Below are positions 1 to 64,000 of a DNA stretch of 64,000 nt, piece after piece. Under the pieces are notes generated by a model. The model was not told where the DNA came from and did no database searches. It was given only the letters and a program-made list of their open reading frames with translations. The stretch is from Ignavibacteria bacterium (GTDB taxonomy: Bacteria; Bacteroidota; Ignavibacteria; Kapaibacteriales; UBA4661). A program made the position numbers and the translations under genes. The stretch covers positions 124,001 to 188,000 of the forward strand of contig JACVZY010000093.1 in assembly GCA_014654705.1 (NCBI GenBank). The letters run 5' to 3'. Numbering within the stretch: the stretch's first letter is position 1; each line of letters begins with the position of its first letter.

Positions 1-240
1 AAAAAAAGCAGAATCAAAGCCGCATGAATACACAACATTCACAAATGCTATCAGCGAGTAAAGATATGCCGTTTCGCCCAATTCAGCTTTGGTAACGTAA
101 TTGGTGTAAAGCGGGGTGAGCATAAAGGTGAGGAATCGCCCCAGAATAGTGCTCACGCCATACACAACAGTATCGGAAGCAAGCGAACGAAGTTTGGCAA
201 TCATAGCATAAACAGCAACAATGGTCAAAATAGTATTCAT
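1..240 (-). CDS. Polysaccharide flippase, N-terminal part (runs off window)
   Basis: This reading frame is open from an ATG at 240 leftward to base 1, so only about 80 N-terminal residues are visible. After a hydrophobic start it reads KLRSLASDTVVYGVSTILG followed by RFLTFMLTPLYTNYVTKAEL, the typical opening of Wzx/MATE-type lipopolysaccharide or polysaccharide exporters, which flip lipid-linked oligosaccharide across the inner membrane. A second ATG at 204 gives MIAKLRSL and is an equally good start. No clear Shine-Dalgarno is seen before either. The gene begins just past the terminator of upp, so it is probably transcribed separately. The family call rests on N-terminal resemblance only. 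Confidence 0.7.
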   Translation of the reverse strand, partial: MNTILTIVAVYAMIAKLRSLASDTVVYGVSTILGRFLTFMLTPLYTNYVTKAELGETAYLYSLIAFVNVVYSCGFDSAFF

Positions 241-280
241 CAGCAGCACAGTACCGGACACGCCGGCACAATTCAAATCG

Positions 281-326
281 AAAAGAGCATGGAAGTCGTT
301 TCTATGCGGCTTCCACGCTCTTTTTT
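281..326 (-). terminator. Rho-independent terminator after upp
   Basis: Two 15-base arms (281-295 and 310-324) pair almost perfectly around a 14-base loop. The one imperfect pair is A-C if read on plus but G-U if read on minus, and T-runs flank both sides. It follows the upp stop codon at 344 and precedes the flippase start at 240. It can act in both directions, but the minus reading serves upp. Confidence 0.75.
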
Positions 327-343
327 AAGAAATGTCTCACTGC

Positions 344-964
344 TTATACCGTCCCGTGATACCTATCGCCGGCATCGCCCAAGCCCGGTACAATAAAGCC
401 GTGCTCGTTCAGACCACGGTCAAGGGTGGAAGTAAGAATTTGCACATTCGGAAAAGCAGTTTCTATACGCTTCACGCCTTCCGGCGCAGCAATCACCGAC
501 ACAATCACCATACGCTTTGCACCACGCTCCTGAAGCCGCTCCAGCGTAGAACACATACTGCCGCCTGTTGCCAGCATAGGGTCTAGCACGAACACAAGTG
601 ATTCAGGTGTCAGCGCTGGGATATTGCAGTAGTATTCGTGAATGGCAAGTGTCTCTTCATTCCGGCTCAACCCGATGTAGCCAATACGCGCTTCCGGCAT
701 TAGATCAATAAATGCCTGCACCAACGAAGCGCCCGCCCGCAAGACCGGTAGCAAAATCACATCATGCCCGATTGCATAACCTTCCGTCTCTTCAAGCGGT
801 GTCTGCACGCGCAAAGTACGCATACCGAGAAACTTCGCTGATTCTACCGCAAGTGCCGTTCCGATGCGCTGCATAGCTGCACGGAAACGATCGGGAGGAG
901 TGGCTTTATCACGCAAAAACGTGATGTCGCGCCGGACAAGAGGATTATCAAGGACTGTGAGCAT
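344..964 (-). CDS. upp: Uracil phosphoribosyltransferase
   Basis: UPRTase converts uracil and PRPP to UMP and diphosphate in cytoplasmic pyrimidine salvage. The 206-residue length fits the family. Visible signatures are the PRPP-binding loop VLDPMLATGGS near residues 127-137 and the uracil-binding C-terminal segment GFIVPGLGDAGDRYHGT. LLPVLRAGASLV in the first half is also characteristic. The ATG at 964 starts the conserved N-terminus. The gene lies 66 bp after the TatD/barrel gene on the same strand and could be co-transcribed with it; it ends in a strong hairpin terminator. No part appears damaged. Confidence 0.95.
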   Translation of the reverse strand: MLTVLDNPLVRRDITFLRDKATPPDRFRAAMQRIGTALAVESAKFLGMRTLRVQTPLEETEGYAIGHDVILLPVLRAGASLVQAFIDLMPEARIGYIGLSRNEETLAIHEYYCNIPALTPESLVFVLDPMLATGGSMCSTLERLQERGAKRMVIVSVIAAPEGVKRIETAFPNVQILTSTLDRGLNEHGFIVPGLGDAGDRYHGTV

Positions 965-1030
965 AACGGGCGAGAATTAGAAATTGAGGATAAAAAATTA
1001 CCACTTGAGCTAAAACCACAAAAGATTAGA

Positions 1031-2455
1031 CTATTTTCCCGAAAAATTAGGGTACCATTGCAAAGTAACACGAGGAATAGAAAAAACAAATCCGTACAGT
1101 GTCCGCAAATCCGTTGGACCATAACGCTTACTTTCATTGAGCCCCAGAACAACATTAGCACGGTATTCCACGCCCGGGTAGAATATACCGATTGGTGTTT
1201 TCAAGTTCAAACTTATACCAATGATATTCATATGGAATCCCCAGTAGCTTTGCAAGGAATCGCGATTAAAATTGTTCGTCAAATATGAAGCACCAAGCAT
1301 AAAATGAAAATTGAGGATATTCGACGGATTCACTACATATTGGAGCGAGAGGTCAAATGCTTGATGGTCATTCGGGCGAAGTTGGCGTGGCATACCGGTG
1401 CGGGGATCAATTCTTGTCGGGGTAATATTGGTGCCTTGCCAATAGGATGCGTTAATCGCAAAGTGGTCGCTCAAGAAAAAAGAGAGGCTCGCTCCGGGAC
1501 CAACAGAAGAGCCATCGTCAGCAGTATTACCGCCACTATTAAAGTCCGTCAACGTATTTAATCCGAACAAGCCACCGATACCAATAACTTTCTTATATGG
1601 ATTCGGTGGTTCAACATATTTTTCATCATCGTCTTCATCGGCGGTGCTTTGAGCAAATGTTACCAAAGGCGCAGCAATGAGCGTTAGAACCAAAATACTC
1701 AACGCAAAAAAGCGCTTGGCGTTATCAGTTGTGCGCGAAAGAACATCTTCCACAGTCATTGAACGAATTTCGGCGACTTTTTCGGCGACAAGGCGCACAA
1801 ATGCTGGTTCATTGCGCTTGCCGCGATGCGGCACGGGCGACATATATGGCGCATCGGTTTCAATCATCAATTTGTCCATCGGCACAGTAGCTACGGTTTC
1901 GGAAAGAGTGGATTTTTTGAAGGTAATATTTCCCGTGAAGGAAATGTGAAAGCCTAGTCGAACAGCTCGTTCTGCCTGCTCCGGCGTACCGGAGAAACAA
2001 TGCAACACGCCTCGCAGTGAGCCATCTTGTTCATCGTCCAGAATGTTCATAAGGTCATCGTCGGACTCACGATTATGCACAATCACCGGCAAATTCCGCC
2101 GCTTGGCAATCTGCAACTGCTTGCGGAATACCGTCTGCTGCACATCGCGTGGGGCAAAGTCGTAATGATAATCCAAACCAATTTCGCCGACAGCGCGGAC
2201 TTTTGCTCCATAGCTCAGTTCTTCCACCCGAGCAAGCGCTTCATCGCTTGCTTTGAGAGCATCATGCGGATGTATGCCCATACCGCAGAATATCCGCTCA
2301 TCCGACTCGGTAAGCGCCAAGACCGCATCAAACCGTGAAGGCTCAATGGCAGGAATCACTAAATGCGTCATTCCATCCGCAAACGCCCGCGCTGCTGCTT
2401 CGGAGCGGTCTTCATCAAATTGCTTGTGGTCGAGATGACAATGCGTGTCAATCAT
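1031..2455 (-). CDS. TatD-family DNase fused to an outer-membrane beta-barrel
   Basis: Residues 1-251 are a complete TatD metal-dependent hydrolase: DTHCHLD (H5, H7), GEIGLDYHYDF (E91), VIVHNRE (H127), LHCFSG (H152) and ETDAPY (D201) supply the metal ligands. TatD normally ends at about NAKRFFGL-stop. Here the frame runs on at exactly that point into a hydrophobic stretch, residues 251-269, ending FAQS like a signal-peptide cleavage site. Some 200 further residues follow, with alternating hydrophobic and aromatic strands like a small outer-membrane barrel. An in-frame ATG at 1759 (M233) would give the barrel a 37-residue signal peptide with a basic n-region, so the barrel may be translated separately from inside tatD. 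A one-base error or frameshift at the six-base A run 1706-1711 is another possibility. TatD identity is firm; the fusion is what the sequence shows but needs confirmation. Confidence 0.8.
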   Translation of the reverse strand: MIDTHCHLDHKQFDEDRSEAAARAFADGMTHLVIPAIEPSRFDAVLALTESDERIFCGMGIHPHDALKASDEALARVEELSYGAKVRAVGEIGLDYHYDFAPRDVQQTVFRKQLQIAKRRNLPVIVHNRESDDDLMNILDDEQDGSLRGVLHCFSGTPEQAERAVRLGFHISFTGNITFKKSTLSETVATVPMDKLMIETDAPYMSPVPHRGKRNEPAFVRLVAEKVAEIRSMTVEDVLSRTTDNAKRFFALSILVLTLIAAPLVTFAQSTADEDDDEKYVEPPNPYKKVIGIGGLFGLNTLTDFNSGGNTADDGSSVGPGASLSFFLSDHFAINASYWQGTNITPTRIDPRTGMPRQLRPNDHQAFDLSLQYVVNPSNILNFHFMLGASYLTNNFNRDSLQSYWGFHMNIIGISLNLKTPIGIFYPGVEYRANVVLGLNESKRYGPTDLRTLYGFVFSIPRVTLQWYPNFSGK

Positions 2456-2560
2456 AGTGTCCTCTTAATAAGTACAATGAAACAGAGACAATCCCGCCAT
2501 ATCGTGGTCGTGATATGGCAGCAATGCTCGGAGATTTACGGGTACAAGAGGAACGTTGTT

Positions 2561-4261
2561 TCATCGGATATTTGCGTTTTTTGTTGGGGGAAGTTTTGAC
2601 GCTTCCGTTGGCTTCATTACTTGTTTTTTTGTTGGCAACAGATTTGGGTTTGATTGTTTGGCGACTGCGGGCTTGGGCTTCTGTAAGCCACCTCGTTCCA
2701 GCACTGGTCTATCATTCATCCACGCAAAACCCTTTAGTCGTAAGGTTTGAATCTGCTTGCGGGTTATATGCTCAGGAATATATTCACCTTCGACTTTGCC
2801 ACGCCAGACGATTGTTTCGATTTCACCTTTGGCAAAAAGAACTTTGATTGTGTCGGCGGCATTGCGCACAGCGCCGTCGGGCTGCTTTGTGCCGTCATCA
2901 TTGTCGGATGAGCCAAAATATAGATTAAACGCTTTTCCTTCCGCCACGACCGAGCGCATTGTATCGCGCCGTATGGAGATAATGATATTTTCTCCGGAAA
3001 GTTGGTCTATGCGGTCTTGGTGCGCAGTATCGTTTTTGCTCGCGGCAAAAGCGTTACCGTAAGCATCTATGCGCTCCAAACGTTTTTCTTCCAGGAGCAC
3101 TATCAGCGAATCGGAACGCAACTGTGTGGAATCAAGCCAAAGGCGCGGACGCTCTTTACTGCTCGAAATACCGACTGGTAATGCCTTTGCTGTGTCTGTA
3201 GTCGTGGCTGTTGCCCCCGTTGCTTCAAGAGTAGAGCTAGGCAGCAACCGAATACGATTAAACGTTTTTTCGTACACACCGAGGTCAGCGCGTCCTGCGA
3301 GTTGACGGCGTGTCATCTGCACGTTACCCGTGGCAAGATAGACTTCGTTGGAATCAGAACGAAATGCTTCTAACAAATTACCAGTTATGCAGAGCGTATC
3401 CAAACGTTTTTCGGGCAATTCGACCGTAGCGCTTGTCGCTGCTTGCTTTTTGGCGGATGATTTGGAAGCATTTTTTTTCTGAGAAGACTGCTGAGAGGAC
3501 TGTTGAAACGCTCGGTCGGACTTATCGGCATCAACCGTGTCTATCTGGCTTACCATCGGCTGCGCATTATTGCGATAGCTGGTAATACGGGAATAACGCC
3601 TGCTCGGAATATTCACCAGCGAATCCCCTTGCAAGTAAGCGCTTGAAACTTTGCTCACCGCCACTGCCTTGCCGGAGGCATAGCTATTCTGCGTTGCGCG
3701 GTGGTATTCAAGTGTATCACATGAAATAATGAGCGAATCGTTTTCAATATTCACCGTGCGGTAAAATCGCGCTATTTTTGTTGCGGCAGAATATGTGCCT
3801 TCGCGGGCAGTTAGGGTGCTATTGCGGTCAAGAAGCATTACGCCGCCGGAGCCGGAGATTTGCCGCAAAAAACCGTCGTACGTGCCTTGCGCGGCTTTCA
3901 TCGTGACTGTACCTTGCTTCATAACGACGTTTCCAAACATATCGGCGCGGTTTTGCTCAATGTAATGCACGGCACGATTGCACGTAATCGTTACTGCGCC
4001 TTGCGTCAGCACCACATTCCCGATAAGTTCTCGCACAAAGCCGTTTGGCGTAGCATTGCCGATAAGTTTTTCGGCTTGGAGAAAGAGTGGTTGATTGGGT
4101 TGCACATCATCTGCTTCTTGCGCAAAAACACTTTCGCTTTGCCAGAGCAGCATTATTACGATGGAGAGCAGACCAAGTGCTGCCTGCCAATATTTTCGAT
4201 GTATATTTGTGCTGCTATTTTGCTTCAAAATCATTTGTACCTTTATATGCTTTATGCGCAT
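2561..4261 (-). CDS. OstA/LptA-like periplasmic protein
   Basis: After a membrane or signal segment (about residues 28-47, ending SVFAQ) come repeated short beta segments of the LptA/OstA type, such as LIGNVVLTQGAVTITCNRAV and MFGNVVMKQGTVTMKAAQG. This is the fold that carries lipopolysaccharide through the periplasm or forms the N-terminal domain of LptD. Further OstA-like repeats recur around residues 290-480 (CITGNLLEAF, YLATGNVQMTRRQLAGRADL). A Ser/Gln/Lys-rich linker lies near 245-275. At 566 residues it is longer than LptA and lacks an evident C-terminal LptD barrel; the tail is Pro/Lys-rich. The ATG at 4261 overlaps the divergent glycosyltransferase start by 8 bp; an ATG at 4234 would give a neater signal peptide and no overlap. 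Confidence 0.75.
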   Translation of the reverse strand: MRIKHIKVQMILKQNSSTNIHRKYWQAALGLLSIVIMLLWQSESVFAQEADDVQPNQPLFLQAEKLIGNATPNGFVRELIGNVVLTQGAVTITCNRAVHYIEQNRADMFGNVVMKQGTVTMKAAQGTYDGFLRQISGSGGVMLLDRNSTLTAREGTYSAATKIARFYRTVNIENDSLIISCDTLEYHRATQNSYASGKAVAVSKVSSAYLQGDSLVNIPSRRYSRITSYRNNAQPMVSQIDTVDADKSDRAFQQSSQQSSQKKNASKSSAKKQAATSATVELPEKRLDTLCITGNLLEAFRSDSNEVYLATGNVQMTRRQLAGRADLGVYEKTFNRIRLLPSSTLEATGATATTTDTAKALPVGISSSKERPRLWLDSTQLRSDSLIVLLEEKRLERIDAYGNAFAASKNDTAHQDRIDQLSGENIIISIRRDTMRSVVAEGKAFNLYFGSSDNDDGTKQPDGAVRNAADTIKVLFAKGEIETIVWRGKVEGEYIPEHITRKQIQTLRLKGFAWMNDRPVLERGGLQKPKPAVAKQSNPNLLPTKKQVMKPTEASKLPPTKNANIR

Positions 4262-5351
4262 TCTTCACCTTGCTGTCGAAAATTTTGCGGGAATCCCCAT
4301 GCGCCTCGTGCATGAGGAGCGTAGGCGCGGACACGAGAGCAGGCTCGTCACCTTACTCTCGCCGATGCAAAAATACGAAGAAGATATTGCTTTACAGCTT
4401 CCTGCGCTTAATCTTGTGCAAATGAAGCAATTACGCCGCCTTGTGCGCGGTACACCGACAGAGCAAATCGTCAACACACGCCACGCCGGAACAGCAAAAC
4501 TCTGGCAACCCGCCAATATGTTGGATAATCTCCTTTTTCGCGTGCGCGATGCCGCTTGGCAACCCGCAATACGACGCGCACTCAAGGAAATAGGCGGCTT
4601 AGAGAGTTTCGATCTCATCATAGCCGATGGCGGACATGATTTCACGCGCTTTCCACGACTTTTTGCAAAAACCTCTGTGCCGATTGCAACGGTGTACTAC
4701 GGCTCGGATATGCGTACACGCGGTATTATCGCTGGTGTTCAAGAAAAAGCGTGTTGCACCTTCACTTTTGAACACGACCATACATTACTATTTCCAGAGG
4801 CAGAATTTTTATTTTATCCTTACGAAGCACCCAATTATGCGCCATTCGTACAATATCAAGCGCCTATTATCGGCGAGAGCATTCGCATCGGGCACGCGCC
4901 TACGAACCGCGCAGCAAAAGGCACAGAGCAAATTCTTGGTTCACTGGAACGGCTCAAAAAAGATTTTCCCATTGAGATTGTGCTCATTGAAAAAATGCCA
5001 CACCCGGAGGCGCTTCGCACAAAGGCACAATGCCATCTTTTTATTGACCAAATCGGCGAACTGGGGTATGGCGTGAACTCACTGGAAAGTCTTTCAATGG
5101 GTATTCCGACGGCAGTAGAACTCATGCCCGACTTCGAGTGCTTTCTGGAAAATCACTCCGGCGGCGAAGTGCATCCATTCTACACCATCCGTCGCGCACG
5201 ACTAGATGAGGATATACGGGTTGTTTTAAGCGATATTCAGCAATGGCAGAACAGAGGTCGAAAGGGCAAAGAATGGGTAAAGCGGCATCATGCGACCGAA
5301 GCAGTGGTCGATACATATCTTGAGTGCATCAGGGACACCCTTGCTTTATGA
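4254..5351 (+). CDS. GT-B type glycosyltransferase
   Basis: The 365-residue protein begins MRILHLAVENFAGIPMRLVH, a typical GT-B (GT4-like) N-terminal strand and loop, and has the C-terminal half expected for sugar-nucleotide binding: QIGELGYGVNSLESLSMGIP, which matches the conserved E-x7-E region (G-E-L-G-x-G-x-N-S-L-E). It probably transfers a sugar onto a surface glycan or lipid at the cytoplasmic face. A longer frame exists upstream to 4095, but it overlaps the OstA-like gene on the other strand and lacks family similarity, so the ATG at 4254 is preferred. The stop overlaps the end of tsaB by 6 bp. The sugar donor cannot be told. Confidence 0.75.
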   Translation: MRILHLAVENFAGIPMRLVHEERRRGHESRLVTLLSPMQKYEEDIALQLPALNLVQMKQLRRLVRGTPTEQIVNTRHAGTAKLWQPANMLDNLLFRVRDAAWQPAIRRALKEIGGLESFDLIIADGGHDFTRFPRLFAKTSVPIATVYYGSDMRTRGIIAGVQEKACCTFTFEHDHTLLFPEAEFLFYPYEAPNYAPFVQYQAPIIGESIRIGHAPTNRAAKGTEQILGSLERLKKDFPIEIVLIEKMPHPEALRTKAQCHLFIDQIGELGYGVNSLESLSMGIPTAVELMPDFECFLENHSGGEVHPFYTIRRARLDEDIRVVLSDIQQWQNRGRKGKEWVKRHHATEAVVDTYLECIRDTLAL

Positions 5352-6047
5352 GTCCAGTTTTGGAAGGGACTTGGGCACAAACTCTTGTGCATAGAGCGGC
5401 ACAAAGTCTTCCGCAGGCGTAAAGGCTTGCTTTTGAAAGAGCATCATCGCGGACTCAGCAATCATCGAAGGCGTAATTCGGCAAAATTCAGAAAGAGATG
5501 TAAAACCCAGATTTGCCGCAAAAGCGGGCTGAGCAAATGCCGCTCCGGCATAGAAGGTGTTTGCATCAGGGGTGATAAGGGTTTCATCAAGAAGTTCAAT
5601 CGTTCCCTGTGGTGTGGCATCCAAGGAAAAATTCTGCGCATAAATCAAATGCTTATGCGACGGGATACCAACGCATACTCGTTTTTTGCCCAAAGCCACT
5701 GCTACGGGGGCAGCAGCAAGGGCGATAGATTGAAGCGTAGGAACAGCAAGAAGTTGAGGCGTGTTGTCAAAGGCGAGTGCTTTTGCGAAAGCAGCACCAA
5801 TGCGCAGCCCTGTAAACGAACCGGGTCCGGCAGAAACCGCCACAGCCGCAAGCGACGAAAACTTGATGCCCGTCATGGCAAGCAGAGAACGAGTTGCCTC
5901 AGCAAGAAGTTTATCGTGCAGGAAGGGTTCAAAGAACGAGAGTTCGGCAAGAAGCACACGGGAAGTAGCATCTGCAAGAGCCACTCCGCAGAGAGAACCG
6001 GAAGTCTCTATGCACAAAATCGGGGACGATACATGATTGTGCTGCAC
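5346..6047 (-). CDS. tsaB: tRNA threonylcarbamoyladenosine biosynthesis protein TsaB
   Basis: TsaB is the partner that scaffolds TsaD and TsaE during synthesis of the t6A modification at position 37 of ANN-decoding tRNAs. The N-terminus has the ASKHA fold start ILCIETSGSLCGVALADA, and residues 70-84 carry the hallmark AVSAGPGSFTGLRIG. Its 233 residues are normal for TsaB and too short for TsaD. The only start I find is GTG at 6047. It lies 5 bp after the stop of a small upstream gene, so the two are surely co-transcribed. Its 3' end overlaps the converging glycosyltransferase. Confidence 0.9.
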   Translation of the reverse strand: MQHNHVSSPILCIETSGSLCGVALADATSRVLLAELSFFEPFLHDKLLAEATRSLLAMTGIKFSSLAAVAVSAGPGSFTGLRIGAAFAKALAFDNTPQLLAVPTLQSIALAAAPVAVALGKKRVCVGIPSHKHLIYAQNFSLDATPQGTIELLDETLITPDANTFYAGAAFAQPAFAANLGFTSLSEFCRITPSMIAESAMMLFQKQAFTPAEDFVPLYAQEFVPKSLPKLDS

Positions 6048-6052
6048 AAAAA

Positions 6053-6310
6053 TTATTCTGGAATAATCTCAAAATCAGAAAGTAACTCATCTATCACTAC
6101 GTGCGGCGAACCAAATTCTGTCGGAAAAATATGGAGGTCGAGCGTGTTTGGGTCTTGTCCCTTCAGTTGCGTTTCTTCGATACGAACTTGAGTAAGCCAT
6201 TGAAAAAGAACAGGCGAGACGTAGAGACGCTCCGGACATGAGCCGTCATGCTTGTCCATGAACTCGTGTATGCTGCCATAGAGTTCTTCGGTTGCATCAA
6301 AGTATTCCAT
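6053..6310 (-). CDS. Small acidic protein of unknown function upstream of tsaB
   Basis: An 85-residue protein rich in Asp/Glu and aromatics (MEYFDATEELYGSIHEFM at the start, FEIIPE at the end). I do not recognise its family. It has no signal peptide or membrane segment, so it should be cytoplasmic. The start is supported by one of the strongest ribosome-binding sites in the window, AGGAGGT at 6324-6318, eight bases upstream. It lies 5 bp from tsaB, which argues it is real and expressed together with it. Whether it works with t6A synthesis cannot be judged from position alone. The 260 bases between it and mscS hold no further gene I can support. Confidence 0.7.
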   Translation of the reverse strand: MEYFDATEELYGSIHEFMDKHDGSCPERLYVSPVLFQWLTQVRIEETQLKGQDPNTLDLHIFPTEFGSPHVVIDELLSDFEIIPE

Positions 6311-6570
6311 TGTCTAAACCTCCTCAAGCAGAAAGTGTTGTAATATCCTATTGAATGAATATACGACGACAATGGCTTAATGGTTTCTCTTTTCTGTGAA
6401 GAAAATTGTCGCGCATACACACGATGTGTTGCAAATTCCGTGCCTACAAAGTCGTAATTTTAGCGGACTCCTGCAAATCTTATCAATCAGTGGTTTTCAA
6501 CAGCACCGATAAACCTCAACAGGAATAGATGTTACGGCATCGCTGGTAATAATTTTTATCTCATCTTGAT

Positions 6571-7752
6571 TCACGCCTTCTTTTCTCGCCCTCGCATTTC
6601 ACGTAAAAGCTCTTGCATCTCTGCTGAACTAAGACTGTGCTGCGTATCGGACTCCGGCGCAGAGCCTATTTGGAGTGCACGAATTGGCATCGGGATAACA
6701 ATACCTGCTTTCTTGAAGGTGTAATACACTTGTTTCATAACGTTACTCCGTGCCTCGAATTGTAAATCAAAATGACTCACTGCCACGAAAAATCGGAAAT
6801 TCAACGTGAATTCTCCAAACTCGCGGAAGCGCACAATCGGCTCCGGGCTAAAGAGCAAACCGCGAATTTTACCGTCAGTCTTTTCTGCTTTGAATGCTTC
6901 TTCGCTGCTGGCATAACCAAAGGTATGCACCATATTGACAAGAACGTCCTCAACTAATTGCGGGTCGGTGTTGTGGTGTACGCCAAAAGTAATTGGCAAA
7001 TACTGGGTTTCATTCGGTAGATTGTAATTGATAACAATTGCTTGCGACAGTTTACTATTGGGAATAATCACAGCGTTCATCTCTTGCATCTCAATTGTCG
7101 TATTTCGCCAGCCAATATCACGCACATAGCCCTCGAAGCCGTCGCTAATGCGGATATAATCACCCACGCGAATTTGGTCGGCAAGCGTGATATAGATTCC
7201 GGCAAAGAGATTTGCAAGCGTTTCTTGCAGCGCCAATGCCACTGCCAAACCGCCCACACCAAGCGCTGTAATAATAGGCGCAATATCTACCCCAAATGAC
7301 CGAAGCACCATTACCCCCGCAATAGTATAGACCACAATTTCAATCGCCCGGCGAGTAAGCGAAACCGTCGCCACGCGGTTGTGATCGTGTTCAGCACGGA
7401 TTCGCACTAACATCTTCAGCACTTTGGTCAGAATATATGCCAACAAAACAACAAAACTTGCCGTTAGGAACGGTCGTGCATATGGCATGATGACTTTAGC
7501 ACGGGGTAGTTCACGCAGAGCGATATTGAGACCTGTCAAAAGCACAACATAAAGAATACTACGCCGAAGTGCATCCACAAGAATATCGTCGTATGGATTT
7601 TCTCTCTTCGTGGCAATGCGCACAAGCCACCGCCCCGTTATCCAGCGAAGCCCAACCCCCAGCACCAGCGCGGCAACACTTATTACCACAGAAGGCAGGT
7701 ATGGATTTGCTAAATACGGTAGAATAAAAGTGTTATAGAGATTATCGAACAT
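6571..7752 (-). CDS. MscS-family mechanosensitive ion channel
   Basis: A 393-residue inner-membrane channel that opens under membrane tension to release solutes during osmotic downshock. About four hydrophobic helices fill residues 15-175. The pore-lining helix is visible as ITALGVGGLAVALALQETLA, with the Gly/Ala pattern of MscS TM3, followed directly by NLFAGIYITLADQIRVGDYI and the beta domain (VIIPNSKLSQAIVINY). The C-terminal alpha/beta domain covers about 240-375. It is somewhat longer than E. coli MscS through an extra N-terminal helix pair. It is divergent from the VWA/WD40 gene across a 170-bp intergenic region, where a TATATTTG minus-strand motif (7824-7817) could be a -7 element, though no good -33 box stands before it. 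Confidence 0.9.
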   Translation of the reverse strand: MFDNLYNTFILPYLANPYLPSVVISVAALVLGVGLRWITGRWLVRIATKRENPYDDILVDALRRSILYVVLLTGLNIALRELPRAKVIMPYARPFLTASFVVLLAYILTKVLKMLVRIRAEHDHNRVATVSLTRRAIEIVVYTIAGVMVLRSFGVDIAPIITALGVGGLAVALALQETLANLFAGIYITLADQIRVGDYIRISDGFEGYVRDIGWRNTTIEMQEMNAVIIPNSKLSQAIVINYNLPNETQYLPITFGVHHNTDPQLVEDVLVNMVHTFGYASSEEAFKAEKTDGKIRGLLFSPEPIVRFREFGEFTLNFRFFVAVSHFDLQFEARSNVMKQVYYTFKKAGIVIPMPIRALQIGSAPESDTQHSLSSAEMQELLREMRGREKKA

Positions 7753-7922
7753 AACTCGGAATCGGCATTAGTGAAAGAGAAAAGCCCGCTTCTTGGAGAC
7801 AGACTTTCGGCGAACACAAATATACGTCGCTTTGGTGTTTGATGTGTAGTTTCAAAGTGATATTTTTACGAACTTAGTAAACCGCAATTTTTTTAGCCTA
7901 AAGCGAATTATTTCCGATTCCT

Positions 7923-10900
7923 GTGGTAAAGACCTTTTTCAAAACGTATTTCAACACCTATCGTCGCAAAACCGGCGTGATTGCTGTTCGTACAGCCCAT
8001 AGTCTTGCTGTATGCCTTCTTGTATGTGTTCTTTGCGGCACTCTTGCCGAAGTCCACGCACAATCTCTCACAATGTATGATATTAACGCGTCGGCATTCC
8101 CGCTTATCCGAGCAAAGTTTTTTGCATTAGACGCTGATGGCAAGCCAATTCCAGACCTGACGGCGCGCGATTTTGCCATTCGTGAAAATAGCATCCCACG
8201 CACGGTAACAAGCGCCACCTGTCCGTCACAGGGCATTGCAAAATCACTCTCCGTTGTGCTGACGATTGATGTATCGGGGTCTATGAGCGAAGGCATAGGA
8301 GGTATTTCCAATCTCACACTTGCTCAAACTGCTGCTCGTGCTTGGGTTCAGGCTATGCCGGAAAACAATGTGGAATGTGCTATCACCAGTTACGACCACA
8401 ACAACTACCTTAACCAAGACTTTACTCAAGACCGCAAGCGCCTTTTGAAGGCTATTTCGTCGCTCAAACCACTCGGTGGGACTGATTATGACATGGGTCT
8501 GCTCCGTCCCGTTGCCGGAGGCTTGTACGTGTCGCAAAACGCGAAGAACAGCCGCCGTATTATTATTTTCCTCACCGACGGGCAAGGCGGCGGCAATGAG
8601 GAGCAAATCATAGAAGTCGCAAAAAATGATGGTGTAACGATTTATTGCGTCACCTTGGGCATGGCTGCACCGGAAATTTTGCGCAACATTGCTCGTAAAA
8701 CAGGAGGCGAATGTTTTGAAAATGTTACCAGTATTCAGCAGGCGGAGCAGATTTATCGCATACTGCTCCAGCTCGCGCTTGGTAATCGTCCCTGTGAAAT
8801 TGCATGGATGAGCGAAAAAACCTGTAATGTCAGTCGTATGAATACCACATTCACGCTGCCGTCGCGTATGCTTTCTCAGTCGCTCTCGTACGATATTCCC
8901 GCTAAATCCATTACAGCATTAGAATTTTCGAGCGAAAATATCGGCTTTGGTGGTGTGCCACCCCGCACAGCGCGAGAACTCAAACTCGTCGTCCGCGCCA
9001 GAAATGCTTCCTTTACCATCAATAATATCGAAAGTTCCGATGAACGCTTTAGTATTTCGCCAACCTATTTCCAACTCAAACCCGGTCAGCGAAAAGTTCT
9101 TTCGGTAAAGTTCATGCCAACTGATTCAGGCTATGCGTACACAAAATTTACGTTTAATGAAAATGTCTGCGGTGGTCGTACACTCTACGCAAGCGGTGGT
9201 TTTCCGGGCAAAAAACCGAATGTACCCAGCCTCGGAATTCTTGAGCCAAACGGTGGTGAAAGGTATGTTGCTGGAGGCGATACAACGCTCCTATGGACAG
9301 GTATCATGCCGTCGGAGGCAGTCAGCGTTGATTTTAGCGCCAACCGTGGCTCAACATGGCAGCCTGTGATTGCTGCCACAAGCGGTTTGCGTTCGGACTG
9401 GCGTATTCCGAATCAACCCACAAACCAAGCCCTAGTGCGCCTGCGCCAAATCCCAAGCCCGAAACTTTCCAGTTTCAAAGACTACATGAGCAGCGCTGCA
9501 TTTTTGCCAGACAGCCGGACAGCCATTACGCTTGGGGCTGGCGGTATGGCGCGGGCGTGGGATATTCAGTCGGGTTCTATGGGGCAGATGTATTTCAGCA
9601 ATCAATTCGGTCAGCGAAAAAATGCGGCTCTTCCGGGAAAAATCATTACCTCTCCCAACGGCAAATACGTTGTGGCTGGTTTTAACGAAGGAACGGTGCG
9701 AATATGGGATGCTCAAAGTGGCGACTTAACGGATGTGTATTACGACCACTTCGACGGTATCACGGCACTCCAATTCGCTCCCGAAAATACCGGTGCAAGC
9801 CGCGTCCTGACAGCAAGTTTAGACAGCACAGCAAAAATCTGGTACACCGAAAACGCCGAAACAATTCATAGCTTCAAGCATAATGGTCCGGTATATGACG
9901 CAGCATTCTCACCCGACGGTTCACTGGTAGCAACAGCAGGCGCAGACAGCGTTGCGATTATTTGGGATGCAAAATCGGGCGATCTTCTCTACAAGCTCAC
10001 CGCACATACAGACGTAGTATTCAGCGTTACCTTTTCGCCCGACGGCGCAAAACTCCTTACTACAAGCGCTGATGCGACGGCGCGGCTTTGGGACACCCGA
10101 AAAGGCATTCCGCTTGAACGGCTCGCCGGACACCGTAGCATCGTCATTTCAGGCGCATTCTCACCCGACGGAAACCGCATTGTTACAAGTAGTGCCGATA
10201 GCACTATCAAAATTTGGAATGGTAGAAGTGGCGGCTGGGTGCAGAATTTGCGAGGGCATCTTGGGGTGGTGCGCAAAGTGATCTTTACCCCCGATGGCTC
10301 CGCACTGGCAAGTGTAAGCGCCGACCGAACGGCAAGAATTTGGGATGTGGAAACAGGCAGAACCGTGCAGATTTTAGGCGGTAGCGGCTCTACAACGGAG
10401 GCTTGGCTGCGGGCGCATGCCGACCAGAACATAAGCAACAATCTTGGTCATGCAGGCGAAGTCTATGATATCACCTTCTCGCGGAACGGACAGTACGCTG
10501 CGACTGTCGGCACTGATCGTAAAGCATTTTTTTGGCGCGTCAATACCACCGCCTCAGTGTCTGCGGGCAGTATCTTTCAATCTCGCCCCCTTTCGTGGCT
10601 GCCGGACACAGGTGCGACACAAGAAGCTATTTCCGCTGCGCCTTTTACCATTACAGCACCACGGCTTGCCGCCCGCAATGTGGATATGGGACGACAACTG
10701 CGCGGTGAAGCAAAAGATTCGATTCTAAGTGGCTTTTTCCAGAATAACGACACTTCGCCTGTGCGCATTGAGAATATCTCCTTTCTCGGAGACAATGCCG
10801 CTGATTTTAGCATTGTCTCGGGCGGGGCACCGCTCATGGTTCCACCCAAAGGTACACGAAACCTTGAACTACGCTTTCGCCCGACAGGTACAGGCGACCG

Positions 10901-12713
10901 CACAGCCACAATGCGCATTATTTCTCAAGCCGATACCCTTCTTTACACAATGACCGGTACAGGCGCGGCTCCTCTGATTGTCGTTACCAATCGTACGGTA
11001 GATTTTGAAGAAGTAAAAATCAAGCAGCAACGAGATACTCTTGTGGCAGTATTGAAAAATATCAGCTTACAGCCTGTTATCATTACGGGCATTACATTTA
11101 CAGGACCGAATATGACAGACTTCCGCTTGGTCGGAAATGCTTCAACATCGGTAAAGACCGACACAACATATATTCTTTATCCGCAAGCAACTATGTCGCT
11201 TCGTATGCGGTACAAGCCCACAAGCGCGGGGCGAAATTCCTGTCAGTTGCAAATTGCATACAGAGGTCTCGGCAGCCCCGCCACAGTTCAGCTATTCGGA
11301 ACAGGCGGCTCTACCATTTCTGCGTATATTCAAGCGTACGGTCTGAAACCAAACGCTAATCCTGCCCGCAAAGACAGCGTTGAATATCCGATACAATCAC
11401 TGCGGGTGGAAGAATTTTTGGCAACAACGATGCACCCACTTTTGAATTACATTTTTTTCGAGAACGGTTCATTTACGGTACCACTTCGTTACAACCGTCT
11501 TTCGCCGGAACAGGTGCGACGCATCGTTGAAACCAAGCAATCGTTTGAAAACATCCTTTCTGCTGAAACTACGCTTGAGGTTTATCGTAACGTCTTGAAC
11601 ATCATAGGCAGTCGTATGGCGCTCAATCCCACATCAAAACTGACTTTGATAGGCTGCAAATCTGCAAAAGAAAAATTTATTTCTGCCAGCACTTCGCCTT
11701 TAACTTCATCAAAAATTAAAGCTACCACTAGCGCGACTGTACACACCATAGCCACACTTACCTCAACGCAAGCAACCTTGTCCACAATGACAACCACCCA
11801 ATCACCGTCTATCATACAGCGACTAACTGCGCAGGATGATTTGAGGCTTTCGGAAGCACGGGCACTCGCCGTGAAGGACTATTTGCACACTGTGTGGGGA
11901 ATAGCCGACGAGCGCATTGCTATACAATTCCGTGTGCTGCCCGAAAAATTTTCTAACGAGCAAACACCAGACGGCATTGCAGAAAATCGTCGTGTCGAAA
12001 TCATCGCCTCCATGCCTGCGATTACGGATGTCGTCATTGCAAACGATACGCTCAGGACTGTTGTGCCACCCGTTGTGCGCCTGCGCACGAACGCAACTTC
12101 GCAGGTAAACCTCACGACATGGAATGTTAATATCGCTCAAAGCACGGGTACAAAAAGCAAACGCTCGACCCAAACACTTAAGAATATGAACGGTACAGGC
12201 AAGCCGCAAGACCGCATAGAATGGAACACTTCGCAGGAAAACAATACAGCTCCCAAACTTACCGTGCCCGTACAATACACCCTCAGCGTCAACGACGAAA
12301 GCGGCGCAAATACGACGGCTTCGGGTGCACTTCCCGTAGAAATTGTTTCTATCGCAAAAAAACGTGCTGCGAAGATTGCCGATAAAGAAGTGAATACCTT
12401 TGGTCTGCTTCTGTTCGATTTTAATAAGGCAGAAGTAAGCGGTCAGAACACCAGTATTCTCGACTATGTTCGTGAACGGATGCGCCCTGAATCGCGCATT
12501 ACCATCACCGGCTACACCGACCGCACCGGCAATGCTATCATGAATAAAACACTTTCGCTTCAACGCGCAGCAGCAGCAGCAGCCGTTCTGAACCGTCCCG
12601 ACGCAGCTACGCAAGGGCGCGGACAAGAAGGGCTTTTGCACGACAATACCACACCCGAAGGACGCTTTTACTGCCGCACTGTGAATATTGTTGTCGAAAA
12701 TACTGTGCGGTAA
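7923..12713 (+). CDS. Exported mosaic protein: VWA, WD40 propeller, ASH-like and OmpA-like domains
   Basis: A 1596-residue secreted protein. A signal peptide ends near residue 47 (EVHAQS). The VWA domain follows with an intact MIDAS motif DVSGS at 116-120. An ASH/choice-of-anchor-like segment follows (about 335-410), then a beta-sandwich. Residues about 517-875 form a WD40 propeller with repeat ends such as GTVRIWDAQSG, ATARLWDTRKG and RTARIWDVETG (DNA 9472-10548). Two more ASH-like domains cover 10669-11310. Two OmpA-like segments end the protein: one has SEARALAVKDYL and ENRRVEI (about 11842-12010), the last FDFNKAEVSG and ITGYTDRTGN (12385-12700), the usual peptidoglycan-binding fold. It may sit in the periplasm attached to the wall as a large scaffold. 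The start is GTG at 7923; GTG at 7977 would give a shorter signal peptide. Function unknown. Confidence 0.8.
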   Translation: MVKTFFKTYFNTYRRKTGVIAVRTAHSLAVCLLVCVLCGTLAEVHAQSLTMYDINASAFPLIRAKFFALDADGKPIPDLTARDFAIRENSIPRTVTSATCPSQGIAKSLSVVLTIDVSGSMSEGIGGISNLTLAQTAARAWVQAMPENNVECAITSYDHNNYLNQDFTQDRKRLLKAISSLKPLGGTDYDMGLLRPVAGGLYVSQNAKNSRRIIIFLTDGQGGGNEEQIIEVAKNDGVTIYCVTLGMAAPEILRNIARKTGGECFENVTSIQQAEQIYRILLQLALGNRPCEIAWMSEKTCNVSRMNTTFTLPSRMLSQSLSYDIPAKSITALEFSSENIGFGGVPPRTARELKLVVRARNASFTINNIESSDERFSISPTYFQLKPGQRKVLSVKFMPTDSGYAYTKFTFNENVCGGRTLYASGGFPGKKPNVPSLGILEPNGGERYVAGGDTTLLWTGIMPSEAVSVDFSANRGSTWQPVIAATSGLRSDWRIPNQPTNQALVRLRQIPSPKLSSFKDYMSSAAFLPDSRTAITLGAGGMARAWDIQSGSMGQMYFSNQFGQRKNAALPGKIITSPNGKYVVAGFNEGTVRIWDAQSGDLTDVYYDHFDGITALQFAPENTGASRVLTASLDSTAKIWYTENAETIHSFKHNGPVYDAAFSPDGSLVATAGADSVAIIWDAKSGDLLYKLTAHTDVVFSVTFSPDGAKLLTTSADATARLWDTRKGIPLERLAGHRSIVISGAFSPDGNRIVTSSADSTIKIWNGRSGGWVQNLRGHLGVVRKVIFTPDGSALASVSADRTARIWDVETGRTVQILGGSGSTTEAWLRAHADQNISNNLGHAGEVYDITFSRNGQYAATVGTDRKAFFWRVNTTASVSAGSIFQSRPLSWLPDTGATQEAISAAPFTITAPRLAARNVDMGRQLRGEAKDSILSGFFQNNDTSPVRIENISFLGDNAADFSIVSGGAPLMVPPKGTRNLELRFRPTGTGDRTATMRIISQADTLLYTMTGTGAAPLIVVTNRTVDFEEVKIKQQRDTLVAVLKNISLQPVIITGITFTGPNMTDFRLVGNASTSVKTDTTYILYPQATMSLRMRYKPTSAGRNSCQLQIAYRGLGSPATVQLFGTGGSTISAYIQAYGLKPNANPARKDSVEYPIQSLRVEEFLATTMHPLLNYIFFENGSFTVPLRYNRLSPEQVRRIVETKQSFENILSAETTLEVYRNVLNIIGSRMALNPTSKLTLIGCKSAKEKFISASTSPLTSSKIKATTSATVHTIATLTSTQATLSTMTTTQSPSIIQRLTAQDDLRLSEARALAVKDYLHTVWGIADERIAIQFRVLPEKFSNEQTPDGIAENRRVEIIASMPAITDVVIANDTLRTVVPPVVRLRTNATSQVNLTTWNVNIAQSTGTKSKRSTQTLKNMNGTGKPQDRIEWNTSQENNTAPKLTVPVQYTLSVNDESGANTTASGALPVEIVSIAKKRAAKIADKEVNTFGLLLFDFNKAEVSGQNTSILDYVRERMRPESRITITGYTDRTGNAIMNKTLSLQRAAAAAAVLNRPDAATQGRGQEGLLHDNTTPEGRFYCRTVNIVVENTVR

Positions 12714-12864
12714 ATGCCAGCGCTTTTCTGAAAATACTGAATTTTGAGCCGTCGGTACTGAAACGCAGAACCTATCAGAATCGCAACAGTGAGCCTTTTC
12801 GTCCGTCACTCAAAAACTCAACATTCAAAATTCAACACCTCGCTTTTTAACCCAATCACCAACA

Positions 12865-15030
12865 ATGACTTTCCTCAATCCCGCCATTCTTTTCGGACTT
12901 ATTGCCGCAGCAATCCCGATTCTTTTGCATTTTTTCAATCTTCGCAAGCTGCAAATAATTGATTTTAGCACACTTGCCTTTCTCAAAGAACTTCAAAAAA
13001 CGCGCATTCGACGCTTAAAACTCACGCAGCTTCTATTGCTCTTACTACGCATTATGATTGTTGTCTGCGCTGTGCTGGCATTTGCCCGACCGACCGTGCC
13101 AACATCGTTTCCTGGACTGGGCACAAAGGCAAAAAGCTCGGTTGTGATTATTCTCGATAATTCTTTCAGCATGGAACTTGCCGATGAACGTGGGGTGCGG
13201 ATGAAGCAAGCTAAGGAGGCTGCTCTACGGATTATACGCTCACTGAGCGAAGGCGACGAAGCAGCACTCGTCCAAATGGCAAACCTTGACGATCGGCGCT
13301 ACTTCGAGTTCACGCGGGATTTTGGCGCACTTGGTGAAGCGGTGCAAAATGTGCCAATCGCCTACACCACCGGCAAACTGGAGTCGTCGCTACGACTTGC
13401 TTCATCGGTACTTGGCAAGGCGCGAAATATCAACCAAGAAATTTTCATTATCACAGACAACCAAACAAATATCATCACCGACGACCCCGGTGCACAGCGT
13501 GATTCGGCAAAGATTTTCCCTGCATCTGCAGCGCTCTACGTCGTTCCGATTGGTGCCGATTCCAAAGCTGGCGAGAAAAATTTGTCGGTAGATTCTCTAC
13601 ACCTGATTACCCGCATATTCGAAAGTGGTAAGCCCGTAGAGGTAGAAGCCCGTGTTCGCAATAGCGGCAGTGAAGACGTGAAAGATGTTATCGTGAGCCT
13701 CGTGATGAACGGGGAGCGCGTTGCGCAGCGCACCGTGAATATTCCCGCCGGCGAAACCCGCACCATACCTATCGCAGCTGCTGCTCCTGAAACGAGCGGC
13801 GAAAAAGGAGGATATGGTCTCGTGCGGTGTATGGTTGAAGTCGAAGGTGACGTTTTGGAAGCCGATAATCACCGACACTTTGGCTTTGTGCTGCCCCCCA
13901 AGCCGCGTATTGCTATTATTGGCGCAACAGATGAAACCGCATTATTAGCACTTGCGCTTAGGTCGGGAAATATCGCCTCATCGCTTAGCGTTCTACCGCC
14001 GGAAGCACTCTCGGCAATGGCATTGAACGAAGTAGATGCTGTGATGTTGGTTAATCTACCTCGCTTTTCCGTAAGTGATGTCAGCCGCTTGCAAGCCTTT
14101 GTGCAGGACGGCGGGGGCGTGTTCATTTTTGCTGGAGACCGCACTGATATTGCGAATTACAACTCGACCGTGCTTTCGGCGCTCAAGTTCGGCACCATTG
14201 CACAGAGTGATTATGCAAAAAGCGCAACTTCTCCCGACGCTGAATTTACCGCTCTTGAGAAAGCACATCCGCTTTTTAGCGGAGTTTTCAAAGGAGACAA
14301 TGCTGATTCTAAACGCCTTGTGGAATCGCCACGCTTCCTCAAAGCGCTTCCGCTTCAGCGAAATAGCATGGCAGCACAAGCGCTCATAGAACTTCCGGAC
14401 GGGGCTTTTCTTGCCGAAAGCAAACTTGGCAACGGCAAAGCGCTGTACTGCGCAGTCCCACCATTTACGGGGTGGAGTAATTTTCCAGTCACGGGAATTT
14501 TCGTTCCTATTGTCTTTCGCTCGGCATCATATCTGACGGCAAGTGCTTCGGCATCATCCGATGCGGTCGTAGGACAATCGGTAACGATTCTTCTTTCTGG
14601 CAAACTTCCCAAGGGTGCACCTCTCACTATCACCGACCCCGCTAACGCAATATCCGTGCGGCAATCGGCACGGATGCCGTCGGGTGCTGTGCTTTCGCTT
14701 GAGGGCGGCGTGCAGCAGCCGGGAGTTTATGCCGTCAGCACGGAAGTATCGGGCAAGCAAGGTGCAATCGTTCATACGCTTGCTGTCAATCCGCCTGCTT
14801 CCGAATCCATTATGACGAGCTTTTCCGGCGATGAAATGACAAAAGCTCTTTCGGGATTTGTACCGGACAACGACCAAATCCGCGTGATTGGCGATTATCG
14901 GAAAGCAAGCATGGATACGCTTCGGGCTAGCACGGGCACGGAGCTTTGGCGGTTATTTTTGCTGGGGGCTGTTCTGGCGGCGATTGCAGAAATGCTCTTG
15001 GCGCGAAGAGTGGCGGGCAAGCAATCCTAA
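12865..15030 (+). CDS. BatA-type VWA membrane protein
   Basis: The first 80 residues are the N-terminal BatA domain: MTFLNPAILFGLIAAAIPIL then a second helix LLLLLLRIMIVVCAVLAFAR, joined by the basic LHFFNLRKLQIIDFSTLAFL loop. A VWA domain follows with MIDAS DNSFSM (D98, S100, S102). The middle carries a CARDB-like beta segment and a GATase1-like region (ALNEVDAVMLVNLPRF, then FVQDGGGVFIFAG). A C-terminal helix lies near 700-715. At 721 residues it is of the long BatA/DUF4159-like kind, not the short BatB. It sits 150 bp behind the mosaic VWA gene and far from batB-C-D at 58 kb. It should be anchored in the inner membrane with the VWA domain outside the hydrophobic hairpin. Function of the family is poorly known. 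Confidence 0.8.
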   Translation: MTFLNPAILFGLIAAAIPILLHFFNLRKLQIIDFSTLAFLKELQKTRIRRLKLTQLLLLLLRIMIVVCAVLAFARPTVPTSFPGLGTKAKSSVVIILDNSFSMELADERGVRMKQAKEAALRIIRSLSEGDEAALVQMANLDDRRYFEFTRDFGALGEAVQNVPIAYTTGKLESSLRLASSVLGKARNINQEIFIITDNQTNIITDDPGAQRDSAKIFPASAALYVVPIGADSKAGEKNLSVDSLHLITRIFESGKPVEVEARVRNSGSEDVKDVIVSLVMNGERVAQRTVNIPAGETRTIPIAAAAPETSGEKGGYGLVRCMVEVEGDVLEADNHRHFGFVLPPKPRIAIIGATDETALLALALRSGNIASSLSVLPPEALSAMALNEVDAVMLVNLPRFSVSDVSRLQAFVQDGGGVFIFAGDRTDIANYNSTVLSALKFGTIAQSDYAKSATSPDAEFTALEKAHPLFSGVFKGDNADSKRLVESPRFLKALPLQRNSMAAQALIELPDGAFLAESKLGNGKALYCAVPPFTGWSNFPVTGIFVPIVFRSASYLTASASASSDAVVGQSVTILLSGKLPKGAPLTITDPANAISVRQSARMPSGAVLSLEGGVQQPGVYAVSTEVSGKQGAIVHTLAVNPPASESIMTSFSGDEMTKALSGFVPDNDQIRVIGDYRKASMDTLRASTGTELWRLFLLGAVLAAIAEMLLARRVAGKQS

Positions 15031-15075
15031 TCAAGCATAATAGCAAAAGTTGGAGAGGCGCTGCGACTGAAATGT

Positions 15076-15840
15076 TTACGCCGTAAGTGCCATAATACGC
15101 CGTCCATTGGCTTTGAGCCACTTTTCTGATTCTTTGTAGGTGGGGCACCACGCTTCCACTTGCTGCCAGTACGCCTGAGAGTGGTTTGCCTGGCGCAAAT
15201 GGGCAAGTTCATGGATAATAAGATAATCCAGCACGGGGGGCGGAAAGAGGATACAGCGCCAGTTCAGATTGACACTTCGCCGCGCCTTGACGCAGCTTCC
15301 CCAAAGCGATTTTTGGTCTTTGACGGCAATACGGCGTACAGGCTCGCCAAAGGATTCGGCAAGAGCAAGTGTTCGCGTTGGGAGAATTTCATTAGCACGA
15401 TGAATCATCGTATAGCGCCAATACTGCATCGCAGCACTATGAGCATTTTCTTCGGAAGATATTTTTTCGGAGGGAACGGTAATGAGCAGATGGCGCGATT
15501 GTAGTGCAAGAATGCCGTCCGAATCGTGAGAAATGTTCATCGTAAATTTCTCGCCCGGGGCAATCATTAAACGCAACCATTCGCCTTCGACCAATACTTC
15601 CAAGGGCGCATTCGGCTTTTCTAGGGTCTTCTGTGAGCGCTCGGCGGCAACTTTATCTAATGTTGCCTGTACAAATGCGATATTTTTCTCCATAAAACTC
15701 CGCGCATCCTTGAGTGAAGCCCGCATAGGCACTGATACCCACACGCGTCCGTCGTGCGAGACCTTGAGCGACATTCGTTTTGCTTGGGTGCGCTTACGGA
15801 TTTCGTATTTGATGCCAGCGTACGATTCTTGAACAGTCAT
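15076..15840 (-). CDS. YgjP-like zinc metallopeptidase (SprT/DUF45 family)
   Basis: The 254-residue protein has the DUF45 pattern: YEIRKRTQAKRMSLKVSHDG near the start, VRRIAVKDQKSLWGSC (the conserved Q-x-S-x-W-G-S-C), LNWRCILFPPPVLDYLIIHE and the zinc site HELAHLRQANHS with a downstream W..V..WCPTY. The HExxH helix and third ligand H of the NHS triplet are intact. Family members are predicted cytoplasmic metalloproteases of uncertain substrate; E. coli YgjP is one. It is last in a minus-strand run behind peptide deformylase, 38 bp away, and probably co-transcribed. Confidence 0.85.
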   Translation of the reverse strand: MTVQESYAGIKYEIRKRTQAKRMSLKVSHDGRVWVSVPMRASLKDARSFMEKNIAFVQATLDKVAAERSQKTLEKPNAPLEVLVEGEWLRLMIAPGEKFTMNISHDSDGILALQSRHLLITVPSEKISSEENAHSAAMQYWRYTMIHRANEILPTRTLALAESFGEPVRRIAVKDQKSLWGSCVKARRSVNLNWRCILFPPPVLDYLIIHELAHLRQANHSQAYWQQVEAWCPTYKESEKWLKANGRRIMALTA

Positions 15841-15878
15841 ATCGGAAGTATTTCAAGACACAAGATTCAGTATTTCTG

Positions 15879-16478
15879 TTACTTACGCCCTCTGGCAAAA
15901 CGTTTTTTCGCCGCAGATTTTTCGCTAAAAAGGGGGTAATCTGTGTCAATCTGCCCAAGCTGAATACGGCGCAGCTTCGGATGAGCCATAGCACGGCGCA
16001 TAGCAGAGAGGCGTTCAAAAAAATAGACTCCCATCAAGTGGTCAATTTCGTGCTGCATCACGCGGGAAAGCAACCCATCAGTTTCTATTGTGTGCTGGCG
16101 CATCTGCAAATCATAGAACTGTACTTGTATTTTTCCGGGGCGTGTAACCGTATCGCGGTAGGTCGGGAGGCTGAGACAGCCTTCTTCCGATTCAGACGTT
16201 TCATCAGAAAAAATAGTAATGACAGGATTAATCAGCACAATAGGCGGGGTTTTCACCTTTGATTTTGTTTTGTCTTCTTCCAGTTCGCTAATGTCAATCA
16301 CGGCTATTGAACGCGAGTCACCAACTTGGTTTGCCGCTAAGCCAATACCATCAGCATTGTTCATGGTCTCGAACATATCCTTCACAAACTGGACCAGTTC
16401 ATCGGTAATGTTCTCCACCGGCTTTGTCGCTTGCTTCAGAATGGGGTGGTCGTAGGTATAAATAGGAAGAATAGCCAT
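15879..16478 (-). CDS. def: Peptide deformylase
   Basis: Removes the formyl group from the initiator Met of new proteins. All three catalytic motifs are present: GIGLAANQ (residues 44-51), EGCLS (99-103, metal ligand C101) and QHEIDH (142-147, metal ligands H143 and H147, catalytic E144). The 199 residues match a type 1/3 bacterial deformylase with a longer C-terminal tail of basic residues. The usual partner fmt is not adjacent; instead a HAD hydrolase precedes it by 69 bp and a YgjP-like protease follows by 38 bp. Confidence 0.95.
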   Translation of the reverse strand: MAILPIYTYDHPILKQATKPVENITDELVQFVKDMFETMNNADGIGLAANQVGDSRSIAVIDISELEEDKTKSKVKTPPIVLINPVITIFSDETSESEEGCLSLPTYRDTVTRPGKIQVQFYDLQMRQHTIETDGLLSRVMQHEIDHLMGVYFFERLSAMRRAMAHPKLRRIQLGQIDTDYPLFSEKSAAKKRFARGRK

Positions 16479-16547
16479 GAAAACGCAAAAACAGAAAAGA
16501 GGTGGTGAAGTTAGCGTAAGCGTTAGAAATTAAAATAAGACAAGAGG

Positions 16548-17231
16548 TTAGGAGATACTTTGTTTTGTAATAATCTCCAAAAGTTCGGCAATATCGTTCA
16601 ATACAAAATCTGCAACGACATTTTGATTGCCAAATGAGTCGCCATAGCGGGCAAATGCAGTCTGCATCCCAACATTTTTTGCGCCGACCATATCTCGGTC
16701 TGCCCAGTCGCCTACCATAATAGCGTGCTGAGGTTCGACACCTAGTTTTGCCAATGCCATCAAAAACGGCTTCGGGCTTGGCTTGCGTTCTTTTGTATCG
16801 TCGAAAGTAACAACGGCATCAAAAAAATGATGAAAATTGATATACGAAAGTCGCAACCATGCCTCCAAAGTCGGGGCATCAGAAACAACGGCGAGTTTGA
16901 TGTTGCGCTTCACCAATTCTATCACGGTTGCCGTTGCGTGCGGGTAGGGCTTTAGCGAGGCTTCACGGGCGCGGCGGTATGCTATGACGCCTGCGGAAAG
17001 AATTTTGTAATCAACACGCCCAAGGGCTTCATGCAAAAGTTGGTCAAAAACGCGCTGATACTCAATGCCTTGTTCGTTGTAAATGCGGTCAATATGCGAT
17101 TTTATCTGGTCAAATGTCAGATCGAAGCCGGCATCAATCATTGCCGTTACTGCCGCATCAATTGCGGTGCGCTTCATTGCCATAAAGTCAACAAGCGTGT
17201 TATCAAGGTCGAATACGACTGCTTTGACCAT
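16548..17231 (-). CDS. HAD-superfamily hydrolase
   Basis: The 227-residue protein has the four HAD motifs: FDLDNTLVD (motif I, D8 nucleophile and D10), AVVSDAP (motif II Ser), KERKPSPKPFL (motif III Lys) and MVGDWADRDMVGAKNVG (motif IV acids). An alpha-helical C1 cap lies between motifs I and II. This is the phosphoglycolate-phosphatase/haloacid-dehalogenase branch, which mostly dephosphorylates small metabolites in the cytoplasm. The substrate cannot be read from sequence. It lies between the tonB-like gene (38 bp upstream) and def. Confidence 0.85.
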   Translation of the reverse strand: MVKAVVFDLDNTLVDFMAMKRTAIDAAVTAMIDAGFDLTFDQIKSHIDRIYNEQGIEYQRVFDQLLHEALGRVDYKILSAGVIAYRRAREASLKPYPHATATVIELVKRNIKLAVVSDAPTLEAWLRLSYINFHHFFDAVVTFDDTKERKPSPKPFLMALAKLGVEPQHAIMVGDWADRDMVGAKNVGMQTAFARYGDSFGNQNVVADFVLNDIAELLEIITKQSIS

Positions 17232-17269
17232 AAAAAATCTCCTGTCAGAAAAACAAATGGTGTAAGACG

Positions 17270-18166
17270 TTATTGAATACGGAAGGTAAAGGTAATAAAA
17301 CCAAGCATATCTTTACCATCGTTTGTGGGATTGAACTGCCAGCGTCGTAGTGCTTCCATAGCAGCACGTTCCAGCGCGGGTTCGCCTTTTTGCATGGGCA
17401 AAATCATACCAACGCTGCCATTTGGCAGAACGGTAAAACGCATTTTGATTTGTGCCGATGTTGTAATACCTACCGGATATTTTGGTAGCTCCTTATGCAG
17501 CACAACGCGGTTGCCACCACCGCCCCAGTCCAAACTATACCCTTGGCCACGACCCGCGCCGGAGCCAAAGCGCCCTAAGCCTTCGCCTTCCGATGTTGCA
17601 GGAGCAGTCGTGGAGCCGATGTCTGTTTTGCTGGAGGCATTTTCGGCAAGTTTTGCGGGTTTTTCGCTTGTTTTGGCGTCATCTTTTACGGGCTTGACCA
17701 GAGACAACTGCGTATATTCGCGGGGCTTGGCTGTAGCAGTCTCTTCGACTTTACGGTCAGATTGTCGGGCATCCTCTAGTGGTTCGGGATTTTGTCGGGC
17801 TTTGCGAACGGCTCCCTCGGCGGTGAGATTGCCTGCGCTGGGCAAATTGGGATTACCAGTACCAAATTGCAAAAGTTGAATTGGAACAGTGATGCGTTCC
17901 GGTTGCCGAATGTACGGGGTAATATCAAGTAGGTTCAGCGTTATCAGAAGCAAAGCCAGCACACACAGCGCCGCACCAAAACCAATCATCGTATGCCTCC
18001 GCCGCCGCTCTTCGCGGTCGAGGGTTTCGAGCTCACGGTCAAGCCTACGCCGCGCTATTGAGCGTACGGGCTTTTGCTGCTGTCCTCCGTTAAAAGCGAA
18101 CGGCAGATTATCGGAAAATTGAGCTTCCAATTCATCCATTTCGTAGTCGAGGGTGTCAGTTTCCAT
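17270..18166 (-). CDS. TonB-like energy transducer
   Basis: A 298-residue single-pass inner-membrane protein. The cytoplasmic N-terminus is unusually long for TonB (about 60 residues, acidic, then an Arg-rich patch RELETLDREERRRRH). The membrane helix spans about 61-81, and a Lys/Pro/Glu-rich periplasmic spacer runs to about residue 190 with a Gly-rich patch. The TonB C-terminal domain covers about 220-298 and reads LPKYPVGITTSAQIKMRFTV, LPNGSVGM, and AALRRWQFNP with the final aromatic strand. It would couple proton motive force to outer-membrane receptors, but no exbB/exbD is nearby. It follows the SPOR gene by 143 bp on the same strand, so it may serve the TonB-box barrel gene further upstream. 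Confidence 0.8.
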   Translation of the reverse strand: METDTLDYEMDELEAQFSDNLPFAFNGGQQQKPVRSIARRRLDRELETLDREERRRRHTMIGFGAALCVLALLLITLNLLDITPYIRQPERITVPIQLLQFGTGNPNLPSAGNLTAEGAVRKARQNPEPLEDARQSDRKVEETATAKPREYTQLSLVKPVKDDAKTSEKPAKLAENASSKTDIGSTTAPATSEGEGLGRFGSGAGRGQGYSLDWGGGGNRVVLHKELPKYPVGITTSAQIKMRFTVLPNGSVGMILPMQKGEPALERAAMEALRRWQFNPTNDGKDMLGFITFTFRIQ

Positions 18167-18309
18167 TGTAGTTGTAAGCGTTTACGGTTTGTGCGGTGGA
18201 AGAGATAATTGGGTGCTTACAAACAAGTATTGTTGCAATTTAGCAAAATTCAGGGAGTTTACCGCAAACACGGAAAGAGAAGAGTTTAGGGAAGGATTTA
18301 CAAACATAC

Positions 18310-19845
18310 TCATCGCAAGCGTACAACCCAGCTTCCCATATAGCCAAAGCGCTCTGCATCGCGTTCCGCCTCGTGCAAGGTATTATACAAACCAAAGCGA
18401 ACACGATACATCATTTGCCCACGCACAACTTGCGACGTTACCATTGCATTGACCATACCGCGCCGTTTAAGGCGCTCCACCCAGTCCTCCGCATCCGCGA
18501 TAGAAGGAGTAGCATAGACCTGAATGGCAAAAACACCGCTTATTTGCTGGGTTTGCTTGCGTTCGAGCGAAGAGGCTGCAGATGCTTGTTTAGCCTTAGC
18601 AGTCGTTGGTGCTGGTATTGAGGTTTCTTGTTTATTTGAAGCGGATTTTGTTGCTTGGCTATTGGGTTGCTTCGTTGATGAAGCTGCTGGTGTCGTTTGT
18701 TTTGTGTCGGAAATCTGTTTTGTTGTGGGTGCTGCCTGTGTAGCTTTTTCTTGTGCTTGCGATGGTGCCAGTGGAGTGTTTGCCGCAAGCGTTGTCGGTT
18801 TGTTCTGCGAAGATGCAGATACGGCACTGCTTTCGGTTTTTACCGCAGCATTGCTGTTTTGTGCTGCGAGCGCCTGAGTATTATGGGCGTCTGCGGTCTG
18901 GCTATTCGCTGAAATTACATTACCAGACGCTGAACCTTCAGTGCTTATATTGTTCGTATTTGCCGTATTATTCAGAAGATTTTGGCTCTCGTTATTTTGA
19001 GCGTTCTTCTCTTGCGATTTTTTTGTTAGATCAAGAAGTGTAAGCGCGGCAGTGTCCTGCACGCCAGATTCTGCGCGACCTCCGGTAAGAGTAGCCCAAA
19101 GATTCTGAGCACCGGAGCCAATTGTCGTTTTGCGCATCAGCATATACCCCGATGCGACGAGTGCCGCCAACAATATCCCAGCTAAGGACGCAGCAATGGC
19201 ATTCCGCGACCATGTATTTCGGCGTGGGGTGTTGATATTGGACTGGGCAGCACGGGCAGCGGCTTTTTCGGCATCTTCTTTACGCTGCTCTTCTGCACCG
19301 GGAATCGTGATTACTTTCCGGGAGCCGTCTGTGCTTGCGTTCTCCGTGATAATAGTATCCAAATGAGCATACACAGGAGGAATATACGCTTCGTGCGCCG
19401 TAGGAATTGTGGCTGCGACGGAAGGTTCCTCATGCTTTTCTTCCGGCGAATCCTCAGCGTCAATTTCAGGTATTGAGATATTATCTTCAGCAGAATGAAT
19501 TGTCTCAAGTTCTGATGTAGCAGACGCTTCCAACATTGCGTCATTGGACATTTCAACTAGAGGCTCCTCGTAGCGTTCCTCAGCAACCACAGCAATCGGG
19601 TTTTCTACGACTTCGGGCTGCTGTGTATTTTCTTCATCCTTTGAAATTTCAATCTCTTTCGGCGCAATATCAACCGCACCAATCTCCACGTGTGAAGCCG
19701 CATCTTGCTCAGTCTCATGCTCTTGTTCAATAGATTGAGCCTCACTGTGTCTGCCCAGACCAAAAGACTCATCATCATCGCCAAAGCCGCTTCGTGCTTC
19801 GTCGCTGAGAAAATCGTGGTGTTTTGTATCATCAAGTTCTATCAT
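18310..19845 (-). CDS. Single-pass membrane protein with C-terminal SPOR domain
   Basis: A 511-residue protein: an acidic, disordered cytoplasmic half (residues 1-210), one membrane helix around 213-236 (AIAASLAGILLAALVASGYM), a long periplasmic Ser/Thr/Gln/Asn/Ala-rich linker, and a SPOR domain at about 435-511 (GVFAIQVYATPSIADAEDWV to the aromatic end). SPOR domains bind denuded glycan strands of septal peptidoglycan. The layout resembles FtsN/DamX-type division proteins, but no catalytic part is present. It sits 36 bp behind the TonB-box barrel gene, in one operon with it and the GH2-like gene. Confidence 0.8.
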   Translation of the reverse strand: MIELDDTKHHDFLSDEARSGFGDDDESFGLGRHSEAQSIEQEHETEQDAASHVEIGAVDIAPKEIEISKDEENTQQPEVVENPIAVVAEERYEEPLVEMSNDAMLEASATSELETIHSAEDNISIPEIDAEDSPEEKHEEPSVAATIPTAHEAYIPPVYAHLDTIITENASTDGSRKVITIPGAEEQRKEDAEKAAARAAQSNINTPRRNTWSRNAIAASLAGILLAALVASGYMLMRKTTIGSGAQNLWATLTGGRAESGVQDTAALTLLDLTKKSQEKNAQNNESQNLLNNTANTNNISTEGSASGNVISANSQTADAHNTQALAAQNSNAAVKTESSAVSASSQNKPTTLAANTPLAPSQAQEKATQAAPTTKQISDTKQTTPAASSTKQPNSQATKSASNKQETSIPAPTTAKAKQASAASSLERKQTQQISGVFAIQVYATPSIADAEDWVERLKRRGMVNAMVTSQVVRGQMMYRVRFGLYNTLHEAERDAERFGYMGSWVVRLR

Positions 19846-19881
19846 AACCGCTTGAAATTCTTTGGGAGGAAAACGCTGTCA

Positions 19882-21594
19882 TTAAAACGTCATCATAAAC
19901 CCTGCTGCAATAAATATGCCACGCTCTTGATAACCTTGCCATACAAAGATCGGCTGGTTCAAAAGGTTTGTGGCACGAGCGCTAACACTGATGCTTGACG
20001 TGATTTGGTACTCTACCCGAAGGCGAATATCGAAATAAGCAGGAAGATTCTTTCCTGCGCCTGGCGACCGCTCGGCAACATACGCACCTTCCACAATAGA
20101 ATGAAACTGCGGCAACCATTGACGGCGATACTGTAATGAAGCGTCAAAAGGCGTAAGATAGGGCACGTCAGTACCTTCATTCTGTGAAAAGCCCAACACC
20201 GTTGAACTACCAAATCGTGCGTTCAACCAGGCTTTGATGTTGTCAGATGCTGTAATACTTCCATCCAACTCAGCAAAAAGCCGGACAATATTTGTCATAC
20301 GATATTCCGGAGCAAATCCACCATTTCTGTCGGTTCCTCCATAGACCATAGCAAAATCACAGTTTTCTATCCCAGAACCAATAGTCAAACCAATGTATTG
20401 AGAAGGATGCAGACGTATAAATGCCCAAATATCGTATAAAACAGTCTCGAAACGATAAATATCATTTGTAACAGCTCTACCGCTTACACTAAGCGTATAT
20501 GGATTTTGCTCAAGTGCCCGCAGAAAGCTATTGGTGCGAATACCCGTAAAACCTGATAATTCTAGTGTCAGTAAACTACTTGCCGCAAATGCCGCCTTCA
20601 GATTTACCGATGGGCGCATCAGATTCTGAAATTCGGCTGATACGATATGAACACCCACATCCACCGATAAAGCAAAATGATCGGTATTGTATCCCGCCAG
20701 AATACTGGGTGCAAGCAAATATTTGTCGGTGAGCGGTCGGGTTATGTGTGATTGCAATTGCACTTCTGCTTTTGCACCCAACAAGAACCCTCCCTTCAAT
20801 ATCGTTTTTCCGATCAAATGTCCATTGACAAGCGAATTCTCATGTACCCCGCCCAAAAGCACACTTTCCGACGACACGCCCATGTCATAGTGCCAGTTCT
20901 CAAAACTGCCGACTGTCTGCAACCCTACTTCAAATCTCAGTGCACTACGCTCTGGAACAGATTCAGGAAAAGTAATGCTATCGGCTCCAAAGAACTTGTA
21001 ATTGGAGTTTTTTACCTTGAGATATGTGTCGGTGCGGCTTCCACCAAAAAAGAAGAATTTTTCCGGTGCAAGATAGCTGGATTCTATATTCAGATGAACG
21101 TTGGTAAAATCAGTGTTGCGCTGGTATCCGCCTGAGTGCAAAATTCCGCCCGTAGCATTGAGGTCGAAATTACCCACTACAGCTCGATACCCCGCTTCCG
21201 CACTTGGCGCGATGTACATACCAAATTCTCCTTGCAGAAAACCATTTTTGCCTTGCTGTGGAAGTAGTGCGCGACTGGGGGCGGCGGCGGGCAGGAGCGT
21301 AAAAGACTGCTTGTCCAGAGGGTTGAAACGGCTTACCTGCTGCTGCGTAAGTTTGGCAACAGGTTTGGGAGTTTGTTTTGCACCGCCCGGCACATCAAGC
21401 GATTCCACACCTGTTATCACAAACTCTGGTAATTCCAATGGTTGCTCCGCTTTACTTTTTTCTGTTTTATTTTTTTCCGCTTTTTCAGGCACAGTTGTTT
21501 GTGCTTGGGTACGCCCGAAAAGCAGTGTTGCGCTTACAAAGAGAGCAAGCGCAACAGTACGAAAACGAAGATAATTTGCGAGGGCAAGAGCCAT
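19882..21594 (-). CDS. Outer-membrane barrel with N-terminal TonB-box-like motif
   Basis: A signal peptide ends near residue 32 (RTQAQT). After a Lys/Glu-rich stretch comes LELPEFVITGVESL, resembling the TonB box of TonB-dependent receptors. About residue 110 onward is beta-barrel, with many alternating aromatic strands and a C-terminal strand ending in Phe (FIAAGFMMTF), the usual insertion signal. The end segment SISVSARATNLLNQPIFVWQ matches the last strands of TonB-dependent receptors. The region between box and barrel (about 60-110) is too short for a standard plug domain. It is 570 residues, small for a receptor. It sits 11 bp after the GH2-like gene and 36 bp before the SPOR gene. Confidence 0.7.
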   Translation of the reverse strand: MALALANYLRFRTVALALFVSATLLFGRTQAQTTVPEKAEKNKTEKSKAEQPLELPEFVITGVESLDVPGGAKQTPKPVAKLTQQQVSRFNPLDKQSFTLLPAAAPSRALLPQQGKNGFLQGEFGMYIAPSAEAGYRAVVGNFDLNATGGILHSGGYQRNTDFTNVHLNIESSYLAPEKFFFFGGSRTDTYLKVKNSNYKFFGADSITFPESVPERSALRFEVGLQTVGSFENWHYDMGVSSESVLLGGVHENSLVNGHLIGKTILKGGFLLGAKAEVQLQSHITRPLTDKYLLAPSILAGYNTDHFALSVDVGVHIVSAEFQNLMRPSVNLKAAFAASSLLTLELSGFTGIRTNSFLRALEQNPYTLSVSGRAVTNDIYRFETVLYDIWAFIRLHPSQYIGLTIGSGIENCDFAMVYGGTDRNGGFAPEYRMTNIVRLFAELDGSITASDNIKAWLNARFGSSTVLGFSQNEGTDVPYLTPFDASLQYRRQWLPQFHSIVEGAYVAERSPGAGKNLPAYFDIRLRVEYQITSSISVSARATNLLNQPIFVWQGYQERGIFIAAGFMMTF

Positions 21595-21605
21595 GCGGAC
21601 AGTAA

Positions 21606-24260
21606 TTATTGGTACAGAACCGAGAAGAAATAGTTTGTAAAAGCAATAGTGGAGTAGCGTGAGTCGTAATAAAACAGTACAGCACCCAACACCAAACCAA
21701 TAAGAAGCAAACCGATAATGTACACACGCGAAGCACGGACATCATAAATGATAGCAGTGCCACGCAACATTCGATAGATACACCATAGAATAATGCCCAA
21801 AATCAGCAATAGGGAAATCAAGGTGTAAGTATCGGTCGTGAAGATACGATATAGACCGGCAGTCATCACAAGTAAAAACCCGATTGGCAAAAATGCCCAT
21901 GTACTGATAACAAAGGCATCACCTATATAAATCCGGGATTTCACAAAAAATGAGCAGGCGCGAATAAAAAGCGTTAGAAAGCCAATAATCAAGAGAAAAA
22001 TTCCCGTTGCCACCAAGCACGATGCCCAAGGTTGCCAGATAATTGTATTAATAAATTCCTTCAGCGTATTGGACGGAATCAAATGCGTCAGAACATAATC
22101 CAGCAAATAACTGAAGCGCAAAAAGTAGAGCAGCGAGGCGACAATTAAGCCAAGAGTAGCCGACAGAACAATTGCAAGTGAGAACGTACCTGCATTCGAG
22201 AGGATACGTTGGTCTCGTATATCGGCATAGAAATTATAGGGTCGTAAAAGCGCTCTGAGTACATCTTCTCGGAAGCGCCGTGAAGTATTAATGAGCACGA
22301 AAAACAATACTATAAATGCAATACTGACGATAGTGAAAAGAGCGGGTATTTCTGCCTTGTAGTTTCCTGTTTCCAAAACAGGTTCTTTCTCGTCATTGAA
22401 AAGCGCCTTTACCATTTGATGAGGCAACCGCAAATCGCGTGTACGAGATACCAAGCCACTTGTAGCGATGTACTGTTCTGCGTTATTGGTTATCAGAATA
22501 GGACGCTCAGTCAGATAGTCGTTAAATGAGTTGATAATAACATTATCACAAATTTTATATTCCTGTAAAATACGGAATCTCTGACGAATATAGCGAGCCT
22601 GCGCCTCCACCGAAAGCGGATCGGAATAGCCTTTGTGGTTATCGGGTTGGATGAGTTTACCGAAGCTAAATATCGTCATTTTTTTCTGGCTAAGTGCCTG
22701 AAGACGCTCGGCTTCTGCCCGAAAATCCTGGATATCTTCGTTGTGTACAGCAAAAACGATGAAGTCTAGCCCATCAACATCAAGGCTTTGTGTCCTGCCA
22801 TGAACTGTTTTATACAATAATTTTGCTGAAATATTGCGCGTAATTTCTCGAATCTTTTGCGAAAACAAAGCCTGCTCTGATTTTCCTTCGGCTATCTCCT
22901 CACTAATACCAAAAGCAAAAATAGAAGGGATGTTTTCATAGGCGGTAATGTAGTCTTTCAAGATTGTTTGGGCGGTAACAATGTAATTATCTTTACCCAG
23001 AACAGACAAAGGTACGCCACGAACAGGCAAATCAGTCATAATAAAAAGACCATATTTATCACACAAATGCGCCAAGTACGGATGTGGAGCGCTAAAACGC
23101 ATTCGGATAACATTCGCACCTAGGGTTTTGAGTGCCATCACATCCCGTTCGTACTCCGCCATATTGATGGTTGCGCCTCCTCCATTACTATCTTCGATGT
23201 AGTCAACAGCCTTAATATTCATCGGCTGTCCATTCACCATAAGCACTGTTTTATCATTCGCTTGCTCGGTCTGTGTTTTATACAGCCCAATCGTCGTCGT
23301 GTAATCGTCGAGAATCTCGCCATTACGACGTATGTGGACAACAAGGGTGTAGAGATTAGGCGAGAGCGGAGACCACAATTTCGGCGATGTCACCGCAAGG
23401 TTCATTTTGACCTGTGCATTACGATTAGCACTTATCTCTACCATAGATGGTGTTCCACGAGCCACAACGATATTTGTATCCTCAAGCGAGCGTAGTTCGG
23501 CAACAACTTCTACCGTTGTTTTTTGCAGCGTAACAATCTGCGCCGGCTTGGTCGAGTCGGCTTGTATGGTTTGAAAAAGATTCCCAGAGACGAGCGAAGT
23601 TGTAATCTGGATATTAGCACTATTAAAGTCACTGGCGACCGCTATCTTCGTGTCAATATTACCGAGAAATACGCTCGGCATTCCTACCAAGAAAAGTTCC
23701 CTGATAATGCCTCCGAAAACTTTTGCATCGTGAGGAATCGCCCGCAAAGGAATAGTGCTCGAGGCATCCAGTCGGTTATTGACTACCACCTCAAGAGTAT
23801 TATTTCCGCTTACCAAATAGGAATCGGGAATCCGAACACCAAAAGGGAACCCCCCGCCAACATGACTTTGGAGATATTGACCATTGACATAAATTTCCAT
23901 TCGGTAATTGCAACCCAATGAATAAAGCTGCCATTCATATTTTTTAATAAGCGTTTCATCAATGACAAACGTTCTGCGGTAGCGAAATTCATCGGTTGAA
24001 ACCTCGGAATAGGGCAATGTAACACGCTGCCATTCCGGTTCGCTTAGCGAGGCACGCTGCCATTCTCCGGCAAGCGGCACAATAAGACGCTGATTGGAAT
24101 GGGTCAATAGTTTGATTTGTTCAGTTGTTAGAGGTGTATATTGCCCGGCTTGTGCAAGGGCATACGGTGTAAACGCAAATTGCGCAAAACCAATACAGGC
24201 GGCGAACAATCCTGCAAGGATAAAACGAACAAGTCGTTGAGAAAGAAGCGATACAGTCAT
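21606..24260 (-). CDS. GH2-like protein fused to a multi-pass membrane domain (probable pseudoenzyme)
   Basis: An 884-residue protein. After a signal segment (about 1-36) it has a GH2 sugar-binding jelly roll (about 60-190: YRMEIYVNGQYLQSHVGGGF), an Ig-like domain (about 200-325) and a TIM-barrel-like part (about 335-600) containing GANVIRMRFSAPHPYLAHLC and YGLFIMTDLPVRG, typical GH2 strands. The acid/base region reads PSIFAFGISEE where glycosidases have ...NES, and the nucleophile region reads MTIFSFGK where they have S-E-Y/F-G. The nucleophile Glu therefore appears to be missing. From residue 630 at least six membrane helices follow, Yip1-like in arrangement. It probably binds rather than cuts a glycan. 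First of an operon-like run; a TTTG-N19-TATCTTTG promoter lies upstream. Confidence 0.65.
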   Translation of the reverse strand: MTVSLLSQRLVRFILAGLFAACIGFAQFAFTPYALAQAGQYTPLTTEQIKLLTHSNQRLIVPLAGEWQRASLSEPEWQRVTLPYSEVSTDEFRYRRTFVIDETLIKKYEWQLYSLGCNYRMEIYVNGQYLQSHVGGGFPFGVRIPDSYLVSGNNTLEVVVNNRLDASSTIPLRAIPHDAKVFGGIIRELFLVGMPSVFLGNIDTKIAVASDFNSANIQITTSLVSGNLFQTIQADSTKPAQIVTLQKTTVEVVAELRSLEDTNIVVARGTPSMVEISANRNAQVKMNLAVTSPKLWSPLSPNLYTLVVHIRRNGEILDDYTTTIGLYKTQTEQANDKTVLMVNGQPMNIKAVDYIEDSNGGGATINMAEYERDVMALKTLGANVIRMRFSAPHPYLAHLCDKYGLFIMTDLPVRGVPLSVLGKDNYIVTAQTILKDYITAYENIPSIFAFGISEEIAEGKSEQALFSQKIREITRNISAKLLYKTVHGRTQSLDVDGLDFIVFAVHNEDIQDFRAEAERLQALSQKKMTIFSFGKLIQPDNHKGYSDPLSVEAQARYIRQRFRILQEYKICDNVIINSFNDYLTERPILITNNAEQYIATSGLVSRTRDLRLPHQMVKALFNDEKEPVLETGNYKAEIPALFTIVSIAFIVLFFVLINTSRRFREDVLRALLRPYNFYADIRDQRILSNAGTFSLAIVLSATLGLIVASLLYFLRFSYLLDYVLTHLIPSNTLKEFINTIIWQPWASCLVATGIFLLIIGFLTLFIRACSFFVKSRIYIGDAFVISTWAFLPIGFLLVMTAGLYRIFTTDTYTLISLLLILGIILWCIYRMLRGTAIIYDVRASRVYIIGLLLIGLVLGAVLFYYDSRYSTIAFTNYFFSVLYQ

Positions 24261-24329
24261 AGTTACTAGAAGTTTTAATTACTGTGCTATTGGAAAAAAT
24301 ATTGTCCAAAGTAATACAGAAAAGTAATG

Positions 24330-24360
24330 CAAAGATACTGTGCATCCAAGCATTTTCAAA
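24330..24360 (-). promoter_or_regulatory. Bacteroidota-type promoter of the GH2-like operon
   Basis: On the minus strand TTTG (24360-24357), 19 bases, then TATCTTTG (24337-24330). This matches the -33 TTTG and -7 TANNTTTG boxes known from Bacteroidota. It would start transcription about 60 bases before the ATG at 24260. Confidence 0.55.
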
Positions 24361-24372
24361 CGGCGAATTTTG

Positions 24373-24927
24373 TTACAATGCTATGAGAGAGGTCTTAGGA
24401 ACAATCTTTTGATAAAGCCGGAACACCAACCACCCTACGAAAGTCCCCCACAATGCGCCTCCCAGAATGTCCAGTGGATAATGAACACCACAATACACCC
24501 GCGAAAATGATACGGCAATCGCCCACACAAATAATATCTTTCCCCATCGTTTATAGCATAACGCCGACACAATTGCCCCGACAAAATTATTAGCGGCATG
24601 ACCGGAAGGAAACGATTTACCCGTACCACAAGGCACGAGCAAACGAATATCCATAAAGCTATGACAGGGGCGCGCACGTAAAAATAAATCTTTCCACAGC
24701 GTTACGCTTTGGTCGGCAATGATGATAGCTACTATCAGCAGCAAAATAAATACTTGGTCGCGCACCGTGCCACGCCATATCACACCTACTATGTATGCCA
24801 GCAGAACGGGTACAACATATGTATTGGATGTAATGACCGGCATGACGCTATCAAAGAATGAATTCGCCAGAGTGATATTTCCCAAGCGAAAAAGCCAAAT
24901 ATCAAGACTCTGCAATCCGTCAAGCAT
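24373..24927 (-). CDS. PAP2-family membrane phosphatase
   Basis: The 184-residue integral membrane protein has all three PAP2 motifs: KDLFLRARP (K-x6-R-P), FPSGHAAN (P-S-G-H) and SRVYCGVHYPLDILGG (S-R-x5-H-x3-D). About five helices surround them. Family members dephosphorylate undecaprenyl diphosphate, phosphatidate or phosphatidylglycerophosphate at the outer face of the inner membrane; undecaprenyl diphosphate recycling is a fair guess. The reading frame extends 9 bases upstream to a TTG, but the ATG at 24927 gives the family start. A TATCTTTG motif at 24982-24975 (minus) may be its -7 box; I find no clear -33 box. It diverges from the histidine kinase gene. Confidence 0.9.
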   Translation of the reverse strand: MLDGLQSLDIWLFRLGNITLANSFFDSVMPVITSNTYVVPVLLAYIVGVIWRGTVRDQVFILLLIVAIIIADQSVTLWKDLFLRARPCHSFMDIRLLVPCGTGKSFPSGHAANNFVGAIVSALCYKRWGKILFVWAIAVSFSRVYCGVHYPLDILGGALWGTFVGWLVFRLYQKIVPKTSLIAL

Positions 24928-25048
24928 GATGAGCAAAAAATGGTTCGTAGCGAGATTGTTTCAAAAGAACGTTTCAAAGATACCACGAAAACCGCTAAAT
25001 TGATGGGAAAATCGTACTGTTTCTTTCCACTCTGCGGCAGCAACGTCT

Positions 25049-26665
25049 ATGTTACAAATTTCCTTTCGTCTGCGTCTTACGCTCTGGTACACGGTTGTCG
25101 TGGCTCTGCCGCTTGGTATGGTGATTTTACTTGCCTATATCACTGTCCAGCGCGAACTGAATGATAATCTTGATTCCTCGCTTCAGCGCGTTGCCGAGTC
25201 TCTGGATTTCATTATTCGCAAAAAACAAAGCGAAACCCAGCAACCGCTCCTGCCTGCTCAATCCGAGCGCTCAGGCTTAGAAACACCGCGCCGCGACAAA
25301 GGAAAGGTAAAAAAAGTTGACTACTTCGAGTTTTTCCGCGCGGAGGAGCGCCGCCGCTTTGTGGGACCTGTGCTACCACCAAAGGATACATCGGCACAGC
25401 GCGAGCAGCAAGCCGATGTCGTCTGGTCTGCGGTCTATGAACATATTTTGCTGAACCCAAAAAATTATTTTATTCAAGTGGCAGACACTTCGGGAACGAT
25501 TGTCTGGCGCTCAGAGAATCTTCAGCAGCATAAGTGGCAACTTCCTTTGCCATCACTCGGTATGTTGCCCGGCGATACCCTTCCTTTTCGCTACACCATT
25601 CCGACGTTTCCACTTGGCAAACAGCGTTTGCGCGTGTTTGTCTATCACACAAGTTCCGTACAAATGTCCGTCGGCTATCCGGTGGACGAAATTGAGGTAA
25701 CGCTCAACGATCTCTTTTCTTCACTGCTCGTAGCCGCACCGATTGTTCTATTTCTGGCAATGATTAGCGGTTGGTTTCTGGCAAAATACTTCGTGCAGCC
25801 GGTAGAAGAAATCACCCGCCTCGCCGACGACATCACCGAGCACAACCTCAGCCAGCGCTTGCCCGTGCGCCGTGTCAACGATGAAATTTCACGACTGACC
25901 CGAACATTAAACGCGATGATTGGACGGCTTGAGCGCTCCTTCGCACAGATACGCCAGTTCACCGGCGATGCCTCACACGAGCTGCGAACGCCATTGGCAA
26001 TACTCATGGGCGAACTGGAAATGGCACTCCACTCTAAACGAACAGCACGCGAATATCAAGAAATTATTGCCAGTGCCATTGAGGAAGTAAGCCGCTTGTC
26101 GCAGGTAGTGAAAAACCTTCTCGAACTTTCCCGTGCCGACGCGGGGCAAGTACCGCTCGACCTCAAAGAACTCAATCTCAGCGTATTATTGGAGGATATG
26201 GTAGAAGATGCAATGATTCTTGCCGAAGAAAAAAACATCTCTGTGCGCTCCACGATTGAGCCAGGCATTATGCTTGATGGCGACAAAGTGCGTCTGCATC
26301 AGGCATTGCTGAACATCGTCGATAATGCAGTGAAATATACTCCAAGTGGCGGAAATATCACGATTGCCCTTCGCGTACAAGACCACGAAGCGTTAGTATC
26401 AGTAACCGATAGCGGCTTTGGAATACCGGAAGAAGATATTCCTTATATCTTTGACCGCTTTTATCGCGTTGACAAATCACGCTCGGCGGAAATTAGCGGT
26501 CACGGACTGGGTTTGTCTATTGTGCGGTGGGTCGTGGAGGCGCATCGCGGCAGAATCAAAGTAACTAGCAATATCGGAAAAGGAACCATCTTTTTCCTCT
26601 GGCTACCGCTTGAGAACCCTGATATGAAGCCTGTGGATACGAATCAAGCATTGCAACAAGCCTAA
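25049..26665 (+). CDS. Membrane sensor histidine kinase (HAMP, HisKA, HATPase)
   Basis: A 538-residue class I sensor kinase. A first membrane helix (about 10-32), a periplasmic sensing region (33-222) with a basic, Gln-rich stretch, and a second helix (about 224-245) precede a HAMP domain (PVEEITRLADDITEHNLSQR). The phosphoacceptor His is H310 in DASHELRTPLAIL. N-box NIVDNAVKYT, G1 DSGFGIPEED and G2 GHGLGLSIVRW follow. It autophosphorylates and passes phosphate to an OmpR-type regulator, but no regulator gene is adjacent: it is an orphan here. rnz follows after 39 bp and is probably co-transcribed. The signal is unknown. Confidence 0.9.
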   Translation: MLQISFRLRLTLWYTVVVALPLGMVILLAYITVQRELNDNLDSSLQRVAESLDFIIRKKQSETQQPLLPAQSERSGLETPRRDKGKVKKVDYFEFFRAEERRRFVGPVLPPKDTSAQREQQADVVWSAVYEHILLNPKNYFIQVADTSGTIVWRSENLQQHKWQLPLPSLGMLPGDTLPFRYTIPTFPLGKQRLRVFVYHTSSVQMSVGYPVDEIEVTLNDLFSSLLVAAPIVLFLAMISGWFLAKYFVQPVEEITRLADDITEHNLSQRLPVRRVNDEISRLTRTLNAMIGRLERSFAQIRQFTGDASHELRTPLAILMGELEMALHSKRTAREYQEIIASAIEEVSRLSQVVKNLLELSRADAGQVPLDLKELNLSVLLEDMVEDAMILAEEKNISVRSTIEPGIMLDGDKVRLHQALLNIVDNAVKYTPSGGNITIALRVQDHEALVSVTDSGFGIPEEDIPYIFDRFYRVDKSRSAEISGHGLGLSIVRWVVEAHRGRIKVTSNIGKGTIFFLWLPLENPDMKPVDTNQALQQA

Positions 26666-26704
26666 AAACAAGACATACACTATCTCATCAAAAAACTTTT
26701 CATT

Positions 26705-27619
26705 ATGAAATTCTCCGTTCTCGGCACAAAAGCAGGCGGTGCGCCACTTACCAATAAACATTCTGCCGCAACGGCTCTCATGCTTGGTTCGGAGGTCATC
26801 CTGTTCGACTGCGCCGAAGGAACACAGATTCAACTTCTTCACGCCAAAATTTCTCGTGGGCATCTGAATCACATTTTTATTTCCCATCTTCACGGCGACC
26901 ATATTTTGGGCTTGCCTACGCTTCTGACCACGATGGGTGCGGACAGACGAACGGCACCACTACACATTTACGCACCGACGGGGCTAAAAGAATACCTGGA
27001 CTTGGGGCTGACCATTATGGACGCTGTGCCGAGTTTTGAGATAATCTATCATGAATTAGGGCACGGTATGAAGGGCGAACTGCTAAGCACAAACAGCTTC
27101 CGCGTTACGACACAAATGCTGGAGCACCGCATTGACAGCTTTGGTTTTCGAGTCGAAGAATTACCGCACACCAATATCAGTATCGAAAAAGCACATGCTC
27201 TTGGCGTAACCGATGGCGCGATGATTGGGCGCATTAAACGAGAAGGCACAGTGATACTTCCCAATGACGGACGCACTGTCCATTTTGCCGACATTGCAGC
27301 ACCGCAGCACAAACCGCGTAGTTTTGTCTATGCAGGCGACACACGCAAATGTGCCGCGACGATTGAACTTGCCCACCGCGCAAGCGTGCTTGTCCACGAA
27401 GCCACGTTCCGTGCGGACATGAATGATAAAGCAACCGAACGCTTCCATTCTACATCGGAGCAAGCGGCAGAAGTAGCGCTGGAGGCAGGAGTAGAGAGGC
27501 TTTTCCTCAGTCATATCAGCGTCCGCTATAAATCAGGGTTGCCGCTTTTGCGTGAGGCACGCAAAATTTTCCCACAGACTTTTTTAGCAAAAGAACTCTT
27601 GATTGAAAACGTACTGTAA
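26705..27619 (+). CDS. rnz: Ribonuclease Z
   Basis: tRNase Z cuts the 3' trailer from tRNA precursors. The metallo-beta-lactamase motif HLHGDH is at residues 61-66 and is followed by ILGLPTLLTTM, as in RNase Z. FDCAEGTQIQL and a late FVYAGDTRKC (motif with D) and FSTSEQAAEVA-like region with LFLSHISVRY supply the remaining ligands. The 304-residue length is that of the short bacterial form (RNase Z(S)). The insert around residues 160-200 fits the exosite arm. It ends in a strong hairpin terminator. Confidence 0.95.
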   Translation: MKFSVLGTKAGGAPLTNKHSAATALMLGSEVILFDCAEGTQIQLLHAKISRGHLNHIFISHLHGDHILGLPTLLTTMGADRRTAPLHIYAPTGLKEYLDLGLTIMDAVPSFEIIYHELGHGMKGELLSTNSFRVTTQMLEHRIDSFGFRVEELPHTNISIEKAHALGVTDGAMIGRIKREGTVILPNDGRTVHFADIAAPQHKPRSFVYAGDTRKCAATIELAHRASVLVHEATFRADMNDKATERFHSTSEQAAEVALEAGVERLFLSHISVRYKSGLPLLREARKIFPQTFLAKELLIENVL

Positions 27620-27637
27620 AGTCGAGAAGAGCAAAGT

Positions 27638-27676
27638 AAAAGCGGATATGCAGGCATTTCCTACATATCCGCTTTG
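27638..27676. terminator. Bidirectional terminator between rnz and the GCS2 ligase
   Basis: A perfect 12-bp stem (arms 27639-27650 and 27664-27675) with a 13-base loop lies between two converging genes, so it can serve both. The downstream T-tract is short on either strand. Confidence 0.65.
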
Positions 27677-27718
27677 TGTTGTTCCGCCAATTCGGACAAT
27701 GTGAACTCCGAAGGCGTA

Positions 27719-28957
27719 TCAATTTGTCATCGTGAGAGACGTTGCTTTTTCGGCAAGCGTTTCTGCCGACGGCGGGCGCAGTTCCTCAATGAATGCCGCT
27801 ACATCGTCCGTCAGACCAACACACGTTTCTTTGTTGATGTATTCCACGACCGCTTCCAAACTACCTGTTTCCTGAAAAACACGAAGCTGGCGGTCAGCAC
27901 CGGTGCCGTTTTCAAGAATCGTATGGATATAATTGATTTCATTCCGCGAACCCAAATCGTCAACGACATCATCCACAAAATAAAGTAATTCGTGAATGAG
28001 TTGGCGCGTGGGCACTTCACGTTGCTTACCAAAATCAATGAGCTTGCCGTCAAGCCCATAGCGCACTGCACGCCACTTGTTCTCCATCAGCAAGGCACGA
28101 TGGTACAAGCGGAAGCTGAGATTTTTGGAGTAGAGTTTGTAGAGTTTGGCGACAATTGCCTGAACGAGCGCCGCAATAGCAATAGTCTCATCAATACGCA
28201 TCGGCAGGTCGGAAATCCGTACCTCCAGCGTTGGGAAATTTGGGTGTGGGCGGATGTCCCACCATATTTTTTTCGGATTGTCAATACAGCCCGTGCGAAT
28301 AAGCAAGTCCACATAGTTTTGATATTCGCCCCAGCTATTGTAATAATCAGGTAAATTTGTGCGTGGGAAGCGTTCAAACACTTTGGAACGATACGATTTC
28401 AAGCCCGTATTAATGCCCGTCCAGAAGGGAGAGTTGGTCGTAAGCGCCAGAATATGGGGCAGCAAATAGCGAATTTCGTTCATAATTTGGATTTGCAGCT
28501 CACGATTTTCAATGCCTATATGAATGTGCATCCCGAAGATAAGCAACGACCGTGCGAGCAACTGCATATCTTCCACCAAAACTTTATAGCGCTCATCGGG
28601 GAAAATTTCTTGGTCTTTCCAATGCGAAAAGGGATGTGTACTCGCAGCACCGAGCAGAAGTCCATTTTGCTTGGCGATAGAATTGACGATAGAACGAATT
28701 TTCGTCACCTCCGACCGCGCCTGATGAATATCCCTACAAACGCCGGTGCCAATTTCCAGCATGGAACCAATCATCTCCGGCTTTATGTGCTCGTGCAGCA
28801 CCAGCTTGCCTTTCGAGAGCAACTCAAGGTCAATGTGCGATTTAAGTTCATATGTCTTGGGGTCAAGAACCATGTACTCTTCTTCGATGCCGATAGAGAA
28901 AGCGGGCTTTTCAGAATCGCCAACTATCTTGCGGGCGGGTGTGTCTGTCGGGGTCAT
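27719..28957 (-). CDS. Glutamate-cysteine ligase-like carboxylate-amine ligase (GCS2/YbdK family)
   Basis: The 412-residue protein opens with FSIGIEEEYMVLDPKTYELK, the GCS2 signature, and has ASTHPFSHWKDQEIFPDERY and FGMHIHIGIENRELQIQIMN, typical of the ATP-grasp-like glutamine-synthetase fold in the family. Family members form gamma-glutamyl bonds with ATP. Some make gamma-glutamylcysteine; in others, such as E. coli YbdK, the activity is weak and the true substrate is unclear. Length is slightly above YbdK. It stands alone: no glutathione synthetase is next to it. Confidence 0.85.
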   Translation of the reverse strand: MTPTDTPARKIVGDSEKPAFSIGIEEEYMVLDPKTYELKSHIDLELLSKGKLVLHEHIKPEMIGSMLEIGTGVCRDIHQARSEVTKIRSIVNSIAKQNGLLLGAASTHPFSHWKDQEIFPDERYKVLVEDMQLLARSLLIFGMHIHIGIENRELQIQIMNEIRYLLPHILALTTNSPFWTGINTGLKSYRSKVFERFPRTNLPDYYNSWGEYQNYVDLLIRTGCIDNPKKIWWDIRPHPNFPTLEVRISDLPMRIDETIAIAALVQAIVAKLYKLYSKNLSFRLYHRALLMENKWRAVRYGLDGKLIDFGKQREVPTRQLIHELLYFVDDVVDDLGSRNEINYIHTILENGTGADRQLRVFQETGSLEAVVEYINKETCVGLTDDVAAFIEELRPPSAETLAEKATSLTMTN

Positions 28958-29299
28958 AGGCTTGGGAGAAGAAAAAAGTAAGAAATTGTTAGTTGAGCGT
29001 CGTTTTTTGGGGGCATAGCTTTGAAAGCGATTTACAATGAACAGCGCAATGAATGTCTGTTCATTTTCTAGTTCTCCTAAGAATAGGAAATTATTTTGCT
29101 ATTGTCAAGTCTTTTCGTTTCTTTTTTACTGCCTTTGCTCAGAATAGTGCATTTTGGACGTTATCCTTTGTTCATGTCTCTAATAAAATCTAGCTTTGTA
29201 CGTTCATTGAGAAGTGTTCAGAGAGAACCGCATGGAAAATCCATAAAGGAAAATCCATATACTTTTTTCAATCTATATCTATGTCGAAAGGACACGACT
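28958..29299. other. Intergenic region between divergent GCS2 ligase and peroxiredoxin
   Basis: About 340 bases with no supportable gene. It must hold the promoters of both flanking genes. The only clear signal is a plus-strand promoter for the peroxiredoxin (29167-29198). Hairpin TTCTCCTAAGAATAGGAAA near 29070 is weak. Confidence 0.5.
29167..29198 (+). promoter_or_regulatory. Bacteroidota-type promoter of the peroxiredoxin gene
   Basis: TTTG (29167-29170), 20 bases, TAGCTTTG (29191-29198): a full match to the -33 TTTG and -7 TANNTTTG pattern. The leader would be about 95 bases. Confidence 0.55.
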
Positions 29300-29788
29300 A
29301 TGCCTATAACGGTTGGTCAAAACGCACCAAACTTCGCTCTCAAGACCAAAACACCGGAAGGTGCAGCAACGATAACTCTGAGCGATTACAAAGGTAAAAA
29401 CGTTGTACTGCTTTTTTTCCCAATGGCATTTACGGGAGTTTGCACCAATGAACTTTGCTCGGTAAGCGGCGGTCTGGAACTCTATTCTTCGCTGAACGCT
29501 CAGGTATTCGGCATTAGTGTTGACAGCCCCTTTACGCTGGAAGTCTTCGCGCAAAAAAACACCATTGCTTTCCCACTTCTTTCCGATTTCAACAAAGAAG
29601 TATCCAAGAGTTATGGTGCACTTTATGATAATTTTGTGCCCGGCGTCTGGGATTTGCAAGGCGTTTCCAAGCGCTCCGCCTTTGTGATTGACAAAGACGG
29701 CGTTGTACAATATGCCGAGGTGTTGGAAAATGCAGGAGAGTTACCCAATTTCTCGAAAATCGAAGAAACGCTCAAATCCCTGAACTAA
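29300..29788 (+). CDS. Peroxiredoxin (AhpC/TSA family)
   Basis: The 162-residue thiol peroxidase reduces hydrogen peroxide and organic peroxides. FFPMAFTGVCTNELCSVSG holds the peroxidatic Cys C48 with the family Thr and Pro context, and C53 lies five residues on, as in BCP-type atypical two-Cys enzymes. The thioredoxin fold continues with VFGISVDSPFTLEVFAQK and ends with the FVIDKDGVVQYAEVLENAGE strand. The ATG at 29300 fits the conserved start MPITVGQNAPNF and has GAAAGGA upstream. The frame is open further upstream to 29096, but that lies before the promoter-like sequence and has no family similarity. A strong terminator follows. Confidence 0.9.
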   Translation: MPITVGQNAPNFALKTKTPEGAATITLSDYKGKNVVLLFFPMAFTGVCTNELCSVSGGLELYSSLNAQVFGISVDSPFTLEVFAQKNTIAFPLLSDFNKEVSKSYGALYDNFVPGVWDLQGVSKRSAFVIDKDGVVQYAEVLENAGELPNFSKIEETLKSLN

Positions 29789-29820
29789 GCGCCAGTCCTT
29801 CCTGTCGGTTATTCATTCAG

Positions 29821-29858
29821 CGATAGCACTCTTTTTGAGGAGTGCTATCGTTTTTTTT
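29821..29858 (+). terminator. Rho-independent terminator of the peroxiredoxin gene
   Basis: Perfect 11-bp stem (29821-29831 with 29840-29850), 8-base loop and eight T residues at 29851-29858: a textbook intrinsic terminator on the plus strand. Confidence 0.85.
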
Positions 29859-29864
29859 GTGCAT

Positions 29865-30791
29865 TCACCGATTATTGAAATAGGTGTTTTGCATAAAATC
29901 GTTTGCAAACTCTTCTTGAGCCTTGATGTCTTGCGGTTTTTCGGCATTGCCCCATGCCGCAGAATCAGCATGAATACTTGCTAAAAATGCTTGTGCTCGT
30001 TTGCCGTCGCGGTCTTTGGCGGCAATTTGTGCTTTGATGTTGTTACACTCACTCTCTATCCACGTCGGGCTTTTCATCAGTTCACGCAAGGTGTAGGGCG
30101 GGTTATTGACTATTTCCCGTAAACGGCGCTCTTCATTGCGAAGGCGGCTTTCGAGGCGAAGAATTTCTCCTTCCAAATATTTCTCAGCCGATGACACGTT
30201 TGCAAAAGGCGTGTTTGCGAAGGTATCGTCTTCTTCTGCCTCGCAGATCATATCATGGATTGTCTGCAATTCCCGCATATTACGGCTTTGGTATGCTTCT
30301 TGCGCAGAGTGCCAATATTTTTCAAACGTGGCGGATTCGGCAGAAGCGTCAGGATGTAGCTTTTTGACAATTGACCGATACATACTTGCAAATTCGCTCT
30401 CGTTGTGCACCTCCATGCGCTTGTTCGCTGCTTGTTCACGCTCTTCGTCGGTCATGTCGAAGGTCTCGCGCAGACGTTTTTTTACGCGTTCAAACTCGCG
30501 GTCAACCATCGTATTGACCACCTCAATCATCTTTGGCGTGAGCTTTTCTCCGCGCGAGAGTTTGATGTAAAAGAGCTCTTCGCGGCGTGTTAGTTCTGCG
30601 GTTTCCAGCGTTTTTTTTTGTAATGCAATCTCAAGCACACGAAAATGGCGGTCGTACTCGTTCACAAGGTCAGGCAGAATGTGATCTTTGAGGTGCTGCA
30701 ACTCGCCCACAACATCCGTGAGCCGCCGAAGCAAGTCTTTGCGCTGCTCACGGAGCTTGGTAATTTGCGGATGGGAGAGAATTGCGTTCAT
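29865..30791 (-). CDS. J-domain-like coiled-coil protein
   Basis: A 308-residue cytoplasmic protein. The first 125 residues form long charged helices with heptad-like pattern. At about 136-175 comes SMYRSIVKKLHPDAS with the J-domain HPD triplet (146-148) and a following helix EKYWHSAQEAYQSRNMRELQ, close to the J-domain helix III. This would recruit DnaK. Another charged coiled coil (LEGEILRLESRLRNEERRLR) and a low-complexity tail follow. No zinc finger or DnaJ C-terminal domain is present, so it is not DnaJ itself. It lies 33 bp behind the S41 protease gene. The role is unknown. Confidence 0.65.
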   Translation of the reverse strand: MNAILSHPQITKLREQRKDLLRRLTDVVGELQHLKDHILPDLVNEYDRHFRVLEIALQKKTLETAELTRREELFYIKLSRGEKLTPKMIEVVNTMVDREFERVKKRLRETFDMTDEEREQAANKRMEVHNESEFASMYRSIVKKLHPDASAESATFEKYWHSAQEAYQSRNMRELQTIHDMICEAEEDDTFANTPFANVSSAEKYLEGEILRLESRLRNEERRLREIVNNPPYTLRELMKSPTWIESECNNIKAQIAAKDRDGKRAQAFLASIHADSAAWGNAEKPQDIKAQEEFANDFMQNTYFNNR

Positions 30792-30824
30792 TGGAATTGC
30801 TTCAGAAAATAGAGTTGAGCATTA

Positions 30825-33248
30825 TCAATTTAGAAGTAACAGCGCCTTTTCCAGCACCTCATCTCGCCCCCCGCGTACACCCTGCAATGTCCTCACGGCA
30901 GGATGCGTGGGCTGCACCCCTATACCATGAAGTTTTGAGCCGTCGTGCTTAAAGGCTTTCATGCCCGTCCAGAGTATTTTATTTCCGCCCGGGAGATACA
31001 GCATATTCACATTGCCATCTGCTCCTGCCGTAGCCTCACCGACAATTTTGCCCAATTTGTAAGACTCCACAATGCTCATAATATCTTCTGCCTGTGAGAT
31101 TGCTCCGCCGCCCGTCAAAAATACGCATTTTCCTTTCCATCGTGGCAGCTTTGGCTGCACACGCCAGCGTCGGTTTGTGTCATAGCCCTGCACGTTCTCG
31201 TGGTCGGGATAAATAATTTGCGGTACGAGGTAACGAGGTGATAACAGCGTTGAATCGGTCAAGTAGCCTAAAATTTCTGCGTTCCCGTCTTTCGGATAAC
31301 CTCGCATATCGAGCACAATTCCTTTTGCTTGAGCAAATTCGTTTGCTTTTGCCTCAATCTCAGCAACACTAACCTGCGCTAAATCAATGTACCAAATGGT
31401 ATCTTTTTCTTCGGAGCCGCTTATTCGCTGTATTGCCGTGTGTTCGTAGAGATTAACCTCTGATTCCGGTTTACGTTCTACAACAAAAGAAAGCGTGTCG
31501 CTATCTCGCGCTAGGCTCACACGTGCCCTATTTGATTCTGCCATTGTAAATCTGTGTGCTGCTTCGGCACGCTTGTATTGCACAGAACCTGAAACAAGGG
31601 TTTCTTCCTCAGCAAGAAGTATTAGTGCCGATTTGTCATCCACCGACAGGATAACATCGCCCTGCTGTAATCTCTTATCTTCTGAGGCGATCACAACGGG
31701 CTTTCCTTCAACATTTTCGATGAGAGCCGATATGATACGGTGGGGCACAGCACGATAATATTCTGCATGACCATCCTTCAAGCCAACCAGCATTTTGCGC
31801 ATGATTCGTTCAAACTCCTCTGCCGATTGGCATTGAATCGTTGACTGGAGTGTGGCGGTAAGCGTAGAGTCCCAATTCGTTGGCATATCATCGAAATATG
31901 GGTAGAAATGCTGAAGAATATTCCATGCCATAATAACGTTGGCAAGCCGGATTGCATCTTTGTTGTATGGTTTTTCAGTAATAACTATATTTTTCAGAGA
32001 GTCTTTCAAAAGCGCTGTAAAAGCGGCTGTGCTGGTGGTTGTTGAGCCAAACAGTATTTTTCCATCTGTCGGCAATGTGAGCGGTAAAGCACATTCTATA
32101 CCGCCTCCAAGATTTTTGCGAAGAATTTCTCCGTCAAAGGGTTTGGCATCAAAAAGCGCTTCTTTCTGAAAACCCTCAATATCTTCTAAACGCAGGCAAT
32201 ATTTTCCTTGATAAGGATTGACGGTATCTGCACGCACAATATAACTTTTTGGCTTTCTAAATTGCCAATGTGGAAACGGGGTATTCCACAACTCAGAACC
32301 ACGTAGCGTATTCACAATAATAGGAACAGTATTATTCTCACGGATTTGCTCAAAACCGCCATTTTCCAGGGGGACTTCCGTCCAAGGACCAATCTGTTTT
32401 TCCGCTTTCCAAAGCCGTGCATTATCAAGCCATATTCTGCCTTTTCCACGAAACCCAGCCCACATCAAAAGTGTAACGGTATTCTCTTTTGTGAAGCCGG
32501 AAATTTCATACTCTCTCCATTCTTTCGATATAATTTTTTCAGCGTCCGGCGTTGAAACAGACCAGTCGCCGCCACCTAAAAAAGATGCTTCAAGACCGAT
32601 GGTTGCGCCATTTTCAGGATTTTGAATGTCCGTGCGAATAGCGACAGAAAACCGCAAATGATAAAATTTACCTTGAACTGCTTGTATTGTCGGGCTTGTG
32701 GAGGAAGTGATGTAATGAAAAAGACTTCCATACTTAGCTTCAGAACGCTCCGGGCTATTAACAGATACACTGCGATACGGCGTATTTACACCATACAAAT
32801 CTTGCACACCAAGCCCTACACCTTTATGCTGCCACACCACACTTTTCCATGAGGCGTTACTTTGAAGCGCAGGTCTTGGGGGCAACTTTAAGCCTCGTTC
32901 GTAAATTTGTAATGTTGGCGCTATCGGTAAAAAGAGTTCTTCCAAAACAGCCTTGAGTTCTTTTGTATTTTGCGCACTTTTAACTTTTGTCGCACCATAG
33001 ACGGCGAATTTATCCCATGGCAGCCGCATGGTTTCATCGCTGGGATGGAAATAGCGCACATAGCCATAGAGCTTCGTGAAGGCTCGGAGGTTTGTTATGA
33101 TTTGCGCTTGAGCAGTTGGAGCTTCGAATGATACAACGAAACCGGGAGTATTTTTGCGGAAAGATTTCTTCTGCGCAAAAACACTCGGCGCTGTACCAAG
33201 CGCCATAGCAAGAAGCCCTGAGACCGAAAGCAGAAAGATTCGATTCAT
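30825..33248 (-). CDS. S41-family serine peptidase, exported
   Basis: An 807-residue protein with a signal peptide (1-26, cut after SVFAQ). Two beta-rich domains precede the peptidase part, the first ending in a carbohydrate-binding-like region (about 140-370: FHYITSSTSPTIQAVQGKFY). The tail-specific/tricorn-like protease core starts near 420 with VIMAWNILQHFYPYFDDMP, has a PDZ-like stretch (about 520-560) and the catalytic-region strand GIVLDMRGYPKDGNAEILGY. The nucleophile Ser is about S718 in TGGGAISQAEDIMSIVESYK, followed by GKIVGEATAGADGNVNMLYL. It likely acts in the periplasm or at the cell surface. Substrate unknown. It begins 27 bp after dnaB. Confidence 0.8.
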   Translation of the reverse strand: MNRIFLLSVSGLLAMALGTAPSVFAQKKSFRKNTPGFVVSFEAPTAQAQIITNLRAFTKLYGYVRYFHPSDETMRLPWDKFAVYGATKVKSAQNTKELKAVLEELFLPIAPTLQIYERGLKLPPRPALQSNASWKSVVWQHKGVGLGVQDLYGVNTPYRSVSVNSPERSEAKYGSLFHYITSSTSPTIQAVQGKFYHLRFSVAIRTDIQNPENGATIGLEASFLGGGDWSVSTPDAEKIISKEWREYEISGFTKENTVTLLMWAGFRGKGRIWLDNARLWKAEKQIGPWTEVPLENGGFEQIRENNTVPIIVNTLRGSELWNTPFPHWQFRKPKSYIVRADTVNPYQGKYCLRLEDIEGFQKEALFDAKPFDGEILRKNLGGGIECALPLTLPTDGKILFGSTTTSTAAFTALLKDSLKNIVITEKPYNKDAIRLANVIMAWNILQHFYPYFDDMPTNWDSTLTATLQSTIQCQSAEEFERIMRKMLVGLKDGHAEYYRAVPHRIISALIENVEGKPVVIASEDKRLQQGDVILSVDDKSALILLAEEETLVSGSVQYKRAEAAHRFTMAESNRARVSLARDSDTLSFVVERKPESEVNLYEHTAIQRISGSEEKDTIWYIDLAQVSVAEIEAKANEFAQAKGIVLDMRGYPKDGNAEILGYLTDSTLLSPRYLVPQIIYPDHENVQGYDTNRRWRVQPKLPRWKGKCVFLTGGGAISQAEDIMSIVESYKLGKIVGEATAGADGNVNMLYLPGGNKILWTGMKAFKHDGSKLHGIGVQPTHPAVRTLQGVRGGRDEVLEKALLLLN

Positions 33249-33275
33249 ATCCGATTATGACAACATTGAACTATG

Positions 33276-34787
33276 TTAAAATGGCGCATCATCATTCATC
33301 AGTTTCGCTGCATTAAAGTCGGATATACTGGTGTTATAGTCCGGCGGAGCATCGTGTCCGAATGCGAGATTCTCAAAGCGCGTGTACTCCTTCACATATG
33401 CGAGGCGCACCGAACCCACGGGACCATTCCGTTGCTTGCCGATAATGAGTTCTGCTGCGCCTTCGGTCGGAGCACCATCTTCTTCAAAAGTCGCAATGCC
33501 GTAGTATTCGGGGCGATGGACAAACATCACCACGTCCGCATCCTGCTCCAGCGAACCTGATTCGCGCAAGTCCGAAAGCATCGGGCGCTTATCGCTACGC
33601 CCTTCCAGCCCACGATTAAGCTGTGCCAACGCAACCACAGGAATATTCAACTCCTTCGCAATCTGCTTCAATGAGCGCGAAATGATAGAAATTTCCCGCT
33701 CGCGGCTGTCGCCCTTGTTCAGCGCGGCGTGCATGAGCTGAAGGTAGTCTATCATCACCAGCCCGATATTTTGTTCGGTCTTCAGGCGGCGGCACTTTGC
33801 ACGAAGTTCCATTACCGAAAGCGCAGGGCTATCATCAATGAAAATAGGGGCTTTTGCCAAACGCCCCATCTGGGTAGCGAGGCGGGGCAGGTCGTCGGGC
33901 TTAATGTTGCCTGTGAGGAGTTTATGGGTGCTCACACGTGCTTCCGCACTCAGAAGGCGCATGGTGAGTTGCTCTTTTGCCATCTCGATTGAGAAAAACG
34001 CAACCGGTACATTGCTTTCCATTGCGACGTTGCGGGCTATTGATAACGCCACTGCGGTTTTTCCCATAGACGGTCTCGCCGCAATGATGATAAAATCGGA
34101 CTTGCGGAAGCCGCCCAGCATATCGTCTAACTTTGTATAACCGGTATTGACGCTGCTATCATTTTTCTCACCGTTGACCATACCCGCAATCGTTGCAAAG
34201 GTATCTTTAGCCAGCTTGTTCATGCCGATATAGCTTTTGCTTAGGCGTTTTTCGGCAATGCGAAAAATCTCGCTTTCGGCTTTGTCAATCTCTTCCAAAG
34301 CGTCCGTGGCGGGGTCGTAAGCACGGGCAAGCACTTCCGATGCCGCACCGATGAGCTGGCGCTTGAGTGCGTGCTCCTGAACAATACGAATGTAATTGTC
34401 CACATTAGCTGCAGTCGGCGTTCCGGCATTGATTTGGATAAGAGTGTACGTCCCGCCAATCGCCTCCAGCATACTCCGTCGGCGCAATTCCTCGCCCAAT
34501 GATACAAGGTCTATCGTAACATTACGCTCCGACATCGAAAGCATGACCTCAAAAATCTTACGGTTTGCTTCTTTGTAAAAAGACTCCGCTTCCAAGACTT
34601 CCGTTGCTTTGGAGAGCGCATTGCGGTCGAGCATAATAGCGCCCAGCACGGCTGCTTCGGCATCAGCAGAGTGAGGCGGTACTTTGTCGCCGATAGCCGC
34701 GAGTTGGAGAACATTGCTATTGGAACGCGAACGGTTATCCGTCAGTTTCGAGACAATGATTTCTCCATCACGGCGTGTTTCTTCCAT
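33276..34787 (-). CDS. dnaB: Replicative DNA helicase
   Basis: DnaB unwinds DNA ahead of the replication fork as a hexamer. The N-terminal domain starts PPHSADAEAAVLGAIMLDRN; the RecA-like C-terminal domain has Walker A ARPSMGKT (residues 237-244 from this start), Walker B LVMIDYLQLMHA and ALAQLNRGLEGRSDKRPMLS with the arginine finger region. Length about 503 is normal. The ORF is open to a GTG at 34799 but the ATG at 34787 is the better start. No intein is present. The 3' gene S41 follows closely. Upstream lies a 400-bp intergenic region with candidate DnaA-box repeats. Confidence 0.95.
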   Translation of the reverse strand: MEETRRDGEIIVSKLTDNRSRSNSNVLQLAAIGDKVPPHSADAEAAVLGAIMLDRNALSKATEVLEAESFYKEANRKIFEVMLSMSERNVTIDLVSLGEELRRRSMLEAIGGTYTLIQINAGTPTAANVDNYIRIVQEHALKRQLIGAASEVLARAYDPATDALEEIDKAESEIFRIAEKRLSKSYIGMNKLAKDTFATIAGMVNGEKNDSSVNTGYTKLDDMLGGFRKSDFIIIAARPSMGKTAVALSIARNVAMESNVPVAFFSIEMAKEQLTMRLLSAEARVSTHKLLTGNIKPDDLPRLATQMGRLAKAPIFIDDSPALSVMELRAKCRRLKTEQNIGLVMIDYLQLMHAALNKGDSREREISIISRSLKQIAKELNIPVVALAQLNRGLEGRSDKRPMLSDLRESGSLEQDADVVMFVHRPEYYGIATFEEDGAPTEGAAELIIGKQRNGPVGSVRLAYVKEYTRFENLAFGHDAPPDYNTSISDFNAAKLMNDDAPF

Positions 34788-34968
34788 GAAATTTGCCACG
34801 ATGATAAGCAGTTAATAGTGATGAGCAAGCCAGTTCTCTAGGGTTTCTGTAATCCGATGCAGCAAGAATCACGCCAGAGAGCCGACGTGTATGCACAGCG
34901 AGGTTGTGCAATTTCAGAATGTACAGATTACAATATGCCGAAAAAATTCCTATCACGGGTGATGTACG

Positions 34969-34988
34969 GTGTAAATTTCTTTACACCG
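34969..34988. promoter_or_regulatory. 20-bp perfect inverted repeat, possible operator
   Basis: GGTGTAAA, 4 bases, TTTACACC: two exact 8-base arms. The short spacer and the position between divergent genes suggest a dimeric regulator binding site rather than a terminator. No regulator can be named. Confidence 0.4.
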
Positions 34989-35013
34989 ACTTCTAACATT
35001 CCCTCTACAAAAA

Positions 35014-35097
35014 TGTGGAAAATCTGTGGGAAATCCGCCACTTTTCCACAGAACTTTCCACATCAATCTTGTTTTCTGAGTACTGTTTTGTGGAAAA
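35014..35097. repeat. Cluster of five TTTTCCACA-like sites, possible DnaA boxes
   Basis: Sites: TGTGGAAAA (35014-35022), TGTGGGAAA (35025-35033), TTTTCCACA (35042-35050), CTTTCCACA (35054-35062), TGTGGAAAA (35089-35097). These differ by one or two bases from the DnaA box TTATCCACA and lie in both orientations within 84 bp, beside dnaB. Confidence 0.45.
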
Positions 35098-35141
35098 GAC
35101 CACCATTATACTACTTATACTGCATTTTTCCCTGAAAAGTC

Positions 35142-35158
35142 GTAAGTTTACAACTTAC
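35142..35158. repeat. 17-bp inverted repeat
   Basis: GTAAGTT, three bases, AACTTAC, 47 bases before the prfA start. Could be an operator or part of the AT-rich region; no T-tract follows. Confidence 0.3.
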
Positions 35159-35204
35159 TATAACAACGCTATTTTCTCATCCAACCGACGAAACCGCCCA
35201 TACG

Positions 35205-36284
35205 ATGGAAGAAAAACTTGTAGCAATTATTGCCCGTTTTGGTGAAATCACAAACCAGCTCGCTGCACCCGATATTCTCAACGACTACAAGCGCTTTAGC
35301 GAACTTTCCCGCGAGCACAAGCGCCTCGAAAGTATCGTCAAAGTAGCCGAGGAGTATCTCACGGTGAGCAAAAACTTACGCGAAAACAAAGAAATCCTTT
35401 CCACACCCGGTATGGATGCTGAGCTAAAGGAACTTGCTGCCTCAGAACTGGACGACCTTACCCAAACCAAGGAGCAGATGGAAGCCGACTTGCAAGTGCT
35501 TCTTCTCCCGCGCGACCCCAATGATGACAAAAACTGCATCGTCGAAATCCGTGCCGGTACGGGCGGCGATGAAGCAGGTATTTTTGCCGGGGACCTTTTC
35601 CGAATGTACCAACGCTTTGCCGACAAAAAAGGTTGGCAAACGGAGGTTATTGACTTTAATGAAAGTGAGCGCGGGGGGTACAAAGAAATTGTTTTTTCTT
35701 TAGCCGGTGAAGAAGCATTTGGTATGATGAAGTACGAAAGTGGCGTTCATCGTGTGCAGCGCGTCCCGGAGACCGAGGCAAGTGGTCGTATTCACACATC
35801 TGCCGCGACGGTTGCTATTTTGCCGGAAGTGGATGATGTTGAAGTTCACATCAACGAAAATGACCTGCGCATTGATATTTTTCGTTCCGGTGGCAAAGGC
35901 GGGCAGAACGTGAACAAGGTGGAAACAGCAGTCCGCATGGTGCATCTGCCGACGGGTATCGTGGTGCAGTGCCAAGAAGAGCGCTCGCAGCTCAAGAATC
36001 GCCAAAAAGCAATGAAAGTCTTACGGGCAAGGCTCTACGAATTTGAACTGGAAAAGCAGCAATCGGAACTGTCTTCCTCGCGCAAAGATATGGTCAAAAG
36101 CGGCGACCGCTCCGACAAAATCCGCACCTATAACTACCCGCAAAATCGTCTAACAGACCACCGTTTGGAAGGTGATGCAAAGAATTATGCCTTGCAAGAA
36201 GTGGTTAATGGCGAGATAGAGCCTGTTATACGACAGTTGCAAATTGCAGAACGGGCAGAACTTCTGAAGGCAGGGGCAATATAA
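35205..36284 (+). CDS. prfA: Peptide chain release factor 1
   Basis: RF1 reads UAA and UAG stop codons and triggers peptide release. The codon-reading tripeptide is P-E-T (residues 188-190, in HRVQRVPETEASGRIHTS), which is the PxT form that marks RF1, not the SPF of RF2. The catalytic GGQ is at 232-234 (GGKGGQNVNK). Domain 1 helices fill the first 100 residues, and the C-terminus TYNYPQNRLTDHRLEGDA is canonical. Length 359 is normal. The glutamine-methylating prmC gene is not adjacent. Confidence 0.95.
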   Translation: MEEKLVAIIARFGEITNQLAAPDILNDYKRFSELSREHKRLESIVKVAEEYLTVSKNLRENKEILSTPGMDAELKELAASELDDLTQTKEQMEADLQVLLLPRDPNDDKNCIVEIRAGTGGDEAGIFAGDLFRMYQRFADKKGWQTEVIDFNESERGGYKEIVFSLAGEEAFGMMKYESGVHRVQRVPETEASGRIHTSAATVAILPEVDDVEVHINENDLRIDIFRSGGKGGQNVNKVETAVRMVHLPTGIVVQCQEERSQLKNRQKAMKVLRARLYEFELEKQQSELSSSRKDMVKSGDRSDKIRTYNYPQNRLTDHRLEGDAKNYALQEVVNGEIEPVIRQLQIAERAELLKAGAI

Positions 36285-36362
36285 CGTTGGAAGAGACTCT
36301 TTTTTATTACAGACTGCGGTAGCATTTCATCGAGGCAATACCGCAAATGCCCACACAATGAC

Positions 36363-39300
36363 ATGAAAAATCGCCCCATATTTTATTTCTTCCACCTTCG
36401 CTGCTATTTGCAGCTTCTCTTCTGCTTCGGTCTATACCTCAGCAATGGCGCAGTTGGAATCGTGTATGCCCAAAACTTCAATTTTGAGCGCATCTCCGTA
36501 GAGCAGGGGCTGTCAAGTGCAAACGTCAATTATATTTTTCAAGACCACAAAAAAATTCTCTGGTTCGCCACGGAAGATGGTTTGAATCGTTACGACGGCA
36601 TGACCTTTACGGCATTCCGGCAGACTCTTCCCGATTCCTTGGGCGTGGGAGCGCAAAGTGTTACATCACTTTACGAGGATTCGCGCGGTTACTTGTGGTT
36701 GACAACAGGAAATCACCGCACAATATCACGCTTTTCCAGCCAAACAACTAAATTTGACGCGTTTCTTTTTCCACCTAATACCGAAACGACAGCTCAGACG
36801 ATTACGGAAAAGCGGGACGGCTCAATACTTGTCGGTACAAAAAATGGCTTGTTTGCGCTATCACCTTTGGGTTCTTCTCTGCTCAAGCCCGTTTCATCTG
36901 TGCCCTCATCGTTGGATATATGCGGTATTGCCCGTGAAGGTGCAGGCTTCTGGCTGATTTGTACTAATGGCTTATACTTTTATGACGAGACAAAATCTTC
37001 CACAACCAAGATAGAATGTGGCATTCAGGGTACTATCACTCATTGCACCGTGCAGTCCAACAGCGCGGTCCATAGTGCGGCGCGTCCCGTCGCGCTATGG
37101 CTCGGAACAAGCAATAACGGACTATTTGTGCTCACGCTCGCCACGCGTCGCGCACAGCACATTACCAATGGACTACCAAGCAAACAAGTGCATACCGTCT
37201 GCACACTTTCTTCGGGGGCGGTATGGGTTGGGACGGATAACGGCATAGCAATTCTCCGCACTGCGCCCGAAGAATCGGCTTCATGGCGAGTAGTGCAGAC
37301 GCTCAAGCACGACCTTCGCAATCTTCAAACACTCTCCGGCAATCGTATTCAGCATATTCAAGAAGATGCTTCCGGCGTACTATGGGTCGGAACAGCATTT
37401 TATGGGGTCAGCAAGTATTCTGCGTACAAGCAAAAATTTGTGCATTATGCTGTCAATTTGCTCAAAGAAAATCTCAGCCTAAATAGCGGTTACGTCCGTG
37501 ATATTGCGGAAGATGGCGAGAGCCTTTGGCTCGCAACGCAAACAGGCGGCATAAACCGACTGAACCGCAGGACAGGTGCGTGGACATACTTTCGGAAGGA
37601 TAACATTGGAACCGATACCGCATGGGCGCTGCGCTTTGACCGCAAAAAACAGCTTTGGGCAGGAACAGTAGGCAACGGTCTTTGGACATGGAACGCTTCC
37701 GCGCAAGCATTTACACGCTTTGCAAAGATTCCACCCGCAGCATCCATTCAACTTCTCTATGAAGACCGAGCAGGCACACTTTTCGCAACAGGCGAGGGAA
37801 TGCCGCTCTATTGCATTTCGCCCGACCGCAGAACTGTTGACGCTTTTCCTATCAACCTTGCCAATAGCCCACAGGGTTCGGGCAAACGAGTTCTCTCCGT
37901 GCTGGAGACCGCACAAGGACAGCTTTTGCTCGGAACGCCGTCGGGGTTAGCCGATTTCGACCGAAAACAAGGAACAATGCGCCGTTTGCTTTCTGCCTAC
38001 GGAATTCGCGCACTGTATCAAGATTCCGGTGGTGATTTGTGGCTGGGTACGCGCGGACACGGGCTCCTGCAGTACCGCATGAAAACAGGTTTGCTCACAA
38101 GTATAGATACAGCGCTCATCACCAACATTACCGAGCGAGAGGGTCTGCCGAGCAATTTGGTAAGCGCGATTATGGAAGATGACCGCAAGCATCTCTGGGT
38201 GAGCACTAAGCAAGGGCTGGCGGAAATTGATATTGAAACGCGCAAGGTTGTCCGTACATTTGGCGTTGATGATGGCTTACAGGGACGCGAGTTTCATCAT
38301 GGTTCGGTGTTCAAAAATCCTCAGGGTGAAATATTTTTTGGCGGTACCAATGGTTTCAATAGCTTTTTTCCCGGTTCTATTCGTGTGAACACCTTTCTGC
38401 CACCGATAGAAATTACTTCAGTCAAAAAATTCGGGCGCGAAGAGATGCTCGGCGACTCCGCTGTGGCTGCAGAACGTACCATTACCCTCCGCTACGACGA
38501 AAGCACGGTGTCATTTTCCTTTGTAGCGCTAGACTACAACACCCCGGAAGCAAACGTGTACGCATACAGGCTGGACGGCTTGGACAAAGGATGGGTACAA
38601 GCCGGAACACGCCGCGAAGCCACGTACACCAGTCTTGATGCGGGCGATTACACATTTCACGTCCGCGCCGCCAATAACGACGGCACGTGGAACGAAGCCG
38701 GAGTATCGTTTCGTGTGATTGTTACGCCCCCAATTTGGCGCACGTGGTGGTTTATAGGGCTATCGGTGGGAAGCGCCATTTGCATCGGTTTTGTGACGTA
38801 CCGTGCGCGGATTCGTGCTATTGAGGCACGAAACGCGTGGCTGGAAAAGCAAGTGGAAGACCGCACGGCGGAAATCAAGGAGAAAAACAATAAATTACAG
38901 CAATCACTCGATGAAATCAATATCCTTAGTTCCGTATTGGAGGGAGAGCGCAACAAATCCGAAGATTTGCTGCTAAACATCCTACCGCCCTCCATCGCAG
39001 AGCGCTTAAAATGGGGTGAAACGACGATTGTGGATACCTTTGAAAGCGCAACGGTTCTCTTTACCGACATGGTAGGCTTTACCAAAATCGCATCGCGTGT
39101 ATCGGCAGAAGAATTGATTGTGATGCTGAATCGAATGTTTTCGGAATTTGACAAGCTTGCCGAAAAGCACGGTGTTGAGAAAATCAAAACCATCGGCGAC
39201 GCATATATGGCGGTAGCGGGTGTTCCTATTCAGAGCGAATATCACGCCGAAGCTGTTGCAGACATGGCGCTTGATATTATGCTTGCCATACAAGACCTTG

Positions 39301-39587
39301 CCGAAAAAGAGAACCTACCCATCAGCATTCGGGCAGGCATTCACACCGGCTACCTGACGGCAGGCGTTATCGGCGAAAAGAAATTTGCTTACGACCTCTG
39401 GGGCGACACCGTGAACACCGCAAGTCGCATGGAATCAAGCGGGGAACCGGGTCGAGTGCAATGCTCCGAAGCCACGTACAACGCACTCAAAGACCTTTTT
39501 GACTTTGAGGAGCGCGGCACAATTGAGGTGAAGGGCAAAGGCGCTATGAAGACATATTTTGTGCTGGGAAGGAAGAATATATCTTGA
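36363..39587 (+). CDS. Membrane adenylyl cyclase with periplasmic Reg_prop propeller
   Basis: A 1074-residue protein. Signal peptide to about residue 37 (GIVYAQN), then about 14 short propeller repeats such as ILWFATEDGLNRYDG and VWVGTDNGIAIL, the two-component regulator propeller family, to about 690. A Y_Y_Y domain follows (ANVYAYRLDGLDKGWVQAGT), one membrane helix (about 795-815), a coiled coil and a class III cyclase domain (about 895-1065). Metal ligands D902 and D946, transition-state residues N1018 and R1022 are all present. K942 and D1011 are the adenine-specifying pair, so the product should be cAMP. It couples an outside signal directly to a second messenger. No cAMP-receptor gene is in the window. 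A 9-bp stem (39584-39613) overlaps its stop codon but lacks a T-tract. Confidence 0.85.
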   Translation: MKNRPIFYFFHLRCYLQLLFCFGLYLSNGAVGIVYAQNFNFERISVEQGLSSANVNYIFQDHKKILWFATEDGLNRYDGMTFTAFRQTLPDSLGVGAQSVTSLYEDSRGYLWLTTGNHRTISRFSSQTTKFDAFLFPPNTETTAQTITEKRDGSILVGTKNGLFALSPLGSSLLKPVSSVPSSLDICGIAREGAGFWLICTNGLYFYDETKSSTTKIECGIQGTITHCTVQSNSAVHSAARPVALWLGTSNNGLFVLTLATRRAQHITNGLPSKQVHTVCTLSSGAVWVGTDNGIAILRTAPEESASWRVVQTLKHDLRNLQTLSGNRIQHIQEDASGVLWVGTAFYGVSKYSAYKQKFVHYAVNLLKENLSLNSGYVRDIAEDGESLWLATQTGGINRLNRRTGAWTYFRKDNIGTDTAWALRFDRKKQLWAGTVGNGLWTWNASAQAFTRFAKIPPAASIQLLYEDRAGTLFATGEGMPLYCISPDRRTVDAFPINLANSPQGSGKRVLSVLETAQGQLLLGTPSGLADFDRKQGTMRRLLSAYGIRALYQDSGGDLWLGTRGHGLLQYRMKTGLLTSIDTALITNITEREGLPSNLVSAIMEDDRKHLWVSTKQGLAEIDIETRKVVRTFGVDDGLQGREFHHGSVFKNPQGEIFFGGTNGFNSFFPGSIRVNTFLPPIEITSVKKFGREEMLGDSAVAAERTITLRYDESTVSFSFVALDYNTPEANVYAYRLDGLDKGWVQAGTRREATYTSLDAGDYTFHVRAANNDGTWNEAGVSFRVIVTPPIWRTWWFIGLSVGSAICIGFVTYRARIRAIEARNAWLEKQVEDRTAEIKEKNNKLQQSLDEINILSSVLEGERNKSEDLLLNILPPSIAERLKWGETTIVDTFESATVLFTDMVGFTKIASRVSAEELIVMLNRMFSEFDKLAEKHGVEKIKTIGDAYMAVAGVPIQSEYHAEAVADMALDIMLAIQDLAEKENLPISIRAGIHTGYLTAGVIGEKKFAYDLWGDTVNTASRMESSGEPGRVQCSEATYNALKDLFDFEERGTIEVKGKGAMKTYFVLGRKNIS

Positions 39588-39886
39588 ATGTAAGTATCGC
39601 AAACTACATTCAATTGAGAAAGGGTGCTTCGTTGCTGCTTACAACCAATAATGATAAAGCAAAATAACAACCACGATTTTTTCTTGAATATTCCCTTTGA
39701 ATTTCGTAATGTGTCGCATGAAAAACTTTCGAGGTTCTGAGTTCAGGATGAGTTTGTAGTAAGAATAGTGTAATGAGTTACCAAACGCCTTCAGAGAGCG
39801 CTCGGCACTCTATGTGTATGCTCAGAATGTCCCTAGTGCTTCCTCTAATTACTCCTTTCTTTCAAATCTTATTGTGTGGTGGAGTT
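39588..39886. other. Intergenic region before the TonB-dependent receptor
   Basis: About 300 bases. The frame of the receptor is open upstream to 39773 but this part has no family similarity. An inverted repeat at 39584-39613 spans the cyclase stop codon. I see no clear promoter box or RNA gene. Confidence 0.4.
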
Positions 39887-42766
39887 ATGAAAAGATTCGT
39901 TCTTTCTGTCGTGGTGGTAATTTTAATTGTTCTAGTCTTCGCAAACGTTCACGAGACTGCTTTTGCACAAACCATATCCGTTTCCGGAACCGTATCGGAC
40001 AAAGAAGGTAACTCGCTTGCTGGGGTAAAAATTGCTATTAAGGGTACAGTGGCAGGAACTATCTCGAACACTAAAGGGAAGTTCACCTTGACAACATCGG
40101 TTGCCCCGCCGTTCAAACTCGTTTTTTCTATTATTGGCTTTACTTCCAAAGAAGTTCCCGTCGCGGCGAGCACCGATGACCTGAAGATACAACTGGATGA
40201 AAAAGCTATTCGCGGAGAAGATATTGTTGTCTCCGCTTCCAGAGTGCCGGAAAATGTGATGCAGTCTCCCGTAACCATTGAAAAAGTTGACATTAAATCT
40301 ATTCAAAACGCCCCTACTGCCGAATATTACGATGCCGTGGCAAACCTGAAGGGCGTACAAACCTACACCGGTTCACTCACCTTCCAAACCTTCAACACAC
40401 GCGGCTTTGCAACGATTGCCAACACGCGCTTCGTGCAGCTTGTGGACGGTATGGACGTAGCTGACCCGCTCTTGAATTTCCCCACGGGTAATCTTGTCGG
40501 CATTGGTGAATTAGATGCCGAAAGCATGGAACTTGTTCCCGGTGCAGCCTCCGCACTCTACGGACCTAACGCTTTTAACGGTATTTTGCTCATGTCGAGC
40601 AAAAACCCCTTTGATTATCAAGGCGTTAGCGCACAAGTGAAAGGTGGTGTGACCAACTCCGCTTCCGCCGGCGCAAATCCGTATCTCAGCGCTGCCGTTC
40701 GCTATGCCGCACAGATTGGCGAAAATTTTGCATTCAAAGTCAATCTGTCATATTTGACAGGCACAGACTGGCAAGGAAATGATTACGACACGCACCGCCA
40801 AGCGTCGGGCAACCCAGCACTCAACCAATGGCGCTCAAACTTCGACGGACTGAATCTTTACGGCGATGAAACTCCCATTGCCGTCCCCCTCACCGCCGCA
40901 CTTGCGAATCCGGCACTTGCGCCCCTGCGCAATCAGGTAATTGCGCTGAACACCCGAATAGGCGGGTTGAACTTGAAACGCACCGGCATCAAGGAACAAG
41001 ACCTCATAGGATCATTCGACGACGGATTTCAAGCACGCAATCTGAAAGCAGACGTAGCACTCCATTATCGCATCAGCAATTCTGTGGAAGCCTCCTATAA
41101 CTACCGCTACGGAAGCGGCTCGAGCATCTATCAAGGCGCAGAGAAATATCTCTTGCGCGGTTTTTCGGAGCAGTTCCACAAACTGGAATTTAAGGGCAAT
41201 AACTTTTTCGTTCGCGCTTACGCTACCTTCTCTGGCGCAGGCGATTCCTACAATCTCTCGGCATTGGGTGCATTTGTGAACGAACGGTTTAGCGCCTCCA
41301 GCACACGATGGGTGCCGACATATCTCGGCACGTTTGTCGGCGCAATGGTACCGATTTGGTCAACAGGAGCAACGCCTACGGATGCGCAAATTCAAGCGGC
41401 ACAAAATGCCGCGCGAGCTGCTGCCGACAATGGAAGACCCGCGGCGGGTTCACAAGCATTCCGCGATACCGTGAACGCTGTTCGGAAATCGCTTTTCCAA
41501 CGCAATCCTCCCGGAGCCGGATTTATCAACACATCCCAGATGTATCACGGCGAATTTAACTACAACTTCAAAGAATTGACGGACATTGCCGATATTCAAG
41601 TAGGTGGCAATTTCCGCCGCTACGATTTATTTTCTGACGGTACGGTCTTCAATGAAGAGCTAAGCGGAACAGAGCGTAAACGCCTCACCATCAATGAGTT
41701 TGGCATTTACACGCAAATCTCTAAAAAGCTCTTAGAAGACAAATTGAAACTCACCGGTTCGCTCAGAATGGACAAAAACGAAAATTTCGATGCCATACTG
41801 ACACCGCGTGTTTCGGCAGTATGGACGGTGGCAGAATCGCATAACATACGCGCTTCCTTCCAAACCGGTTTCCGCAATCCCGACACCCAAGCACAGTTTA
41901 TTTGGTTCCCCTCCGGTGCAGGAATTTTGCTCGGTAGTACCTCACGCAACGCCAAACAATATGGCATTCATGAAGGCGGTTCGTATTCTGTTGCTTCTGC
42001 AAATGCGTTCCGTGCAGCGGGTGGAACAATCAACGCAGATGGTACGCTTGGTGGAGCGGCAGCAGCACAATCTCTTCTGCAAACGGTTAATCTGCCCTAC
42101 ATCAAACCAGAACGTCTCCAAGCTATCGAGCTCGGCTACAAGGGTATTATTGATAACACCCTTTTTCTGGATATTAACGGATACTTTAACACCTACAACG
42201 ATTTTATAGGCGCTCAAACGGTTGTATCAAAAAATCCAACAGCTCGTGCGGCAAGCGCGAGCGCAGCTAATCCCACAGGTGCGATTCCAGCTGGAACGAA
42301 CTTCCGCCCCTACACCAACGCGCAAGAAACAATCACATCACAAGGCGTAGCGGTTGGGTTTTCCTACAAATTGCCACGGGGTTTTGACCTTGATGGCAGT
42401 TATGCCTACAATGATTTTGCTATCCTCAATCAGCAGGCAGGAAGCGAGTTTGAGGCGCAATTTAACACGCCCAGAAACCGCTTTAATGTCAGCATAAGCA
42501 ACCGGGAGGTAGTCGATAATCTTGGCTTTACCATCAACTACCGTTGGCAAGAAGCGTTTCTTTGGCAGTCTGCCTTTGGCTCAGGCACAATTCCTTCCTA
42601 CGGCGTGATTGATGCCCAAATCAACTATGCTATTAAAGATTGGAAAACGATTGTGAAAATCGGCGCGAATAATCTGCTCGGCAATGACTACCGCACGAAC
42701 ATTGGCGCAGGTTTCGTCGGTCAACTCTACTATATTTCGTTGACCTTTAATGAGTTCATGAACTAA
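39887..42766 (+). CDS. TonB-dependent outer-membrane receptor with carboxypeptidase-like N-terminal domain
   Basis: A 959-residue receptor. Signal peptide (1-28, ending TAFAQ), then a CarboxypepD_reg-like beta-sandwich (SVSGTVSDKEGNSLAGVKIA), TonB-box-like region EDIVVSASRVPENV, plug domain (about 100-235, LVDGMDVADPLLNFPTGNLV, GAASALYGPNAFNGILLMSS) and a 22-strand-type barrel ending with the C-terminal aromatic strand (LYYISLTFNEFMN). This is the layout of SusC-like and siderophore receptors; no SusD partner is adjacent, so it is an orphan receptor. The start at 39887 has GGAG six bases upstream. An intrinsic terminator lies at 42854-42906. Its ligand is unknown. Confidence 0.9.
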   Translation: MKRFVLSVVVVILIVLVFANVHETAFAQTISVSGTVSDKEGNSLAGVKIAIKGTVAGTISNTKGKFTLTTSVAPPFKLVFSIIGFTSKEVPVAASTDDLKIQLDEKAIRGEDIVVSASRVPENVMQSPVTIEKVDIKSIQNAPTAEYYDAVANLKGVQTYTGSLTFQTFNTRGFATIANTRFVQLVDGMDVADPLLNFPTGNLVGIGELDAESMELVPGAASALYGPNAFNGILLMSSKNPFDYQGVSAQVKGGVTNSASAGANPYLSAAVRYAAQIGENFAFKVNLSYLTGTDWQGNDYDTHRQASGNPALNQWRSNFDGLNLYGDETPIAVPLTAALANPALAPLRNQVIALNTRIGGLNLKRTGIKEQDLIGSFDDGFQARNLKADVALHYRISNSVEASYNYRYGSGSSIYQGAEKYLLRGFSEQFHKLEFKGNNFFVRAYATFSGAGDSYNLSALGAFVNERFSASSTRWVPTYLGTFVGAMVPIWSTGATPTDAQIQAAQNAARAAADNGRPAAGSQAFRDTVNAVRKSLFQRNPPGAGFINTSQMYHGEFNYNFKELTDIADIQVGGNFRRYDLFSDGTVFNEELSGTERKRLTINEFGIYTQISKKLLEDKLKLTGSLRMDKNENFDAILTPRVSAVWTVAESHNIRASFQTGFRNPDTQAQFIWFPSGAGILLGSTSRNAKQYGIHEGGSYSVASANAFRAAGGTINADGTLGGAAAAQSLLQTVNLPYIKPERLQAIELGYKGIIDNTLFLDINGYFNTYNDFIGAQTVVSKNPTARAASASAANPTGAIPAGTNFRPYTNAQETITSQGVAVGFSYKLPRGFDLDGSYAYNDFAILNQQAGSEFEAQFNTPRNRFNVSISNREVVDNLGFTINYRWQEAFLWQSAFGSGTIPSYGVIDAQINYAIKDWKTIVKIGANNLLGNDYRTNIGAGFVGQLYYISLTFNEFMN

Positions 42767-42853
42767 TTGGGTGAATCTTGAATTCACGTATGATGAGTTG
42801 TAAATTCAACCGGAAACACTTTCATACGGCAAAATAGCTCTCTCGTTTTCTAC

Positions 42854-42906
42854 AAAAACAGTCCGTCTGGTTTTCCACCATGGTTTTCCAAACGGGCTGT
42901 TTTTTT
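42854..42906 (+). terminator. Intrinsic terminator of the TonB-dependent receptor
   Basis: Arms ACAGTCCGTCTGG and CCAAACGGGCTGT pair with two mismatches/wobbles around a 17-base loop, followed by seven T. Confidence 0.75.
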
Positions 42907-43011
42907 ATGGGATTTTGAGAAAAAAGAGAGAAAAATTTATGTAGATTTGCGGTTACTTGGTTGTCGGTACGACCATTCTTCTCTGCACCACTACCCCACA
43001 AGGCAACAACG

Positions 43012-45009
43012 ATGATTCTTTCCGAAAAACACCTCGCTATTCTTCGCGCTGTCACGGACGCATTTATTCCTGCTGTGCAATCTGCATCGCAGTCTTCATC
43101 TGATGCCGACGGATTCTGGCGCTTAAAAGCAAGCGACTTCCAAGCTGCCGAGAAAATAACCCTTGCACTTGACCATCTTTCCCCGCAGCAGCAGCAAGAG
43201 TTTGTGCAGCTTTTGGATATACTTGGTTCACCACTTCTAGGCTTGACGTGGTTCGGTGCGCTTAAAGGAGTACAAAATCTCTCTCCTGAGGATGCCGAAA
43301 AAATGCTAGTCCGCTGGTCGCAAAGTCCCATAGCCCCCCTACGCCAGGGCTTTCATGTTCTCAAAAAACTCACGGCATTTCTAGTATACGGCTATTCCGA
43401 CGAAAGCGCCATCAATCCTACGTGGAAAGCTATCGGCTATCCGGGACCACTCCCAAAACCACATTCCGGCGATATTCCACGACCAATCAAGCCACTGGCG
43501 ATTACACAAGACACGACACTTTCTTGCGATGTGGTCATTGTGGGTAGTGGTGCGGGAGGTGGCGTAATGGCGGGCGAATTGGCGGAAGCGGGATTTGACG
43601 TACTCGTTATTGACAAAGGCAAATACGGCTCTGAGCAAGATTTCACGCAGCGCGAAGCCGAAATGATAGCGGCATACTACGAAGCGGGAGGCACATATTC
43701 TACCAAAGATGCTTCTGTATCTATCTTTGCAGGCTCCTGCTTGGGTGGCGGCACGACGATAAATTGGTCGGCAGCTTTGCGTACTCCCGATTACGTCTTG
43801 GAAGAGTGGGCAAATAATCACGGGAACCCGCATTTCCTCACACCGGAGTACCAGCGCAGCTTTGAAGCCATCGAAGCGGCAACACACGTGGACACGCAAG
43901 AATCGAATCACAACCTTCAAAACCAAGCATTAGAGCGGGGTGCAAAGGCACTCGGTTATCACACAACGACGATTCCGCGTAATTCCAATGGTTGTGCGGC
44001 GCATGAGTGTAAAGAATGTGGTTATTGCTCACTTGGCTGCCGCAATGGTACCAAAATGGGCGTTTTGAAGACGTATTTGGAATGCGCAAATGCCAAAGGT
44101 GCACGGTTCCTTGTGGAAACAGAAGTGGAAAATATTATTGTGCGCGAAGGCAAAGCAGTTGGCGTAGTGGCGAGGACTGAGGGTAAAATGGTTACTGTGA
44201 ACGCAAAATTCGTCGTTGTTGCTACGGGATCTATCCACACACCGGCACTTCTGATGCGAAGCGGCTTGCAGCATCCGCACATCGGCAAGCATTTGCACTT
44301 GCATCCAACGGTTTCCGTAGCTGGCGTGTACGCAGAACCAATGAACCCTTGGTGGGGAAATATGATGACGGCGCTTTCCAACGAAGTTGCCCAAACAACA
44401 GGTAACTGGGGTGCGAAACTCGAAACGCCACCCATTCATAGCGGTTTGCTTGCAATGGCGCTTCCGTGGCTTTCGGGCAAAGCACATAAAGAAGGAATGC
44501 TGAAAGCGGCACACGTCGGGGCGTTTATTGTGCTAACACGCGACCGCGACGGCGGCTCGATTACGCTCGACAAACATGGCAGACCCGTTGCACATTACCA
44601 CATCAGCGATTTCGATCTTGCACATTTGCAGCGCGGCATTGCTGAAGCCGCAAGAATTCACTTGCAGGCAGGCGCTCAGGAATTGTATTTCCCCCATAAT
44701 CACCAGCCGCCGTTTGACCTCCGACAAGGTTCCGAAGCACTTCAGGCAACGCTTCGCGGAATGTCTGCGTGGAAATGGCGACCAAACGATTTCCCGCTTT
44801 TTTCAGCACACCAGATGGGAACGTGCCGCATGGGTGGCAATCGCTCCACGCATCCCGTCTCGCCGGAAGGTGAGACTTACGAAGTAAAAAATCTCTTCAT
44901 CGCCGATTCCAGCCCATTTCCTGAAGCAAGCGGCGCAAACCCGATGCTTTCGATTCAAGCGATGGCGCATTTTACAGCACAAGGCTTGAAATCTCGATTT
45001 CGGGCGTAA
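43012..45009 (+). CDS. GMC oxidoreductase, long-chain alcohol oxidase-like
   Basis: A 665-residue FAD enzyme. The first 120 residues are a helical domain like that of long-chain alcohol oxidases or gluconate dehydrogenase small subunits (HLAILRAVTDAFIPAV). The FAD Rossmann motif is VVIVGSGAGGGVMAGELAEA (GSGAGGG 178-184). The GMC signatures GSCLGGGTTINWSAALRTP and VVATGSIHTPALLMRSG follow, and a Cys-rich CKECGYCSLGCRNG insert around 330 is typical of fatty alcohol oxidases. The catalytic His region reads FSAHQMGTCRMGG. It probably oxidises long-chain or sterol-like alcohols. The frame is open upstream to 42961, but ATG 43012 gives the family start. A TAGATTTG at 42942-42949 may be its -7 box, although the nearest TTTG is 24 bases away. 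Confidence 0.85.
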   Translation: MILSEKHLAILRAVTDAFIPAVQSASQSSSDADGFWRLKASDFQAAEKITLALDHLSPQQQQEFVQLLDILGSPLLGLTWFGALKGVQNLSPEDAEKMLVRWSQSPIAPLRQGFHVLKKLTAFLVYGYSDESAINPTWKAIGYPGPLPKPHSGDIPRPIKPLAITQDTTLSCDVVIVGSGAGGGVMAGELAEAGFDVLVIDKGKYGSEQDFTQREAEMIAAYYEAGGTYSTKDASVSIFAGSCLGGGTTINWSAALRTPDYVLEEWANNHGNPHFLTPEYQRSFEAIEAATHVDTQESNHNLQNQALERGAKALGYHTTTIPRNSNGCAAHECKECGYCSLGCRNGTKMGVLKTYLECANAKGARFLVETEVENIIVREGKAVGVVARTEGKMVTVNAKFVVVATGSIHTPALLMRSGLQHPHIGKHLHLHPTVSVAGVYAEPMNPWWGNMMTALSNEVAQTTGNWGAKLETPPIHSGLLAMALPWLSGKAHKEGMLKAAHVGAFIVLTRDRDGGSITLDKHGRPVAHYHISDFDLAHLQRGIAEAARIHLQAGAQELYFPHNHQPPFDLRQGSEALQATLRGMSAWKWRPNDFPLFSAHQMGTCRMGGNRSTHPVSPEGETYEVKNLFIADSSPFPEASGANPMLSIQAMAHFTAQGLKSRFRA

Positions 45010-45073
45010 GCCACTTTTTCACGATCCTCCAAATAATTCCACATAGATTCTACAACAATTTCGCTATGTTTTT

Positions 45074-45529
45074 ATGCGACTTCTTCTTCAGCGCGTCAAG
45101 CGAGCATCGGTCACGGTGGACGGTAGCATTACCGGACAAATCGGTCATGGTTTATTGGCGTTTGTGGGTATTGCGGCAACAGATACTCAGCGTGAAATTG
45201 AGTGGATGTGTGGTAAAATTACCAAACTGCGCATTTTCAATGATGATGAGGGCAAAATGAACCTTTCTGTCAGCGACGTGCAAGGTGGAATCTTACTTGT
45301 GTCGCAGTTCACGCTCTATGCCGATGCACAAAAAGGCTTGCGCCCAAGCTACATCAACGCTGCACAGCCCGACATAGCAAAGCCGCTTTACGACCAAATG
45401 CTTCAGTATCTTCAGGAAACAAGCGGTTTACGCGTGGAAGCAGGCATCTTCGGGGCAATGATGGACGTAGAACTTGTAAACGACGGACCCGTAACGATTT
45501 GGCTTGAGCGCGAGGCAGAAACATTGTAA
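45074..45529 (+). CDS. dtd: D-aminoacyl-tRNA deacylase
   Basis: DTD hydrolyses D-aminoacyl-tRNA and glycyl-tRNA(Ala), protecting translation. The two active-site motifs are LVSQFTLYADAQKG (S-Q-x-x, about residues 77-80) and NDGPVTIWLE (N-x-P, near the end). Start MRLLLQRVKRASVTVDG is canonical and the length of 151 is normal. It lies 64 bp after the GMC oxidoreductase and may share its transcript. Confidence 0.95.
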   Translation: MRLLLQRVKRASVTVDGSITGQIGHGLLAFVGIAATDTQREIEWMCGKITKLRIFNDDEGKMNLSVSDVQGGILLVSQFTLYADAQKGLRPSYINAAQPDIAKPLYDQMLQYLQETSGLRVEAGIFGAMMDVELVNDGPVTIWLEREAETL

Positions 45530-45626
45530 AATAGCACTTTCGGGAACTGATTAAACACCTTTGAATGTTGTAGCGTCATACGAACATTATCACTTTTTTC
45601 CATTTCTATTTCGTATAGGTGTCACC

Positions 45627-45878
45627 ATGAAACGTATCATTGTCGTTGCTTGCTTCGCGATTATGCTCGCCGGCGTTGGTTCGTCATGTGCACAACCACG
45701 CGCTTTTGTGGGTGGTGGAGTTGCTTTTGGTCGTCCTGTTCCGCCTAGGTATTTCTACGGAGCACGCCCTGCTGTAATTATTCCGCCACGAGTGTTCATC
45801 GCTCCCAGACCAAATGCTTTTGCTCCACGACAATGGGGCGCTTACGGTCGTGGACGCGGCTGGCGACGCGGCTGCTAA
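45627..45878 (+). CDS. Small exported Pro/Gly/Arg-rich protein
   Basis: An 83-residue protein with an N-terminal hydrophobic stretch (MKRIIVVACFAIMLAGVGSS) ending SSCAQ, which may be a signal peptide cut or a weak lipoprotein site (Cys at residue 25). The mature part is rich in Pro, Phe, Tyr, Arg and Gly (GRPVPPRYFYGARPAVIIPP, WGAYGRGRGWRRGC) and would be basic and probably surface-bound. I do not recognise a family. A strong hairpin follows at 45909-45965. The reading frame upstream of 45627 (to 45561) is not supported. Confidence 0.65.
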   Translation: MKRIIVVACFAIMLAGVGSSCAQPRAFVGGGVAFGRPVPPRYFYGARPAVIIPPRVFIAPRPNAFAPRQWGAYGRGRGWRRGC

Positions 45879-45908
45879 GAATCTTCATAAAATTGACTAT
45901 TTTATGGG

Positions 45909-45965
45909 AAGTGCAAACACACCCGCACCAGACGATGCAAAGGGTTGTTTGCACTTCAGTTTTTT
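45909..45965 (+). terminator. Intrinsic terminator after the small exported protein
   Basis: An 11-bp perfect stem (45909-45919 with 45946-45956), 26-base loop and six T at 45960-45965. Confidence 0.75.
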
Positions 45966-45990
45966 CGACACTTTTTTACAATACGCTTAT

Positions 45991-47034
45991 ATGAAATACA
46001 AATTACTTGGCAGAAGTGCTATGCGCGTTTCCGAGCTTTGCTTGGGTACGATGGGTTTTGGCGAAGAATGGGGCTGGGGTGCTTCAAAGGAAGCCAGCAA
46101 AGAAGTCTTCGACGCTTTTGTGAAAGCAGGTGGTAACTTTATTGATACGGCTAACTATTATACTGCCGGAACGAGTGAAAAATATGTAGGCGAGTTCATC
46201 GCCGATAACCGTGATTACTACGTGCTTGCCACGAAATATACCCTCGGCATGAAGCGCGGCGACCCGAACTCAGGCGGTAATCATCGCAAGAATATGGTGC
46301 AGGCAGTCGAGGCAAGTTTGAAGCGCCTCGGCACAGATTACATTGACCTCTATTGGCTGCACGTCTGGGATTTCACTACACCGATAGACGAAATTATGCG
46401 CGGCCTGGACGACCTTGTACGCTCCGGCAAAATCCTTCATATTGGCGTATCTGACACTCCGGCTTGGCAGGTAGCACGCGGCAATACGCTTGCGGAACTA
46501 CGCGGCTGGTCGCAGTTCACGGCATACCAAATTGAGTACAGTCTTATCCAGCGCACACCGGAACGAGAAATTATACCGCTCTCACGGGCATTAGACATTG
46601 CCATTACTCCTTGGGCACCGCTTGCAGGCGGAGCACTGACGGGAAAATATCTTCGCAACGACACCGGACGACTAAAACCAGATAGCGTACGCCTGAACGA
46701 CCGCAGCCAGACTATTACCCGCGAGGTAATGGCAATTGCCGAAGAAATAGGCTGCTCGGCGGCACAGGTGGCATTGCGCTGGACCATGCAAGAGCGAGTT
46801 AATGACGAGATCTCGCGCGGTGTTTCGATTCCTATTGTCGGCGCAACAAAAGTCGGTCAGATTACCGATAATTTGGGAGCAGTGACTATCACGCTTTCCG
46901 ATGACCAAATGAAGCGACTTGATGCGGCAAGCACGTTTGAGCGTGGTTTCCCGCATGATTTCCTTGCCACAACAAATGTCCGCGACTTGGTTTCAAGCGG
47001 AATGTATAACGACATTGTGAATCATCACCGATAA
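45991..47034 (+). CDS. Aldo/keto reductase
   Basis: A 347-residue NADPH-dependent carbonyl reductase. The AKR catalytic set is visible: D and Y in GGNFIDTANYYTAGTSEKYV, K in YVLATKYTLGMKRG, and H in IDLYWLHVWDFTTP. The cofactor segment SIPIVGATKVGQITDNLGAV is at the C-terminus. The start MKYKLLGRSAMRVSELCLGT is typical of the YajO/AKR13-like group. The frame is open upstream through the terminator hairpin, which rules out an earlier start. The substrate is unknown. Confidence 0.9.
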   Translation: MKYKLLGRSAMRVSELCLGTMGFGEEWGWGASKEASKEVFDAFVKAGGNFIDTANYYTAGTSEKYVGEFIADNRDYYVLATKYTLGMKRGDPNSGGNHRKNMVQAVEASLKRLGTDYIDLYWLHVWDFTTPIDEIMRGLDDLVRSGKILHIGVSDTPAWQVARGNTLAELRGWSQFTAYQIEYSLIQRTPEREIIPLSRALDIAITPWAPLAGGALTGKYLRNDTGRLKPDSVRLNDRSQTITREVMAIAEEIGCSAAQVALRWTMQERVNDEISRGVSIPIVGATKVGQITDNLGAVTITLSDDQMKRLDAASTFERGFPHDFLATTNVRDLVSSGMYNDIVNHHR

Positions 47035-47160
47035 GAATGGCAAAAACGCTCCATTTTTCCCACAAAAGTATCCCAAGAAAAATGTATTTTGCTTGCCATT
47101 TACAACCAATGAATTTCACGATTACCAATTCCATTTTCACTCGATTTCCCGGAGAATCGT

Positions 47161-48498
47161 ATGTCCATGTACACCGCACCACATCTGATATTGCCCAAGA
47201 TTGCGAATTTGCACCAGATAGATACTTACATTGCCAATGGTGGCTATGAGCAGCTTCGCAAGGCGCTCAAACTCACACAGGATGACGTTATCAACGAGGT
47301 AAAAAAATCGGGTTTGCGCGGGCGCGGCGGCGCGGGCTTTGCAACGGGCTTGAAATGGAGTTTCATGCCTAAAGGCGACATGGTGAAGTATCTTGCCGTT
47401 AATGGCGACGAATCCGAGCCTGCATCCTTCAAAGACCGCCAAATCTTCGAGCATAACCCGCATCAGCTTATCGAAGGTATTCTGATGGGCGGCTACGCAA
47501 TGGGCGTAACAGCAGCGTATTTGTACATTCGTGGTGAGTACCACAAGTGGGTGCGCATGATGGAAAAAGCTGTAGAAGATGCTTACGCAAAGGGCTTCAT
47601 TGGTGAAAAAATGAAGCAAACCTTTGGCACAGACTTCGCAATGGATATTTATGTTCATAAAGGAGCTGGGGCGTATATTTGCGGTGAAGAAACGGCATTG
47701 ATGAGTTCGCTCGAAGGCGACCGTGCATATCCTCGTGTCAAACCGCCTTTCCCGGCGCAAAAAGGCTTGTGGGCAAAACCCACCACCGTCAACAATGTTG
47801 AGACTATGGCGCACGTACCAGCTATTTTTGCACTTGGCGGTGAAGCATACAGCAAAATAGGCGCGCCCGGGCACACCGGAACGATTCTCTACGGTGTGAG
47901 CGGGCACGTGAATAAGCCGGGAGTGTATGAAGCTGAATCAGGAATACTTCTGACAGACCTCATCCATGGTACTCAATATGCAAATGGTGTTCCGGGCGGC
48001 AAAAAAATCAAAGCAGTTATTCCGGGCGGCTCTTCCATGCCTGTTCTGCGTGGCGATGAAATTGAAGGCGTGAAAATGGAAGAAGAGTTCTTGAAGAAAA
48101 TCGGTACGCATATCGGCACGGGCGGCGTTGTGGTCATGGATGAAGACACCGACCTTGTAAAAGTAACACTCCGTATTGCACACTTTTATCATCACGAATC
48201 TTGCGGACAGTGTACACCGTGCCGCGAAGGTTGCGGCTGGATGGAAAAAATGCTCAAGCGCATCAGCAAAGGCGAAGCGACTTCGCAAGACCTCGACACT
48301 TTATTAAGCGTGGCATCGAACATCGAAGGCAACACTATTTGCGCCCTAGGCGACGCCGCTGCGTGGCCAGTGAAAGCATTCATTACCAAATTCCGCGATG
48401 AGTTTGAAGCCCGCGTCAAGGCTTCACGCAGTTTCGTACCACTCAATGTGGTTCACGGTGTGCGGCATCGTGCAGAGAAATTTGAAGTTATTAGCTAA
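47161..48498 (+). CDS. nuoF: NADH-quinone oxidoreductase subunit F
   Basis: NuoF holds FMN and an Fe4S4 cluster and takes electrons from NADH into complex I. The FMN site is GLRGRGGAGFATGLKWSF (54-60 core), the NADH site GAGAYICGEETALMSSLEG (168-180), and the cluster ligands are C348, C351, C354 (SCGQCTPC) and C394 (NTICALGD). At 445 residues it is full length. nuoE and nuoG, usually in the same operon, are not in the window; the gene is alone between an aldo/keto reductase and a small membrane protein, ending in an intrinsic terminator. It may supply complex I encoded elsewhere, or a hydrogenase or formate dehydrogenase diaphorase. Confidence 0.9.
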   Translation: MSMYTAPHLILPKIANLHQIDTYIANGGYEQLRKALKLTQDDVINEVKKSGLRGRGGAGFATGLKWSFMPKGDMVKYLAVNGDESEPASFKDRQIFEHNPHQLIEGILMGGYAMGVTAAYLYIRGEYHKWVRMMEKAVEDAYAKGFIGEKMKQTFGTDFAMDIYVHKGAGAYICGEETALMSSLEGDRAYPRVKPPFPAQKGLWAKPTTVNNVETMAHVPAIFALGGEAYSKIGAPGHTGTILYGVSGHVNKPGVYEAESGILLTDLIHGTQYANGVPGGKKIKAVIPGGSSMPVLRGDEIEGVKMEEEFLKKIGTHIGTGGVVVMDEDTDLVKVTLRIAHFYHHESCGQCTPCREGCGWMEKMLKRISKGEATSQDLDTLLSVASNIEGNTICALGDAAAWPVKAFITKFRDEFEARVKASRSFVPLNVVHGVRHRAEKFEVIS

Positions 48499-48549
48499 TT
48501 TTTAAGTGTTCAAGCGTCATTAAATACTCGGCAATGACATTCTCCGACA

Positions 48550-48586
48550 AACGCAGCGCTCAAGCATCCGAGGCGCTGCGTTTTTT
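48550..48586 (+). terminator. Intrinsic terminator after nuoF
   Basis: A perfect 10-bp GC-rich stem (48550-48559 with 48573-48582), 13-base loop and a T-tract beginning inside the arm. Confidence 0.8.
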
Positions 48587-48705
48587 ATTGGTCTTTTATG
48601 CAAAAAAGGTGCAAATTCGCTTCGCAGTAAACGTTTTTGCGGGGAGAAACGTCGAATTAATATTCCTCAATTACCCCAAAGCATTGCTTTTCTTGGAGAT
48701 ACAAC

Positions 48706-48972
48706 ATGATGTGGAAAGTCCTTGCCGGTGTGTGGTTTATTCTTGCTGGCTTTATTGTTGGCGTGTGGTTCGCTCATGGCAGTCAAATACTGACAAAAGA
48801 CAAAGTACAAGTCGTTACAAAGCGCGTCAATCCGACGTTTGGCGTAGAAGAGGAGATTGTTGAGTGGAAACCTCAATTCCGCTTGGGCTTAGAATACGGT
48901 GCTCCTGCAGCAGCACTCTGTCTGGCGGTTGGGGTGATTTGTGTGCGTATTTCTCGCTCACAAAAGCAGTAA
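48706..48972 (+). CDS. Small two-helix membrane protein of unknown function
   Basis: 88 residues with one helix near 4-24 (VLAGVWFILAGFIVGVWFAH) and another near 63-82 (YGAPAAALCLAVGVICVRIS) around a charged middle. I do not recognise a family. GGAG stands 9 bases before the ATG. It lies between the nuoF terminator and the YceI gene (65 bp on) and may be co-transcribed with the latter. Reality is supported by the start signal and codon pattern only. Confidence 0.6.
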   Translation: MMWKVLAGVWFILAGFIVGVWFAHGSQILTKDKVQVVTKRVNPTFGVEEEIVEWKPQFRLGLEYGAPAAALCLAVGVICVRISRSQKQ

Positions 48973-49037
48973 TCAAGCAAGTACGTACATTCAAGCAGAA
49001 TACATTTTTTACATTTTCAAATTCGGAGTACAATTCC

Positions 49038-49688
49038 ATGAAAACATCTGTTTCACAGAATATTTTTGCAAGCATCGTGCTTGCTGGTATTATTTTCGCA
49101 CAGACCCACGCTTTCGCCACGGGTTTCAACCTCAGTGCAAAAGGCGCAAAAGCTATCAAACTCGACAACAAAGTCGGCAACAACCAAGCGCAGTTCATTA
49201 GCAAGGCGCCACTTGAGGATATCAATGGTAGCGCGAATGTCAATGGCTCTTTTACTATCGACCCAGCTAATATCGAAGCAACAACGGGTAAAATTGCTGT
49301 TCCGGTAAACTCTATGCAAACAGGCGTAGAACTTCGCAACAAGCACATTCTGGGCAAAGACTGGCTGGACGAGGAAAGCTATAAAGACATTACGTTCGAG
49401 GTCAAAAAGGTATCGGGCGTACAGCTCGTTTCCAGTGCTGGCGGCAAGGGTATAGCAAAAGGCATGGCAGAAGGTGTATTCTCGCTACACGGCGTTGCCA
49501 AAACGCTCTCTTTCCCAGTGGAAATCACATACATCGAAAAAGGTGGTGCAGACTTAGTGATGATTAAGACTGAATTTACGATTGCCCTCAAAGACTATAA
49601 TATTGCAGGCAAAAAAGGAATTGTTGGCAGCAAAGTGGCTGAAACGATTACTGTGAAAGTTTCTATGTTCGGCTCTGCTGGAGCATAA
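49038..49688 (+). CDS. YceI-family protein
   Basis: A 216-residue periplasmic lipocalin-like protein with a signal peptide (1-28, ending HAFATG). Typical YceI segments are present: NVNGSFTIDPANIEATTGKI, SMQTGVELRNKHILGKDWLD and SYKDITFEVKKVSG. Members bind long isoprenoid chains such as polyprenyl quinones. The ATG at 49038 follows GGAG by 9 bases; the longer frame upstream is not supported. An intrinsic terminator follows. Confidence 0.9.
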   Translation: MKTSVSQNIFASIVLAGIIFAQTHAFATGFNLSAKGAKAIKLDNKVGNNQAQFISKAPLEDINGSANVNGSFTIDPANIEATTGKIAVPVNSMQTGVELRNKHILGKDWLDEESYKDITFEVKKVSGVQLVSSAGGKGIAKGMAEGVFSLHGVAKTLSFPVEITYIEKGGADLVMIKTEFTIALKDYNIAGKKGIVGSKVAETITVKVSMFGSAGA

Positions 49689-49738
49689 TAGATTGGTTGG
49701 TCGAAAAGATTCGCCCCTAAATTCCAGTCCTATATTCT

Positions 49739-49786
49739 GCCGTTTGGAAGACGTTACTTGATACGGTCTGCCAAACGGCTTTTTTA
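49739..49786 (+). terminator. Intrinsic terminator after the YceI gene
   Basis: Perfect 9-bp stem (49739-49747 with 49771-49779), 23-base loop, seven T at 49780-49786. Confidence 0.8.
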
Positions 49787-49806
49787 TTATCCGCATGTGG
49801 AAAATT

Positions 49807-49838
49807 TTTGCGTAATGAACGATATTTCCGTAAATTAG
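49807..49838 (+). promoter_or_regulatory. Candidate Bacteroidota-type promoter of ffh
   Basis: TTTG (49807-49810), 20 bases, TAAATTAG (49831-49838), five of the six defined -7 bases. It lies after the YceI terminator, giving a leader of about 90 bases. Confidence 0.4.
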
Positions 49839-49933
49839 CAGTCTTTCGCAAAAATTCCGGCATACGTAGTATCTATAAACATTTCTACGTATTACTGATT
49901 TTTCCAATACCACTTAAAGTCCACGGTTGCATC

Positions 49934-51304
49934 ATGTTTGAGAATATACAAACGAGGCTCGAATCGGCACTAAAGCGGATTCGCGGGCAAGCCAAAATCA
50001 CAGAAGAAAACATAGAAGAAGGCTTGCAGGAAGTACGCAATGCACTTCTGGATGCGGACGTAAACTTTCAGGTAGCGAAGAAATTTATTGAAGATGTAAA
50101 AGCAAAAGCGCTTGGGCTGGAAGTACAAGGAAAAATTACCCCCGGTCAACTCATTGTGAAGATTATTCACGACGAGATGGTTGCTCTTATGGGCAGCACT
50201 CGCTCGGCTGTAGTGATGTCCCCCCAGCCTCCGACAGTGATTATGGTTGCGGGTTTGCAAGGCTCCGGCAAAACTACTTTTTGCGGAAAACTGGCAAAAA
50301 GCCTTAAAAAGCAAGGCAAGCAGCCCCTCTTGGTAGCTGGTGATATTTACCGTCCAGCAGCAGTTGAGCAGCTCAAGGTATTAGCGCAGCAAATAACGAT
50401 TCCCGTATTTGCCGAAGAAGGTAAAAATCCGATTGAACTGGCAAAAGGCGCACTTGATTATGCCCGACGCTACGCCAGAGACGTGGTGATTATTGACACA
50501 GCGGGTCGTCTTAGCATTGACGAGGAAATGATGCAGGAAGCGGAGAATATCAAGAATGCCGTTAAGCCTCATGAAATCTTGTTTGTCTGCGACTCCATGA
50601 CGGGACAAGATGCCGTCAACACGGCAAAAACATTTAACGACCGCCTTGCTTTTAGCGGTGTAGTGCTAACAAAAATGGACGGCGACACGCGCGGTGGCGC
50701 GGCTCTTTCCATTCGTGCTGTTGTGCAAAAGCCGATTAAATTCATCAGTACAGGCGAAAAATTAGACAACCTCGAAGCATTTTATCCAGACCGCATTGCA
50801 TCTCGTATCTTGGGCATGGGCGATATTCTCACGCTTGTGGAACGCGCCCAGTCGGAAATAGACGAAGAACAAGCGAAAAAACTGGAACAAAAAATAATGC
50901 GGAACGAGTTCGATTTGAACGACTTCCTCGACCAACTCCAGCAAATGAAGAAAATGGGTTCGCTTCGTGACCTTCTTGGAATGTTGCCGGGCATGGACAA
51001 GGCGCTTCGCAACGTACAGATTGACGAAAAAGCAATCGGAAAAGTCGAAGCGGTTATTTACTCAATGACCACACAAGAGCGCAAGCAGCCGAAGATTATT
51101 AATGGTTCGCGCAGAAAACGTATTGCTATGGGCAGCGGAACAAGCATACAAGACGTAAACCGTATGCTCAAGCAATTCGAGGATATGCAAAAAATGATGA
51201 AGCAACTCACTAAAGGTGGCGGCAAAATGAATGCCCTCAAAGGCATGATGGGACAGGGCGGTGGTGCGCCCATGATGCCACAGCCCGGACGCTTCCGCAG
51301 ATAA
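49934..51304 (+). CDS. ffh: Signal recognition particle protein Ffh
   Basis: Ffh binds the SRP RNA and signal sequences of nascent membrane proteins and delivers them to FtsY. The 456-residue protein has the N domain (about 1-90), G domain with P-loop GLQGSGKTTFCGKLA, DTAGRL, and TKMDGDTRGG motifs, and a methionine-rich M domain (about 300-445: LQQMKKMGSLRDLLGMLPGM) that ends MMGQGGGAPMMPQPGRF. Start ATG 49934 gives the standard MFENIQTRLESAL. The SRP RNA gene was not found here. It precedes rpsP by 113 bp, as in many genomes. Confidence 0.95.
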   Translation: MFENIQTRLESALKRIRGQAKITEENIEEGLQEVRNALLDADVNFQVAKKFIEDVKAKALGLEVQGKITPGQLIVKIIHDEMVALMGSTRSAVVMSPQPPTVIMVAGLQGSGKTTFCGKLAKSLKKQGKQPLLVAGDIYRPAAVEQLKVLAQQITIPVFAEEGKNPIELAKGALDYARRYARDVVIIDTAGRLSIDEEMMQEAENIKNAVKPHEILFVCDSMTGQDAVNTAKTFNDRLAFSGVVLTKMDGDTRGGAALSIRAVVQKPIKFISTGEKLDNLEAFYPDRIASRILGMGDILTLVERAQSEIDEEQAKKLEQKIMRNEFDLNDFLDQLQQMKKMGSLRDLLGMLPGMDKALRNVQIDEKAIGKVEAVIYSMTTQERKQPKIINGSRRKRIAMGSGTSIQDVNRMLKQFEDMQKMMKQLTKGGGKMNALKGMMGQGGGAPMMPQPGRFRR

Positions 51305-51417
51305 CCGACAACAGAAACTCTCTCAAATCGTTCCCAGCCCTCATAAATACTTCTTTTGTGGGCGAAAACGTTAAGATATTTTATCTTTTTTACTCACTCT
51401 CTTAACCTCATTGGAAC

Positions 51418-51954
51418 ATGGTTAAACTTCGTCTTCGTCGTCGTGGTCGCAAGCAAGCGCCCATTTACGACATTGTAGCAATGGACAGCCGTAAAACCCG
51501 CGACGGCGCTTTCTTGGAACGCATCGGACAGTACAATCCCGTTGGCTTTCCCTCGAAAATTGTTCTCGACAACACTCGCGCAATCTACTGGCTCAAAGCC
51601 GGTGCACAGCCTACCGACGTTCTTCGCTCTATTCTGAGTTATCACGGCGTTCTGCTTCAACTCCATCTGGAGCGCAAAGGCAAATCCGTAGAAGAAATCG
51701 CAGCAGCTCTCACCGAGCACAAAGAAACTGTGTCCAAGCGCCTTGACCGCATCGCAGCAAAGCGTCAAGTCAGACTCAGCAAGAAGAAAAAAGGCGCTAT
51801 CGAAGCCGAGCGCAAAGCCGCTGAAGATGCAAAAGCTGCTGAAGCAAAAGCGAAAGCAGATGCTATCGAAGCCGAGCGCAAAGCTGCTGAAGATGCAAAA
51901 GCTGCAGCCGAAGCAGCAGCAGCAGCTCCTCCGGCAGATGCTGCGGCTGAATAA
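51418..51954 (+). CDS. rpsP: 30S ribosomal protein S16 with Ala/Glu/Lys-rich tail
   Basis: Residues 1-80 are a standard S16 (MVKLRLRRRGRKQAPIYDIV, GQYNPVG, YWLKAGAQPTDVLRSIL). The remaining about 100 residues are an unusual C-terminal extension, first Lys-rich, then Ala/Glu/Lys/Asp helical repeats with two near-identical 44-bp DNA units (51796-51905). Similar extensions are common in Bacteroidota S16. The tail probably forms a surface helix on the 30S subunit. Note that rimM, trmD and rplS, which usually follow rpsP, do not: rplS lies 5.7 kb away. An intrinsic terminator follows. Confidence 0.95.
   Translation: MVKLRLRRRGRKQAPIYDIVAMDSRKTRDGAFLERIGQYNPVGFPSKIVLDNTRAIYWLKAGAQPTDVLRSILSYHGVLLQLHLERKGKSVEEIAAALTEHKETVSKRLDRIAAKRQVRLSKKKKGAIEAERKAAEDAKAAEAKAKADAIEAERKAAEDAKAAAEAAAAAPPADAAAE
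51796..51905 (+). repeat. Two 44-bp direct repeats in the rpsP tail
   Basis: 51796-51839 and 51862-51905 are identical except one silent base (GCC versus GCT). They encode AIEAERKAAEDAKA twice at a 66-bp period. Confidence 0.85.
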
Positions 51955-51976
51955 GCATAGGTTCGTTTGAAAATTC

Positions 51977-52027
51977 AAAAAGCCTCATTTGACAGTGATT
52001 TATACGCTTTTCAAATGAGGCTTTTTT
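51977..52027. terminator. Bidirectional intrinsic terminator between rpsP and the response regulator
   Basis: A 16-bp stem with A-run before and T-run after (51977-51992 with 52011-52026), 18-base loop. It lies between converging genes and can terminate both. Confidence 0.85.
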
Positions 52028-52057
52028 ATATCTAAGCCTTGATAATAATCGTCTCGT

Positions 52058-52672
52058 TCACTCATATCGGATAAACAAGACATTACGCGCCCACTGCATA
52101 GCTTCTTCGCGGGTTTTGACCCCTATTTTTTGATAGATTCCGCTTGCAACGTTGCGAACACGCCCTTCAGAGAGAACAAGCGTTTTAGCTATTTCTGCGT
52201 TTGTACTATTGAGATGACTTAAAATTGAGACTTCTACATTTGTGAGTTTAAGATTAGCAACGGTCTTATTTGCATTAAAAAAATGCGCTGCAAGCATAGG
52301 ACTAAGCCAAACGCCGCCTTGCAAGTCCGAGCGTAATGCTCTCAAAAGCTCTTCCGGACTTTCATCCTTGAGCATACATCCACTTGCACCCGCTTCAAGC
52401 GCTGCTCGTGCCAAATCCGACCGACCGGTCATCGCATAAATCCGAAGAGCGGAGTTTGTCTCTCGAATTTGCCGTATCACCTCCACACCACTAATATCGG
52501 GGAGTTGCAGGTCTTGAATCAAAATGTCCGGTTGAAGGCTATCAATCGCATTGATGGCTTCCAACCCTCGATTGAACGTCCCAACAACGCTTAGACTGGT
52601 GTCAAGTGAGAGCCACGTTTCAAGCAGATGAGTCACTAAGTCGTGGTCATCGCATATTATTACACGCTTCAT
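52058..52672 (-). CDS. NarL/LuxR-family response regulator
   Basis: A 204-residue regulator. Receiver domain: acidic pair D8/D9 (ICDDHD), phosphoacceptor D54 (LIQDLQLPD), T-loop MTGRSD and the Lys in GCMLKDES. The C-terminal HTH reads LTNVEVSILSHL, then TNAEIAKTLVLSEGRVRNVA and IYQKIGVKTREEA, the LuxR-type fold with minor departures (RVRN in place of TVKN). The ATG at 52672 is chosen over an upstream GTG at 52690. No cognate kinase is adjacent. It is convergent with rpsP and divergent from the fused E1 gene. Confidence 0.9.
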   Translation of the reverse strand: MKRVIICDDHDLVTHLLETWLSLDTSLSVVGTFNRGLEAINAIDSLQPDILIQDLQLPDISGVEVIRQIRETNSALRIYAMTGRSDLARAALEAGASGCMLKDESPEELLRALRSDLQGGVWLSPMLAAHFFNANKTVANLKLTNVEVSILSHLNSTNAEIAKTLVLSEGRVRNVASGIYQKIGVKTREEAMQWARNVLFIRYE

Positions 52673-52837
52673 AATTTCAGGATAAGACACAACTGAAAAG
52701 AAAACATCAATAAATATCGTTTTTCATTACCTATTTGACTGGGCTAATATCAAAAAAAAAATTCAAATAATTCGCATAATTCGCCTCGATAGAGCGTTTT
52801 CATTACATCTGAAATTTTGTACTGCCTGAACGAAGAG

Positions 52838-52868
52838 TTTGGCTATCTGCCGAGAACGTTGTAGTTTG
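52838..52868 (+). promoter_or_regulatory. Candidate promoter of the fused E1 gene
   Basis: TTTG (52838-52841), 20 bases, TAGTTTG (52862-52868), one base short of TANNTTTG. Leader about 75 bases. The 255-bp intergenic region holds no gene I can support. Confidence 0.3.
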
Positions 52869-52945
52869 CGGCGCAAGTTCTCATGCCATCCACGCATCTA
52901 CAATAAACGTCTATTGGTCTAACCCTTTTTGAACCGGTAACGTCA

Positions 52946-55441
52946 ATGAAATCAACCGCCTCATCTAAAAAAAAATCACCCGTTCAGACTCAAACAAACG
53001 GGCACCATAATCAATCAGCACCAAGCAAGATTGACCGTACCAGTACCCACAAGCATACGTTCACTCGTGAAGAGGTACTTCGTGATTATACTATTGCCAG
53101 TGAAAGCCGTCACGCCAGCTATATGGGACGACGGGAAGCATTAAGCGGCAATGCAAAATTTGGTATTTTCGGTGATGGCAAAGAAGTACCGCAGCTTATT
53201 ATGGCAAAGGTCTTTCAGAAAGGTGATTTCCGCTCCGGCTACTACCGCGACCAAACATTCATGCTATCAATCGGTGAAATTACGATTCAGCAAATGTTCG
53301 CCCAACTCTATGCCCACACCGATCTTGCGCACGAACCTGCAACAGCCGGACGAACAATGAACTCTCACTTTGCTACACGAAGCCTTGATGCAGACGGCAA
53401 TTGGAAAAATTTGAGTGAAATGAAAAATTCGTCAGCAGATATTTCTCCCACAGCAGCGCAAATGCCGCGCTTGGTGGGACTGGCGTATGCCTCACGACTT
53501 TATCGTGAACTAGACGAACTAAAGCAATTTGCCCAGTTTTCACACGGAGGCAATGAAGTTGCTTTTGGCACAATTGGCAATGCCAGCTGCGCCGAGGGAA
53601 TGTTCTGGGAAGCCGTAAATGCCATTGGCGTTCTTAAAGCGCCAGCCGTGATTTCTATTTGGGATGATGGGTACGGTATTTCTGTGCCGAACAAGTACCA
53701 AATGACCAAAGAGAATATGTATGCACTCTTGCAGGGTTTTCAACGCGAAGAGGGCAGTGATTCAGGCTTTGATGTGTATCAGGTAAAAGGCTGGGATTAC
53801 CCGGCTCTTATGGAAACATACCAAAAAGCAGCCGACAACGCAAGGAAGCATCATATTCCCGCAATTATTCACGTCATCGAGCTCACACAACCGCAAGGTC
53901 ACTCCACAAGCGGCAGCCACGAGCGCTACAAGACTAAAGAGCGCTTAGAATGGGAACGAGAGCATGATTGTCTTGTCAAATTGCGTGAGTGGGTTATCCA
54001 AGAAGGTTTTGCAAAAGCTGAGGAACTGGACAACATCGAACAGAAAGCAAAAGAATCTGCCGAAAGCGCACGGAAACGTGCCTTTGAAGCCTTTATGCAG
54101 CCCATACGCGAGGAAACAGAAGCAGTGTTAGCGATGCTTGAGCGTATTGCTGCCGATGCACAACCAATGAGTGCTGCTGAGATTCAACGCTTTGCTTCTG
54201 GGCTTCGCGCTATTAAAAACCCCGAGCGCCGTGATTTTATGTCCGCAGCAAGCTGGTCACTTCTTGCCGTACGAAACGAAGCGATTGCTGCTAAAGCAGA
54301 ACTAACAACATGGCTTCATAAGCAAAATGAACTCAATCGCGACCGTTACAGCAGCCATTTATACAGCGCTTCTGCCGAATCTGCGTTAAAAGCGCCTATT
54401 ATTGCACCTATTTATGCCGAAGATGCACCCAATACGAGCGGTTATGAAATTTTGAATGCTTGCTTTGATGCAGCATTGAAACGCGACCCACGCATCGTTG
54501 CTTTTGGTGAAGATGTCGGCTATTTGGGCGATGTCAATCAGGCATTTGCAGGGATGCAGAAAAAATATGGCGAACTCCGGGTTACCGACACCGGCATACG
54601 CGAATGTACCATCATCGGGCAGGGAATAGGGCTCGCAATGCGTGGGCTTCGACCAATCGCCGAGATTCAATATCTTGATTATCTGCTCTACGCTATTCAA
54701 ATCATGTCTGACGACCTGGCATCACTTCAATATCGCACCAAAGGCGGGCAGAAAGCACCGCTTATTATCCGCACACGCGGACACCGTTTGGAAGGGGTAT
54801 GGCATTCCGGCTCCCCGATGTCCGGTATCGTGAGTTTTGTGCGAGGCATACACGTCCTTGTACCGCGCAACATGACACAAGCCGCAGGTTTTTACAATAC
54901 GCTCTTGCGCTCAGATGAGCCTGCGTTGGTCATTGAGGTGTTGAATGGCTATCGTCTGAAAGAAAAAATGCCCGCGAACATTGGTGAATTCACACTTCCA
55001 CTCGGAGTACCGGAAATTTTGAGGACAGGCAAAGATATTACCATTGTAAGCTATGGTGCTACGCTTCGTCTGGTTTCGCGGGCGGCAGAACTCCTTGCCG
55101 AAACGGGCATAGACGCAGAAGTAATTGACGTACAATCTCTTCTGCCTTTTGACCGAAACGGTCTTATTACTGAATCACTTCGCAAGACAAATCGTATTTT
55201 GTTTGTAGATGAAGACCTTCCGGGCGGATGCACAGCATACATGATGCAGCAAGTTCTCGAAAAACAGGGCGGCTATCAATACCTTGATTCAGCACCACGC
55301 ACCCTTACCGGTCAGGAACATCGTCCTGCCTACGGCACGGACGGCAATTTCTGGTCGAAGCCGGATGTGGAGCATATCTTCACGGCAGCATACGAAATCA
55401 TGCACGAAGCAAAGCCACACGATTTTCCAGTGTTTTTCTAA
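52946..55441 (+). CDS. 2-oxoacid dehydrogenase E1, fused alpha and beta subunits
   Basis: An 831-residue TPP enzyme in which E1 alpha (about 40-480) and E1 beta (about 495-831) are joined. The alpha TPP motif reads TIGNASCAEGMFWEAVNAIG then SIWDDGYGIS, a variant of GDG...NN where GDG is GNA and the pair NN is DD/G. The beta part has ILNACFDAALKRDPRIVAFG and GEDVGYLGDVNQAF. Such fusions occur in Bacteroidota for branched-chain or pyruvate-like E1. The first 40 residues are Lys/Ser/Gln-rich. No E2 or E3 gene is nearby. The substrate, most likely a branched-chain 2-oxoacid, is inferred from the family only. Confidence 0.85.
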   Translation: MKSTASSKKKSPVQTQTNGHHNQSAPSKIDRTSTHKHTFTREEVLRDYTIASESRHASYMGRREALSGNAKFGIFGDGKEVPQLIMAKVFQKGDFRSGYYRDQTFMLSIGEITIQQMFAQLYAHTDLAHEPATAGRTMNSHFATRSLDADGNWKNLSEMKNSSADISPTAAQMPRLVGLAYASRLYRELDELKQFAQFSHGGNEVAFGTIGNASCAEGMFWEAVNAIGVLKAPAVISIWDDGYGISVPNKYQMTKENMYALLQGFQREEGSDSGFDVYQVKGWDYPALMETYQKAADNARKHHIPAIIHVIELTQPQGHSTSGSHERYKTKERLEWEREHDCLVKLREWVIQEGFAKAEELDNIEQKAKESAESARKRAFEAFMQPIREETEAVLAMLERIAADAQPMSAAEIQRFASGLRAIKNPERRDFMSAASWSLLAVRNEAIAAKAELTTWLHKQNELNRDRYSSHLYSASAESALKAPIIAPIYAEDAPNTSGYEILNACFDAALKRDPRIVAFGEDVGYLGDVNQAFAGMQKKYGELRVTDTGIRECTIIGQGIGLAMRGLRPIAEIQYLDYLLYAIQIMSDDLASLQYRTKGGQKAPLIIRTRGHRLEGVWHSGSPMSGIVSFVRGIHVLVPRNMTQAAGFYNTLLRSDEPALVIEVLNGYRLKEKMPANIGEFTLPLGVPEILRTGKDITIVSYGATLRLVSRAAELLAETGIDAEVIDVQSLLPFDRNGLITESLRKTNRILFVDEDLPGGCTAYMMQQVLEKQGGYQYLDSAPRTLTGQEHRPAYGTDGNFWSKPDVEHIFTAAYEIMHEAKPHDFPVFF

Positions 55442-55483
55442 CACTTTACTTCAGGGCAAATGATTGTCGGGAGGTATGTTTCT

Positions 55484-55738
55484 ATGGAAATTAACGTTGT
55501 TACCGTCATAGGACTTTTGGGCTTTACGACCTTGGTGGGTGCCTTTGGATTAGCTCACAAGTATTTTGATGTTCTGAGGGATCGAGACATTAATGCAGGT
55601 AAACTCAAGAAACTCGAACTTGATATTGCGCAACGAAATATGGAATTGCGGGAAAAAGAAATTGAGTTGGAAGGGAAAAGATTAGAATTTGATATTCTGG
55701 CACTAGAACAAAAAAATGAACCTAAAAATCTTCTGTAA
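55484..55738 (+). CDS. Small membrane protein with coiled coil
   Basis: 84 residues: one hydrophobic segment (about 5-26, VVTVIGLLGFTTLVGAFGLA) then charged heptad-like helix (LKKLELDIAQRNMELREKEI). GGGAGGT at 55469-55475 stands eight bases before the ATG at 55484, deciding against the in-frame ATG at 55460. It lies 42 bp behind the E1 gene and 23 bp before the Uma2 gene. I recognise no family. Confidence 0.55.
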   Translation: MEINVVTVIGLLGFTTLVGAFGLAHKYFDVLRDRDINAGKLKKLELDIAQRNMELREKEIELEGKRLEFDILALEQKNEPKNLL

Positions 55739-55761
55739 GCGGATAACAAAAGCGATTACCG

Positions 55762-56367
55762 ATGAGCGCACAACCCAAATATCGCTACACACCTGAAGAA
55801 TACTTGGCTATGGAGCGCTCTGCGCCCGAAAAGCATGAGTATTTAGATGGGAAGATATTCCAAATGTCGGGCGCAAGTTATGCGCATAATGTGGTGTGCG
55901 CAAACCTTGTCTCTACTCTCCGACCAAGTTTGCGCAAGCAAAATTGTGATGTTGTCTCGAATGATTTACGAGTACATATCCCTGCAACAGGCTTGTACAC
56001 ATATCCCGATGTAGTTGTTCTCTGCGGACAAGCTCAGTTCCTCGACAATATCCTTGATACGCTGCTCAATCCCGTTGCTTTGATAGAAGTTCTTTCGCCA
56101 ACAACGGAACAATACGACAGAACAACCAATTTCGATCATTACCGCAGTATTCCTTCGCTCAAAGAATACATACTCGTTTCTCTTGCCAAGCCTCGTATAG
56201 AATGCTTTCGCAGAAATCAAGATAATTCCGTTCCGCCTGAAAATATGGTTTGGTCGTACCACACCGCAACATCGCTTGAAGACTCTGCGAAACTTGATTC
56301 GGTACAAACCATACTGTCGCTCAGAGAAGTGTATGAAAGAATCGACTTTACAGGGGAAGATTTGTAA
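55762..56367 (+). CDS. Uma2-family (DUF820) endonuclease-like protein
   Basis: A 201-residue PD-(D/E)xK-fold protein. YTPEEYLAMERSAPEKHEYL and the later YPDVVVLCGQAQ then LIEVLSPTTEQYDRTTNFDH and IPSLKEYILVS hold the expected catalytic Asp (YPD), Glu (IEV) and downstream residues. The family is frequent in Bacteroidota and cyanobacteria, usually in many copies; its role is unproven. Between two E1 genes, it looks like an inserted cassette with the small membrane protein. Confidence 0.85.
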   Translation: MSAQPKYRYTPEEYLAMERSAPEKHEYLDGKIFQMSGASYAHNVVCANLVSTLRPSLRKQNCDVVSNDLRVHIPATGLYTYPDVVVLCGQAQFLDNILDTLLNPVALIEVLSPTTEQYDRTTNFDHYRSIPSLKEYILVSLAKPRIECFRRNQDNSVPPENMVWSYHTATSLEDSAKLDSVQTILSLREVYERIDFTGEDL

Positions 56368-56472
56368 ACGGAACGGTTGGCGTTTCGATATTTTTTGTTT
56401 ATCATCAAAAGGCTTACAAATAACGAGGAAGAATCATTATTATTCAATCAGACTTTCAGGAGCTAATATTCT

Positions 56473-57570
56473 ATGGCAACAGTATTGCAAGCGCCTCGCG
56501 GCGGAAGGGCAAAAGATGAGACAAAGTCATCAAACGTCAAAACAGGGGGTGGTACGCTAAAAAACAATCTCGTGAATGGTATAATTACATCAAAGGCTCA
56601 TCTTTCTTCGCTCCTTACTGACGAAGAGCGAAAACAACTTTTTTTTCGGATGCTGCAAGCACGGGAGTTTGACCTCGCGATGATTCGCGCCTACAAGCAA
56701 GGACGTGCTTTTGGCGGCGTTTATTCTCAAATTGGAAATGAGGCTTCGTCCGTTGGCTCGGCTTTTGCGCTTGCTGCTGACGACGCATATTTCCCGATGC
56801 ACCGCAATGTAGGTGGTCATTTTACTCGGGGGCAAGAACTCCGCACAATGCTTATGAATTTTCTTGCCCGCGACGGCAGTATGATGCGAGGCACAGACGG
56901 TACGGGGCATTATGCTGATGTGAGCAAAAAAGTCTTCGGCAATGTTTCCCATTTGGGTTCGATGATTCCTGTCGCGGCGGGATATGTAATGGCAGCAAAA
57001 ATGCGTGGCGAGAACACTGTTGCCATGACCTACATCGGCGATGGCGGCGCACAAACGGGAGAGTTTCACGAAGGAATCAATCTTGCAGCTGTACAGCGAC
57101 TTCCGCTTGTACTTATTATCGAAAACAACCAATATGCGTATTCCTCACCGAACAGTGTGGAATTTGCTTGTGAACGCCTTTCCGACCGTGCATTGGGTTA
57201 CGGCTGCACGGGAGCAACAATTGACGGCACAGATGTGGAATTGGTGTACGAAACGTGTAAGAACGCAGTGGAGGCAGCCAGAAAAACAGGTGTTCCGGCA
57301 ATTATTGAGTCCGTCACTATGCGGATGCGTGGTCATGCGGAACACGACGACTTTAGCTATGTCCCCGGAACGATGATAGATGAATGGCAGCAACGCGACC
57401 CCGTTGACCGCTATACCCAAGTGATGATTAGTCGCCACCTTTATACAGCCGAAGAGATCGAATCACTTCGCAAATCTTTGTCAGAAGATATGAATGCTGC
57501 CATTGACGAAGTTGTCGCACTACCATTTCCGGCTCCAGAAGAGGGGCGCAAGCTCGTGTTTGTAGATTAA
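56473..57570 (+). CDS. Pyruvate/2-oxoacid dehydrogenase E1 alpha subunit
   Basis: A 365-residue TPP-dependent E1 alpha. The TPP motif reads GDGGAQTGEFHEGINLAAVQ and ends LIIENNQYAYS, canonical. QGRAFGGVYSQIGNEASSVG and HRNVGGHFTRGQELRTMLMN are typical, and RMRGHAEHDDFSYVP carries the conserved phosphorylation-loop like stretch. The first 35 residues are an extra Lys/Gly-rich leader. AGGAG precedes the ATG by 10 bases. A beta subunit and E2 are not in the window. Its second partner may be the neighbouring fused E1 (unlikely) or genes elsewhere. Confidence 0.9.
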   Translation: MATVLQAPRGGRAKDETKSSNVKTGGGTLKNNLVNGIITSKAHLSSLLTDEERKQLFFRMLQAREFDLAMIRAYKQGRAFGGVYSQIGNEASSVGSAFALAADDAYFPMHRNVGGHFTRGQELRTMLMNFLARDGSMMRGTDGTGHYADVSKKVFGNVSHLGSMIPVAAGYVMAAKMRGENTVAMTYIGDGGAQTGEFHEGINLAAVQRLPLVLIIENNQYAYSSPNSVEFACERLSDRALGYGCTGATIDGTDVELVYETCKNAVEAARKTGVPAIIESVTMRMRGHAEHDDFSYVPGTMIDEWQQRDPVDRYTQVMISRHLYTAEEIESLRKSLSEDMNAAIDEVVALPFPAPEEGRKLVFVD

Positions 57571-57591
57571 AAAGAAATTTTCCACAAAAAG

Positions 57592-57623
57592 TTTGCACAC
57601 AACAGAGGAATCCTGTATTTTTG
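57592..57623 (+). promoter_or_regulatory. Bacteroidota-type promoter of rplS
   Basis: TTTG (57592-57595), 20 bases, TATTTTTG (57616-57623): an exact match to TTTG and TANNTTTG. Transcription would start near 57630 with a leader of about 65 bases. Confidence 0.65.
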
Positions 57624-57693
57624 TAGGCTGTATCAAAAGCTACACCCGAAAGAACAATCAACGCATTCATTTTCATTTGTTCAAAGCACATTT

Positions 57694-58116
57694 ATGATGT
57701 CGAAAGAATTGCAACTTATTGAGACTATGGCTATTGCCGAGTCGAGTGAGATGCGTAAAACAAAAAACAACGGTGAAGAAGTGAACATCCCGAATTTCCG
57801 TCCGGGAGATACTGTCAACGTTGCCGTACGCGTTATCGAAGGCGATAAAGAGCGTATTCAGAACTACCAAGGTATCGTCATTGCTCGTCGTGGTATTGGC
57901 ACGGGCGCCACATTCCGCGTTCGCAAAATTTCCAACGGTGTGGGCGTAGAGCGTATTTTCCCGCTTTATTCCCCAATTATCCAAGGTGTAACGCTTGTAA
58001 GCGAAGGCTCCGTCCGCCGCTCGAAGCTCTACTACCTACGTGGTATGACCGAGCGCCAGATGCGTACAAAAACCCGCAAAAAAGTTACCCTCGTCGCAGC
58101 GGCGAACAAAGCATAA
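57694..58116 (+). CDS. rplS: 50S ribosomal protein L19
   Basis: L19 lies at the 30S-50S interface. The core [39 protein letters not shown] and [14 protein letters not shown] is standard. The 140-residue length is a little above usual because of a C-terminal Lys/Ala tail. Its own promoter and terminator show it is a single-gene unit, unlike the usual rpsP-rimM-trmD-rplS operon. Confidence 0.95.
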
Positions 58117-58157
58117 TTAGTTTGTGCTTCTCTTTTTCGGGTAAGAAAAAATCTTCA

Positions 58158-58190
58158 AAAGCAGATACAGCAATGTCTCTGCTTTTTTTT
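58158..58190 (+). terminator. Intrinsic terminator after rplS
   Basis: An 8-bp stem (58158-58165 with 58178-58185), 12-base loop and T-tract to 58190. Confidence 0.75.
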
Positions 58191-58270
58191 ATTTTTGTGC
58201 TATCTTGCAGCCAACGACAACAGATTAGCATTGGAATATTCAGCACCAATCAACCATCCTATTTTTACCA

Positions 58271-59377
58271 ATGATTCGTTTTCAGCATAGCGAATACCTC
58301 TACGCACTGGCGGTTCTCCCGCTTCTGGTGGTGCTCTTCTGGTGGAGTCGCCGCCAACGCTTGCGTTCATTGGCAGCTTTCGGCGACGCGACAATTATCC
58401 GTCGCCTTTTTCCTGATGTATCTGATTCTAAGCCTACATGGAAATTTACAGTATTCCTTATAGCCTACGCATTTCTTGTGCTCGGCTTGTCTAATCCACA
58501 AATCGGAACAAAACTTGAAGAAGTCAAACGCGAAGGTGTGAATATCATTATTGCACTCGACGTTTCCAATAGTATGCGTGCCGAAGACCTCAAACCCAAT
58601 CGCTTGGAACGAGCAAAACAGGCGATTGCGCGTATGCTTGACAAGCTCAGCAATGACCGCATTGGACTTATCGTTTTTGCAGGGGAAGCATATTTGCAAT
58701 TACCTCTCACCAATGATTATGGCGCGGTCAAGATGTTTCTCTCAGCAATTGAGCCTAGCATGATTCCTACGCAGGGCACAAACATTAGTGCCGCTGTAAA
58801 ACTTGCCGTAAAATCCTTCAATGCAGAGGAAAAGCGCTATAAAACTCTTATCATCATTACCGATGGTGAAAATCACGAAGAAGATGCACTCAAAGCGATT
58901 AAGGACACACGCGAGGAAGGTGTACTTGTGCATACTATCGGTATGGGTTCGCCAGAGGGTTCGCCCATCCCCACCTACGCCATGGGCTTTCAAACGGGCT
59001 ACCGCAAAGACCGCTCCGGCAATGTTATTCTTACAAAACTCAACGAAAAAAGCCTCCAAGAGTTTGCTGCTGCCGGTGGTGGAGTGTACGTTCGCGCCAC
59101 GAATACTGAAATGGGATTAAACATTGTGCTTGAAGAAATTGGTAAAATGGAGAAGAAAGAATTTGGCACCAAAGTATTCACAAACTTTGAAGACCGCTTC
59201 CAGTATGCTCTGGGGTTAGCATTACTCCTCTTGGTCTGGGAATTATTCATATCAGACCGCCGGAATGCTTGGTGGCGTAAGGTCAATCTTTTTGGACATA
59301 TTTCTGCGACCAAGGTTCCCCCCACGATAGCCGCCAAGATTGAAACCGCACCCCTTCCATCGAAAGAAACTGTATGA
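58271..59377 (+). CDS. BatA/BatB-type VWA membrane protein
   Basis: A 368-residue inner-membrane protein. Two N-terminal helices (8-25 and 60-78) flank a basic loop; the VWA domain follows with MIDAS DVSNSMRAED (D97, S99, S101) and IIITDGENHEED. A third helix lies near 313-330. This is the BatA/BatB pattern. It overlaps batC by 4 bases (ATGA) and starts the Bat operon. The Bat proteins were linked to aerotolerance in Bacteroides and to envelope stress in Leptospira; their chemistry is unknown. The MoxR ATPase usually upstream is not in the window. Confidence 0.85.
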   Translation: MIRFQHSEYLYALAVLPLLVVLFWWSRRQRLRSLAAFGDATIIRRLFPDVSDSKPTWKFTVFLIAYAFLVLGLSNPQIGTKLEEVKREGVNIIIALDVSNSMRAEDLKPNRLERAKQAIARMLDKLSNDRIGLIVFAGEAYLQLPLTNDYGAVKMFLSAIEPSMIPTQGTNISAAVKLAVKSFNAEEKRYKTLIIITDGENHEEDALKAIKDTREEGVLVHTIGMGSPEGSPIPTYAMGFQTGYRKDRSGNVILTKLNEKSLQEFAAAGGGVYVRATNTEMGLNIVLEEIGKMEKKEFGTKVFTNFEDRFQYALGLALLLLVWELFISDRRNAWWRKVNLFGHISATKVPPTIAAKIETAPLPSKETV

Positions 59378-60180
59378 AATCATTTCCTTCTCTTGCCAAT
59401 CGGTTGTCATCGCCAGTGTGGTATTCTTTTGTCCTTGCATCCGCTCTCACATTGTGCAATCATGATAGCATTCTTGCTCAATCGCCGTCGTCTTGGACGA
59501 GTGTTTTCGATACACCACGTTCGCTAGCTCGCACTGGCAATGAAGCATACACCAACAAACGCTTCAAAGAAGCTGAAGAGCAGTATCGCTCATCTCTTGA
59601 AAAAGATAGGAACCTTACGGCGGGCAGTTTCAATCTTGGCGCTGCACTTTACAAACAAGGGAAATATGATGACGCCGCAAGTCAATTCCGCGCTCTTGCC
59701 GAAAATGGTAATTCTGCAAAAGCTGTCCGCGCACAGGCTTATCATAATCTCGGTAATGCACTTCTAAAATCACAAAAACTCCCCGATTGTGTAGATGCCT
59801 ACAAAAATGCTTTGCGTATTAATCCGGCGGATGACGACACGCGGCATAACCTTGCATATGCAAAGCAACTCTTGGCTGAACAGCAAAAGAAGGAACAACA
59901 AAAGCAACAGCAAAACAACCAGAACCAAGACGAGCAAAAACAACAAGATCAACAGCAGCAGCAAAACCAAGATAAAAATCAGGATAAAAATCAGCAGAAT
60001 CAACAACCTAATCAACCACCTCAAAACAACCAACCACCTCAGCAAGGACAGTCCCAACCCAAACTCTCCAAAGCAGATGCAGAGCGCATTCTGGAAGCAC
60101 TCAATAATGAAGAGCGCAATGTCCAGAAAAAACTCATTAAGCGCAAAGCAAGTGGTGTGGTGATTGAGAAAGACTGGTAA
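59374..60180 (+). CDS. BatC-like TPR protein with Gln/Asn-rich tail
   Basis: A 268-residue exported protein: signal peptide to about residue 36 (SILAQS), three TPR-like repeats (about 50-165, AGSFNLGAALYKQGKYDDAA and KAVRAQAYHNLGNALLKSQK), then a Gln/Asn/Lys tail of about 60 residues (NQDEQKQQDQQQQQNQDKNQ) and a short helical end (LSKADAERILEALNNEERNV). The tail is low-complexity and may be disordered. Fits the periplasmic TPR member of the Bat operon. Confidence 0.8.
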   Translation: MKSFPSLANRLSSPVWYSFVLASALTLCNHDSILAQSPSSWTSVFDTPRSLARTGNEAYTNKRFKEAEEQYRSSLEKDRNLTAGSFNLGAALYKQGKYDDAASQFRALAENGNSAKAVRAQAYHNLGNALLKSQKLPDCVDAYKNALRINPADDDTRHNLAYAKQLLAEQQKKEQQKQQQNNQNQDEQKQQDQQQQQNQDKNQDKNQQNQQPNQPPQNNQPPQQGQSQPKLSKADAERILEALNNEERNVQKKLIKRKASGVVIEKDW

Positions 60181-60205
60181 CAACCTTCCTACTCATTGAG
60201 ATACA

Positions 60206-62050
60206 ATGCGAATATTTTCTCTTTTATTAACTCTTGTTCTTAGCTCATATACGCTTGTGGCACAGGAGCTTACCGCCACAGTCACACCGAATCCGGTGAG
60301 CGTAGGCGACCGCTTCCAAGTAAGTTTCACTAGTAGCGCTGCTATGGCAGGGTTTCGCGCACCCGACTTTGAAGGGCTTACGCTGATTGGTGGTCCGATG
60401 CAGTCGCAGAGCGTCCGCATTGTCAATGGTGCTATGGCTCAAAGCATTTCATATTCTTATATTTTGCAAGCACGCTCCGAAGGAAAATTTACCATTCCAG
60501 CAGCATCGGCAGATATTGGCGGAAAGCGCGTCCAGTCAAATCCTGTTGTTGTACAAGTCGTAAAACAAAGCGAGCAAAAAGCAGCTCAGCAAGCAGAAGA
60601 GCAGGCAGCAGAATCGGAAATTACCAAACAGCTTCAAAAAGGTATTTTTCTCAAGGCTTCGGCGAATAAAAATAATGTGATGCGCGGTGAACAAGTGATT
60701 GCTACATATAAGCTCTATACGCGCATCACACTTACCAACTACACCCCTCGAAAAATGCCTGCATTGACAGGCTTTTGGAATCAAGACATTGAAAGCCCTC
60801 AGCAACTACTTTTTAACGATGAAGTCATCAACGGGCAAGTTTTCCGTGTAGCTGCGGTCAAAAAAGTTGCTCTTTTCCCGCAGCAAAGCGGTACCCTCGA
60901 ACTTGACCCTATGGAAGCGGAGGTTGTCGCTCGAGTCAATGTTGGGGGTAATAAACGTAACCACTCGCGCGACCCATTTGATGCTTTTTTTCATGGCGGA
61001 GACCCGTTTGGAGACCCTTTCGGGCAAGCCCAGGACGTACGTGTCCCGCTTCGTAGCCCAGTTGTTAAAATAACCGTTCGACCACTCCCGCAAACGAATG
61101 TTCCGGCGGAGTTTAATGGTGCTGTCGGCACATTTTCGCTCGAGACAACACTCGCACCACGAAGTACAAAAACGAACGAGCCGGTGAAACTTACGGTACG
61201 CTTGAGCGGCAAAGGCAATTTGAAATTGATTGACCCTATCAAACTTCAACTACCGCCTGATATTGAGACCTACGACCCCACCACAAAGGACAATATTGAC
61301 ATGAATGAATCCGGGGCAAATGGAACGAAAACCTTCGAGTATCTTCTGATTCCACGATTTGCAGGGGAGTTCAAGATTCCATCGGTCGCTTTTGCTTACT
61401 ACGACCTTGATAAAAAACGCTATGTTACCCTCCAGTCCGAAGAATTCACCCTTTTGGTCGAAAAGGGGAAAGAAGAAAGTGCTATTGTAGGTGGGAAATA
61501 TAGCGGTAAAGATGCCGTAACGGCACTCAATAGTGATATTCGCTTTATCAAGTTCGGAAACAGTGAGCGCTTGCCCCGTCGAGGTGAGGGCTTTTATGGA
61601 AGTGTGGGCTTTTTTATATCGCTGCTGCTTCCATTTTTTCTTTTTATTGGATTCATCGTCTATCGCAGACGTGATGAGCAACTTCGTGGAAATATTGCTC
61701 TTATGAAAAACCGAACTGCCACGCGCATTGCCACAAAACGCCTCAAAGAAGCAAAAGCATTTTTGAATGCGAATGATTCTGCGAAATTCCACGATGCTGT
61801 GTCCAAAGCACTTTGGGGATATATGAGTGATAAACTCACAATTTCGCAAGCATCGCTCTCACGCGAAACTGTGCAAGCAGCACTACAAGAGCGTGGCGTC
61901 AAAGCAGAAGTTTGCAGCCAATTTACCCAGACGTTGGATTCTTGTGAGTTTGCCCGCTTCGCACCTACCCAAGCGCAAGGTGCAATGCAGCATCTCTATG
62001 ACGAAGCAATGACAATTATCTCAACGCTGGAAGACCAACTTAAACGATAA
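60206..62050 (+). CDS. BatD-type membrane protein
   Basis: A 614-residue protein: signal peptide (1-19), large periplasmic beta-rich region beginning ELTATVTPNPVSVGDRFQVS, typical of BatD (DUF/oxygen tolerance), with Gly/Asp-rich stretch near 255-275. A single membrane helix lies around 470-490 (VGFFISLLLPFFLFIGFIVY), followed by a cytoplasmic charged domain. Third of the batB-batC-batD run; 26 bp after batC. Confidence 0.85.
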   Translation: MRIFSLLLTLVLSSYTLVAQELTATVTPNPVSVGDRFQVSFTSSAAMAGFRAPDFEGLTLIGGPMQSQSVRIVNGAMAQSISYSYILQARSEGKFTIPAASADIGGKRVQSNPVVVQVVKQSEQKAAQQAEEQAAESEITKQLQKGIFLKASANKNNVMRGEQVIATYKLYTRITLTNYTPRKMPALTGFWNQDIESPQQLLFNDEVINGQVFRVAAVKKVALFPQQSGTLELDPMEAEVVARVNVGGNKRNHSRDPFDAFFHGGDPFGDPFGQAQDVRVPLRSPVVKITVRPLPQTNVPAEFNGAVGTFSLETTLAPRSTKTNEPVKLTVRLSGKGNLKLIDPIKLQLPPDIETYDPTTKDNIDMNESGANGTKTFEYLLIPRFAGEFKIPSVAFAYYDLDKKRYVTLQSEEFTLLVEKGKEESAIVGGKYSGKDAVTALNSDIRFIKFGNSERLPRRGEGFYGSVGFFISLLLPFFLFIGFIVYRRRDEQLRGNIALMKNRTATRIATKRLKEAKAFLNANDSAKFHDAVSKALWGYMSDKLTISQASLSRETVQAALQERGVKAEVCSQFTQTLDSCEFARFAPTQAQGAMQHLYDEAMTIISTLEDQLKR

Positions 62051-62085
62051 ACTCAACATTTCATCTTTTTTTGGAGTATCCCCTA

Positions 62086-64000
62086 ATGGCAAAACAGCCA
62101 CACGTTTCATCCAAACGGCATACGCCGCCGGGTAAATCCGCATCGAAGGCTTTCATCCCTGAACAGTATCATAGTGCTTTGTATTGCCTTGCATTGGGCG
62201 TAGCAGTACTCATATTTTTACGTGGGACTCTTTTCGGAAACGGTATTTTCTTTGCTTCCGACAATATTGCCTCCGGTAGCTTTGTTCCATATTTGGAAGC
62301 TGCCAAGAAAAGCAGCGATTTTCCACTCTGGATACCCAATATTTTTTCGGGTATGCCAAGTTACGCTGCGCTTCTAACCACCGGAGACCGTTGGTGGGAT
62401 TTTATTATGGTTGCATTTCATGCTGTGACCAATGGATTTGGAATCCTCTTCAAAAGCGATGCGGCTCGCGTTGGTTCGTATTATACTCTCTACGGAATCG
62501 GAGTATTTTTACTCATGCGGAGCAAGCAACAAAGTCGCTTTGCAGCTTTTTTCACGGCATTTGCAGCGATATTCTCAACCTTCATTATCGTGTGGGTGAT
62601 GATTGGGCATAATACTAAACCCATAGCACTTATGACCTTTCCGTATATTCTTCTTTGCCTTGAAAAGCTGCGTGAACGCCTTAGCATACTTTATGCCGCT
62701 CTACTTTTTGTTATTACTCATATTTTGGTTGAGTCCACGCACGTACAGATGGTCTTTTACGGTGTATGCTGTTTTGGGTTGTACATTGTATTCGAGCTTA
62801 TTAGTCGGCTTATCAAAAAAGAAACAATCACAGGTGTTCTCCGCGCTGCAGGAATCCTTGCCATTGCAGGCGGCTTATCCTTTGCTATGGCATCCGACCG
62901 CTATTTATCAGTGATGGAATATACTCAATACTCAACGCGCGGAACAGCACCTATCGAAAAAGCACTTGGTCAGAAACAAGATGTGGCAGGCGGGTTTGAT
63001 TATGAATATGCAACCAACTGGTCCTTCAGCCCACAAGAAATGATGACCTTTGTTGTTCCCAACTACTTTGGTTTCGGCAAAATGAAGGTTGGTGAAGAAA
63101 TGCAGAGTACCTATTGGGGGCAGATGCCTTTTACTGATGCCGCAAATTATATGGGCATTGGCGTATTGGCATTAGCAATTTTTGGGGCGTGGCATTGGCG
63201 GCGCGATACGTTTGTACAATTTCTCATTGCCACAGCACTTTTTGCACTTTTGCTCTCTTTTGGCAAAAATTTACCTCTTCTCTACAACATTTTTTTCAAT
63301 CTTGTTCCGAATTTCAACAAATTCCGTGCACCACAAATGGCACTTGCACTCACACAGTTTGCGGTGCCAATCCTTGCGGGTTATGGTATTTCAGGCTTGC
63401 TTTCTCAACGCCACAGCACAGACCGTGATCGTCATAAAGTCGTTGAACGTAAGTGGTTATTTCTCGGCGTTGGTGGAGCAGCATTGTTTTTACTGGCAGG
63501 GGCAATTTTTAATGTGCTTGGCAAAGAGCAATATGTCAAAGCTGTCGGTGCTGCAACGACAGAGCAATATCAGAGCGTACTCGCACAAGTTCGCGATAAT
63601 CCCCAGCAGCTTGCCGCCTACCAAGAACGAATCGCACAAATTGCTAACGAGCGTGGTCAGCAGATATATTCGCTCATGATTGACGACTGGTATATCACGG
63701 CTTTCTTGGGATTAGCATTTATGCTCACCGCATGGCTGTTAGTACGCGGAACACTTCCCGAATGGCTTGGCTTTACTCTTCTGGCATTCTTTTTAGTTAT
63801 TGACCTTTGGCGTGTTAGCTCACGCCCAATGGAAATTTCTAAGCAAAATTATGAGCAAACGGTTTTTCGCAAGACCGATGCCATTAGTTTTATTCAAAAC
63901 GACAAATCGCTCTTTCGCGTAGCAGACTTCAATCAATCGCCAAATGTAATGGCGTATTTTGGATTGCAACATATTCACGGCTATCATTCAGCAAAACTCC
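62086..64000 (+). CDS. YfhO-like multi-pass membrane protein, N-terminal part (runs off window)
   Basis: The frame is open from ATG 62086 to the right edge, 638 residues. A short charged leader is followed by about ten membrane helices, with loops such as FFASDNIASGSFVPYLEAA, IFSGMPSYAALLTTGDRWWD and NFNKFRAPQMALALTQFAVP that are typical of bacterial YfhO-type and related glycosyltransferase-C-like membrane proteins. Function is probably transfer of a polyprenyl-linked sugar, not shown here. GGAG stands before the start at 62073. It may be co-transcribed with batB-batD, 36 bp upstream. Confidence 0.7.
   Translation, partial: MAKQPHVSSKRHTPPGKSASKAFIPEQYHSALYCLALGVAVLIFLRGTLFGNGIFFASDNIASGSFVPYLEAAKKSSDFPLWIPNIFSGMPSYAALLTTGDRWWDFIMVAFHAVTNGFGILFKSDAARVGSYYTLYGIGVFLLMRSKQQSRFAAFFTAFAAIFSTFIIVWVMIGHNTKPIALMTFPYILLCLEKLRERLSILYAALLFVITHILVESTHVQMVFYGVCCFGLYIVFELISRLIKKETITGVLRAAGILAIAGGLSFAMASDRYLSVMEYTQYSTRGTAPIEKALGQKQDVAGGFDYEYATNWSFSPQEMMTFVVPNYFGFGKMKVGEEMQSTYWGQMPFTDAANYMGIGVLALAIFGAWHWRRDTFVQFLIATALFALLLSFGKNLPLLYNIFFNLVPNFNKFRAPQMALALTQFAVPILAGYGISGLLSQRHSTDRDRHKVVERKWLFLGVGGAALFLLAGAIFNVLGKEQYVKAVGAATTEQYQSVLAQVRDNPQQLAAYQERIAQIANERGQQIYSLMIDDWYITAFLGLAFMLTAWLLVRGTLPEWLGFTLLAFFLVIDLWRVSSRPMEISKQNYEQTVFRKTDAISFIQNDKSLFRVADFNQSPNVMAYFGLQHIHGYHSAKL

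Follow-up and report, generated by a model that had tools for sequence, protein, structure and literature searches.

Overlapping genes of bacteria normally lie out of frame, so that their products stay separate. The bacterial cytochrome b/c1 protein FbcH (Bradyrhizobium) is a polyprotein with an internal signal peptide, and the gene described here, in which a TatD hydrolase runs in frame into an outer-membrane beta-barrel, can be likened to it. The gene also resembles HCV core-E1, where the signal peptide of the second protein likewise forms the end of the first; signal peptidase separates the HCV core protein from the next protein and leaves it membrane-anchored (PMC5402940). Two reports on SpaO/SctQ/HrcQ of type III secretion (PMC13059759, PMC8553256) describe a further parallel, one frame in which an internal start gives a C-terminal product beside the full-length one, both products belonging to one machine in one compartment.

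The TatD-barrel gene differs from all of these. Unlike in SpaO/SctQ/HrcQ, its short product would be an unrelated, exported outer-membrane protein, and its long one starts with a soluble enzyme. Unlike in HCV core-E1 and FbcH, most members also have an internal start with a Shine-Dalgarno (SD) sequence, and a polyprotein need not be the main source of the barrel. In-frame internal starts and internal signal peptides are known; what sets this gene apart is the pairing of TatD with a barrel, its order-wide persistence and a ribosome binding site (RBS) that moves together with the start. In the literature searched, no TatD-barrel fusion had been described before. Throughout the order Kapabacteriales, and in related families too, a cytoplasmic enzyme and an outer-membrane protein have stayed joined by an in-frame overlap, and in most lineages one gene appears to yield two proteins for different compartments.

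Layout of the fused gene

The window analysed here is a stretch of 64,000 nucleotides from an Ignavibacteria bacterium (contig JACVZY010000093.1, positions 124,001 to 188,000). Its minus strand carries, from 2455 to 1031, one continuous frame of 474 codons (474 amino acids) running from ATG to TAG. The initial annotation had these coordinates right and left the strand unstated. Its reading of the locus as an in-frame TatD-barrel fusion with an internal signal peptide proved real: the TatD part matches PF01026, and relatives keep the frame at 38-94% identity. An SD-like AGAGGA (2460-2465) lies upstream of the tatD start on the same strand, and the frame encodes, in this order, a complete TatD hydrolase, a predicted Sec signal peptide without a linker and a predicted eight-stranded OmpA/NspA-like barrel.

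The tatD coding part (residues 1-250; 1706-2455, minus strand), recognised by PF01026, TIGR00010 and Foldseek, ends in the usual family C-terminus TTDNAKRFF without a stop codon. Two Phe codons in the last TatD helix form a T6 run (1706-1711, minus strand), which had been proposed as a slippery site; this six-base run and the in-frame ATG at 1759 are both present as first described. The junction reads FF-ALSILVLTLIAAPLVTFA with Q after the predicted cut, so that a hydrophobic segment directly follows TatD and about 200 residues of barrel come next. The ATG (1757-1759, minus strand) lies inside tatD at column -18, counted from the LF/FF end of TatD, and is the candidate start of a barrel precursor. 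If it is used, the signal peptide would be MTVEDVLSRTTDNAKRFFALSILVLTLIAAPLVTFA (1652-1759, minus strand), with an h-region (residues 251-266) that begins right at the TatD end and a predicted cut TFA/Q at 268/269. The putative mature outer-membrane beta-barrel (1034-1651, minus strand; about 206 amino acids) consists of an acidic linker and eight strands, as predicted from AF2, Foldseek and a sub-threshold PF13505 match.

The TatD half

PF01026 (TatD_DNase) covers residues 2-250 with an E-value of 1.7e-85 and 286.9 bits against a cut-off of 27, and the NCBIfam model TIGR00010 scores 275.4, above its cut-off of 206. Foldseek found TatD structures, among them S. aureus TatD (6l25, 43% identity). 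The fused TatD is the sole TatD in the window's genome. Its metal-ligand positions are H5, H7, E91, H127, H152 and D201 (HxH, E, H, H, D). When 129 fused genes were aligned together with G008, a genome that carries the two halves apart, E91, H127, H152 and D201 were found in 130/130 rows and H5 and H7 in 128/130, the remaining two being gapped there. Since the ligands are intact in all members covering them, the TatD half is, as judged by its sequence, under selection as an enzyme, nuclease activity itself being predicted. It shares fold, metal ligands and C-terminal helix with the stand-alone TatD/TIGR00010 DNases (S. aureus 6l25, E. coli YcfH and TatD); unlike them, it has no stop at the usual end, and its C-terminus runs into the signal peptide.

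The barrel half and its signal peptide

AF2 models of moderate confidence (mean pLDDT 71 for the whole fusion and 65 for the barrel modelled by itself) show a TatD fold and an eight-stranded barrel. The best structural matches of the barrel in Foldseek were of the OmpA/NspA/OmpW/OprG types, including 1bxw, 1p4t and 2f1t, with E-values of 1e-5 to 1e-7. The PF13505 gathering score of 28.7 was not reached, the barrels scoring 18-26 bits where they matched at all. The barrel is predicted to be an eight-stranded, up-down, OmpA-like outer-membrane fold. It shares the predicted eight strands with the OmpA/NspA/OmpW-type barrels and differs from them in its low identity (about 10-16%), its scores under the Pfam cut-offs and its lack of an OmpA-like periplasmic domain.

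A signal-peptidase-I-like site, called by pattern search rather than by a dedicated predictor, was found in 129/129 fused genes, and in 122/129 it has the form [AS]Q. It lies a median of 16 residues past the TatD end across these 129 members. The hydrophobic core of the fused proteins begins within a few residues of the usual TatD end (NAKRLF/xL), with few short inserts; two species of the window's genus carry one of these, RIPTRISGGN, between the TatD end and the core. The last TatD residues hold a mean of 1.9 Lys/Arg in fused proteins versus 1.1 in unfused ones, which is expected if those residues double as the n-region of the signal peptide. Most members are strongly acidic after the signal-peptidase site, with a mean excess of 4 D/E over K/R per 20 residues.

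Distribution and phylogeny

All of the 61 nearest genomes match the fused gene. Matches were found in 120 of the 123 Kapabacteriales genomes searched. In nearly all of these, TatD and barrel share a single open frame; G008 does not show it, nor do fragments cut off by contig ends or a few genomes whose only match is a distant TatD paralogue. Stops that the search tables seemed to place inside some frames were dismissed, the loci themselves being open from TatD through the barrel. Two families of the same class outside Kapabacteriales, f13 and f19, carry the fusion as well. Eleven loci of f19 have about 80 K/E/R-rich residues, probably a coiled coil, between signal peptide and barrel.

The other TatDs of the class and phylum, where examined, either stand alone or carry a fused radical SAM-like domain. 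Frames of 450-470 amino acids in sister families, considered as further barrel fusions, were rejected and are TatD-radical SAM fusions, an arrangement seen at twelve loci. The radical SAM-like partner, identified by eye from a CxxxCxxC-like motif only, is attached at the same C-terminal point of TatD as the barrel. It differs from the barrel in being soluble and having no signal peptide. The TatD end thus appears to be a recurrent fusion point.

In a TatD tree built without the junction columns, the 76 fused proteins of the first set and G008 form one group (support 90), so that one gain and one loss are needed. In G008, which belongs to the window's own family and is 70% complete, tatD and barrel are two separate genes. 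Its tatD terminates in HFFDVK-stop and is still followed by upp, like that of many fused relatives; its barrel, on a different contig, has an ATG and a signal peptide of its own and is flanked by glycosyltransferase-like genes. Because its TatD groups within the fused clade and tatD has kept upp as its next gene, the split reads as a natural separation of the two halves by one later fission. G008 was the one genome to show the two separate genes and clear stop that the initial annotation had envisaged for relatives.

The internal start

An ATG is present in columns -20 to -2, the last 20 or so TatD codons, in 119/129 fused genes versus 8/45 unfused ones. For the first set alone the figures are 67/76 and 8/45 (Fisher p 5e-15), a comparison in which genomes inside one family are not independent. 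Seven of the 10 fused genes that lack an ATG there have GTG or TTG only, and three members have no ATG, GTG or TTG in these columns. In those three there is no usable internal start, and the route through a full-length precursor must therefore be able to suffice in some members. The column of the ATG varies by family: -18 in f1 and f2, -10 in f3, f8, f9 and f10, -12 in f19 and part of f13, -11 in f4, -4 in f5 and -13 in f7.

The RBS signature follows the start. An SD of at least 4 nt together with an ATG was found at the junction in 46% of the first 76 genes versus 20% in synonymous shuffles (z 7.2). A further 54 genomes, 53 of them usable, had played no part in forming the SD idea; in these the value was 94% versus 27% expected (z 11.5), and 0/1000 shuffles reached it. 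These genomes belong to f2, f3 and f9, families present in the first set, so that the data are independent and the families are not. No excess of SD plus ATG was seen in control windows elsewhere in tatD or in the unfused TatDs.

At each of the two main ATG columns, -18 (22 genes) and -10 (48 genes), the aligned SD has the same spacing, 8 nt. Where the ATG is at -10, codon -14 is mostly GAG, AAG, CAG or AGG before G, and AGG is retained while residue -14 varies between E, K, Q and R; Glu at -14 is encoded by GAG in 39/42 cases versus 24% in the same domains. One f3 genus has its ATG at -18, and GAGG has shifted along with it (TCAGAGGTTAAGAATATG). In families other than the window's, the start region shows less structure than its synonymous shuffles (z +0.66, se 0.08; control ATGs -0.13). 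By family, the SD signal is strong in f2, f3, f8, f9, f10 and a genus sister to that of the window, and absent in the window's own genus, in f5, f7 and f13, and in most of f19 and f6. ATG compensation did not reach significance, the number of phylogenetically independent pairs being too small.

An internal barrel start inside tatD is thus strongly supported for the clade at the sequence level. Of the two explanations first offered for the locus, this one is favoured for the clade, with ATG and SD shifting together; for ATG 1759 itself its support is weak, as neither an SD nor an accessibility signal was found there. Nucleotides here are better conserved than the residues they encode, and an RBS evolving inside a conserved enzyme makes a clean comparative case of internal initiation.

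Two probable products of one gene

We consider it probable that this is an order-wide in-frame fusion whose two genes keep separate jobs, with the barrel made mainly from the nested start in most lineages. The last helix of TatD would double as the positively charged n-region of the barrel's Sec signal peptide. In most lineages the barrel would start 10-18 codons ahead of the tatD end, from an SD written into tatD codons. Sec would export its precursor, signal peptidase I would cut it, and the barrel would insert into the outer membrane. Ribosomes initiated at tatD would also produce a full-length TatD-barrel precursor, which must be made because tatD has no stop. In this precursor the internal signal peptide would insert N-in, with TatD cytoplasmic and the barrel outside; signal peptidase would then free the barrel, and TatD would keep a membrane tail at its C-terminus. 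The separate tatD and barrel of G008 support the view of two separable halves. The overlap looks self-locking, because a TatD stop would cost the barrel signal peptide its n-region and, in most cases, its start. The gene also poses a question of cell biology, the fate of a TatD with a signal peptide at its end. Gene callers are expected to report a single TatD protein and so to hide the barrel, and other nested exported proteins of this sort may be overlooked elsewhere.

A bolder proposal is that the fused precursor is itself functional. Its signal peptide would tether TatD to the Sec-engaged membrane at its inner face and obligately couple the nuclease to outer-membrane protein biogenesis, and the window's genus, which lacks the internal RBS, would have a true signal-peptidase-processed polyprotein of a cytoplasmic enzyme and an outer-membrane protein. 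We regard this as doubtful.

Distinctly unlikely is that the full-length protein is the sole product, its internal signal peptide being recognised once TatD has folded and cut after FA/Q by signal peptidase I, with the barrel going to the outer membrane, TatD tethered to the inner membrane and the internal ATGs incidental. The universal signal-peptidase site, the internal signal peptide in a single frame, the three members without a usable start in the junction and the window's genus, with its ATG 1759 but no SD or accessibility signal, are all consistent with such a polyprotein, whose logic is known from viral ones such as HCV core-E1 (PMC5402940). It would, however, leave unexplained why most families conserve an ATG that shifts position together with its SD.

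That TatD acts while joined to the barrel, as a single functional chimaera (for example with TatD carried to the periplasm), would fit the retention of the fusion over the whole order and the intact metal ligands. We find this very improbable, as there is no export signal ahead of TatD, a signal-peptidase site parts the halves in every member, and G008 holds them as separate genes.

TatD could end separately through programmed frameshifting or through transcriptional slippage close to the LF codons, and the second explanation of the initial annotation, error or slippage at the six-base run, relied on a shift of this kind. Reading one base fewer does give KRFLR-stop in the window, correctly on paper, and in about half of the members a stop in the +1 frame occurs within 5 codons. 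That rate (0.488) is near the synonymous-shuffle expectation (0.436, sd 0.037), and the same in-frame junction is present in the 129 analysed genes with TTTTTT in just 16 of them. Given the shuffle control and the lack of a conserved slippery site we reject this reading and give it hardly any credence. That a sequencing or assembly error joined two ordinary genes, as the homopolymer at the junction and the origin of the window genome as a short-read MAG (PMC7714850) might suggest, is refuted by relatives down to about 40% identity, single-contig genomes included, which have the identical in-frame junction, and is almost certainly wrong.

The window's own genus

ATG 1759 (column -18) is kept in 7/8 genomes of the window's genus; one genome has lost it and has no other ATG, GTG or TTG in the junction. 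No SD precedes ATG 1759 in this genus, none at the alternative starts there was convincing, and no accessibility signal was detected at the internal start in the window's own family. SD use in the window genome, estimated from 36 long window ORFs only, was 19% at their first ATGs versus 8% at internal ATGs. This genome seems not to rely strongly on SD, so the missing SD at ATG 1759 does not settle the matter. In the sister genus a perfect AGGAGG lies 8 nt ahead of an ATG at -10.

For the window's genus, the barrel may come from weaker initiation at ATG 1759 or from processing of the precursor; as the SD is missing there, a full-length precursor cut by signal peptidase is possible. For the window genome we lean somewhat towards internal initiation and place the remainder on precursor processing.

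Gene neighbourhood

An OstA/LptA-like protein is encoded upstream of the fused gene (window 2561-4261, minus strand), an adjacency recognised only in family f1. Downstream lies upp, for uracil phosphoribosyltransferase (window 344-964, minus strand), and the order tatD-upp is kept in many families.

Follow-up and report, generated by a model that had tools for sequence, protein, structure and literature searches.

Background

Binding of DnaA upstream of dnaB is a known kind of arrangement and has been reported in Mycobacterium tuberculosis, where the cited part of the report also has the authors noting accord with Caulobacter crescentus (PMC7738170). DnaA autoregulatory sites were described upstream of dnaA (PMC8203912), and in Borrelia burgdorferi DnaA was described to control dnaX-ebfC (PMC9879097). 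The nonamer TTTTCCACA was presented as the species-specific DnaA box of cyanobacteria, located at oriC near dnaN (PMC4674748); these statements, too, follow the parts of the reports that are cited here. A literature search on DnaA in the Kapabacteria found no DnaA work.

In this study, a cluster of DnaA-box-like nonamers located next to dnaB in an Ignavibacteria genome was analysed computationally. The window, i.e. the whole stretch of DNA that was analysed (64,000 nucleotides), belongs to contig C93 in a draft genome of 5.72 Mb (G000). The genomes compared were the eight genomes of the genus (G000 to G007, including G000 itself), two further genomes of the same family (G008 and G009, the latter from another genus), and four genomes from outside the family (G010, G011, G012 and G018), of which G012, from another family of the same order, is closed in a single contig.

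Box cluster between dnaB and prfA

Five TTTTCCACA-like nonamers, three exact and two with one mismatch, were found on both strands within 84 bp (35014-35097) of the intergenic region between dnaB and prfA (Table 1), as the preliminary description had claimed, and the two inverted repeats that it listed were also present. The divergent genes on both sides were confirmed, each scoring above its NCBIfam cut-off, and so was the absence of dnaA from the window: the gene is not on contig C93, and its sole match in the genome lies on contig C20. The AT-rich tract that had been described beside the boxes was borne out only in part, since some AT excess exists at the site but is modest, peaking at 70% per 50 bp versus 52% in the window; the value for a second box cluster, on contig C12, is 72%. 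Among the 80 dnaB loci listed, the best named match of this dnaB was in a Candidatus Kapaibacterium genome (55% identity), which suggests a position of G000 within or close to the Kapabacteria. Downstream of prfA lies a gene for a large protein with propeller repeats and a guanylate/adenylate cyclase domain, and an open frame upstream of dnaA resembles a related cyclase, as judged by eye.

The cluster far exceeds chance. In 300 sequences of 64 kb each, simulated with a first-order Markov model, the maximum was three boxes per 84 bp, with four or more found in none (0/300). When permuted nonamers were counted on the real 196-kb contig, five per cluster were reached in 0 of 400 cases and four in 2 of 400, and one of these two permuted nonamers was an overlapping version of the box motif. 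The exact motif TTWTCCACA occurs 196 times in the 5.72-Mb draft genome.

Table 1. Coordinates of genes, box-like nonamers and other elements (positions in the window unless a contig or locus is given)
Feature	Position	Strand	Remarks
dnaB, replicative DNA helicase; probable target of the control	33276-34799	-	TIGR00665, 539.5 bits (cut-off 385)
Conserved element TTTTTTCGGCATATTGT	34930-34946	-	in G000, G001, G002, G003, G004, G007
Inverted repeat CGGTGTAAA / TTTACACCG	34967-34975/34980-34988		9-bp arms; conserved half GTGTAAA only
Conserved operator core (putative), dnaB sense	35010-35050	-	spans three of the five boxes
DnaA-box-like nonamer TTTTCCACA	35014-35022	-	exact
DnaA-box-like nonamer TTTCCCACA	35025-35033	-	1 mismatch; aligned stretch conserved in relatives
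DnaA-box-like nonamer TTTTCCACA	35042-35050	+	exact
DnaA-box-like nonamer CTTTCCACA	35054-35062	+	1 mismatch
DnaA-box-like nonamer TTTTCCACA	35089-35097	-	exact; not conserved in G001
Inverted repeat GTAAGTT/AACTTAC	35142-35158		arms of 7 bp, by direct reading
prfA, peptide chain release factor 1, divergent neighbour	35205-36284	+	TIGR00019, 504.8 bits (above cut-off)
Large protein downstream of prfA	36363-39587		propeller repeats, Y_Y_Y domain, guanylate/adenylate cyclase domain
Box cluster, origin candidate	G000:C12:88895-89400 (L114:1482-1914)		12 boxes, 5 exact; beside M20 peptidase gene
Exact boxes within dnaX coding sequence	G000:C12:25997-26047 (L176:5997-6047)		in fast-changing linker
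Relatives' dnaX loci with internal boxes	L211, L212, L213, L215, L218, L219		
Tandem pair on C18	G000:C18 (L115:1501-1521)		no replication gene recognised nearby
Tandem pair on C4	G000:C4 (L113:1501-1533)		no replication gene recognised nearby
Densest sampled box cluster of G012	G012:C1 near 126284 (L231:16284)		

Association of the boxes with dnaB in related genomes

Boxes were counted over the 320 bp preceding each gene, and up to one mismatch was allowed. Upstream of dnaB, five boxes were present in G000, G001 and G004, four in G002 and G006, three in G007 and six in G005 and G009, so that the sites are conserved in relatives, with at least three boxes in seven of the eight genus genomes as well as in G009. 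The exception is G003, which has no box in these 320 bp; the only matches there, two with one mismatch each, lie at a distance of about 1 kb. Among the remaining genomes, one exact box was found in G008, whose dnaB was matched in two pieces, and one in G018, and no box cluster was found in G010, G011 and G012.

The open frame upstream of dnaB varies among the genus genomes. Five boxes each were counted upstream of prfA in G000 and G001, the two genomes in which this gene faces dnaB. Under the same settings (320 bp, at most one mismatch) the other six genus genomes had none, and on the basis of these six prfA was rejected as the controlled gene.

In an alignment of G000, G001, G002, G004 and G007, the 40 columns with the highest conservation in the dnaB upstream region, 30 of them invariant in the five genomes, coincided with the putative operator core at about 35010-35050. 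This count covers the five genomes only, since an alignment of all eight genus genomes showed G003 to have no boxes and G005 and G006 to have them in a different arrangement; the latter two also have no exact head-to-head pair.

A second conserved element lies between the boxes and dnaB, can also be read as TTTTTTCNGCATATTGY, and is kept in G003 despite the absence of boxes there. Its distance from the box pair, in the direction of dnaB, is 78-79 nt in four genomes but 56 nt in G004, and it is possibly the core promoter of dnaB. As a general promoter motif, this element, scanned as TTTTTTCNGCATATTGC, was rejected, its matches with at most one mismatch being confined to dnaB in the four contigs scanned. 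A scan for sigma-70 promoters gave one weak match towards prfA, which is uninformative, as shuffled sequences gave a mean of 1.1.

Paired boxes upstream of dnaB and dnaA

All eight genus genomes were searched for the exact head-to-head pair TGTGGAAAA-N0-30-TTTTCCACA, which was found at seven places in five of them. Every one of the seven was upstream of dnaB (five places) or of dnaA (two places, in two genomes), and the backwards control pattern was found at no place in the same eight genomes. The head-to-tail pair occurs at five places in G000, namely at dnaA, at dnaB, in the C12 cluster, on C4 and on C18. It is possible that the C4 and C18 pairs are further DnaA targets.

At least three boxes were present upstream of dnaA in all seven genus genomes examined for this (all but G007), and in G000 the same nonamer is clustered, in tandem and inverted order, both upstream of dnaA and at C12. 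The DnaA protein of G000 is complete, with its ATPase, N-terminal and helix-turn-helix (HTH) domains all above the Pfam cut-offs, and its DNA-binding domain contains the stretch FGGRDHTTVIH in common with the solved DnaA structure 8btg.

Predicted control of dnaB by DnaA

With a probability of roughly 0.8, as judged from sequence comparison, the box cluster serves as an operator through which DnaA controls dnaB. DnaA is taken as the binder because the nonamer recurs unchanged at dnaA as well as in the origin candidate and because the DNA-binding domain of DnaA is intact. Several DnaA molecules would occupy the head-to-head and tandem TTTTCCACA boxes in a cooperative manner, the bound DnaA would set the rate of dnaB transcription, and the supply of helicase would thereby track the level or the nucleotide state of DnaA. 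The same box type upstream of dnaA would serve autoregulation in parallel with the control of dnaB. We infer that DnaA binding alters dnaB transcription; as to the sign of the regulation, the position of the core, 56-79 nt upstream of the candidate promoter (the sole further conserved element), slightly favours an activating or modulating action from there.

A DnaA-regulated promoter was the reading towards which the preliminary description had leaned, and it is well supported by the comparison, as the boxes go with dnaB rather than with prfA in the genus genomes, this nonamer also clusters upstream of dnaA, and exact head-to-head pairs were found only at dnaB and dnaA. Points against it are the lack of boxes in G003, the altered arrangement in G005 and G006, the weak or absent signal in the genomes from outside the family and in G008, and the two head-to-tail pairs of G000 (C4 and C18) near which no replication gene was recognised.

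Alternative explanations for the cluster

The preliminary description had also raised the possibility of a chromosomal replication origin (oriC), at which DnaA would open the DNA. The five boxes on both strands, the inverted repeats and some AT-richness are in keeping with an origin, and in relatives the origin candidate lies on contigs that also carry genes of replication or translation, dnaX and prfA for example (G004:C15 and G007:C99). For the dnaB site, however, this explanation is highly improbable. The G-C skew analysis that had been named as a check gave no minimum at C93:159 kb, the cumulative value declining through the site (skew of -0.023 over the 35 kb to its left and -0.007 over the 37 kb to its right), a result that covers this contig only and concerns a weak skew. 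A denser cluster lies next to an M20 peptidase gene in an intergenic region at the end of contig C12; of its 12 boxes, five of which are exact, two read TTATCCACA. The cluster is conserved, a like one adjoining this gene in G001, G002, G003, G004 and G007, so that six of the eight genus genomes have it when G000 is included; a search at the M20 gene gave none in G005, G006, G010 and G012. The contig minimum of cumulative G-C falls at this cluster in C12 and in G004:C15, and on G007:C99 the cluster coincides with no more than a local dip, the contig minimum being at 9.5 kb. The C12 cluster is likely the origin, as the best candidate seen in the genome, but is not proven, because the skew is weak in the genus and the minimum of G007:C99 lies elsewhere. 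In the closed genome G012, for which 40 pieces were sampled, the skew has its minimum at about 120 kb and its maximum at about 1330 kb; the densest sampled box cluster, at 126 kb near an mnmG/gidA-like gene (named by eye), is located at the minimum, whereas dnaB, at 1388 kb, is close to the maximum. An easy mistake is corrected in this way, namely that of taking a box cluster that adjoins a replication gene for the origin, the better candidate being on another contig.

Deletion of datA, DARS or DnaA-box clusters that control DnaA is known to shift the timing of initiation, and datA and DARS carry sites for partner proteins. The dnaB site could likewise act mainly by titrating or inactivating DnaA, in the manner of the Bacillus subtilis box clusters or of datA, with the adjacency of dnaB being of minor importance. 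Five clustered boxes do resemble DnaA-box clusters outside origins, and loss of all six such clusters in B. subtilis led to early initiation, according to the cited part of that report (PMC5295017). Nevertheless, titration as the main function appears improbable, given that the cluster keeps with dnaB while its other neighbour varies and that the exact head-to-head pair is restricted to dnaB and dnaA; titration of DnaA and control of dnaB are in any case mutually compatible. Highly improbable, too, is a role of the inverted nonamers as binding sites for another regulator or as a hairpin in an RNA leader, with the likeness to DnaA boxes arising by convergence. The nonamers do make inverted repeats of 9-14 nt, so that recognition by a palindrome-binding dimer, or folding into a hairpin, can be imagined, but a hairpin offers no explanation for the clustering of the same nonamer, in tandem and inverted order, in the origin candidate as well as upstream of dnaA. 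An RNA element at the dnaB site was rejected after an Rfam search gave no match at E values up to 1.

Boxes within dnaX

Exact boxes were also found inside the coding sequence of dnaX. Three were present in each of G000, G001, G002, G003 and G004 and two in each of G007 and G009, and none in the dnaX genes of G005, G006 and G008. Shuffling of synonymous codons reached the observed count in 0-2 of 1000 trials in the five genomes with three boxes, and in 26 of 1000 and 45 of 1000 trials for G007 and G009, respectively. The boxes within dnaX remain a lead, because part of the excess could stem from short tandem duplications in the linker. They are possibly internal DnaA sites, and, if so, they would represent a new place for DnaA control. 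Other bacteria make two forms of DnaX, near the corresponding region of dnaX.

A dedicated DnaA circuit over the replication machinery of this Kapabacteria genus, using one box type, with autoregulation at dnaA, the head-to-head array at dnaB and the boxes inside the dnaX linker, can be put forward only tentatively, and we judge it somewhat less probable than its opposite.

Comparison with known systems

If dnaB is controlled by DnaA as proposed, conservation would reveal a DnaA-coupled supply of helicase in a group on which no DnaA work was found, and an operator defined to about 40 bp, with a head-to-head nonamer pair common to dnaB and dnaA, would be available for testing DnaA as a transcription factor. 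As in M. tuberculosis, DnaA sites, here candidate sites, are located upstream of the helicase gene in addition to those at oriC and dnaA. Unlike in the cited part of the M. tuberculosis report (PMC7738170), the sites described here come from sequence conservation alone, belong to another phylum, include a conserved head-to-head pair and have the box TTTTCCACA. The autoregulatory sites described for dnaA (PMC8203912, as far as cited) are matched here by boxes of this type upstream of dnaA, which form exact head-to-head pairs in two of the genomes; the difference is that the present finding concerns dnaB.

The cyanobacterial box, as given in the cited part of its report (PMC4674748), is identical to the nonamer found here, which in this other phylum is located at dnaB, at dnaA and at a separate origin candidate. 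DnaA-box clusters away from the origin are a feature common with B. subtilis, where the cited part of the work (PMC5295017) concerns initiation, and here such a cluster is tied to dnaB. Finally, the predicted action of DnaA on replication genes including dnaX resembles that in Borrelia, in which the site, according to the cited part of the report (PMC9879097), is located in the 5' UTR, whereas the candidate sites described here are within the coding sequence.
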